Part shown: positions 1-35,514 of the stretch, in pieces
Layout: every line of letters begins with the position of its first letter
Position numbering within the stretch: the first letter of the stretch is position 1
Assembly: GCA_947165145.1 (NCBI GenBank)
Contig: CAMUZG010000025.1
Span: 1-35,514 of the forward strand
Direction of reading: 5' to 3'
From: an uncultured Selenomonadales bacterium
GTDB taxonomy: Bacteria; Bacillota; Negativicutes; Selenomonadales; Selenomonadaceae
Length of the DNA stretch: 35,514 bases
The notes under the pieces: model-generated
The model's input: the letters and a program-made list of their open reading frames with translations, nothing else
Databases searched by the model: none
What the model was told of the DNA's origin: nothing
Translations under genes and position numbers: made by a program

Positions 1-78
1 TGGCGTTCTTTAAGCTCACGTTCCTGCCGTTCACGTTCTTGGCGTTCTTTAAGCTCGCGTTCTTGTCGTTCACGCTCT
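1..78 (-). repeat. 39-bp coding tandem repeat (charged linker)
   Basis: Positions 1-39 and 40-78 are near-identical copies of a 39-bp unit encoding 13 residues rich in Gln, Glu and Arg (QERE/LKER type). The array may continue past the left edge. Such sequences usually form a long charged helix or flexible linker. Confidence 0.8.
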
Positions 79-548
79 TGCTTTGCGGCGTCGGAATCAG
101 GCTTATTTAGCGCGGGGTCTTCTTTGAATTCGCTGTTGCCGATGTCAATGACGAATCGATGACCTTTTGGACCGCCAGGCAAATGAAACGGTTTGATTCC
201 CGCCATTGTCTCGATAACAATTCGGACTGTCGACGGATTAAATTGTGCGACGCGAACTTTTTTTGCCGCCAAAGATTTTAATTCAATCTCACGCACGACG
301 GTCGGGTTGAGCCAAGCATTTTTCAAGTCGAGAATCAAGCGCGAAGGATTTTCGGCGTAGGATTCGACGAATTCAACTTTCTTCGTCATGTCGACGACGA
401 GCCGCACGGTACCTGCACCGTAGCCGACGCGAATAGCACTGACCTCGGCGAGATTCGCTTTTCGTTCTTTGAAAGTTGATTCTTCGGCGTGAGCAACTGA
501 AGTCACCGCAATCAAAATGAGGAGACTCAGCATAATGTTTTTTATCAA
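1..548 (-). CDS. AMIN-domain cell-envelope protein, N-terminal part (runs off the left edge)
   Basis: The reading frame is open from a TTG at 546-548 to the window edge, about 182 codons. The TTG lies 7 nt after a GAGGAGG ribosome binding site (556-562), whereas the first in-frame ATG (531-533) is 22 nt away, so I chose TTG. The protein starts with a signal peptide ending near VAHA. A beta-rich segment of about 100 residues follows that resembles AMIN domains (RLVVDM, SRLILDL, RFVIDIG), which target proteins such as N-acetylmuramoyl-L-alanine amidases to the septal wall. The last visible part is a charged Glu/Arg/Gln linker made of 13-residue repeats. The catalytic part, if there is one, lies outside the window. 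It is the last gene of the minus-strand transporter cluster. Amidase is the likeliest full product; a secretin-type AMIN protein is also possible. Confidence 0.7.
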   Translation of the reverse strand, partial: MIKNIMLSLLILIAVTSVAHAEESTFKERKANLAEVSAIRVGYGAGTVRLVVDMTKKVEFVESYAENPSRLILDLKNAWLNPTVVREIELKSLAAKKVRVAQFNPSTVRIVIETMAGIKPFHLPGGPKGHRFVIDIGNSEFKEDPALNKPDSDAAKQERERQERELKERQERERQERELKER

Positions 549-567
549 TCCAAAGCCTCCTCTTGTC

Positions 568-634
568 AATTTGGAATTAGGAATTTGGAATTGGGAATTA
601 AGAACGCGATTATAATTCCACATTCCAAATTAAA
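568..634. repeat. GGAATT/AATTCC word-repeat element with inverted arms
   Basis: Four GGAATT-like words separated by single or double bases (568-600) face AATTCC words (614-631) across a short spacer containing CGCG. The outer 10 bases (568-577) are the exact reverse complement of 622-631. The element directly abuts the TGA stop of the permease gene. It may act as a terminator-like or mRNA-end hairpin. Confidence 0.7.
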
Positions 635-1279
635 TCAAGTGTCGTATGAACCATAACGTTGCTCAAGTTTTTTGAAAATCCAAGTCAAAATTGCCGTCAT
701 TATCAGGTAGAACGCGCCCGCGATAACGAAAGGCGTCATGTCGAATTCACGTTGGACAATCGTCCTAGCCACGCGCAACAGGTCGTTCATTGCCAAAATA
801 TAAATCAGTGACGTATCTTTGACCAAGTTGATTGTCTCGTTGGAAATTGGCGGCAGGACGACGCGCAACACTTGCGGGAAGATGATGTAACGCATCATTT
901 GCCAATGCTTGAGACCCAACGCTTTTGCCGCTTCGTATTGTCCGCGAGGTATCGCTTGAATACCCGCACGGAAAACTTCGGCGAAGTAAGCCGCGTAGTT
1001 CAGCGTGAATGCAAGCAGTGCCGCCGCAACGTCCGGCAACATGATTCCGACCATCGGCAGTGCGAAGTACACGAACAACAGTTGGAGCATGAGCGGTGTG
1101 CCACGCATTAACCAAACGTAGAGTTCCATTAGGTAGCGAATCGGCGCGATACTTGAGATTCTGCCTAAAGCTGCCAACGCGCCAATCGGCAAACTTAAAA
1201 TTAAAGTCACGAAGAAAATTTCCAACGTGACTTGTGCGCCCTGCATGATGAGAAGCGTCATATCGAAAAATTTTTCCAT
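635..1279 (-). CDS. Polar amino-acid ABC transporter permease (HisM/GlnP family)
   Basis: Inner-membrane channel subunit of an amino-acid ABC importer, 214 residues, normal for the family. It is hydrophobic, with about five membrane segments and the EAA loop (GQYEAAKALGL, then PQVLRVVLPP) that docks on the ATPase. The ATG at 1277-1279 has an AGGGA motif about 9 nt upstream; an upstream GTG at 1298-1300 would place that motif inside the gene, so I prefer the ATG. It lies downstream of five substrate-binding protein genes in the same orientation and presumably serves all of them. No ATP-binding subunit gene is nearby. The solute cannot be told from sequence; glutamine, histidine, cystine or arginine types all look alike here. 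Confidence 0.9.
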   Translation of the reverse strand: MEKFFDMTLLIMQGAQVTLEIFFVTLILSLPIGALAALGRISSIAPIRYLMELYVWLMRGTPLMLQLLFVYFALPMVGIMLPDVAAALLAFTLNYAAYFAEVFRAGIQAIPRGQYEAAKALGLKHWQMMRYIIFPQVLRVVLPPISNETINLVKDTSLIYILAMNDLLRVARTIVQREFDMTPFVIAGAFYLIMTAILTWIFKKLEQRYGSYDT

Positions 1280-1307
1280 AACAGATTTTCCCTGACACAC
1301 GCCGGAT

Positions 1308-1372
1308 TTAATTAGGAATTGGGAATTTGAAATTAGGAATTATAATTCCACATTCCACATTCCTAATTCCTG
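1308..1372. repeat. GGAATT/AATTCC word-repeat element with inverted arms
   Basis: Same type as 568-634, here between the first binding-protein gene and the permease. AATTAGGAAT (1310-1319) is exactly inverted at 1359-1368, and a central GGAATTATAATTCC is itself palindromic. Transcribed RNA would fold into a long AU-rich hairpin that could lower permease expression relative to the binding proteins. Confidence 0.7.
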
Positions 1373-1416
1373 ATTATATTGGCGGCGGTCACTGTTTGAA
1401 TATCAGCAACGGTTGA

Positions 1417-2232
1417 TTATTTTTTCGCTTTGATGAGGTCGGCTTGGAACCAATTCTCGGAGATTTTCGCGGCGGTACCGTCTTTAATCATCTCGTCGAA
1501 GACAGCTTGAACTTTGTCGCGAAGAGCGGTGTTTTCTTTGCTAAAGGCAATGCCGAATTCGCTGACGGGACCGACCGTCACGTCGAGAGCATCGAATTTG
1601 CCTTCCTGCTTGCCGATTGCGTAACGTCCGACAATTTCATCGCAGATCAACGCGTCAATTCTGCCGTTCTCCAAATCCATGAACGCGCTGACGTAATCGC
1701 CGTAAGTTTTGAATTCGCGGAAAGAATCCTTGAGCTCCGCTTGGCTATCAATGTAAGTTTCAGCAGTGGAGCCTACTTGAGTACCGACAGCTTTGCCGGC
1801 AAGATCTCCCTCGGAAACAATGCCTTGGTCGTTGTCCTTCTTCACGAAAATAATTTGGCGGTTGTCCATGTACGGGTCGCTGAAAAGCATGTTCTGTTGA
1901 CGTTCGGGCGTGATGTCGAGACCGTTCCAGATGATGTCAATGCGACCGCTTTTGAGCTCAGCCTCTTTGCTGTTCCAGTCGATTGCTTTGAATTCGACTT
2001 CGGTGCCGAGACGTTTAGCCGCCTCTTTAGCAAGGTCAACGTCGAAGCCGACAATCTCGTTTTGCTCGTTCTTGAAGCCCATCGGGGCGTATTCGTCGTC
2101 GAGACCGATTACAATCTTTTTGGTTTCTTTTGCGTTATCGCCGTCACCGTTTTGAGCAGGTTGACCGCCGCCGCCGCAACCCGCGAAGACCATCGTCACG
2201 AGAAGCAGAATCGCCGAGAAAAATTTTTTCAT
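1417..2232 (-). CDS. Amino-acid ABC transporter substrate-binding lipoprotein, copy 1
   Basis: Periplasmic or surface-tethered solute receptor of the SBP_bac_3 family (GlnH/HisJ type), 271 residues. A lipoprotein signal peptide ends in the lipobox VFAGC, with lipid anchor Cys19. The core keeps the family pattern IGLDDEYAPMGF, GFDVDLAKEAAKRLG, then DITPERQ (the Arg that binds the ligand carboxylate in this family) and FSDPYMDNR, with LICDEIVGRY in lobe 2. It is the nearest of five tandem paralogs to the permease and has its own promoter (2276-2304). I cannot name the ligand. The low-complexity Gly/Asn/Asp stretch after the Cys is the usual tether. Confidence 0.92.
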   Translation of the reverse strand: MKKFFSAILLLVTMVFAGCGGGGQPAQNGDGDNAKETKKIVIGLDDEYAPMGFKNEQNEIVGFDVDLAKEAAKRLGTEVEFKAIDWNSKEAELKSGRIDIIWNGLDITPERQQNMLFSDPYMDNRQIIFVKKDNDQGIVSEGDLAGKAVGTQVGSTAETYIDSQAELKDSFREFKTYGDYVSAFMDLENGRIDALICDEIVGRYAIGKQEGKFDALDVTVGPVSEFGIAFSKENTALRDKVQAVFDEMIKDGTAAKISENWFQADLIKAKK

Positions 2233-2275
2233 AGCGTGAAAACATCCTTTCGCAGAAATATATAAACCGCGCTGA

Positions 2276-2304
2276 ATTATACTTTACCGTCAAAGTCATT
2301 GCAA
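2276..2304 (-). promoter_or_regulatory. Promoter for binding-protein copy 1 and permease
   Basis: On the minus strand TTGCAA (2299-2304), a 17-base spacer and a perfect TATAAT (2276-2281) lie about 45 bases before the start codon. An inverted repeat (about 2264-2273 and 2304-2313, AGCGCGG type, one G-T pair) brackets it, which could be an operator or a hairpin ending read-through from copy 2. Confidence 0.65.
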
Positions 2305-2336
2305 GCGCGGCTTAAAAACTTTTGGCTTATTGGTTT

Positions 2337-2356
2337 GCTATAAGCTATAAGCTAAT
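2337..2356. repeat. TATAAGC word repeat at the 3' end of binding-protein copy 2
   Basis: Two to three copies of a 7-base word (GCTATAA) in tandem. On the minus strand the element begins at the TAG stop codon of copy 2 (2352-2354). Confidence 0.7.
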
Positions 2357-3152
2357 TCTGTTTTATAACGTCAGCTTGGAACCATTTCTCGGAAATTTTT
2401 GCGGCAGTACCGTCCGCAACCATATCGTCGAAAACAGCTTGAATGGCGTCGCGAAGCTCAACTTCGCCTTTGCGGAAACCGATTGCCATTTCAGCGACGC
2501 CGCCGATTTTCACGTCGACAACCTCAAAAATATCGGGATGAATATTCATTTCGTAACGCGCAACCAATTCGTCGCAAATGAACACATCAATTTCGTCGTT
2601 CTTCAAAGCGTCGACTCCGAGGAAAAATTTTTCGTATTTCTTGTATTCGCGGAGACTGTCTTTGAGCGCGATGTTCATGTCGAGATAATCTTCAGCGGTG
2701 GCACCCGTTTGCACACCGACGATTTTTCCAGCAAGGTCGTTCTCAGAAAAAATATTATGCGTGTTGTACCGCTTGACCAAAAGAATTTGCCTGTCGTCCA
2801 TGTATGGTCTGGTGAAAATCATGTACTCCTTGCGCTCTTCGGTGATGTCCAAGCCGTTCCAGATTAGGTCGATGTTGCCGGACGAGAGCTCCTCGCGCTT
2901 GTTATCCCAATCAATGGACTTGAACACGAATTTGACGCCGAGACGTTTGGCGGCCTCTTTGGCAAGGTCAACGTCAAAGCCGATAAGTTCGCCGTTCTTG
3001 TTGTGAAAAGCAATCGGCGCGAATTCGTCATCAATGCCGATTATGAGCGGGTCTTTGGGCTTGTAAGAATCGTTCGTCCCACCGAGGTTACCACTGCAGC
3101 CCGTTAACAAAATCGCAATGCAAAGAATCGTTGCCGCAAAAATTTTTCTCAT
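2352..3152 (-). CDS. Amino-acid ABC transporter substrate-binding lipoprotein, copy 2
   Basis: Second paralog of the tandem SBP_bac_3 set, about 266 residues. The lipobox is ILLTGC. The ligand-carboxylate Arg is present in DITEERK, followed by FTRPYMDDRQ; lobe 2 has FICDELVARY. An adjacent GTG (3153-3155) and ATG (3150-3152) both follow GGGAGG (3162-3167), at 6 and 9 nt; I chose the ATG but either may be used. It is the most diverged of the five in the middle of the protein (KYEKFFLGVDALKNDEID). Its TAG stop lies inside a word repeat. It probably feeds the same permease with a different amino acid, which is inference. Confidence 0.9.
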   Translation of the reverse strand: MRKIFAATILCIAILLTGCSGNLGGTNDSYKPKDPLIIGIDDEFAPIAFHNKNGELIGFDVDLAKEAAKRLGVKFVFKSIDWDNKREELSSGNIDLIWNGLDITEERKEYMIFTRPYMDDRQILLVKRYNTHNIFSENDLAGKIVGVQTGATAEDYLDMNIALKDSLREYKKYEKFFLGVDALKNDEIDVFICDELVARYEMNIHPDIFEVVDVKIGGVAEMAIGFRKGEVELRDAIQAVFDDMVADGTAAKISEKWFQADVIKQN

Positions 3153-3192
3153 CACCGAGAGCCTCCCGAAATTTTGATTGCCGTGCGGAAAT

Positions 3193-3978
3193 TTACTTAA
3201 CGTGTTTGATTAAATCAGCTTGGAACCATTTTTCGGAAATTTTCGCGGCGGTACCGTCTTTAATCATCTCGTCGAAAATTTTTTGAACTCTGTCGCGAAG
3301 TTCGACTTCATCTTTGCGGAAAGCAATGCCGATTTCGCAGGGCGTGCCGACCGTCACTTCAAGAACATCGAATTTGCCGGCGAATCTGACTGCGCCGTAA
3401 CGCCCGACAATTTCGTCGCAAATGAGAACGTCAACTTCGCCTTTGTCCAAGGCATTGAACGCATCTTTGAAGTTGTGATAAACTTTGAATTCCTTGAAAC
3501 TGTTCTTAAAGGCGGGCGTGTCGTTGACGTGGTTTTCGGACGTGGAGCCTGCTTGCGTGCCGACTATTTTGCCTTCAAGGTCGCCCTCGGTGCGAATGTC
3601 TTGATAAGTTCCTTGCCTGACCAAAAGAATTTGGCGGTTATCCATGTACGGCTTGCTGTAAATCAGATATTCTTTGCGTTCGTCGGTGATGTCGCAGCCG
3701 TTCCAAATAATGTCGACTTTGCCTGACGTAATTTCCTCGCGCTTGTTGCTCCAATTAATGGGCTTGAACTCGAATTTGACGCCCATGCGTTTGGCAACTT
3801 CCTTGGCAACGTCAACATCGAAGCCGACGATTTGGGAATTTTCGTCGCGGAAGCCGAACGGCGCGTATTCATCATCAAGCCCGACGACCAACGCAGCTTT
3901 ATCGGAGTTTTCGTCGTTGCCGCAACCGAAAAGCACGGCAGTCATTAAAAGCAAAGTTGTTAACAAAAATTTTTTCAT
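3193..3978 (-). CDS. Amino-acid ABC transporter substrate-binding lipoprotein, copy 3
   Basis: Third paralog, 261 residues and the shortest of the five because the linker after the lipid-anchor Cys19 (lipobox VLFGC) is only about ten residues. It retains the binding Arg (DITDERK), FSKPY-type strand (YSKPYMDNRQ) and LICDEIVGRYG. Only 33 to 40 bases separate it from its neighbours, so it is probably co-transcribed with copies 5, 4 and 2 from the promoter at 5714-5742. It shares NGCDI with copy 4 where the others have NGLDI, hinting that 3 and 4 derive from one another in this part. Confidence 0.92.
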   Translation of the reverse strand: MKKFLLTTLLLMTAVLFGCGNDENSDKAALVVGLDDEYAPFGFRDENSQIVGFDVDVAKEVAKRMGVKFEFKPINWSNKREEITSGKVDIIWNGCDITDERKEYLIYSKPYMDNRQILLVRQGTYQDIRTEGDLEGKIVGTQAGSTSENHVNDTPAFKNSFKEFKVYHNFKDAFNALDKGEVDVLICDEIVGRYGAVRFAGKFDVLEVTVGTPCEIGIAFRKDEVELRDRVQKIFDEMIKDGTAAKISEKWFQADLIKHVK

Positions 3979-4011
3979 AGCCTCAAACCTTTCGTGCGCT
4001 GTCGCTGAATT

Positions 4012-4821
4012 TTATTTTAAATGTTTGATGATGTCGGCTTTGAACCATTTCTCGGAGATTTGTGCGGCGGTACCGTCTTCAATCATGCCGTCGAAAACTT
4101 TTTGAATCCTGTCGCGCAGAACGGTGTTTTCTTTGCCGAAACCGATACCGAATTCCGTGACGGGACCGATTGTCGCTTCAATCGCTTCGCACGTTTTGGG
4201 ATTTTTAATCATCTCGTAACGGGCGGCGATTTCGTCGATGATGAGCACGTCAAGTTCGCCGTTGTTCAGCATCTCGAAACCTTCCTTGATGTTGTTGTAG
4301 GTCACGAAATTTGCAAAAGAACGCTTGAGCTTTTCGTTCTCGTCGACGTACGTTTCAGAGTTCGAGCCGGATTGTGTGCCGACAACTTTGCCTTCAAGGT
4401 CGCCTTCGGTTTGAATGTTTTTGTCGTTGCCTTTACGAACCATAAGAATTTGGCGGTTGTCCATGTACGGCTTGCTGAAAATCATATACTCTTTGTATTC
4501 GTCCATGATGTCGCAACCGTTCCAAATCATGTCGATATTGCCCGATTTGATTTCAAATTCTTTGTTGTTCCAGGCAATTGGTTTGAACTCAACTTGAACA
4601 CCAAGACGTTTGCAAGCCTCTTTGGCAAGGTCAACATCGAAGCCGATTAAGTCGCCGTTTTCGTCGTGGAAACACATTGGCGAGAACTCATCATCGACGC
4701 CGATAACAATCTTCGTGTCGTATCTTTTGCTCGATGAAGTTGAATTTTTCTCCGTATCGTCGCCGCAACCAGCAAGCGTGGCGGTCATCACGAGCAGAAT
4801 CATCACAAAAATTTTTCTCAT
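4012..4821 (-). CDS. Amino-acid ABC transporter substrate-binding lipoprotein, copy 4 (binding Arg replaced by Tyr)
   Basis: Fourth paralog, 269 residues, lipobox ATLAGC with Cys19. The rest of the fold looks intact, but residue 109, the Arg that in HisJ-type proteins pairs with the ligand alpha-carboxylate (ITEKR in HisJ, ITxER in the neighbours), is Tyr here (DIMDEYK). The codon is TAC, two changes from the CGC of copy 3. Ligand specificity or affinity has therefore probably changed. A 404-bp stretch covering most of the C-terminal half (4067-4470) is identical to copy 5. The frame is intact, so this is not a pseudogene by reading frame. Confidence 0.9.
   Translation of the reverse strand: MRKIFVMILLVMTATLAGCGDDTEKNSTSSSKRYDTKIVIGVDDEFSPMCFHDENGDLIGFDVDLAKEACKRLGVQVEFKPIAWNNKEFEIKSGNIDMIWNGCDIMDEYKEYMIFSKPYMDNRQILMVRKGNDKNIQTEGDLEGKVVGTQSGSNSETYVDENEKLKRSFANFVTYNNIKEGFEMLNNGELDVLIIDEIAARYEMIKNPKTCEAIEATIGPVTEFGIGFGKENTVLRDRIQKVFDGMIEDGTAAQISEKWFKADIIKHLK
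4067..4470. repeat. 404-bp direct repeat, unit in binding-protein copy 4
   Basis: By eye identical at every base to 4910-5313 (offset 843), whereas the sequence on each side differs at many positions. This looks like a gene-conversion tract or recent recombination between neighbouring paralogs. Confidence 0.85.
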
Positions 4822-4854
4822 AGTTTTAAACCTTTCGCGTGCTATGCTGAACTT

Positions 4855-5667
4855 TTATTTAGGACGTTTGATGATGTCGGCTTTGAACCATTTCACGGAA
4901 ATTTGTCCAGCGGTACCGTCTTCAATCATGCCGTCGAAAACTTTTTGAATCCTGTCGCGCAGAACGGTGTTTTCTTTGCCGAAACCGATACCGAATTCCG
5001 TGACGGGACCGATTGTCGCTTCAATCGCTTCGCACGTTTTGGGATTTTTAATCATCTCGTAACGGGCGGCGATTTCGTCGATGATGAGCACGTCAAGTTC
5101 GCCGTTGTTCAGCATCTCGAAACCTTCCTTGATGTTGTTGTAGGTCACGAAATTTGCAAAAGAACGCTTGAGCTTTTCGTTCTCGTCGACGTACGTTTCA
5201 GAGTTCGAGCCGGATTGTGTGCCGACAACTTTGCCTTCAAGGTCGCCTTCGGTTTGAATGTTTTTGTCGTTGCCTTTACGAACCATAAGAATTTGGCGGT
5301 TGTCCATGTACGGTATGCTGTAAATCATGTACGCCTTGCGTTCCTCGGTTATGTCCAAGCCGTTCCAAATCATGTCAATGTTGCCCGAGTTAATTTCAAA
5401 TTCTTTGTTGTTCCAAGCAATCGGTTTGAACTCGACTTGAACGCCGAGACGTTTGCAGGCTTCTTTGGCAAGATCAACATCAAAGCCGATTAAGTTGCCG
5501 TTGTCGTCGTGAAAACACATTGGCGAATATTCGTCGTCGACACCGATAATAATCTTTGCGTCGTATCTTTTGCTCGATAGAGTTTGTAAATGTTGTCCCG
5601 TATCGTCGGCGCAACCGCTCAAGATAATTGCCGTGAAGAGCATCAGCACGAAAAAAATTTTCTTCAT
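4855..5667 (-). CDS. Amino-acid ABC transporter substrate-binding lipoprotein, copy 5 (first in operon)
   Basis: First gene of the minus-strand operon, 270 residues, lipobox ILSGC with Cys19. It keeps the carboxylate-binding Arg (R110 in DITEERK), unlike its near-twin copy 4. The ATG follows GGGAGG, and a consensus promoter lies about 45 bases further upstream. The N-terminal half differs from copy 4 at many positions, while the C-terminal half is nearly the same (identical over 4910-5313). Because the two differ mostly in lobe 1, where the Arg sits, they may recognise different ligands while presenting a similar lobe 2 to the permease. Confidence 0.92.
   Translation of the reverse strand: MKKIFFVLMLFTAIILSGCADDTGQHLQTLSSKRYDAKIIIGVDDEYSPMCFHDDNGNLIGFDVDLAKEACKRLGVQVEFKPIAWNNKEFEINSGNIDMIWNGLDITEERKAYMIYSIPYMDNRQILMVRKGNDKNIQTEGDLEGKVVGTQSGSNSETYVDENEKLKRSFANFVTYNNIKEGFEMLNNGELDVLIIDEIAARYEMIKNPKTCEAIEATIGPVTEFGIGFGKENTVLRDRIQKVFDGMIEDGTAGQISVKWFKADIIKRPK
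4910..5313. repeat. 404-bp direct repeat, unit in binding-protein copy 5
   Basis: Partner of the 4067-4470 repeat; see that entry. Both edges fall inside the coding sequences. Confidence 0.85.
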
Positions 5668-5713
5668 ACTTCGAGCCTCCCTTATCCGAATAACCGCTGT
5701 CTAATCATATCGA

Positions 5714-5742
5714 ATTATATTTATCAGATTTGAGATTGTCAA
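5714..5742 (-). promoter_or_regulatory. Consensus promoter of the binding-protein operon
   Basis: On the minus strand a perfect TTGACA (5737-5742), 17-base spacer and perfect TATAAT (5714-5719). It predicts a strong sigma-A promoter with a leader of about 40 bases. No obvious amino-acid riboswitch fits in so short a leader. Confidence 0.85.
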
Positions 5743-5807
5743 AAATTTTTGTCGCTAAGCCTTTAAACTTGTCGTAACGAGTTTATCGCCTGCTTGTAAT
5801 AAAATGC

Positions 5808-5836
5808 TTGACTTGACGAAAGTTAGCGTTTATAAT
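5808..5836 (+). promoter_or_regulatory. tRNA-Cys promoter
   Basis: TTGACT (5808-5813), 17-base spacer, perfect TATAAT (5831-5836), about 31 bases before the tRNA. It may also drive ffh, for which I see no separate promoter. Confidence 0.85.
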
Positions 5837-5867
5837 GCGCAGTGTTGACGATTCTAAACGTCGACGC

Positions 5868-5941
5868 GGCGGCATAGCCAAGTGGTAAGGCCGAGGTCTG
5901 CAAAACCTCTATCCCCGGTCCGATTCCGGGTGCCGCCTCCA
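5868..5941 (+). tRNA. tRNA-Cys(GCA)
   Basis: A full cloverleaf can be drawn. The acceptor stem GGCGGCA (5868-5874) pairs with TGCCGCC (5931-5937), followed by discriminator T and an encoded CCA. The anticodon stem GAGGT/ACCTC encloses loop CTGCAAA with anticodon GCA at 5900-5902. The T arm is CCCGG/CCGGG. It reads cysteine codons UGC and UGU. Confidence 0.95.
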
Positions 5942-5955
5942 CTTTTGAAAAATCC

Positions 5956-5985
5956 GGCACTGCCTGCGGGGGTGCCTATTATTTT
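5956..5985 (+). terminator. Possible weak terminator or attenuator between tRNA-Cys and ffh
   Basis: GGCAC (5956-5960) can pair with GTGCC (5972-5976), followed by a broken T-rich run (TATTATTTT). The stem is only 5 bp and the loop 11 bases, so it may end part of the transcripts or none. Confidence 0.3.
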
Positions 5986-6000
5986 GACAGGGGCAATACA

Positions 6001-7452
6001 ATGTTCGAGGATCTCTCTCAAAACATTCAAGAGGCTTTTCGCAAGCTACGCGGTCACGGCAAGCTAACCGAAGACGACATTAACAAGGCACTTAAGGACG
6101 TGCGCATGGCTCTTTTGTCTGCCGACGTGAACTACAAAATCGTCCGCGACTTTGAGAAGTCTGTTAAAGCTCGCGCCCTCGGCACAGAAATTTTGAGCAA
6201 CTTGACGCCCGCGCAGTCAGTCATAAAAATTGTCGACGAAGAACTTGCAAACCTCATGGGCGGCAAAGCTGCCAAACTCAACATCTCGTCGCGCCCGCCG
6301 ACAATTATTTTGATGGTCGGGTTGCAAGGTTCCGGCAAGACGACTTCCGCCGCAAAACTCGCATTGCAGATGAAACGCCAGGGAAAACGTCCCGCGCTCG
6401 TCGCTGCCGATATTTATCGCCCCGCCGCAATCAAACAGCTACAAGTTGTCGGCGAACAAGCTGACGTTCCCGTCTTCACCGAAGACGTCAAGGACGCTGT
6501 ACAAATCGCCCGCGACTCGATAAATTTCGCGAACAAACACGCCCGCGACGTTCTGATTATCGATACGGCAGGTCGTCTCCAGATTGACGAAAAGCTCATG
6601 CAGGAGCTTAAAGACATCAAAGCAACCGTCAAGCCGCATGAAATTCTTTTGGTTGTCGACTCGATGATTGGTCAAGAAGCCGTTAACGTTGCTGAGACTT
6701 TCCACAATGCGCTTGGTGTCGACGGCGTTGTTTTGACCAAACTCGACGGCGATGCTCGCGGCGGTGCGGCACTGTCAATCAAAGCTGCGACAGGTTGTCC
6801 GATAAAATTTGTCGGCATGGGCGAAAAACTCGAAGCTCTCGAAATTTTCCACCCCGACCGCATGGCGTCAAGGATTCTCGGTATGGGCGACATGCTAAGC
6901 TTGATTGAAAAGGCGCAATCGGCAATCGACGCAAAGACCGCTGAAAAGATGGTCAAGAAAATCAAATCGGACGACTTCACGCTCCAAGATTTTCTCGAAC
7001 AACTTCAGCAAGTCAAAAAGCTCGGTTCGCTCAACGATTTGCTCGGCATGGTACCTGGTCTCGGCGGACTCAAGAAAAAATTGACTGGCGTCGACCTCGA
7101 CCTTGACGGCAAAGAAGTTCGCCACATGGAAGCGATTATCCTGTCAATGACGCCGAAAGAACGCGCCGACACAAGCATTATCGACGCAAAACGCCGCAAA
7201 CGAATCGCAATGGGTTCGGGCACTCAAGTCGCCGACGTCAACAAACTCCTCAAACAGTTTGAAGAAATGCGCAAGATGATGCGTCGTTTCAGAACTACTC
7301 AAACTCAACAGCAACAGGCGGCAAAAAGAGTTAAAAGCAAAAAAGGAAAAATCAAAAAAGGCAAGAATAGTAAGCCGAAAATGCCGTCATTGCCGAATCT
7401 CGGTGGACTGTTGGGGCAGCTCGGCGGCAAGTTCCCCTTCAAAAAAAGTTAA
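6001..7452 (+). CDS. ffh: Signal recognition particle GTPase Ffh (SRP54)
   Basis: Protein subunit of the signal recognition particle, which delivers nascent membrane proteins to the FtsY receptor. It has 483 residues, slightly long because of a Lys-rich and Gly/Leu-rich tail. In order: N domain; G domain with P-loop GLQGSGKTT, DTAGR and TKLDGDARGG; then the Met-rich M domain that binds 4.5S RNA (MTPKERAD, RRKRIAMGSGT, MRKMMRRF). The ATG follows a modest AGGGG motif. In many Firmicutes ylxM precedes ffh; here tRNA-Cys does. rpsP follows after 42 bases, so it probably heads the ribosome-associated operon. Confidence 0.97.
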   Translation: MFEDLSQNIQEAFRKLRGHGKLTEDDINKALKDVRMALLSADVNYKIVRDFEKSVKARALGTEILSNLTPAQSVIKIVDEELANLMGGKAAKLNISSRPPTIILMVGLQGSGKTTSAAKLALQMKRQGKRPALVAADIYRPAAIKQLQVVGEQADVPVFTEDVKDAVQIARDSINFANKHARDVLIIDTAGRLQIDEKLMQELKDIKATVKPHEILLVVDSMIGQEAVNVAETFHNALGVDGVVLTKLDGDARGGAALSIKAATGCPIKFVGMGEKLEALEIFHPDRMASRILGMGDMLSLIEKAQSAIDAKTAEKMVKKIKSDDFTLQDFLEQLQQVKKLGSLNDLLGMVPGLGGLKKKLTGVDLDLDGKEVRHMEAIILSMTPKERADTSIIDAKRRKRIAMGSGTQVADVNKLLKQFEEMRKMMRRFRTTQTQQQQAAKRVKSKKGKIKKGKNSKPKMPSLPNLGGLLGQLGGKFPFKKS

Positions 7453-7494
7453 TGAATTTTTTCCCATAACCGAACTCAGAAAGGTGGTGAGACA

Positions 7495-7776
7495 GTGGTA
7501 AAAATTAGGCTCAACAGAATGGGCGCGAAAAGGCAACCTTTCTATCGTATTGTCGTTGCGGACAGTCGTTCGCCGCGTGACGGTCGCTTTATCGAAATCG
7601 TCGGCAACTACGACCCGACCAAAAACCCCGCCGTCGTCAATGTCGACGAAGAAAAAATCATCGGCTGGATCAAAAACGGCGCACAGCCTACCGACACGGT
7701 TCGCTCGCTCCTCAGCAAAAAGGGTATCATGAAACGAATCCACGAAGAGCGCAAGGCGGCTAAGGCTGCAAAGTAA
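7495..7776 (+). CDS. rpsP: 30S ribosomal protein S16
   Basis: Small-subunit protein that stabilises 16S rRNA folding, 93 residues. The sequence opens [20 protein letters not shown] and contains [12 protein letters not shown], both diagnostic. The start is GTG, 5 bases after AAGGTGGTG. It sits in the classic ffh-rpsP-khpA order. Confidence 0.97.
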
Positions 7777-7806
7777 AAATCGAACATTTAATTGAGGTAA
7801 AGGATC

Positions 7807-8040
7807 ATGCAAGAGCAAGAACTCGTTACGGTGCTCGCGAAAGCACTCGTCGAAAAACCCGAAGATGTAAAAGTCGACGTTGTCGAAGAAGAAGATCGTA
7901 CCGTCTTGAAACTGCACGTCGCACAAGATGACATGGGCAGGGTCATTGGCAAACAAGGTCGTATCGCCAAAGCGATTCGTACCATCGTCAAATCCGCCGC
8001 AACACGAGAAAAGAAAAAAGTTTCAGTTGATATTGAATAA
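7807..8040 (+). CDS. khpA: KH-domain RNA-binding protein KhpA (YlqC)
   Basis: Single type-II KH domain, 77 residues, with the nucleic-acid-binding GxxG loop as GKQG in the segment MGRVIGKQGRIAKAIR. In Gram-positive bacteria KhpA pairs with KhpB to bind RNA and influence cell elongation. An AATTGAGG-type site and ATG fit. A strong terminator follows it, dividing this operon. Confidence 0.93.
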   Translation: MQEQELVTVLAKALVEKPEDVKVDVVEEEDRTVLKLHVAQDDMGRVIGKQGRIAKAIRTIVKSAATREKKKVSVDIE

Positions 8041-8050
8041 CGAAGTCGGC

Positions 8051-8081
8051 GCGGTGAGCAGTTAAGGCTTGCCGCTTTTTT
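8051..8081 (+). terminator. Rho-independent terminator after khpA
   Basis: A 9-bp stem (GCGGTGAGC 8051-8059 with GCTTGCCGC 8067-8075, two G-T pairs), 7-base loop and six T residues. It separates ffh-rpsP-khpA from ylqD-rimM-trmD, though read-through is likely because I see no clear promoter after it. Confidence 0.8.
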
Positions 8082-8150
8082 AATTAGGAATTTGGAATTA
8101 GGAATTTGGAATTTGGAGTTAAAAACCTATAAGCTATAACCTATAAGCTA
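8082..8150. repeat. GGAATT word repeat followed by TATAAGC word repeat
   Basis: 8082-8120 holds five GGAATT-like words. 8128-8150 holds TATAAGC/TATAACC words in tandem. The two repeat types found separately elsewhere are adjacent here, just upstream of the ylqD ribosome binding site. Confidence 0.75.
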
Positions 8151-8165
8151 ACAGGAGGCAAATTT

Positions 8166-8561
8166 ATGAACAGTATCAAAATAATCATGCCCGTGACGAT
8201 TAAGGCAAAGTTGACCGACAAATTGCGTGCGCGTCTCATCGACGAGGCAGTCAAAGTCGCCGAACAAATGGATCTCGAAATGAAACAAATCAATCTCCAA
8301 ATGCAACGCGAACTTGAACGTGCGCCCGAACACGCCGAGGAAATTCATCGCTTTTTCAACGGCGAACTCGCTCCGCGTCAAGGTCGTCAGAACGAGGCTT
8401 ACCACCGCAAAGAGACACTCGAAAAACTTGCTAACGGCGCGGAAATTCTCCAAGGCACAACCGAACGCCAAGTTGAATTGAAAATCGGCGACAACCTGCG
8501 CGAGGCTATGGGCGTGGAAATCGTGGTTGAAGATGACAAAATCATTGCAATCCGTAGCTGA
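8166..8561 (+). CDS. ylqD: YlqD family protein
   Basis: A 131-residue protein of the YlqD family, function unknown, recognised from its position between khpA and rimM and from its composition: a short beta start (IKIIMPVTIKAKLTDKLRARL), a long charged coiled-coil-like helix (about residues 30-85) and a beta C-terminus. The ATG lies 7 bases after ACAGGAGG. The last 29 bases overlap rimM, suggesting coupled translation. Confidence 0.8.
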   Translation: MNSIKIIMPVTIKAKLTDKLRARLIDEAVKVAEQMDLEMKQINLQMQRELERAPEHAEEIHRFFNGELAPRQGRQNEAYHRKETLEKLANGAEILQGTTERQVELKIGDNLREAMGVEIVVEDDKIIAIRS

Positions 8562-9051
8562 AATCATCGTCGGCAAAGTCGGTGCACCGCGCGGGCTTGA
8601 CGGTACCGTTCGCATAATTCCCTTGACAGACTTCGACGATCGTTTTGACGCGCTCGAAAAAATTTCTGTCGGCGGAAAAATTTTCACTGTCGAAGCAGTC
8701 AAACACATCAGCGGGCAACTTTTTATGAAGTTCGCGGGCATCGACAGCCGAGAATCTGCGCGGACTTTGACGAATAAATTTCTGACAGTCGACAGGGAAA
8801 ATGCCGCGCCTCTTGACGACGGGGAGTTTTACACGTTCGACATTATCGGTTGCGAAGTTTTCTGCGACGACAAAAAAATCGGCACAGTCACCGACGTGCT
8901 CAAGACCGGTAGCAATGACGTTCTCGAACTCGACGGCAAGACTTTGATTCCCGCGCTCAAGTCCGTCGTGCAATCGATTGATATTGCCGCGAAAAAAATT
9001 TGGATTTTCGACAGTCGGAGCGATTCTCATGAACCTCAACCGCAGAATTAA
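8533..9051 (+). CDS. rimM: 16S rRNA processing protein RimM
   Basis: Assembly factor for the 30S head that binds S19, 172 residues. It has the N-terminal RimM barrel (IIVGKVGAPRGLDGTVRI) and the C-terminal PRC barrel (YTFDIIGCEVF, IGTVTDVL, ELDG, LIPALKSVV). I chose ATG 8533; a TTG two codons upstream (8527) is an alternative. No strong ribosome binding site precedes either one, in keeping with coupling to ylqD, which it overlaps by 29 bases. Confidence 0.93.
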   Translation: MTKSLQSVAEIIVGKVGAPRGLDGTVRIIPLTDFDDRFDALEKISVGGKIFTVEAVKHISGQLFMKFAGIDSRESARTLTNKFLTVDRENAAPLDDGEFYTFDIIGCEVFCDDKKIGTVTDVLKTGSNDVLELDGKTLIPALKSVVQSIDIAAKKIWIFDSRSDSHEPQPQN

Positions 9052-9607
9052 ATTGCCGTCAATGTTAGTGATTGCCGCAGCTTTGTGGCTGACGATTGGC
9101 AGTTTCATCGTGTCGCATGTCAACGCACAGGAACTTTCTGCCGACGATTTCAAAAAGGCGTACAACCTGCAACAACACTCGGAAGGCGGCTGGTTTGCCG
9201 AAATTTACACCGCGCCGTTTCGCAAGAATAAAAGACCGTTCGCCGGTAGCATATACTTTCTGCTCGACAAGGACGAAATTTCTCACTTTCACCGGCTCGA
9301 TTGCGACGAAATTTGGTATTACCACGCGGGTTGCGGCATGAAAATTTTCGTGCTGAAGGACGGGCGTTTGAACGAAGTCCTGCTCGGCGTCGACACGAAC
9401 GAGAATCAACAACCGATGATCGTCCTGCCCGCGGGCTCAATCTTCGCGGCGGAGAATTTGGATAAGGACAGCTTCACGTTCATTTCATGCGCCACAACGC
9501 CACGCTTCACCTACAAAGGATTTAAGCTCGTGACTCGCGCCGAATTGAAGAAAATTTATCCGCGTGCGACCAACGACCTTTTGAAAATGGCATACGAGAA
9601 ATTGTAA
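9029..9607 (+). CDS. Exported cupin (DUF985/cupin_5-like) protein
   Basis: A 192-residue protein with an N-terminal signal sequence (hydrophobic 11-29, likely cleavage after VNA at 31-33) followed by a single cupin barrel of the DUF985 type: HSEGGWFAEIY, SIYFLLDKDEISHFHRL, DEIWYYHAG, then LPAGSIFAAE and FKLVTRAEL. Candidate metal or ligand residues are His86, His88 and Glu94. The start ATG has GGAG 8 bases upstream and overlaps rimM by 23 bases; trmD begins 1 base after its stop, so it is embedded in the rRNA/tRNA modification operon. DUF985 proteins are usually cytoplasmic and their reaction is not established. Export here is inferred from the signal sequence. Confidence 0.8.
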   Translation: MNLNRRIKLPSMLVIAAALWLTIGSFIVSHVNAQELSADDFKKAYNLQQHSEGGWFAEIYTAPFRKNKRPFAGSIYFLLDKDEISHFHRLDCDEIWYYHAGCGMKIFVLKDGRLNEVLLGVDTNENQQPMIVLPAGSIFAAENLDKDSFTFISCATTPRFTYKGFKLVTRAELKKIYPRATNDLLKMAYEKL

Positions 9608-9608
9608 C

Positions 9609-10289
9609 ATGCTTATCGACATCATCACACTGTTCCCCGAAATGTTCACGGGAGTTTTCGGCGAAAGTATCATCAAACGCGCCGTCGACAAAAATATTTT
9701 TGAAGTGCGATTCACTCAGCTACGCGACTTTGCCTTCGACAAGCACCGACAAGTTGACGATTCGCCCTTCGGCGGCGGCGCAGGTATGGTGCTCAAGCCC
9801 GAACCTGTTTATCGTGCCGTGCGCGACGTTCTCGCCAAATCCGACGAAAATTTTTCCCGCAAAGTCATCGTCACCGACCCAAGCGGCGAAGTTTTCACGC
9901 AGTCGAAAGCCAAGGAACTTGCCACGCTCGACCAAATTGTTTTCATCTGCGGACATTACGAAGGTTTCGACGCCAGGATTTACGATCTTGCCGACGAGTT
10001 GATTTCAATCGGCGATTACGTTTTGACGGGCGGCGAACTGCCCGCAATGGTTATCGTCGATGCTGTGGCGCGAATGTTGCCCAATGTTCTCGGCTCAGCG
10101 GAATCTGCGGCGACTGATTCTTTTTTTGACGGAATGCTCGGTTTCCCGCAATACACTCGTCCGCGCGACTTTGAAGGCAAACTTGTCCCCGACGTGTTAC
10201 TTTCGGGCAATCACGCGGAAATTAAAAAGTGGCGTGAAACTCAAGCGTTGAACTTGACACGCGCACGCAGACCGGACCTTATCAATTAG
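9609..10289 (+). CDS. trmD: tRNA (guanine-37-N1)-methyltransferase TrmD
   Basis: Methylates G37 next to the anticodon of some tRNAs with S-adenosylmethionine, preventing frameshifts; 226 residues. SPOUT fold with diagnostic segments IDIITLFPEMF, DDSPFGGGAGMVLKPEP, ICGHYEGFDARI, ISIGDYVLTGGELPAM and LLSGNHAEIKKWR. It starts 1 base after the cupin gene and lacks its own clear ribosome binding site, so translation is probably coupled. Its TAG stop is the first triplet of a GGAATT-type repeat. rplS, which often follows trmD, is absent. Confidence 0.97.
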   Translation: MLIDIITLFPEMFTGVFGESIIKRAVDKNIFEVRFTQLRDFAFDKHRQVDDSPFGGGAGMVLKPEPVYRAVRDVLAKSDENFSRKVIVTDPSGEVFTQSKAKELATLDQIVFICGHYEGFDARIYDLADELISIGDYVLTGGELPAMVIVDAVARMLPNVLGSAESAATDSFFDGMLGFPQYTRPRDFEGKLVPDVLLSGNHAEIKKWRETQALNLTRARRPDLIN

Positions 10290-10309
10290 AAATTTGGAAT
10301 TGGGAATTT
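10284..10309. repeat. GGAATT word repeat overlapping the trmD stop codon
   Basis: A single-armed element of GGAATT-like words. It includes the TAG of trmD (10287-10289) and fills the gap up to the next start codon, leaving no room for a normal ribosome binding site. Confidence 0.7.
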
Positions 10310-10312
10310 GCA

Positions 10313-11329
10313 ATGGATAAAAAAATTTTGGCGGCGATTGCCGTCCTTTTAATTGCGGCGGTTGCTGTCGGCTTTGCGGTCTTTCAAAATATCGAGAGCC
10401 TTAAAAATCGCAACCTAACCGCGACGCTTGCTGCTCGTCAAGCAGTCGAAAAACACGACCTTGAAACGTTTAAAAAGTTCGTCGACACGGACGCGCTTAT
10501 CAATCAGGCGGCGGCTGAAATTTTGGCGGCTCACATAAATTCAACGCTCTCACCAACCGATTATTCGACGGCGGCTCTTCAAAAGCGTTACGACGAACAA
10601 AAGCCCGATTTCGTGAATTCTGCGCGGACGGCTCTCGACGAATACATCACAACCGGCAAAGTCACTTTCCCCGCGACGCTCACTGGCGCGCAAAAATTTC
10701 TGCAGAAGACCGGCGTTGACTCCTGCGAAATCAAAAGCATAACCAAGCCGCATCTTGTGGGCGACGAACAAACTTCGACCGTCATAATCTACAACCCGAC
10801 CATGAATTTTAATTTCGAGCTTGAACTGGAGCTTGAACACGACAACGACGGAAATTGGCGAATCACGAAAGCAACGGGCTTTGACGGCTATTACTACGGT
10901 TATCGGCGTGCTCTCCGACGCAAGCTCAATTCCCTAAACATACCGATTGTCCAGCAGATTGACGAAATTTTTAAGGTGAAAAGTTTCCGCGCCAAAGCTT
11001 CCGACGGCGACGAATACGGATTCTCTTCGACGTTGGAAATCATGCTCAACGCTGATGTGCACTTCGACAAACCGATTGCTCAAGTCGTTGGCAACGTCAT
11101 CATCGGCAAGGGCGACCGCGAACATTATTCGCCGTTCGTTGTCGATATGACGGGCAGATCGTCGGGCGAACAATCTTTCACCGTGACGAAGACGCTTAAT
11201 CCGTTCGTGCGTGCCGATGCCGACGCAATGAAACACGGTCTTAAAGCCAAGCAACTCCGAATCGAAATCACGGAAATAATTTTCGCGGACGGCACCAAAC
11301 TCAAGCAACTCGACCAACTGCCTGATTGA
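10313..11329 (+). CDS. Membrane-anchored protein of unknown function (possibly DUF2939-related N-terminus)
   Basis: 338 residues. An N-terminal hydrophobic helix (residues 5-26) is followed by an extracytoplasmic part. The segment after it (ARQAVEKHDLETFKKFVD) resembles the start of DUF2939 proteins, a weak match by eye. The remainder contains beta-rich stretches with Asp/Glu/Lys and GYYYGYRRALRRKLNS; no catalytic motif is evident. The start ATG is 23 bases after trmD, with a GGAATT repeat in place of a ribosome binding site, so expression may depend on trmD translation. I do not know the function. Confidence 0.75.
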   Translation: MDKKILAAIAVLLIAAVAVGFAVFQNIESLKNRNLTATLAARQAVEKHDLETFKKFVDTDALINQAAAEILAAHINSTLSPTDYSTAALQKRYDEQKPDFVNSARTALDEYITTGKVTFPATLTGAQKFLQKTGVDSCEIKSITKPHLVGDEQTSTVIIYNPTMNFNFELELELEHDNDGNWRITKATGFDGYYYGYRRALRRKLNSLNIPIVQQIDEIFKVKSFRAKASDGDEYGFSSTLEIMLNADVHFDKPIAQVVGNVIIGKGDREHYSPFVVDMTGRSSGEQSFTVTKTLNPFVRADADAMKHGLKAKQLRIEITEIIFADGTKLKQLDQLPD

Positions 11330-11361
11330 CTTGCACGCTTTACTTTAAGCAACGTTACGAA

Positions 11362-11367
11362 TATAAT
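11362..11367 (+). promoter_or_regulatory. Candidate leuA promoter (-10 element)
   Basis: A perfect TATAAT; the -35 at 17 bases (CTTACT, 11339-11344) matches only half the consensus. If used, it gives a leader of about 235 bases before leuA. Confidence 0.4.
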
Positions 11368-11387
11368 TCAACGACATGAGAATTTGA

Positions 11388-11549
11388 GGCCGTCATGGAT
11401 GACGGCCGCCGGCAACACGTCCACGGAAAGGACGTTTTGCCGGAACCACGAGCTACGGATAGTCTCAACGCTGAAATCGTTACGACTGAACGCCCCCGCG
11501 AGGTGCCCTTTTCTTTGCTACTTTCTTTTGGGCACGCAAAAGAAAGTAG
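11388..11549 (+). promoter_or_regulatory. Structured leuA leader: three hairpins with an alternative pairing
   Basis: Hairpin I: 9-bp perfect stem 11388-11396/11399-11407. Hairpin II: 14-bp stem with one mismatch, 11409-11422/11430-11443. Hairpin III: 13-bp perfect stem 11518-11530/11537-11549. GTGCCC (11503-11508) can pair with GGGCAC (11530-11535), which takes one base of stem III and most of its loop, so the two folds compete or form a pseudoknot. No T-box sequence is present. The hairpin III region resembles widespread palindromic intergenic repeats, so it may be a repeat rather than a regulator. Confidence 0.5.
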
Positions 11550-11568
11550 ATTAAAAAAATTTAATTGA
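11395..11568 (+). CDS. Possible 57-residue leader peptide upstream of leuA
   Basis: An open frame from ATG 11395 to TGA 11566-11568, below usual gene-length cutoffs. A GAGG lies 5 bases upstream, but the start is inside hairpin I. Its codons 41-43 are three successive leucine codons (TTG CTA CTT, 11515-11523), placed at the 5' arm of hairpin III, the arrangement expected of leucine attenuation. Arginine and proline codons are also frequent, and nothing shows that it is translated. Confidence 0.3.
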   Translation: MDDGRRQHVHGKDVLPEPRATDSLNAEIVTTERPREVPFSLLLSFGHAKESRLKKFN

Positions 11569-11610
11569 TTTCAAAGCTGAATGACAATCATCGACCGAGG
11601 AGGTTTTAGT

Positions 11611-13281
11611 TTGAAGAATCACACCAAGTACAGCAAAGGCTACTTCATGCCGCCCGAAATTATTTTGGATTGGGCGCGCAAAGAATATCCGACGAAAGCT
11701 CCCGTCTGGTGTAGCGTCGACCTGCGTGACGGCAACCAATCGCTGATTATCCCGATGAGCCTTGACGAGAAAATTGAATTTTACAAGACGCTCGTCCGCG
11801 TTGGCTTTAAAGAAATCGAAGTCGGCTTCCCTGCCGCCAGTGATACCGAATACGCGTTACTCCGCAAGCTCATCGAAGACAATCTTATCCCCGACGACGT
11901 GACCGTTCAAGTTCTCACGCAGGCACGCGAACACATCATCAAGAAGACGTTCGACGCTCTCGAAGGCGCGAAAAATGCTATCGTCCACGTCTACAACTCC
12001 GTAAGCGTCGCTCAACGTGAACAGGTTTTCCGCATGTCGAAGGACGAAATTAAAACTATCGCAACCGACGGCGCGAAACTTCTGCTTGAACTCACTGAGA
12101 AGGCGGGCGCGAATTATCGCTTTGAATATTCTCCCGAAAGTTTCACGGGCACCGAGCCTGAATACGCTTTGGAAGTCTGCAACGCCGTTCTCGACGTGTG
12201 GGAGCCTGTCATTGACCGCAAGCCGATTATCAACATTCCCGTTACCGTCGAAATGAGTTTGCCCCACGTTTACGCCATGCAAGTCGCTTACATCAACAAA
12301 TATCTCAAATTCCGCGACAAGGTCGTTTTGAGTCTGCACCCGCACAACGATAGAGGTTGCGGCGTCGCGGATTGCGAACTCGGACTTTTGGCGGGCGCGG
12401 ACAGAATCGAAGGTACACTTTTCGGCAACGGCGAACGCACCGGCAACGTCGACATTGTTACGCTGGCAATGAATATGTTCGCGCTCGGCGTCGACCCTGA
12501 GCTTGACTTCACAAATATGCCCGAACTCGTCGAGATGTACGAACGCGTCACCCGCATGAAAGTTCACGACCGTCAACCGTACGCGGGCGCACTGGTCTTT
12601 ACGGCATTCAGCGGCAGCCATCAAGACGCCATTGCCAAAGGTATGCATTGGCGCGACGAAAAAAATCCCGACCGTTGGACTGTACCTTATCTGCCAATCG
12701 ATCCGCATGATGTCGGGCGCGAATACGACAGCGACGTTATCCGAATCAATTCGCAGAGCGGCAAAGGCGGCGTCGGCTTCATCATGGAGCAACGTTACGG
12801 CGTCGAAATGCCCAAGAAAATGCGCGAAGACTTCGGCTATTGCGTCAAGGCTGTCAGCGACCGCAAGCACAAGGAACTTTTGCCCGACGAAATTTATCAG
12901 ATTTTCATCGACCAATATGTCAACGTCGAAACGCCCTGTCGTCTGATTGAATTCCAACTGCGCAAAGAACCTGGCGGCACACGAGTCGGCACTGTCGATT
13001 TGGAAGTCAACGGCGAACGCGTCACGTACCAAGCTCGCGGCAACGGGCGACTTGATGCGGTCTCGAACGCCCTGCAAAAAAATTTGGGCATAAGTTACTC
13101 CAACTTGACTTACAACGAGCACGCCTTGGAAATCGGTCAATCTGCGCGGGCGATTGCGTACATTTCAATCACGACTGCGGACGGAAAAATCGTCTGGGGT
13201 GCGGGCATGGACACCGACATCATCACGGCGTCGATTCAAGCCCTCATCAGCGCGATTAACCGCATGCTCCAAAGCAAGTGA
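11611..13281 (+). CDS. leuA: 2-isopropylmalate synthase (LeuA2-type)
   Basis: First committed step of leucine synthesis: condenses acetyl-CoA with 2-oxoisovalerate. It has 556 residues, the longer LeuA2 type. The HMGL-like TIM barrel contains SVDLRDGNQSL, EVGFPAAS, LHPHNDRGCGVA and EGTLFGNGERTGNVD; the C-terminal LeuA dimer domain, which binds leucine for feedback inhibition, ends with DIITASIQALISAINR. I chose TTG 11611 because AGGAGG (11598-11603) lies 7 bases upstream; an ATG at 11581 would put that site inside the gene. No other leu or ilv gene is adjacent. A terminator follows. Confidence 0.95.
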   Translation: MKNHTKYSKGYFMPPEIILDWARKEYPTKAPVWCSVDLRDGNQSLIIPMSLDEKIEFYKTLVRVGFKEIEVGFPAASDTEYALLRKLIEDNLIPDDVTVQVLTQAREHIIKKTFDALEGAKNAIVHVYNSVSVAQREQVFRMSKDEIKTIATDGAKLLLELTEKAGANYRFEYSPESFTGTEPEYALEVCNAVLDVWEPVIDRKPIINIPVTVEMSLPHVYAMQVAYINKYLKFRDKVVLSLHPHNDRGCGVADCELGLLAGADRIEGTLFGNGERTGNVDIVTLAMNMFALGVDPELDFTNMPELVEMYERVTRMKVHDRQPYAGALVFTAFSGSHQDAIAKGMHWRDEKNPDRWTVPYLPIDPHDVGREYDSDVIRINSQSGKGGVGFIMEQRYGVEMPKKMREDFGYCVKAVSDRKHKELLPDEIYQIFIDQYVNVETPCRLIEFQLRKEPGGTRVGTVDLEVNGERVTYQARGNGRLDAVSNALQKNLGISYSNLTYNEHALEIGQSARAIAYISITTADGKIVWGAGMDTDIITASIQALISAINRMLQSK

Positions 13282-13296
13282 CACATTTCCGCAAAC

Positions 13297-13334
13297 AAAA
13301 AAATTCCCCCGGCAAATCGTCGGGGGATTTTTTT
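13297..13334. terminator. Bidirectional terminator between leuA and the acetyltransferase gene
   Basis: TCCCCCG (13305-13311) pairs with CGGGGGA (13321-13327); an A run before and a T run (13328-13334) after make it usable on both strands for the two converging genes. Confidence 0.9.
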
Positions 13335-13347
13335 ATTTGGAATCAGT

Positions 13348-14292
13348 TCAGGCTTTGTCGTGCAGGGCGATAAATTTTTCTAGGTCGTTGAAGTATTTAA
13401 AGTTGTCGTGGATTTTATCGAGGCTCCAATCCCACCACTTGATTCGCAGCAACGCTTCGATAACGTGCGGCTCAAAGCGGTACTTGATGATTTGCGCGGG
13501 ATTGCCGCCGACGATTGCATAGGGTGGGACGTTTTTGACAACGACGCTGTCCGAGGCGACAACCGCGCCGTCACCGATAACGAGCGGCTTGTCGGGATTG
13601 GTTGCCTTCAAGATACAGCCGCGACCGATCCACGCGTCATTGCCGATTAAAATCTTGCAAGGTTTCTCTTTAGGATAAAATCCCTCAGGTGGTGCCCAGT
13701 CAATGTTGTTGATAGAAATAGAACTCACGTTTCGATAATTGTGCGAGTGATTTCTACCGAGTTCAAAAGTTATTTTCCATGAAAGGGCGGAAAATTTACC
13801 GACAATTATTGAGCCGGTGTCTCCATCAAGATTTGCGTTTCCTCCAATGTAACTTTTCATTCCCAAAGAAAAAATTACTTTGCTGTCTTCAAAGGAATAA
13901 ACTCTTGGATAAACAGTAAAACTGGATGCGAACGAATCTTTTTTCAAAACGCCATAAGCGACGCCCTCGGCAAGCAGACGTGAAAGATTTAATTCGGGCA
14001 CTTGCTTAAAGATGCGTCCGTCGATGATTCTGTTGCGCGGGAAGCCGTTTGCCTCCAAAATTTTCATGCGACGATAAAAATCATTTTTAGAAGAAATTAT
14101 CGCGAGCTGAACATCACGAAGCTTTGAACCCCCCCCCGGTCTACCTTGCGGGGTAACAATGCGGATACCGTTCTGTTCAAAGACAGCGTAGGCAACGATT
14201 TCGAAATTGCCGCGCTGAATTTCGCGTTCGTAAAAAGTTTTTAGTATCGGAAACAGATCGTCGACGCCGAAAATCAAAGTTTTGTACGCCAT
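13348..14292 (-). CDS. Left-handed beta-helix O-acetyltransferase (CatB/XAT-like) with N-terminal Rossmann-like domain
   Basis: 314 residues. Residues 1 to about 110 look Rossmann-like (KTLIFGVDDLFPIL), as in sugar acetyltransferases of the PglD type. The C-terminal part has hexapeptide repeats (IIVGKFSALS, ILIGNDAWIGRGCILK, IGDGAVVASDSVV, PPYAIVGGNPAQIIKYRF), the hallmark of acetyl-CoA-dependent O-acetyltransferases. It probably modifies a surface sugar. The stretch around 13720-13930 is richer in A and T than its neighbours, hinting at transfer. A run of nine G on the coding strand (14129-14137) encodes Pro-Gly-Gly-Gly; slippage there would shift the frame after about 55 codons. The frame is open in this sequence. 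Confidence 0.85.
   Translation of the reverse strand: MAYKTLIFGVDDLFPILKTFYEREIQRGNFEIVAYAVFEQNGIRIVTPQGRPGGGSKLRDVQLAIISSKNDFYRRMKILEANGFPRNRIIDGRIFKQVPELNLSRLLAEGVAYGVLKKDSFASSFTVYPRVYSFEDSKVIFSLGMKSYIGGNANLDGDTGSIIVGKFSALSWKITFELGRNHSHNYRNVSSISINNIDWAPPEGFYPKEKPCKILIGNDAWIGRGCILKATNPDKPLVIGDGAVVASDSVVVKNVPPYAIVGGNPAQIIKYRFEPHVIEALLRIKWWDWSLDKIHDNFKYFNDLEKFIALHDKA
14129..14137 (-). repeat. Homopolymer of nine G inside the acetyltransferase gene
   Basis: Nine consecutive C on the plus strand, G on the coding strand, the longest G/C homopolymer I noticed here. Such runs mutate by slipped-strand mispairing and often mark phase-variable surface genes; a sequencing error must also be considered. 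Confidence 0.9.
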
Positions 14293-14307
14293 GAAAATTT
14301 TCCTCCG

Positions 14308-15018
14308 TCAACCGCCGAGATAAGCCTTGCGGATGTCTTCGCTGGCGGCAAGTTCTTTGGCGTCGCCGCTGATTGTGATACGCCCCGTCTCCAAAACGTA
14401 AGCGCGGTTTGCAATCGACAACGCCATATTCGCGTTCTGTTCGACAAGCAAAATCGTCGTGCCGGTCTTGTTTATGTCGACGATGATGTTGAAAATTTCT
14501 TTGATGAGTAACGGCGCAAGTCCCATGCTCGGTTCGTCGAGGAGCAAAAGTTTCGGGCGACTCATCAACGCGCGCCCCATTGCTAACATTTGCTGTTCGC
14601 CGCCCGACAGCGTTCCCGCCAGTTGTAAGCGACGTTCTTCCAAACGCGGGAATCGTCCGAAAACCATTTTGAAGTCGGATTGAATTTCTGCCTTGTCGTT
14701 GCGAGTGAACGCGCCGAGCTCAAGATTTTCCTGTACAGACATTTCCGCGAAAATCCGACGACCTTCGGGAACCTGCGAAATACCTTCACGAACGATTTTG
14801 TGCGCCGGCATTCCCGCGATATTGTTGCCGAGAAAATTTATCGAACCGGTCTTTGGTTTGAGCAGTCCCGAAATTGTCCGCAACGTCGTAGATTTGCCTG
14901 CGCCGTTCGCGCCGATTAGCGTGACAATCTCGCCTTCGTCGACCGAAAGACTTATTCCTTTTATCGCGTGAATCGCGCCATAATAAACGTTGATGTCCTT
15001 AATGTCAAGCATTGCCAT
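14308..15018 (-). CDS. livF: Branched-chain amino-acid ABC transporter ATP-binding protein LivF
   Basis: Cytoplasmic ATPase of a branched-chain amino-acid importer, 236 residues, full length. Walker A GANGAGKST, Q-loop region ISQVPEGRRIFAEMSV, ABC signature LSGGEQQ, Walker B LLLLDEPSMGLAP and the H-loop region replaced by LLVEQNA as usual for LivF. It stands alone: no livG, livH, livM or binding protein is adjacent; gyrB is upstream and an acetyltransferase downstream. The ATG (15016-15018) follows GGCGGTGA. Its first ten codons are repeated twice upstream in a tandem duplication, so translation may depend on the short frames there. Confidence 0.93.
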   Translation of the reverse strand: MAMLDIKDINVYYGAIHAIKGISLSVDEGEIVTLIGANGAGKSTTLRTISGLLKPKTGSINFLGNNIAGMPAHKIVREGISQVPEGRRIFAEMSVQENLELGAFTRNDKAEIQSDFKMVFGRFPRLEERRLQLAGTLSGGEQQMLAMGRALMSRPKLLLLDEPSMGLAPLLIKEIFNIIVDINKTGTTILLVEQNANMALSIANRAYVLETGRITISGDAKELAASEDIRKAYLGG

Positions 15019-15022
15019 AAAA

Positions 15023-15148
15023 TCACCGCCGAAAATTTTTTTTACGTTTGAACGCGGTAAACGACTTCGATTTATTGTAACGTTGTGGCGCGACCGTTGG
15101 ATGCAACGTCACGTTGCCGTTGATGTCCTTAATGTCAAGCATTGCCAT
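15023..15148 (-). CDS. Short open frame 1 made by the tandem duplication, directly before livF
   Basis: A 41-codon frame beginning with the livF start codons (MAMLDIKDIN) and then diverging into the upstream sequence (GNVTLHPTVAPQRY...), ending CGG CGG TGA. Its stop is 4 bases before the livF ATG, and its final codons form the livF ribosome binding site (GGCGGTGA), so terminating ribosomes could restart at livF. No known family. It may be a by-product of the duplication rather than a functional peptide. Confidence 0.4.
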   Translation of the reverse strand: MAMLDIKDINGNVTLHPTVAPQRYNKSKSFTAFKRKKNFRR

Positions 15149-15152
15149 AAAA

Positions 15153-15278
15153 TCACCGCCGAAAATTTTTTTTACGTTTGAACGCGGTAAACGACTTCGA
15201 TTTATTGTAACGTTGTGGCGCGACCGTTGGATGCAACGTCACGTTGCCGTTGATGTCTTTAACGTCAAGCATTGCCAT
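15153..15278 (-). CDS. Short open frame 2 made by the tandem duplication, upstream copy
   Basis: Another 41-codon frame, the same as short frame 1 except Val for Ile at position 6. It follows a good GAGGAG site, while the downstream copies have only GGCGGTGA. This outermost ATG is therefore probably the ancestral livF start context. Its stop is 4 bases before the next copy's ATG. Confidence 0.4.
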   Translation of the reverse strand: MAMLDVKDINGNVTLHPTVAPQRYNKSKSFTAFKRKKNFRR

Positions 15279-15305
15279 AAGTAAGTCTCCTCATTTGTCG
15301 TTCAA

Positions 15306-17415
<2,110 letters not shown>

Positions 17416-17423
17416 CAAAGCCA

Positions 17424-17452
17424 AGTTTATCACAGAAAATTTTTCGTGACAA
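17424..17452 (-). promoter_or_regulatory. gyrB promoter
   Basis: Minus strand TTGTCA (17447-17452), 17-base spacer containing AAAAATTTT, TAAACT (17424-17429); leader of about 60 bases. Confidence 0.6.
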
Positions 17453-17545
17453 CAAAAAGCCCGTTGCCCCGTTCGGCTTAAAGGAATTGCGGTGGCGGGC
17501 GCGAATTCTATTACGAAAATTTTTGACAGCCGAGGAGGTTTCATG

Positions 17546-20344
17546 ATGGCACAGCGCAAACTTTCACCGCTTACCTTGTGGGCTCTGGCTTTCGGCTGCT
17601 GCATAGGTTGGGGCTCGCTCATCATGCCTGGCACGACTTTTTTGCCAACGGCGGGCACTGCTGGCACAACGATTGCTGTGGTGCTCGGCGCGTTCGTGAT
17701 GATTCTCATTGCTTACAATTATTATTTCGTCATGCAACGCAATTCCGGCGCGGGCGGCGTCGTTACCTTTACAAAAGAGCTTTTAGGTTGGGATCATGCG
17801 TTTTTCTGCGCGTGGTTCCTGTGGATTGCTTACGTGTCGTTGCTTTGGGCGAATGCGACTGCAGTGACGCTCATGGGCAGAAATTTATTCGGCGACGTTC
17901 TACAATTCGGCTTCCACTACGAATTTGCCGGCTACGACGTTTACGGCGGCGAAGTTCTCGTGACGATACTTTTGCTGTGGACGTTCGGAATCATTTTCGC
18001 GCGAACAACTTCCCTTGCCAATCTGCTAGTGAAAATCGCGGGTGTCGTGCTGTTCGTCGGCGTGGTCTTCTGCTACGTGTCAGCAGTCACCGTCGCGCCC
18101 GCCATGCCACGATTTTACTTTGTCGAAGGTTCGGCGGAGTGGAAACAGGTCTTTATGATATTCGCGCTGATTCCGTGGGCATTTATCGGTTTCGAGACAA
18201 TCTCACAGTACGCGAACGACTTCAAAGGCAGCATACGAAAAATTTTTTACTTGATGATTGCGGCGATAATCTGCGCGGCAATCGTTTATGTTTTCATGAC
18301 GAGCCTGGCGACTTTGCAATATCCCGCGCCGTTCAAAAGTTCCTTAATTTACCTCAAGACGCTTGGCGTTTTGTCGGGGATACAACGCGTGCCAACTTTC
18401 TACGTCGTGAACGAAACGTTCGGCGGTCACGGCATTGCGATTCTGTGCGTCATCATATCGGCCGCGCTGATAACAAGTTTGCTCGGTTATTATCGTGCGG
18501 TTTGCGGCTTGACGCAGGTTTTAGCGTCGAAAAATATTTTGCCGAGTATGCTCACAAAGCGCAGGAACGCCGCAATTTTTATTCTGCTGACGTCGCTGAT
18601 AATTCCGTTCTTCGGGCGGACGGTTGTCGGTTGGTTCACGGACGTGACGACAATTGGCGCAACGATTGCTTACGGCTACACATCAACTTGCGCTTACATT
18701 CTTGCCAAACGCGAAAATAATCGGCGGGCAATCGTCACGGGGTTCGTCGGGATAATTTGTGCGTTCGCGTTCACGTTCTTTCTACTGATTCCAAACTTGT
18801 GGTCAATCAACGTGCTTTCGGAAGAATCATATTTCATCTTGGCAATCTGGGGACTGCTCGGCTTCGCGTACTTCAACTATCTTTTCAAAAACGACGAAAA
18901 AAAATTCGGCTCCGCGCCGACCGTTTGGCTGATAATGTTCTTCTTAGTGTTCTTTGCGGCGTTGATGTGGATGCGCGAAAAAATTCATGACGAGATGATA
19001 ATTTTCATTGAGGACACGAACAAATTTTACTCGAACAATCTCGCGGCACCGCGCCTCGCTTATATGAACATGCAGATTTTAAAAATGCGCTCCGTCCTGC
19101 TGACAAACTCGATGATTATGCTGTTGTTCGCGATTGTCAGCTTGGGCTTCCTGTTCACGATTTACCGCCGAATCAAATTCAAGGAAATGGCTGCTCTTGA
19201 AGAACAAAGACGTCGCGCTGAAGAGAGTTCAAAAGCAAAATCAACGTTCCTGTCGAACATGAGCCACGACATCAGGACGCCGATGAACGCCATTATCGGC
19301 TACACGACGCTTGCTCAACGACCAGGTACCACTGACACACAGCTCCGCGATTTTCTGTCGAAGATTGACGTTTCGGGCAAACACCTGTTAGACTTGATAA
19401 ACGATATTCTCGAAATGAGCCGCATTGAAAGCGGGCGCATGGAACTTGAGCTCGGCGAAGTCGACCTTAAAAAAATTCTCGACGACCTGCAGACAATGTT
19501 TCAAACGCAAATGGAGGCAAAGAACGTTGCCTTTAGCGTCGACGCGTCAAAAGTTCGTCACCGTTTCGTCAGTTGCGATAAAAACCGTTTTAACCGCGTC
19601 CTGCTCAATCTCGTCGGCAATGCGTATAAATTCACGCCGAGCGGCAAAAGTGTCGCCGTCACGATGCTTGAGCTTAGCGACGGGCAATTTGAACTGCGCG
19701 TTAAAGACACGGGAATTGGTATGTCGCATGACTTCGCTAAAAAAATTTTCCAAGCATTTGAGCGCGAACGCACTTCAACCGTCAGCGGCATTCAAGGCAC
19801 GGGACTAGGCACTGCGATTACAAAGAACATTGTCGACTTGATGAACGGCACGATTGATGTTGTCACGAAAAAAGACGTCGGCACGGAATTTATTGTCCGC
19901 GTCCACTTCGACATTATCGACAACCCGACAATCGACGAGCCCGCGCAGATTGATGAGCCTTCGTTGACGGACTTCAGCGGCGTGAAAATTTTGCTTGTCG
20001 AAGATATTGACGTTAACCGCGAGATTGCGACGATGATGCTTGAGCAGTTCGGCTTCACGATTGACATGGCGGTCAACGGTCAAGACGCGCTCGACAAGGC
20101 GACGCAAAACACTTACGACTTGATTTTAATGGACGTTCAAATGCCCGTGATGAACGGTTACGAGTCGGCGCGGGCGATTCGTGACAGCGGCTCAAACGTG
20201 CCGATTATCGCAATGACTGCGAACGCAATGCCCGAAGACATCAAACGTGCGCATGAAGCCGGCATGAACGATCACATTGCCAAACCGCTCGACGTGCCCA
20301 AAATGATGGCGACGATTGCAAAACAATTAGGAGTTAGGAATTAG
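17546..20344 (+). CDS. APC-type amino-acid permease fused to hybrid histidine kinase and receiver domain
   Basis: 932 residues in one frame. Residues about 8-475 are a 12-helix APC-superfamily transporter: TM1 CCIGWGSLIMPGT, TM6 region FALIPWAFIGFETISQY. A short extracytoplasmic segment (about 477-515) and a 13th helix (516-540) lead to a coiled linker. The histidine kinase then has His574 (NMSHDIRTPMNAIIGY), N box LLNLVGNAYKFTP, G1 DTGIGM, F box IFQAFER and G2 GTGLGTAITKNI. The receiver (812-928) has the phospho-acceptor Asp863 (LILMDVQMP) and Lys913 (AKPLD). All catalytic residues are present, so it can plausibly sense transported or bound amino acid and phosphorylate itself. No separate DNA-binding regulator or HPt gene is adjacent. 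AGGAGG lies 7 bases before ATG 17546; ATG 17543 is possible. The last residues and the TAG stop come from an intergenic repeat. Confidence 0.93.
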   Translation: MAQRKLSPLTLWALAFGCCIGWGSLIMPGTTFLPTAGTAGTTIAVVLGAFVMILIAYNYYFVMQRNSGAGGVVTFTKELLGWDHAFFCAWFLWIAYVSLLWANATAVTLMGRNLFGDVLQFGFHYEFAGYDVYGGEVLVTILLLWTFGIIFARTTSLANLLVKIAGVVLFVGVVFCYVSAVTVAPAMPRFYFVEGSAEWKQVFMIFALIPWAFIGFETISQYANDFKGSIRKIFYLMIAAIICAAIVYVFMTSLATLQYPAPFKSSLIYLKTLGVLSGIQRVPTFYVVNETFGGHGIAILCVIISAALITSLLGYYRAVCGLTQVLASKNILPSMLTKRRNAAIFILLTSLIIPFFGRTVVGWFTDVTTIGATIAYGYTSTCAYILAKRENNRRAIVTGFVGIICAFAFTFFLLIPNLWSINVLSEESYFILAIWGLLGFAYFNYLFKNDEKKFGSAPTVWLIMFFLVFFAALMWMREKIHDEMIIFIEDTNKFYSNNLAAPRLAYMNMQILKMRSVLLTNSMIMLLFAIVSLGFLFTIYRRIKFKEMAALEEQRRRAEESSKAKSTFLSNMSHDIRTPMNAIIGYTTLAQRPGTTDTQLRDFLSKIDVSGKHLLDLINDILEMSRIESGRMELELGEVDLKKILDDLQTMFQTQMEAKNVAFSVDASKVRHRFVSCDKNRFNRVLLNLVGNAYKFTPSGKSVAVTMLELSDGQFELRVKDTGIGMSHDFAKKIFQAFERERTSTVSGIQGTGLGTAITKNIVDLMNGTIDVVTKKDVGTEFIVRVHFDIIDNPTIDEPAQIDEPSLTDFSGVKILLVEDIDVNREIATMMLEQFGFTIDMAVNGQDALDKATQNTYDLILMDVQMPVMNGYESARAIRDSGSNVPIIAMTANAMPEDIKRAHEAGMNDHIAKPLDVPKMMATIAKQLGVRN

Positions 20345-20404
20345 GAATGTGGAATTATTTTGGCGCGTTATCATTCCTAATTTCAAATTCCTAATTACAA
20401 ATTG
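20325..20404. repeat. GGAATT/AATTCC word-repeat element reaching into the kinase gene
   Basis: Left arm words run from 20325 through the stop codon (20342-20344). AATTAGGAAT (20339-20348) is exactly inverted at 20373-20382, across a spacer containing GGCGCG. It encodes the final five residues of the fusion protein and could fold as a transcript-end hairpin. Confidence 0.75.
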
Positions 20405-20423
20405 ATAAAAGGGAGTGAACCGA

Positions 20424-21419
20424 ATGGTTGAGCTTCAATTTTTGATTTTCACGGTGATAATTTTGGCGTTAATCTTCGACTTCATCAACGGCTTCCACGA
20501 CACCGCCAACGCTATTGCCACATCGGTCAACACCCGCGCCCTTTATCCGAACCACGCGATAATGTTGGCGGCGGGTTTTAATTTTTTCGGAGCAATGGTC
20601 TCAACGGGCGTCGCGAAGACAATCGGCGGCGAAATCGTCAGCTCACCAAGCATCATCGACGAGAAAATCATAATCGCCGCGCTCATCGGAGCAATCACTT
20701 GGAACTTGCTGACGTGGTGGCTCGGAATCCCGTCGAGTTCGTCGCACGCGTTGATTGGCGGACTTATCGGCGCAGTTTTGATTGCTGTCGGCGTGAGCGG
20801 CTTGAATTGGGTCGGTATCGGAAAAATTTTCGTCGCGCTGATTGCGTCGCCTGCCATTGCGCTCATCACGGGAATTATCATCATGAACATCATCTTCCGC
20901 GTCTTCGACAGGTTCAGCCCGCACGTCCTCAACGACAAATTCCGCAAGTTGCAAATCGTCTCGGCGTCAATGATTGCCTTCTCGAACGGCTCGAACGACG
21001 CGCAGAAGTCAATGGGCATAATCACGCTTGCACTGTTCAGCGGCGGTTTCATTCCCGAATTCGAGGTTCCGACTTATGTCAAAGTGTTGTGCGCTACGGC
21101 AATGGCTTTGGGCACGGCGACCGGAGGTTGGCGAATCATCAAGACTGTCGGCGGGAAAATTTTCAAACTTGAACCACCCAGCGGTTTTGCGGCGGATTTG
21201 AATTCGTCAATGGTCGTTTTCGGCGCAACACTGCTACATCTGCCCGTTTCGACAACACACGTTGTCAGCGGCTCAATTATGGGTGTCGGCACCGCAAAAC
21301 GAATTAACGCTGTTCGTTGGGGCGTCGCTCAACAAATGGTCAAAGCTTGGGGCATGACGATTCCAATCACGGCGATAATCGGCGCGTCGGCTTTCGTCCT
21401 GATTAAGGCTATTTTTTAA
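20424..21419 (+). CDS. pit: Inorganic phosphate transporter, Pit family
   Basis: Low-affinity metal-phosphate/proton symporter in the membrane, 331 residues with about ten helices. It carries the two inverted family signatures: GFHDTANAIATSV near the N-terminus and FSNGSNDAQKSMG in the middle, plus VSTTHVVSGSIMG. The ATG lies 8 bases after AAAGGGAG; an upstream GTG at 20415 overlaps that site and was rejected. No phoU-like gene adjoins. It follows the transporter-kinase gene after a repeat element, so co-expression is uncertain. Confidence 0.94.
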   Translation: MVELQFLIFTVIILALIFDFINGFHDTANAIATSVNTRALYPNHAIMLAAGFNFFGAMVSTGVAKTIGGEIVSSPSIIDEKIIIAALIGAITWNLLTWWLGIPSSSSHALIGGLIGAVLIAVGVSGLNWVGIGKIFVALIASPAIALITGIIIMNIIFRVFDRFSPHVLNDKFRKLQIVSASMIAFSNGSNDAQKSMGIITLALFSGGFIPEFEVPTYVKVLCATAMALGTATGGWRIIKTVGGKIFKLEPPSGFAADLNSSMVVFGATLLHLPVSTTHVVSGSIMGVGTAKRINAVRWGVAQQMVKAWGMTIPITAIIGASAFVLIKAIF

Positions 21420-21455
21420 GTTTTGAATTGAATTTTACTGCGGAGGCGAAAAATT

Positions 21456-22139
21456 TTGCTTGATGACAAAAAAGTTGCGTTCGTTACGTGCGTAAACAGC
21501 GATTGGTGGTACAGCGAGTGTAAATTGTATCTCGAACACCTAAAAATTCCCGACGGAATGAAAATTGAACTCATCGACGTGCGAAATGCCGAATCAATGA
21601 CCGCCGGATATAATCGCGCCATGAAAAATTCCGATGCGAAGTACAAAATTTATCTGCACCAAGATACTTTCGTCGTAAATAAGAATTTAATCGCCGATTT
21701 GCTGAAAATTTTCGCGGACAAGACAATCGGAGCGGTCGGAGTCATCGGTTGCATGAATTTACCTGCCACGGGCATTTGGTGGGACGGTTTGCGCACTTAC
21801 GGCAGAGTTTTGCACGCTTGCGAGCCCGAAAGTGTCGTTGATTCGCATTGCGACGAGCCCGAAGGCGATTTTCAAGTTGTTGAGTCGGTCGACGGACTTT
21901 TTTTGGCTACTCAGTACGATTTAACGTGGCGCGAAGATTTATTCGACGGCTGGCACCTCTATGACACGTCAATTTGTAAAGAATTCGGGCGCGCAGGCTA
22001 TAAAATCGTCGTGCCGAATCAATCTGCCGATTTTTGGTGCATTCATTGCCCGAAAGAAAAGCCGCTCGACCCAAAATATCGCCGCTATCAAAAAATTTTT
22101 CTGCGCGAATATGGCGCGGAATTAAATCCTGAGGTGTGA
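21456..22139 (+). CDS. StrF-like glycosyltransferase family 2 protein
   Basis: 227 residues. The pattern VAFVTCVNSDWWYSECKLYL, SMTAGYNRAM, KYKIYLHQDTFVV (a DxD-like motif as HQDTF), VDGLFLATQYDL and DGWHLYDTSICKEF fits the glycosyltransferase-like family that includes StrF. Start TTG at 21456, 9 bases after GGAGG. It overlaps the ribosome binding site of the next gene, so both are probably one operon acting on a glycan. Donor and acceptor are unknown. Confidence 0.8.
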   Translation: MLDDKKVAFVTCVNSDWWYSECKLYLEHLKIPDGMKIELIDVRNAESMTAGYNRAMKNSDAKYKIYLHQDTFVVNKNLIADLLKIFADKTIGAVGVIGCMNLPATGIWWDGLRTYGRVLHACEPESVVDSHCDEPEGDFQVVESVDGLFLATQYDLTWREDLFDGWHLYDTSICKEFGRAGYKIVVPNQSADFWCIHCPKEKPLDPKYRRYQKIFLREYGAELNPEV

Positions 22140-22140
22140 C

Positions 22141-23025
22141 GTGGAAGACATCAAACCTAGCTTGATTCAATTTATTTCGGGCGAAGATTTCTTTCAACGC
22201 ATTTTAGTCGTCGAAAGCAGCTATTATCTCGCCGATTTGCGAAAAATGTTCCCTTCAGCAGAAATTTTTCTCGTCACAGCCGATGATGAGGCAAATTTCT
22301 CCGACGTAAAGACTTTTTTGCTAGATTATCGCGAAGAACGGCTGCCTTTCGACCAAGAATTCTTCGATTTGATTATCGGAGACTTGACTTTGGAACTTGT
22401 CACCAATCCGCAGGACATCGCGGCTGGTTTTTCGACGTTTATCAAGCAAACGGGCTGTTGGATTACAAGTTTTCGCAACATTCGACACTGGAAAGTTCTC
22501 GAAAAGCTCATGCGCGGCGTTTATGGCGGAATTGTCTCCAGATTGTATGCCAAAATAGAATTTGAACGACTTTTATACGCTTCATTCTACAAGGAAGTCA
22601 GATTTTCTCCGTTGAAAAAAAAATCGCCGCCCGAAATGTTGGAACGGCTTATAAAATGCGGTTTCGACAACTTCAACGACGATTTGCAGACAGAATTTTG
22701 GCTTGTACGCGCTTCACGGTCTATGCCGGAGCTTGCATTGATAAAATCCATGTTCACGCCCGAAATTCGCGCTAATTTTGCCAGAATAATTCACAGAATC
22801 GAGTACGACATTGATATTGAGGACAGCGTTAATAAATTTTGGTCTTTTATCGACTCCGAAGGTATTTTTTACGATTATGCGGCGGCTTTTATTCGTTCGG
22901 TTGTCATGCACCGCGAAAATTTCTATCAAAACGTAAAAAAATATTCCGCTCGCGCCGAATTTGATGATATTATCGACGTAGCGGAAAGTTTTTATGATTT
23001 TGACAACGGAAATCGCTTGCTGTAA
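22141..23025 (+). CDS. Unknown protein, possibly methyltransferase-fold, paired with the StrF-like glycosyltransferase
   Basis: 294 residues, start GTG one base after the previous stop with GAGGTG immediately before. Residues about 18-120 alternate strands and helices in the order of a class I methyltransferase (RILVVESSYYLADL, AEIFLVTADD, FFDLIIGDLTLEL, CWITSFRNIRHW), the last segments resembling methyltransferase-like proteins of glycan clusters. The Gly-rich SAM loop is absent, so catalysis is doubtful. The C-terminal half is helical and not recognised. Confidence 0.6.
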   Translation: MEDIKPSLIQFISGEDFFQRILVVESSYYLADLRKMFPSAEIFLVTADDEANFSDVKTFLLDYREERLPFDQEFFDLIIGDLTLELVTNPQDIAAGFSTFIKQTGCWITSFRNIRHWKVLEKLMRGVYGGIVSRLYAKIEFERLLYASFYKEVRFSPLKKKSPPEMLERLIKCGFDNFNDDLQTEFWLVRASRSMPELALIKSMFTPEIRANFARIIHRIEYDIDIEDSVNKFWSFIDSEGIFYDYAAAFIRSVVMHRENFYQNVKKYSARAEFDDIIDVAESFYDFDNGNRLL

Positions 23026-23037
23026 AAAATTTTTGCC

Positions 23038-23673
23038 TTAAAGCAGAATTCCTACGATACTTTTGAAAATCCCGAAGATAAATCGTTGCAACGGCACAAA
23101 AACATAGCTCAAAATGGGCGTCGCGATGATAATTATCAAAAAAATGAAGCTGTAACGTTCGAGAGCCTCAAATTGTCGCGATAATTCGTACGGAAGCAGT
23201 TGTTTCAGAATATGTGAGCCGTCGAGCGGCGGAATCGGCAACATATTGAAAATCGCGAAGTTTATGTTGTACACAATGATTAAATTTAGGACAATTAGCA
23301 CGCCGTCGGTGAATGGGAAGTTAAATTTCGCCAGCAGAACGAAAATTATCAGCGTAATGAACGCCGTGAGCAAATTTGACGCGGGACCTGCCAATGAAAC
23401 CAAAATATCGTCTCTGCGCGGGTTGCTGAAGTTCATCGGGTTAATTTGAACGGGTTTTGCCCAGCCAAAATGCACTAAAAACAACATTAACAGCCCAATC
23501 GGGTCAACATGAGCCGCAGGATTGAGTGTCAAACGTCCTTGAAGCCGTGGAGTATAATCTCCGAGCGCGTAAGCAACTCTGGCGTGCGCCCACTCGTGAA
23601 TTGTCATCGCAATTACAATTCCAGGCAGTCCGGCAATCAAATTCATCATAAAACCGCCAAAATCATCAAACAT
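23038..23673 (-). CDS. Site-2-type zinc metalloprotease (M50 family, rhomboid-unrelated)
   Basis: 211 residues, multi-pass membrane protein. Zinc-binding HEWAH in TM1 (residues about 26-30, MTIHEWAHARVAYALGD) and the third ligand motif NMLPIPPLDGS define the short M50B type common in Firmicutes. It lacks PDZ and CBS domains. These proteases cut substrates within membranes, but targets of this subtype are mostly unknown. The ATG follows AGGAGG by 11 bases. It converges with the preceding plus-strand gene after only 12 bases, with no clear terminator. Confidence 0.9.
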   Translation of the reverse strand: MFDDFGGFMMNLIAGLPGIVIAMTIHEWAHARVAYALGDYTPRLQGRLTLNPAAHVDPIGLLMLFLVHFGWAKPVQINPMNFSNPRRDDILVSLAGPASNLLTAFITLIIFVLLAKFNFPFTDGVLIVLNLIIVYNINFAIFNMLPIPPLDGSHILKQLLPYELSRQFEALERYSFIFLIIIIATPILSYVFVPLQRFIFGIFKSIVGILL

Positions 23674-23696
23674 TAATCGAATCGCCTCCTGTTTTT

Positions 23697-23770
23697 AGGT
23701 TATTAGGGAAATAGGTTATTAGGTTATTAGAAAAGTCGTCCGCTATTAACCTAATTAACCTAATAACCTA
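23697..23770. repeat. GGTTATTAG/CTAATAACC word-repeat element with inverted arms
   Basis: Three AGGTTATTAG-type words (23697-23730) face CTAATTAACC/CTAATAACCT words (23744-23769) across a short GC-containing spacer. AGGTTATTAG (23697-23706) is exactly inverted at 23760-23769. On the minus strand it supplies the TAG stop of the glycosyltransferase gene (23768-23770). Confidence 0.75.
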
Positions 23771-24712
23771 GTTCAAAAACTCGCTCACGATAAAACGCGG
23801 GCGATTTTTCGTTTCAAGGTAAATTTTTCCGACATATTCGCCCACAATGCCGATTGAAAGCAGAATTAGTCCGCCGATAAACCAAAGTGAAGCCAACATA
23901 CTCGTCCAACCGCGTACAGTGTCGCCAAAAAGGTATTCGTACAGCGTCCAGAGTATTACGAGCAAACTTATCGACGACATTGTGACGCCGACGGTCGTTA
24001 TCAGGCGAATCGGCTCCACAGTCAGCGAAGTTATGCCTTGCAACGCGAAAAAAAGCATTTTTTTCAGCGGATATTTACTTTCGCCCGCAAATCGCTCCGC
24101 ACGTTCGTAAAAAACCTTTGTTGACGGATAACCGATCATCGGAACGAGTCCGCGCAGGAATAAATTGACTTCACCGAACTTTTCAAGCCCGTCAAGTGCT
24201 TTTCGGCTCATCAAACGATAATCCGCGTGATTGTAAACGGTATCCGCGCCCAAAAACTTCATTAATTTGTAAAAACTTTCAGCAGTGAACCGTTTAAAAA
24301 AAGTATCGGTCGCCCGCGAGCTGCGAACGCCGTAAACAATGTCAAAACCGTCTTTGAAACGCGCAATCATCTCGTCGACGGCGTTAATATCGTCTTGAAG
24401 GTCTGCGTCCATCGAAATAACCATGTCGGCAAGATTTTTTACGGTCAAAAGTCCCGCAAGCAATGCGTTTTGATGGCCTCGGTTGCGAGAAAGGTTTATT
24501 CCCGAAAAAATTTTGTCGTCGGCATGCAATTCGCGAATAATTTCCCACGTCGCGTCTTTTGAGCCGTCATTTACGAAAACAATCCGACTTTTCGGGGAAA
24601 TTTTTTTTGCCGCAATCAAAACTTGGAATTTTTCGCGCAAACGCTTGGCAGTTTCATGCAAAACTTCCTGTTCATTGTAGCAGGGAATCACCACGTACAA
24701 AATATCGCTCAT
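23768..24712 (-). CDS. Polyprenyl-phosphate glycosyltransferase, GtrB/DPM1-like (GT2)
   Basis: 314 residues. The GT2 domain has VVIPCYNEQEVL, VNDGSKD, NLSRNRGHQNALLAG and the metal-binding MDADLQDD. Two C-terminal helices (about 230-255 and 265-290) anchor it in the membrane, as in bactoprenol glucosyltransferases that load a sugar on undecaprenyl phosphate. It begins 4 bases after the preceding GT-C-like gene, so the pair probably makes and then uses a lipid-linked sugar. The acceptor (O-antigen, teichoic acid or protein) is not visible. Confidence 0.9.
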   Translation of the reverse strand: MSDILYVVIPCYNEQEVLHETAKRLREKFQVLIAAKKISPKSRIVFVNDGSKDATWEIIRELHADDKIFSGINLSRNRGHQNALLAGLLTVKNLADMVISMDADLQDDINAVDEMIARFKDGFDIVYGVRSSRATDTFFKRFTAESFYKLMKFLGADTVYNHADYRLMSRKALDGLEKFGEVNLFLRGLVPMIGYPSTKVFYERAERFAGESKYPLKKMLFFALQGITSLTVEPIRLITTVGVTMSSISLLVILWTLYEYLFGDTVRGWTSMLASLWFIGGLILLSIGIVGEYVGKIYLETKNRPRFIVSEFLN

Positions 24713-24716
24713 AAAA

Positions 24717-26630
24717 TCAATCCTTAAAATTTTCAGCCTTAAATTTCTCGAAACGGTCTTTGAACAGCGCGTTTTTGTCGGGATAGAGCGTCACGAAAGT
24801 TTTTTCGACAAAATCAATGTCAGACTTCTCGAACGGCGAAATTTTTTCGTAAACAGAGAACTTCACGTCCTCGCCCGTCGCGTTGAAGGTATATTCGCCG
24901 ATTTTTTTGAAATGACGTGACAGCGGCGAAGGATTTTCGATTAAACTTGCGAGTTTCACGACGATTTGCTGATCTTTTTCGAGAAGGTGAATTTGAATCG
25001 GATTGCTGACGATAATGAAGTCTGCGGCGAAAAAATGCGTCGGAAAACCGTCGCGCAAGTCAATTTCGTACGTATCCATCAAATTAGGCATTGCCTCGCG
25101 GTTTTCGGGGACGTAAAGCTTTTTCAACGTGTGGCAGTTGTAAATTGCGCTGTCAGTGAAAGAATAAATCTTTTTTTCAGTGCCGATGGTCAGTTTGTTC
25201 ATGTTTGCGGCGAAAATTTTCAGTTCGTCGATGTCGTGGCGGATTGGAGTGACGTATGGGCACGTAAAAAATCCCCGTGTGTTGAATGTTGTGGCGAAAG
25301 TCTGCAAAAAATTTATTGTGAGCAAAAAAATCAGTGCCGAGCCGACAATTTTTCGTTTTGACAGCGCGAAATCGATCAGCAACGCGATTAGGAACGCGAA
25401 CGGCAAAATCATCGTGTAATAATGTTGTCTGTCGACGAGTTGGACGCGGCAAATAAAAATTGGCGACGCGATTGCCCAAGTCAACAGCATTGCGGCGAGC
25501 GGGAAGGTTTTTTTGTTGCGAAAACTCACGATTGCGCCCGCGATTGCGAAAATATACGGCAGATAGCCCAAATACCACATGTGAGCCGAAATTCTTGCAA
25601 AAAAATCGTATCCGCGCTGATAAGCCGAATAAGCAGTGCCTATATCGTAAGTTAATGCGTGTTTTATGAACGGGAAGAACAGCGGCAACGTCAAAATCAG
25701 TCCCGCGAGTCCGATTACGGCGAATTTTGGCACGAGAGCAATCAAATCGCGCAATAAAGTTCGTTCAATGACGCCGATTGAGATGATATAGACCGTGTAG
25801 CCGAAAAATAATCCCAAAATCAGATAAGCAGCCGTTCGCGCTTGAAAAACTGCCAAAACGCACAGCAAAGCGATTAAAATCAGCGGTTTGAGTTGAATTT
25901 TTTCTCTGTCCAAGCTCAAAAGCAATGCAAAAATCATTGCGGCGGGCAACAAAATTGAAATGTTCGCGTAACCGACGAGAATCGGGACTTCCAACGCGGG
26001 AATGAGCATTAAAATCGCCATTAACACGGAGCACGGGAAGATTTTTACGCCGATTTGTTCAAAAAAGGATTTGAACGTCGCTGAAGCAAAAAAAATCGCG
26101 GGAAGCCCGAACATCAGCCAAACGTAAAGCTCGTAACACAAAAAACTTTTGCCGAACAGGTGCATCGGCAACGCCATAAGCATTGGCAGGAAATTATTGT
26201 AATCTGCGTGGTTGATTGAGTGGATTAAATCTTTCACGGCGTGAATTGGTTTGGTGAATACGATTTCTTCGCACGAAAGCGTTGGTTCCCAAGTTTCCAT
26301 TTGGTCGCCCGTGTAAATTGTCTGTTGCGCGCTTATCATCATGACGATAAAGCCTGTCGAGACCGCCGCGACGATAAAAATCCGTGGAAAATCGTTCAGC
26401 AGAATTTTTTTGAAGTTTATGTTGCAAAAACGCGCGGAAAGAGCGATTACGCCGTAATAACCGCCGATTAACAGCAGACAGATAATCGTTCCTGCGATTG
26501 CGGGAAAAATTTTCACGATAAACACGAACGCCGCGATGATTCCGACAAATTTCAGGGCATTTCTTGCGATATTGTTGTCGGAAAACGTTTTTAGACGCCG
26601 AAAAATTTTTTTTGATAAGTTTAAGTTCAT
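24717..26630 (-). CDS. Large multi-pass membrane protein, GT-C glycosyltransferase-like
   Basis: 637 residues with about a dozen hydrophobic helices, then a C-terminal soluble part of about 170 residues. The first loop has YTGDQMETWEPTLSC, an acidic site typical of GT-C enzymes that take sugars from polyprenyl phosphate; the family assignment is by architecture, not a firm motif. The ATG at 26628-26630 is 1 base after the Nudix stop with GAAGAGA upstream; the ATG at 26646-26648 has no ribosome binding site. It likely transfers the sugar loaded by its GtrB-like neighbour. A flippase or O-antigen ligase-like role is an alternative. Confidence 0.7.
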   Translation of the reverse strand: MNLNLSKKIFRRLKTFSDNNIARNALKFVGIIAAFVFIVKIFPAIAGTIICLLLIGGYYGVIALSARFCNINFKKILLNDFPRIFIVAAVSTGFIVMMISAQQTIYTGDQMETWEPTLSCEEIVFTKPIHAVKDLIHSINHADYNNFLPMLMALPMHLFGKSFLCYELYVWLMFGLPAIFFASATFKSFFEQIGVKIFPCSVLMAILMLIPALEVPILVGYANISILLPAAMIFALLLSLDREKIQLKPLILIALLCVLAVFQARTAAYLILGLFFGYTVYIISIGVIERTLLRDLIALVPKFAVIGLAGLILTLPLFFPFIKHALTYDIGTAYSAYQRGYDFFARISAHMWYLGYLPYIFAIAGAIVSFRNKKTFPLAAMLLTWAIASPIFICRVQLVDRQHYYTMILPFAFLIALLIDFALSKRKIVGSALIFLLTINFLQTFATTFNTRGFFTCPYVTPIRHDIDELKIFAANMNKLTIGTEKKIYSFTDSAIYNCHTLKKLYVPENREAMPNLMDTYEIDLRDGFPTHFFAADFIIVSNPIQIHLLEKDQQIVVKLASLIENPSPLSRHFKKIGEYTFNATGEDVKFSVYEKISPFEKSDIDFVEKTFVTLYPDKNALFKDRFEKFKAENFKD

Positions 26631-26631
26631 G

Positions 26632-27204
26632 TCAACGTTTCTCTTCATGGAAAATTTGTTTTGCGAGCAATAAAATTGCCACGGCGGATTTTGAATCGAA
26701 AATTTTGCCGGTTTCGACCATTTGCAATGCGGCAGTCAGCGGAATTTTGACGACATTGATAAATTCGTCGGAATCGGGATGAATTTCGCCGACCGTCAAG
26801 TCACTTGCGGCGTAAAGGTGAATATATTCGTTCGTGAAGCCGACGGTCGTGGCAATAGTGGTGAGTTTCCAAATTTTTCCGGCAGAGTAGCCAGTTTCCT
26901 CGGATAATTCACGTTTAGCGCAATCGATTGGGTCTTCGCCGGGAATATCGAGTTTTCCAGCGGGAATTTCGAGCGTAATTTTGCCGACGGGGTAGCGGAA
27001 CTGTCTGACGAGAATTATTTGATTGTCGGGCAGCAGCGGAATGACTGCGGACGCGCCTGGGTGTTTAATCCACTCGCGTGGAGCATGGTGACCATTGGGC
27101 AATTCGACTTCGTCCTTAAAAACGTGCAGGAGAACGCCGTCAAAGACTTTTTTGCTTGAAATTTTTTTCTCGACCAAATTTTTATCGTCGTCATCAATGA
27201 ACAT
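26632..27204 (-). CDS. Nudix hydrolase, ADP-ribose pyrophosphatase type
   Basis: 190 residues. Hydrolyses nucleoside diphosphate-linked compounds, probably ADP-ribose, judging by VRQFRYPVGKITLEIPAGKLD. The Nudix box ends normally (CAKRELSEETGY), but between its Gly and the first Glu there are six residues (KLDIPG) instead of the usual five. The ATG is 9 bases after AAGGAG. First gene of a minus-strand operon whose next members are glycosyltransferases. Confidence 0.9.
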   Translation of the reverse strand: MFIDDDDKNLVEKKISSKKVFDGVLLHVFKDEVELPNGHHAPREWIKHPGASAVIPLLPDNQIILVRQFRYPVGKITLEIPAGKLDIPGEDPIDCAKRELSEETGYSAGKIWKLTTIATTVGFTNEYIHLYAASDLTVGEIHPDSDEFINVVKIPLTAALQMVETGKIFDSKSAVAILLLAKQIFHEEKR

Positions 27205-27332
27205 GCCAATCGCTCCTTAAAATTTTTTTATAAAAGTTTGACGCCGAATTATTTTGCCACAACGCGGAATTTTTTACAATAGCGGGCAGAACGTTTGAAA
27301 AATTCGTCGCGGGAAATTATTTTCACCGAGCC

Positions 27333-27361
27333 TTGCTTAAAAATTTTTTCAGTGATATAAT
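27333..27361 (+). promoter_or_regulatory. rpsF operon promoter
   Basis: TTGCTT (27333-27338), 17-base spacer with AAAAATTTTTT, perfect TATAAT (27356-27361). Confidence 0.85.
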
Positions 27362-27389
27362 TCCTGCCCGTTAAGTTATTTATCCACTC

Positions 27390-27416
27390 TCTGCCCGCGA
27401 CAAACGGGCCGACAGA
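27390..27416 (+). promoter_or_regulatory. Probable S6:S18 ribosomal-protein leader motif
   Basis: A hairpin in the rpsF leader: CCCG (27394-27397) pairs with CGGG (27405-27408), loop 27398-27404. A CCGA bulge (27409-27412) precedes an outer stem TCTG/CAGA (27390-27393/27413-27416). A CCG bulge beside such a stem is what the S6:S18 complex recognises in leaders of rpsF-rpsR operons in many bacteria, giving feedback repression. Match judged by eye. Confidence 0.55.
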
Positions 27417-27435
27417 CCAAAGGGAGGTGTTTCAG

Positions 27436-27738
27436 TTGAGGAAGTACGAAGTTATCTTCATTATTCGTTCAATGGAGGACGAGGCAACCGAAGCCGTTAT
27501 CGACAAGTTCAGCAAGCTCATCGTTGCCAACGGCGGCAAAATCACCAAGGAAGATCGTTGGGGCAAACGTCGTCTCGCCTACGACATCAAAAAAGAGTCC
27601 GAGGGCTTCTACGTGCTGTTCTACGTGACTTGCGAACCTGCTTGCGTTGCTGAATGTGATCGCGTCATGAAAATTACCGACGAGATTCTTAAGCACATGA
27701 TCGTTCGCTCCGACGAGAAAGAGGCTGCCGATGAATAA
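27436..27738 (+). CDS. rpsF: 30S ribosomal protein S6
   Basis: Small-subunit protein that binds S18 on the platform, 100 residues, beginning MRKYEVIFIIRSMED and containing DRWGKRRLAYDIKKESEG. The TTG start at 27436 is 8 bases after AGGGAGG; an upstream GTG (27427) overlaps that site. Overlaps ssb by 8 bases. Confidence 0.96.
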   Translation: MRKYEVIFIIRSMEDEATEAVIDKFSKLIVANGGKITKEDRWGKRRLAYDIKKESEGFYVLFYVTCEPACVAECDRVMKITDEILKHMIVRSDEKEAADE

Positions 27739-28216
27739 GGTTTTTCTTTCCGGCAATTTAACGCGTGACCCTGAAGTCCGCTATACTCAGACCGGCAAAG
27801 CTTATGCCAAAATGGGTATTGCATTCAATCGCCGCTACAAAGACAAAGAATCAGTTGATTTTTTCAATCTCGTTGCGTGGGACAAGACAGCCGAATTTTG
27901 CGGACGCTATCTCGTGAAAGGTTCTCGCGTTTTGGTTGAAGGAACACTCAGAACCAATTCCTACGAAAACAAAGACGGTGTTAAAGTCAACACGGTAGAA
28001 ATTTGGGTCGACAACATCGAATTTGCTAGTGGCAAGTCGAACGGCAGCGGTGACGGCGGAAATTATTCGGCTAACAGACCTGCCAACGATTATTCAAGCA
28101 ATCGACAGACGAACGATTTCTACGGCGACAGCGGACGCAATTCCGCTCCGTCCAAGAAGAACGACGATTATTTCGGCGGCGGCGAACCTATTGACCCCGA
28201 CGATACTCCGTTCTGA
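27731..28216 (+). CDS. ssb: Single-stranded DNA-binding protein
   Basis: 161 residues. OB-fold domain (MNKVFLSGNLTRDPEVRYT, FFNLVAWDKTAEF, GSRVLVEGTLRTNSYENKDG) followed by a Gly/Asn/Ser/Asp-rich linker and the conserved acidic tip ending DPDDTPF, which recruits replication and repair proteins. It lies between rpsF and rpsR as in most Firmicutes. Confidence 0.97.
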   Translation: MNKVFLSGNLTRDPEVRYTQTGKAYAKMGIAFNRRYKDKESVDFFNLVAWDKTAEFCGRYLVKGSRVLVEGTLRTNSYENKDGVKVNTVEIWVDNIEFASGKSNGSGDGGNYSANRPANDYSSNRQTNDFYGDSGRNSAPSKKNDDYFGGGEPIDPDDTPF

Positions 28217-28237
28217 TTTTAACAAGGAGGTTTCAAC

Positions 28238-28468
28238 ATGCGCAGAGAAAGAGGTCGACGCCCGCGCAGGAAAGTTTGTGCATTTTGCGTCGATAAAGTT
28301 GAGAAGATAGATTATAAAGACGCGGCGAAACTTCGTCGTTTCACCACCGAGCGTGGAAAAATTCTTCCGCGCCGCATTTCGGGCAACTGCGCCAAACATC
28401 AGCGTCAAGTGACGATTGCAATCAAACGCGCACGCAATATCGCGCTCTTGCCGTTCACTGCAGACTAA
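28238..28468 (+). CDS. rpsR: 30S ribosomal protein S18
   Basis: 76 residues, basic, with CAFC near the start, GNCAKHQ later, and the S18 core [17 protein letters not shown] and [20 protein letters not shown]. The Cys-containing form suggests zinc binding. ATG 7 bases after AAGGAGG. Confidence 0.97.
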
Positions 28469-28489
28469 ATTAAATCTTTGCAACAAAAA

Positions 28490-28520
28490 AGCCGGACACA
28501 ACGTCCGGCTGATTTTTTTT
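28490..28520. terminator. Bidirectional terminator between rpsR and nusB
   Basis: Perfect 8-bp stem AGCCGGAC/GTCCGGCT (28490-28497/28503-28510), loop ACAAC, followed by GATTTTTTTT, with an A run on the other side; serves both converging operons. Confidence 0.93.
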
Positions 28521-28938
28521 ATTTTGAGATTGATTCGAGAATCCCGTTAACGAATCGGCTTGAATCGTCGGTACCGTATCTTTTCGCCAATTCGACCGCC
28601 TCGTTGATGATGATGTTCTTCGAGATTGTTGGTTCGACAAATTTCATTTCGTAGATGGCAAGCCGCAAAATATTTCTGTCCGCCGCCATGAGTCTGGGCA
28701 GTTGCCAGCCTTCTTTCAGGTGAGCGATTATCAGCCCGTCGATTTCTTCCAAATGTGCCCGCGTGCCCTTAACCGTACTTTCGATGAACGCCAAATCTTT
28801 TTTGGTGAGCTTCGGGTTGTCGTCGAACATTGTCTCGATTGCGAGATTCTCGCTGTCTTCGCGCCTGTCGTCCTCGAAATTGAAATCAAGCTGGAACAGT
28901 GCCTTGAATGCTGCTTCTCGTGCCAATTTGCGGCTCAT
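28519..28938 (-). CDS. nusB: Transcription antitermination factor NusB
   Basis: 139 residues, all-helical RNA-binding protein that joins S10 (NusE) on rRNA boxA during antitermination. Typical segments: SRKLAREAAFKALFQLDF, RAHLEEIDGLI, WQLPRLMAADRNILRLAIYEM, NEAVELAKRYGTDDSSRFVNGIL. Last gene of the Asp23 cluster. Confidence 0.96.
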   Translation of the reverse strand: MSRKLAREAAFKALFQLDFNFEDDRREDSENLAIETMFDDNPKLTKKDLAFIESTVKGTRAHLEEIDGLIIAHLKEGWQLPRLMAADRNILRLAIYEMKFVEPTISKNIIINEAVELAKRYGTDDSSRFVNGILESISK

Positions 28939-28956
28939 AGATTTGTCCTTCCCAAT

Positions 28957-29217
28957 TTACCAACGCTGAATTTTTTCGGGCAAAATTTTGTCGAGTTTGA
29001 TTAAAATTTTTTCGACCAGATCATCTTTGCTGTCGAAACGCGAACCAGCGAACAGCCCGATAAGCCCGCACAATGCGATAAACATCGTGTTGAAGAAGCC
29101 GATGAGCAAGATTGCCACGCCCGTGAACAGTCCCGCGATAAGACCGATTTTGCGGGTGCGATGCGATTCGAACAGGTCGACGACGAAATTTTTTATCGCT
29201 TCAATCACATCAATCAC
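28957..29217 (-). CDS. DUF2273 small membrane protein
   Basis: 86 residues with two close hydrophobic helices (IGLIAGLFTGVAILLIGF and MFIALCGLIGLFAG) between charged ends. DUF2273 proteins occur with Asp23 and AmaP; function unknown, probably a membrane partner. Start GTG, 3 bases after the previous stop; another GTG three codons later (29206-29208) is better spaced from AGGCGG. Confidence 0.85.
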   Translation of the reverse strand: MIDVIEAIKNFVVDLFESHRTRKIGLIAGLFTGVAILLIGFFNTMFIALCGLIGLFAGSRFDSKDDLVEKILIKLDKILPEKIQRW

Positions 29218-29220
29218 CGC

Positions 29221-29619
29221 CTATCGCACGCGTTGCCGTTTTTGCTGAACGGGGCGCGATATTTGTTTTACTCTGACTTCGACGGGCACATAAAATCCTG
29301 GTTGCAGGAGATCTTTCAAAGCGTCGTTGATGACGGTGTCCGCCGCTTGACGTGCTCGCGGCGCCGAATAGCCTTCGACCAAAGTCAGCGTCAATCGGAT
29401 TTGTAGCGGCGAAATTTTGTTGCCTGTCGGGTCAACGTCGACTTCGGCGTCTTGAATCTCTTTGATTTGTTTGAGCGCGTCGGTAGCGATTCTTTGAATC
29501 ACGGAGTATTCAACTTTGATGAGCCCGAAATCCGTTTTCCTAAGCAAAAATTCACCGCTGTTCGTGCGCGCCGCAGAAAGTGTAGTTTTGACGAATCTTT
29601 TAAAAATATCTTTGAACAT
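29221..29619 (-). CDS. AmaP-like/Asp23-fold protein without membrane helices (paralog of the next gene)
   Basis: 132 residues. The core resembles the C-terminal half of the adjacent AmaP: both have a strand, a helix around IQRIATDALKQIKEI or VDVVERAAIIINGV, then LTLTLVEGYSAPRARQAAD here against LTITLGQGFSAPRVSEAA there, ending VEVRVKQI/VEVKVREV. It lacks the two N-terminal membrane helices. An extra member of the usual asp23-amaP-DUF2273 set, possibly formed by duplication. GAGGTG precedes the ATG by 6 bases. Confidence 0.8.
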   Translation of the reverse strand: MFKDIFKRFVKTTLSAARTNSGEFLLRKTDFGLIKVEYSVIQRIATDALKQIKEIQDAEVDVDPTGNKISPLQIRLTLTLVEGYSAPRARQAADTVINDALKDLLQPGFYVPVEVRVKQISRPVQQKRQRVR

Positions 29620-29628
29620 GTCGACACC

Positions 29629-30198
29629 TCAAACGACGCGTTTATCGCGCTCAGTAATTGCGTGAGTAACTTCTCTGACCTTGACTTCGACGGGGACGTT
29701 TTGAAGTTCGAGCGTCGTCCGCAAGGAATTGTTGATTGATTCGACTGCGGCTTCACTGACGCGCGGTGCGGAAAAACCTTGACCGAGAGTTATCGTCAGT
29801 TGAATTTTGATTGGCATATCGCCGCTTTGCTTGTAAACGACAGCTTCAGCCTCACGAACGCCGTTGATGATGATTGCCGCACGTTCGACGACATCAACGA
29901 TTGCGGGGACAGCAACTTTGACTTCGCCAGGTTTACCTTGTTCCAAGTGAACGTCGCCCGACGCGATTGATAAAGCGTTGTTGCCGCTACGTGAGAAAAC
30001 CGCCGTCAAGAGAATCAAGCTTGCCACGATGATAGCTATCAGTACCGCCAAAGTTTCAGGTTGTGCGATGATGAATTCGAGTTCTTTTTGGCGAACGTTC
30101 GGCGGTATGAGCTTCAAACAAACTCCCGCGCACACCAACGATACCGCCAGCACCGTCAGGACGTAAAAAAGCAGTATAAGGCGTCGTATTATCCCCAT
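29629..30198 (-). CDS. amaP: Alkaline-shock membrane anchor protein AmaP
   Basis: 189 residues. Two membrane helices (about 6-28 and 47-68) followed by a cytoplasmic Asp23-like domain. In Staphylococcus AmaP tethers Asp23 to the membrane; here it directly follows the asp23 homolog. AGGAGGTGA lies about 10 bases before the ATG. Confidence 0.85.
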   Translation of the reverse strand: MGIIRRLILLFYVLTVLAVSLVCAGVCLKLIPPNVRQKELEFIIAQPETLAVLIAIIVASLILLTAVFSRSGNNALSIASGDVHLEQGKPGEVKVAVPAIVDVVERAAIIINGVREAEAVVYKQSGDMPIKIQLTITLGQGFSAPRVSEAAVESINNSLRTTLELQNVPVEVKVREVTHAITERDKRVV

Positions 30199-30241
30199 AA
30201 AACTTTTTCACCTCCTGCAGGATTTAAACCGTTCGCCATGC

Positions 30242-30640
30242 TCAATGAACGCGAATATCTTCTTCTTTGTTTTCCTCTTCGGGGAAGCTGACGCCTTGCA
30301 CGTGAACGTTGACTTCGACGACGGAAAGACCGGTCATGTTCTCGATAGCCTTTTTGATGTTCTCCTGTGCCGCGAGAGCAACGTCGGGGATACGTGCGCC
30401 GTATTTGACGATGATGAAGAGATCGACCGCAGCTTCGCGTTCGCCGACTTCGACTTTGACGCCTTTGGAGAAGTTTTTACGACCGAGCATTTCCGCAATA
30501 CCGCCGACAACTCCGCCGCTCATGCCCGCGATGCCGTCGATTTCCGTGGCAGCGAGTCCCGCAATGATGCTAACTACTTCGTCAGCAATTTTTATCGCGC
30601 CGAGTCCCGTATCGTTTTTCACCAAATCTTTTTCTTCCAT
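30242..30640 (-). CDS. asp23: Asp23/Gls24 family envelope stress protein
   Basis: 132 residues. Core: GAIKIADEVVSIIAGLAATE, GIAGMSGGVVGGIAEMLGRK, VEVGEREAAVDLFIIVKYG, VNVHVQGVSFP, ending in an acidic tail. Members coat the inner membrane and protect against envelope stress. ATG 30638-30640 follows GAGGAGGG by 8 bases; the longer frame upstream has no such site. Heads an operon with amaP, its paralog, DUF2273 and nusB. Confidence 0.93.
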   Translation of the reverse strand: MEEKDLVKNDTGLGAIKIADEVVSIIAGLAATEIDGIAGMSGGVVGGIAEMLGRKNFSKGVKVEVGEREAAVDLFIIVKYGARIPDVALAAQENIKKAIENMTGLSVVEVNVHVQGVSFPEEENKEEDIRVH

Positions 30641-30762
30641 ATTGATGACCCTCCTCATTTTCTTGTGACGGTTGCCACTTTTTGGCAGTATTCGCCGCCA
30701 CGTCGAATATCCCTGCTTTAGAAAAATTTTTTGCATAATGCGGGGTATACCGCGTTGAATAT

Positions 30763-30773
30763 AACGTCACGTT
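30763..30773. promoter_or_regulatory. Palindrome AACGTCACGTT upstream of asp23
   Basis: An 11-base perfect palindrome around a central base in the asp23 upstream region. The same 11 bases occur in both units of the livF duplication (15105-15115, 15235-15245). Possible operator; I recognise no specific regulator. Confidence 0.35.
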
Positions 30774-30793
30774 GTCCGTTATCCGAAAATATT

Positions 30794-32017
30794 TTAATCA
30801 AGGTGCATGACACTTCGGACACGTTCAACGGCTTCGATAAGGCATTCGATGTCGCGGCGCGTGTTGTAGAAGTAAAAGCTTGCTCGGCACGTCGAAGTTT
30901 GTCCCAAAAATTTTATCAGCGGCTGTGCGCAATGATGACCAGCTCGAATCGCCACGCCTTGCGCATCAAGAATTGTCGCCACGTCATGCGGGTGAACGTC
31001 ACGGATATTAAACGTCACGATTCCGATTTTGTTGTCGCGCGTGGAGTCGCAGCCGTACAGTTCGACGTAAGGCAAACGTTTCAGTTCAGCAACGGCGAAA
31101 TTCGTCAAGTCGCGTTCAATGCGTGAAATTTCTTCAAAGCCGACGCCGCGCAGATAATCAATCGCCGCACTCAAGCCCGCCGCGCCTCCGACGTTTTGAG
31201 TGCCCGCCTCAAATTTTTGCGGCAATTCAGCAAAGGTCGTTGCTTGCTCTTCGACGTATTCAATCATGTCGCCGCCGCTCAAAAATGGTGGCATTGCGTC
31301 CAAAATTTTTTTCTTGCCGTACAAAACACCGATACCCATGGGCGACAACATTTTATGCCCCGAAAAGACTAAAAAGTCCGCGTCAAGGTCTTTAACGTCA
31401 ACGGCAATGTGCGGGACAGATTGAGCCCCGTCAACAACAACAATCGCGCCGACTTCGTGAGCACGCGCCGCCAAAGTTTTAACGTCGTTGATAAGTCCGA
31501 GCACGTTTGAAATTTGCGTAACGGCTAAAATTTTCGTGCGCTTGGTGAGTTTTGCGGCAATGTCGGCTTCATTAAGGTTGCCGTCCGCCGCGAGGTAAAT
31601 GTAATTGAGCGTCGCACCTGTCGCACGCGCAACCATCTGCCAAGGCACAAGATTGGAATGGTGTTCGGCGATTGTGATTAAAATTTCGTCGCCGGCATGA
31701 AGATTTGTCAAGCCGTAACTGTAGGCGACAAGGTTGAGCGATTCGGTCGCATTCTTCGTGAAGATAATTTCCTGCGGTCTTGCGTTGAGAAATTCGGCAA
31801 CCTTGCGGCGGGTGTCCTCATAAATTTTTGTTGCCTTGACGCTGAGTTCGTAAACGCCGCGGTGAGGATTGGCATTGCAACCGCCGTAATAGCCGCAAAT
31901 CGAGCGCACGACGCTTTCGGGCTTTTGAGTGGTCGCGCCATTGTCCAGGTAGGCAAGCGGTTGACCATTCATGTTGCCGCGCAAAATCGGGAAGTCGTTC
32001 AAAAAATTTTTATTCAC
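30794..32017 (-). CDS. sufS: Cysteine desulfurase SufS
   Basis: Pyridoxal-phosphate enzyme that takes sulfur from cysteine for Fe-S cluster assembly, 407 residues. LDNGATTQKPESV, EHHSNLVPWQ, DGAQSVPH, the PLP-lysine motif FLVFSGHKM and the persulfide Cys in RAGHHCAQPL mark the SufS (group II) type. The start is GTG 32015-32017, 7 bases after AGGAGG; a TTG two codons upstream is too close to that site. Overlaps the preceding nuclease-like gene by 8 bases. No sufU follows. Confidence 0.95.
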   Translation of the reverse strand: MNKNFLNDFPILRGNMNGQPLAYLDNGATTQKPESVVRSICGYYGGCNANPHRGVYELSVKATKIYEDTRRKVAEFLNARPQEIIFTKNATESLNLVAYSYGLTNLHAGDEILITIAEHHSNLVPWQMVARATGATLNYIYLAADGNLNEADIAAKLTKRTKILAVTQISNVLGLINDVKTLAARAHEVGAIVVVDGAQSVPHIAVDVKDLDADFLVFSGHKMLSPMGIGVLYGKKKILDAMPPFLSGGDMIEYVEEQATTFAELPQKFEAGTQNVGGAAGLSAAIDYLRGVGFEEISRIERDLTNFAVAELKRLPYVELYGCDSTRDNKIGIVTFNIRDVHPHDVATILDAQGVAIRAGHHCAQPLIKFLGQTSTCRASFYFYNTRRDIECLIEAVERVRSVMHLD

Positions 32018-33170
32018 AAGCAAGCCTCCTTAAAAGAGTTTCAATTTTCGTCATGATATTTTTGACTGCGCCGTCAATGTCTTCCTGCGTCCTGAACTGT
32101 GACAGAGTTTTATCAACGTCATAAAAATCAATCGTGTTGCCGTGCGCGTCGTGCAAATTTTTTCTGCCGACAAGACCGTTGAATTTTTCATCGTACTCAT
32201 CGACAAATTCTTGCGGCAAAATATTTTTTCCGTCAAGCAAGGGCTTAATGTCCGTCTCTTTGTAAAGCCCTTGTTTTACTTTGTGCGAAAAAATCATAAA
32301 GCCCGCGCAAAATGCCTTTGACTCGTCAAGATAGCTGAATCTGTCGTTGTAACAGCCCACGCGAAACCAAAGTTCTTTGTCGGCGTCAAGTTTTGCGTCC
32401 GTGCATTGGAGGCAGATACTCGGCCAAGAAAACGCCCTGCCAAAAAATCTGTCAATAAATCGCTTGTAGTCGTAAGCGTCGCCGATTTCCGCACGCCGAT
32501 TGCCGCCGCGCTTGAGATGATGTTCTCCGCAAAATTTTTCGTCAAAGAGGTTATCAAGTGCCGTAAAGAATTTGCGCATAATATTTTCGACTTGACGTTG
32601 AAAATCAGTTTTGCCGATAATCGAAAAAATTTCGTCGCGCAACTGTTCCAATTTTTTTCTGCAGGGAAAATTTTTGGGCGTTTGAGCCAGACAGTCTTCA
32701 ACCCAATGAAGAAGTTCCGAGCGAAAAGATACGTCGTCAATTTTATCGGAACGAATGAACGGATAATCATCGTAGCCCAACTTGCCGGCACTGTTTATTT
32801 CGGGAAAATATCCCTGCGGCGACAAGTAGTAAAGCACGGGCGGTTCGGCAGAGCGCTTTATCGACATTTGAGATTTTGTCTCTTGCCAATAATCGTAGCA
32901 TTGCCCGTCGCGGTCATAGCCGTTTTCCATTTTGAATTCAAGCGGAATGAATCGCTTTGAAGTGGTAATTACCAAATCCATCGGGCGCGAGGACGGGATA
33001 AGTCTTGTGTGGCGTTCCTTGTAAAATTTTGCGCTGTCAAGTTCTTCCGCCGACATTTCAAGGCGCAGGACGTGCTTATCGAACAGCTCAAGGTACAGCC
33101 GACAACATTTAGGATTTTTTATTGGCGACAAGAGCTCGTAAACCAAATCTCTTAATTCGGTCTCAATCAT
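32010..33170 (-). CDS. PD-(D/E)XK nuclease-superfamily protein inside the suf operon
   Basis: 386 residues. The segment around residues 56-95 matches the PD-(D/E)XK core: Asp65 in RPMDLVITTSK, Glu78-x-Lys80 in IPLEFKM, then DRDGQCYDYW with Gln90, as in the PDDEXK_4 group. The rest is helical, rich in aromatic residues and Cys (KCCRLYL, WPSICLQC), with a possible second domain after about 190. Its ATG overlaps the sufD-like stop by 4 bases (ATGA) and its end overlaps sufS by 8, so it is translated as part of the operon. No restriction or toxin partner adjoins. Target unknown. Confidence 0.75.
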   Translation of the reverse strand: MIETELRDLVYELLSPIKNPKCCRLYLELFDKHVLRLEMSAEELDSAKFYKERHTRLIPSSRPMDLVITTSKRFIPLEFKMENGYDRDGQCYDYWQETKSQMSIKRSAEPPVLYYLSPQGYFPEINSAGKLGYDDYPFIRSDKIDDVSFRSELLHWVEDCLAQTPKNFPCRKKLEQLRDEIFSIIGKTDFQRQVENIMRKFFTALDNLFDEKFCGEHHLKRGGNRRAEIGDAYDYKRFIDRFFGRAFSWPSICLQCTDAKLDADKELWFRVGCYNDRFSYLDESKAFCAGFMIFSHKVKQGLYKETDIKPLLDGKNILPQEFVDEYDEKFNGLVGRKNLHDAHGNTIDFYDVDKTLSQFRTQEDIDGAVKNIMTKIETLLRRLACE

Positions 33171-33907
33171 TGTGAAAGCCTCCGTTGCAGGTTGTCCAAA
33201 AGTTCGCCACGCAAATTTTCGTCGGGAATTTTTTCGACGACGGGATTAAACGCCGCCTCAACGATAAGCCGCTGTGCCTCCGACTTGTCAAGCCCGCGAC
33301 TCATCAGGTAGAAAATTTTTTCTTCGTCAAGGCGACCGACGCTTACCGCGTGATGTCCGTCAACCTCATCTTCAGCGGCAAGCATGAGCGGAACGGAACG
33401 ATTGCGCGTGCCCTGCGACAGGATAATCACTTCTTCGAGTTCGCGACCGGTTGAGCCTTTCGAGCCGCGTTGAAAGTCGAGCGTCCCGCGAAAAATTTTG
33501 TCGCTGTGAGCAGTCAACGCGCCGCGAACGTTCATCACGGCTTGAGTCCGTTTGCCGCGCTGGCGAATCACGTAGTTGAAATCGAGTTTGCGATTGCCGT
33601 CGCCGAAATAAACCGCTTCAACGTCCGCCGCAGAATCGTCGCCGACAAGGTCAATTTCCACGTCCGCCGAATAATTTCCGTTGCCGATGTCCGCCGAAAG
33701 AAATTCAACCTTCGCGCCGTTGCCGACGGAAATTTTTATTCGACGCGCCACATTGTCAGCGGCAAGATTCACTTCGGCAAAAGTTCGCGACTCGCCGGCG
33801 GGCACGTCAATTATTTGCTCTTCGACCTGCGCGGACGTTTTGAGCTCATTGACGCCGAGCCAACGCCACGAACGCAACGGGATGTTCGCAAAAATTTTTT
33901 CGTCCAC
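33167..33907 (-). CDS. sufD: Compact SufB/SufD-family Fe-S assembly scaffold protein
   Basis: 246 residues, much shorter than typical SufD or SufB (above 400): it keeps only the beta-helix core and C-terminal helices. Diagnostic parts are RGALTAHSDKIFRGTLDFQRGSKGS, EEVIILSQ, and PLMLAAEDEVDGHHAVSVG with RLDEEKIFYLMSRGLDKSEAQRLI. Short forms occur in anaerobes. Start GTG 33905-33907 after GGAGGGAG. No sufC ATPase or second scaffold is nearby, so partners must be elsewhere. Confidence 0.88.
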   Translation of the reverse strand: MDEKIFANIPLRSWRWLGVNELKTSAQVEEQIIDVPAGESRTFAEVNLAADNVARRIKISVGNGAKVEFLSADIGNGNYSADVEIDLVGDDSAADVEAVYFGDGNRKLDFNYVIRQRGKRTQAVMNVRGALTAHSDKIFRGTLDFQRGSKGSTGRELEEVIILSQGTRNRSVPLMLAAEDEVDGHHAVSVGRLDEEKIFYLMSRGLDKSEAQRLIVEAAFNPVVEKIPDENLRGELLDNLQRRLSQ

Positions 33908-33929
33908 AAATCTCCCTCCAGTGCGATTA

Positions 33930-33957
33930 ATTGTACACGGCGGCTGAAAAAAATCAA
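33930..33957 (-). promoter_or_regulatory. suf operon promoter
   Basis: Minus strand TTGATT (33952-33957), 16-base spacer, TACAAT (33930-33935), about 22 bases before the GTG; the leader is very short. Confidence 0.65.
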
Positions 33958-33973
33958 CGCGTCTGCGGGAAGT

Positions 33974-34002
33974 TTGACGGCAAAAATTTTTTGCGATAAA
34001 AT
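33974..34002 (+). promoter_or_regulatory. Promoter of the polysaccharide deacetylase gene
   Basis: TTGACG (33974-33979), 17-base spacer containing AAAAATTTTTT, TAAAAT (33997-34002); divergent from the suf promoter. Confidence 0.75.
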
Positions 34003-34039
34003 TTCAGCATTAAATCACGCGCCAAAGGAACGTGCCGAC

Positions 34040-34834
34040 ATGTTGAAAAAAATTTTACTGCTCGCGGTGATTGTGATCGGTCTCGGCTTTTACAAGTCGC
34101 AGGCTCAAACTGCCGACGAAATTACCGCAATCGCCGAAGGTCCGAAAATTCTCGTGCTCAATTATCATCAAGTCGCCGACAAGACCGCTTACCTTGCCGT
34201 GCCGCCAGATGACTTCGACGCGCAGATGAAATTTCTCGTCGACAGCGGTTGCATAACAATCACGCCCGACGAACTTTATGCGGGGCTCAACGGCGAAATC
34301 GAATTGCCGCCAAAACCCGTGCTCATCACGTTCGACGACGGCTATCTCGACAACTACACGAACGCGTTCCCGATTCTCAAAAAGTACGGCTTGCACGCGA
34401 CGATTTTCGTTATCCCGTCGTTCACGGGCGTTTATCCCAACTACATGAACTGGGAGCAGCTCAAGGAGATGGAGGCGAACGGCATAACGATTGAATCGCA
34501 CACGTTGACCCACCCGAAACTTGAGGAGTTGCCCGACGACGAAATCCGCAGTGAGTTGCTCAATTCAAAAAATTTGCTTGAAGAACAACTTGGACATCCG
34601 ATTGAATTTCTCGCGTACCCGACAGGCACTTATAATCTGCATATCGCGGGCATTGCGCAGGACATCGGCTACAAAGGCGCGTTCACGATTAAATACGGCG
34701 TCGTCGACCGCGGCAGTAATTTCTTTGCTCTGGAACGCGTGCCGATTTTCCATTCCCCGACGACCATGAAAGATTTTTACGAACGAATTGCTTGGCGGCA
34801 GAGTTTTGAAGAATTCGGCTGGAAAAAGCGTTGA
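34040..34834 (+). CDS. Exported polysaccharide deacetylase (CE4 family)
   Basis: 264 residues with a signal sequence (hydrophobic 5-17, SQAQ near 20-23). NodB-type domain: LVLNYHQV, metal-binding Asp pair in LITFDDGYLDN, zinc histidines in ESHTLTHP, LAYPTGTYN. Such enzymes remove acetyl groups from cell-wall or surface polysaccharides in the envelope (PgaB/IcaB-like). The ATG follows AAAGGAA by 10 bases. A much longer frame starting at 33470 is not used, since it runs antisense through the sufD-like gene and lacks the signal sequence at its start. Confidence 0.92.
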   Translation: MLKKILLLAVIVIGLGFYKSQAQTADEITAIAEGPKILVLNYHQVADKTAYLAVPPDDFDAQMKFLVDSGCITITPDELYAGLNGEIELPPKPVLITFDDGYLDNYTNAFPILKKYGLHATIFVIPSFTGVYPNYMNWEQLKEMEANGITIESHTLTHPKLEELPDDEIRSELLNSKNLLEEQLGHPIEFLAYPTGTYNLHIAGIAQDIGYKGAFTIKYGVVDRGSNFFALERVPIFHSPTTMKDFYERIAWRQSFEEFGWKKR

Positions 34835-34836
34835 AA

Positions 34837-34865
34837 TTGACAATCAACCGCCGCGAAGGTACAAT
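34837..34865 (+). promoter_or_regulatory. argG promoter
   Basis: Perfect TTGACA (34837-34842), 17-base spacer, TACAAT (34860-34865); leader about 33 bases. I see no ARG-box palindrome. Confidence 0.85.
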
Positions 34866-34904
34866 GCCTTTGTCTGCGAATAAAATTTTTTGGAGGCTCA
34901 TAAC

Positions 34905-35514
34905 ATGAAAGACAATGTCAAGAAAGTTGCGCTCGCTTACAGTGGCGGGCTCGATACTTCGGTCATTATTCCGTGGCTCAAAGAGAATTACGGCTGCGAA
35001 GTTGTTGCAGTTTGCGCTGATGTCGGGCAGGGCGACGAACTCGACGTCGTGCACGATAAAGCTTTGAAGTCCGGCGCGTCGAAAGTTTTTATTGCCGACC
35101 TCACCCGCGACTTTATCGAAAATTACATCTTCCCCACGCTCAAAGCCGGTGCCACTTACGAAGAAAAATATTTGCTCGGCACGTCGTTTGCACGTCCGAT
35201 TATCGCGAAGAAACTCGTTGAAATTGCGCTTGCTGAAGGTTGCGATGCTGTTGCTCACGGCGCGACCGGCAAAGGTAACGACCAAGTCCGCTTTGAACTC
35301 ACCGTCAAGGCTCTTGCGCCCGAACTCAAAATTATTGCTCCGTGGCGTGAATGGGAACTCGACAGCCGCGAAGCTGAGATTGAATACGCCAAAGCTCACG
35401 ACATTCCGATTCCGACAGCGAACAAGACCTACAGCATGGACAGAAACATTTGGCACCTTTCGCACGAAGGTTCCGACCTTGAAGATCCGTGGAACGCGCC
35501 GCAAAATAAAATGT
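34905..35514 (+). CDS. argG: Argininosuccinate synthase, N-terminal part (runs off the right edge)
   Basis: Joins citrulline and aspartate in arginine synthesis using ATP. The visible 203 residues hold the ATP pyrophosphatase loop [42 protein letters not shown] and [12 protein letters not shown] 8 bases after GGAGG. Translation stays open to the window end. No argH is visible. Confidence 0.97.

Follow-up and report, generated by a model that had tools for sequence, protein, structure and literature searches.

The DNA analysed here (the window, a stretch of 35,514 nucleotides from an uncultured Selenomonadales bacterium) encodes, in one frame, a complete 12-helix APC-family permease followed by two further membrane helices and a HisKA-HATPase_c-receiver module (Table 1). 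We read this protein as a transporter-derived receptor in which the ligand-bound conformation of the permease is signalled through TM12-TM14 (probability about 0.6). Slightly more guardedly, but still at better than even odds, we propose that it represents a widespread and undescribed type of bacterial receptor. On this view, an APC-family permease became a sensory head on a single occasion (by fixed pocket changes of the W101 type and a TM12-TM14 lever), reached several gut phyla and was later combined with kinases, with diguanylate cyclases and with phosphodiesterases, so that the family would be a bacterial counterpart of yeast Ssy1 with plug-in outputs. If this is true, the family provides a large comparative set of transporter-turned-receptors, with the stand-alone relatives as controls, and the change from transporter to sensor becomes testable by sequence and mutation. 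A further implication is that a single type of head may connect amino acids or similar nutrients to c-di-GMP signalling as well as to two-component systems in rumen bacteria.

Architecture of the fusion protein

Table 1. Features of the transporter-receptor gene and the gene that follows it (positions in the window)
Feature	Position	Strand	Remarks
Transporter-receptor gene	17546..20344	+	932 aa plus stop, single frame
Shine-Dalgarno-like GAGGAGG	17532..17538	+	7 bases before ATG 17546; 4 before ATG 17543
APC-family permease, residues 1-456, 12 TM helices	17546..18913	+	
TM1 break G21-W22-G23	17606..17614	+	invariant in 70 rows
TM3 W101-A102-N103	17846..17854	+	W101 in 46/46 fused vs 0/17 stand-alone; N103 common to both
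TM6 break P210-W211-A212	18173..18181	+	invariant in 70 rows
TM12 (426-449)	18821..18892	+	conservation relatively higher in fused than in stand-alone permeases
TM13 (458-478)	18917..18979	+	
Extracytoplasmic helical hairpin (479-530)	18980..19135	+	variable; lacking in some relatives
TM14 (531-552)	19136..19201	+	predicted model: helix continuous 503-591 into kinase
HisKA, phospho-acceptor H574 at 19265-19267	19235..19435	+	
HATPase_c	19577..19909	+	Pfam scan
Receiver, D863 at 20132-20134	19988..20317	+	
PHO4/Pit-type transporter, next gene	20415..21419	+	outside the receptor; often kept beside orthologues

The sequence-only reading of this DNA had described a complete APC permease in frame with a full hybrid kinase (His574) and a receiver (Asp863), and Pfam matches, predicted fold and key residues all agree with it. 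The Pfam search that it had proposed recovered AA_permease_2 at 50.7 bits, above the curated cut-off of 27 (residues 6-430, profile positions 1-417 of 427), as well as HisKA, HATPase_c and the receiver. No match to the SSS family was obtained in the scan to E 0.01, where AA_permease_2 was listed instead, and the Amt family was not among the Pfam matches. In the sequence, the hybrid kinase retains the phospho-acceptor His and the N-box, the receiver retains the phospho-acceptor Asp, and the key residues of both are intact.

Structure prediction, also suggested at the outset, gave a LeuT-type head and a helix that runs unbroken from TM14 into the kinase in a model of the monomer. By model and alignment, the permease part has the 12-helix LeuT-type fold with TM1 and TM6 broken; the structural matches of the model are LeuT-type transporters, and S-component chains are not among the matches listed. 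A single-sequence search of the PDB with the permease part yielded no match at E 0.1, and the structural statements therefore rest on profiles and the model. The single extra helix counted initially (a "13th helix") became two, with 14 helices in all, that is, 12 plus TM13 and TM14. TM14 ends near residue 552 and HisKA begins at 564 (about 11 residues between them); judged by this spacing on one continuous helix, neither a STAC-like soluble domain nor the STAC four-helix domain would fit between TM14 and HisKA.

Conservation of the head and fusion-specific changes

Fused and stand-alone permeases were compared over 63 permease domains, 46 fused and 17 stand-alone, the latter including two zero-branch-length pairs (L202/L210), so that about 15 are independent. 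Mean pair identity is 0.459 among the fused and 0.448 among the stand-alone domains, so overall divergence is equal. Relative to this background, and in a raw comparison without a significance test, the fused heads are more conserved than the stand-alone permeases in TM1 (1.62 vs 1.23), TM3 (1.24 vs 1.07), TM10 (1.20 vs 0.99) and TM12 (1.20 vs 0.84), and less conserved in TM5, TM6 (1.19 vs 1.29), TM8, TM9 and IL2-3.

Six replacements are specific to the fusions, and of these TM3 (82-115) contains three and TM6 one: D83, W101, A102, G116, E217 and D450 each occur in 43 to 46 of the 46 fused heads and in none or one of the 17 stand-alone permeases. At the W101 column the stand-alone permeases mostly have P; at E217 (44/46 fused) they mostly have D; and D450 is found in 44/46 fused vs 1/17 stand-alone rows, 7 of the 17 being gapped at this column. 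G21, G23, N103, P210 and G215 are common to both groups. On sequence grounds, this conservation of the pocket would fit a working transporter equally with a receptor. Degeneration of the permease, which had been raised as a possible objection, is not supported, with the fold and pocket residues kept.

A true transceptor, in which the head still imports its substrate and the kinase reads the transport flux, as may hold for CbrA, is a possible but rather unlikely alternative. It is favoured by the completeness of the LeuT-type fold and the conserved TM1 and TM6 breaks, as well as by the precedent of CbrA, whose SLC5 head of LeuT-type fold mediates histidine uptake and is kinase-fused, as described in the excerpt of PMC13022988. 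The six fusion-specific replacements speak against it. So, at first sight, does the absence of the TM5 lysine of GkApcT, which serves coupling in proton-coupled relatives, from 20/20 rows (the alignment has a gap next to this column); however, 5 of these rows are stand-alone permeases (the other 15 are fused), and because these relatives equally lack the lysine, its loss does not show that transport was lost through fusion, and the argument was dropped.

The preferred reading, with the ligand bound in the permease, also has to be weighed against a role of the permease as a mere anchor, with TM13, the hairpin and TM14 forming the real sensor, a minimal four-helix-bundle receptor. In the model, two long periplasm-joined helices entering the kinase resemble ordinary two-TM kinases, and a hybrid kinase (Pfam) encoded near a fusion gene (L093:127-3285:-) has an N-terminal segment that looks similar to the hairpin by eye (SVSDFYLQEL). 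Nevertheless, no other region in the comparison is on average as poorly conserved as the hairpin (0.48, with TM5 close at 0.50, and neither with a column above 0.9). Its length varies, and only a short turn is left in L080, L183 and L184, whose kinase boxes appear intact, and in L179-L182, whose boxes look partly degenerate. An anchor with a hairpin sensor is thus improbable. The hairpin is likewise disfavoured as a ligand-binding domain by its low conservation and its shortening in relatives, and the same features weaken the original suggestion that the short extracytoplasmic loop could help to carry conformational change to the kinase.

Signalling outputs behind the head

The protein does not stand alone: it belongs to a family whose shared head is coupled to kinases in some members and to c-di-GMP enzymes in others. 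Domain assignments in this family rest on Pfam-scanned members and motif alignments. The kinase-receiver arrangement (HK-REC) was found by Pfam in the window protein, L035, L014, L183 and L184, and in one more as far as its sequence reads; L080 adds a possible Hpt domain (20.3 bits, below the cut-off), and L294 and L296 have two receivers (HK-REC-REC). HATPase_c without a receiver, with HisKA recognised or not, is present in L051 and twice each in L179 and L182, and in L298-L302 motif comparison reveals a HisKA-like motif behind the heads. The residues H574, N692, D721 and D863 are all present in 69 of 70 alignment rows, the exception being L140.

L140 (a Clostridia MAG) is among the members with GGDEF by Pfam, along with L039 (twice) and L052, both from the genus of the source genome, L256 (an Atopobiaceae MAG) and L297 (from the family of Butyrivibrio); in genome G003 (completeness 100), all three copies found are GGDEF forms. 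PAS-GGDEF occurs in L295, and GGDEF-REC-EAL stands behind the permease head in single proteins of 1455-1462 aa (L292:3823-8187:- and L293:2674-7059:+). Such a variety of signalling ends behind one head is what would be predicted for a head that serves as the input.

This diversity bears on the reverse arrangement, in which the kinase and receiver would be a regulatory tail that gates transport. Nothing direct favours it, apart from the downstream gene encoding another transporter; the head is also fused to enzymes of the GGDEF and EAL types, which act through diffusible products, and phosphorelay inputs usually consist of a hybrid kinase with a receiver. We therefore regard regulation of the permease by its own tail as very improbable.

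Other Selenomonadaceae genera carry tandem permease-kinase pairs (L179:6347-11326:+, L180:6017-10988:-, L181:2134-7004:+ and L182:4995-9946:-). These genes lack a receiver and keep the His, but several copies have an N-box or G-box of poor quality (for L180 and L181 the assignment is by motif only); the pairs are possible heterodimeric receptors. In L051:1619-4213:-, the phospho-acceptor His is replaced (MSTDIS) and HATPase_c is retained, so this protein is likely a pseudokinase; judging from their motifs, L179-L182 and L051 may be pseudokinase partners.

Distribution and integrity of the gene

The survey of genomes for the same architecture, another of the proposed checks, uncovered a second fusion in the source genome itself (L035, 965 aa, contig C1) and many relatives elsewhere. 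The nearest members are 66-72% identical over the permease part and 69-76% over the whole protein. The head is present in 36 of 37 genomes of the genus, the source genome included (G007 was counted on a short broken piece), and absent from G001; weak unfused matches were found in 3 of the 23 non-genus genomes of the same search. A profile of the linker matches 39 of 41 genus genomes, and 62 of its 67 matches in these genomes coincide with a head found by the head searches; the other five are three in G573, one in G014 and one in G032, the 1048-aa frame of G573 being a weak match (25.8 bits).

Beyond the genus, a genome scan identified at least 590 stretches that encode relatives. Among the best 80 of these at least 590 loci, 71 have a 915-1135 aa ORF whose 3' end is complete and one has a shorter ORF (738 aa), whereas in seven the contig ends within the ORF and L072 is interrupted by a stop. 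The titles of these 80 span five phyla and many ruminant-gut sources, and include Selenomonadales, Lachnospiraceae, Oscillospiraceae, Treponema, Fretibacterium, Atopobiaceae and Victivallales; since MAG titles can be mistaken, an isolated unexpected phylum calls for caution. At E 1e-30, the permease-linker profile, which also picks up stand-alone permeases, has matches in 81 of 151 genomes from the order. In the phylum sample, 11 of 398 genomes match at 1e-60, four of them (the source genome, G060, G069 and G426) with frames of fused length, and at 1e-100 there are matches in 21 of 250 genomes from the family to which the Butyrivibrio genome belongs, 22 of the 28 matches lying in frames of at least 751 aa. 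Occurrence outside Selenomonadaceae is patchy. Plasmid carriage gained no support: of at least 5000 plasmid matches, none among those listed reaches 80% query coverage, and the alignments at the ten places shown start at query residue 423 or later.

The source assembly is in 43 contigs and 82.8% complete, but a frameshift or assembly join that merged two genes, which had been named as a danger, is ruled out for practical purposes by the second copy in the same genome, the orthologues in many independent assemblies and the fusion in the isolate Butyrivibrio sp. XPD2006 (L127).

Phylogeny of the permease domain

A maximum-likelihood tree of the 63 permease domains was rooted at the midpoint. The 46 fused rows comprise 34 HK-REC, 1 HK-REC-Hpt, 7 HK and 4 GGDEF forms (L081 and L101 have receivers); the HK-REC-REC, PAS-GGDEF and GGDEF-REC-EAL members lie outside the tree sample. 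One branch, with 100/100 support, parts all 46 fused heads from all 17 stand-alone permeases. This topology fits a single fusion event, and since the root is a midpoint root, the fused heads form one clade if the true root falls on the stand-alone side.

The GGDEF rows sit inside the fused side of the tree, and output ends have been replaced after the fusion. As drawn, GGDEF needs two changes; the forks between both groups have modest support (83/74, 87/88 and 90/81), and one GGDEF origin would be compatible with all strongly supported branches. Rows from Treponema, Synergistota, Lentisphaerota and Atopobiaceae are interspersed with Bacillota rows, a pattern that points to horizontal transfer provided that the MAG labels are correct.

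Genomic neighbourhood

As noted at the outset, no regulatory target adjoins the fusion gene. Nine distinct orthologue contigs extend at least 0.7 kb past the gene, and in 7 of them the receptor is followed by a homologue of the PHO4/Pit-type gene, a possible operon partner; the exceptions are L067/L054 and L072. Neighbours of the fusion genes differ between subgroups, and no clear ligand emerges from them. Among 91 locus entries, which include repeats of the same contig, a rhodanese-like protein (by eye) is encoded at +1 on the same strand in 13, all of another subgroup (L098, L099, L105, L112 and nine more), and in 27 a relative of the L093 hybrid kinase is encoded no more than four genes away from a fusion. 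Elsewhere in the window, a 643-aa frame at 24717-26648 (-), with no Pfam match at E 0.001, adjoins glycosyltransferase and NUDIX genes.

Proposed mechanism

If the protein is a transporter-derived receptor, the central site of the APC-family permease would bind a small ligand, in all likelihood an amino acid or a compound related to one. The change between the outward-open and the occluded or inward state would move TM12 and, via the TM12-TM13 junction, the TM13/TM14 pair; this role of TM12 is proposed by analogy with Ssy1, for which a hinge and latch at TM12 have been put forward (PMC12958826). Because TM14 is continuous with the dimerisation helix of the kinase in the model, its movement could switch autophosphorylation of H574. 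The phosphate would then pass from H574 to D863 of the attached receiver and onward, presumably, to a separate Hpt protein and a response regulator encoded elsewhere in the genome. Ligand class, direction of signalling, the TM12 lever, dimerisation and the phosphorelay partner are thus elements that we infer.

The source genome has four Hpt matches, which make a phosphorelay possible; one of them is a free small protein (a 152 aa frame on contig C5, 26.1 bits). The gene for this Hpt-like protein (G000 contig C5, L149:1261-1719:+) adjoins another sensor kinase, and its product is a candidate phosphorelay partner.

Comparison with known systems

The SLC5/SSS family belongs to the APC superfamily in the TC classification, and the SLC5 head of CbrA is itself of the LeuT type, so the new point is an APC-family head and not an APC-superfamily one. 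The sequence-only reading had not recognised an APC-superfamily version with its own receiver as described; the wording had to be narrowed to an APC-family (AA_permease) head, and with that correction the claim stood, no fusion of an APC-family permease to a kinase or cyclase being found in the open-licence PMC literature by titles and abstract starts. The Quinella genome paper (PMC9585023) has no mention of permease, sensor or two-component.

Transporter-kinase fusions with an SLC5 head include CbrA, CrbS and RpuS (PMC7096432, PMC5715377 and PMC9100948). These SLC5/STAC kinases resemble the present fusion in combining an N-terminal transporter fold and a C-terminal kinase, hybrid in CrbS, in one polypeptide. 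An own receiver, at first taken to be distinctive, is therefore no special trait, since CrbS, of the SLC5 type, is already called a hybrid kinase (PMC5715377, in part). The fusion differs from them in its AA_permease_2 head, in having 12+2 helices vs 13 in CbrA, in leaving no room for a STAC bundle and in belonging to a family that also has GGDEF and EAL outputs. For another hybrid kinase, AmsS, 14 helices are predicted, and its paper (PMC10112286) uses neither the word SLC5 nor the word symporter.

In Ks-Amt5, a transporter domain is coupled directly to a kinase (PMC5764959, in excerpt). It shares with the fusion a transporter module as the sensor and direct coupling to the kinase, with no PAS, HAMP or STAC domain as far as that excerpt goes, but has a trimeric Amt head, and the excerpt mentions neither a receiver nor an extra helix pair. 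The S-component fold has been termed the first prokaryotic case of a transceptor, under a definition that, in the excerpt of PMC11109136, omits STAC-type proteins such as CbrA; the S-component/5TMR kinases of the same excerpt are, like the fusion, prokaryotic receptors with a transporter fold, but that of an ECF S-component and not the LeuT fold. CAT/SLC7 transporters, GkApcT and AdiC share the fold with the fusion head and are its best profile matches, but are plain transporters without output domains.

In yeast, Ssy1 (the SPS sensor) and Gap1 are, like the fusion, APC-type amino-acid permeases serving as receptor and transceptor, respectively; unlike the fusion, they are eukaryotic, and Ssy1 signals via the separate Ptr3 and Ssy5, with no fused kinase or cyclase. 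On our best reading, the fusion works like CbrA, Ks-Amt5 or Ssy1, yet belongs to none of these groups.
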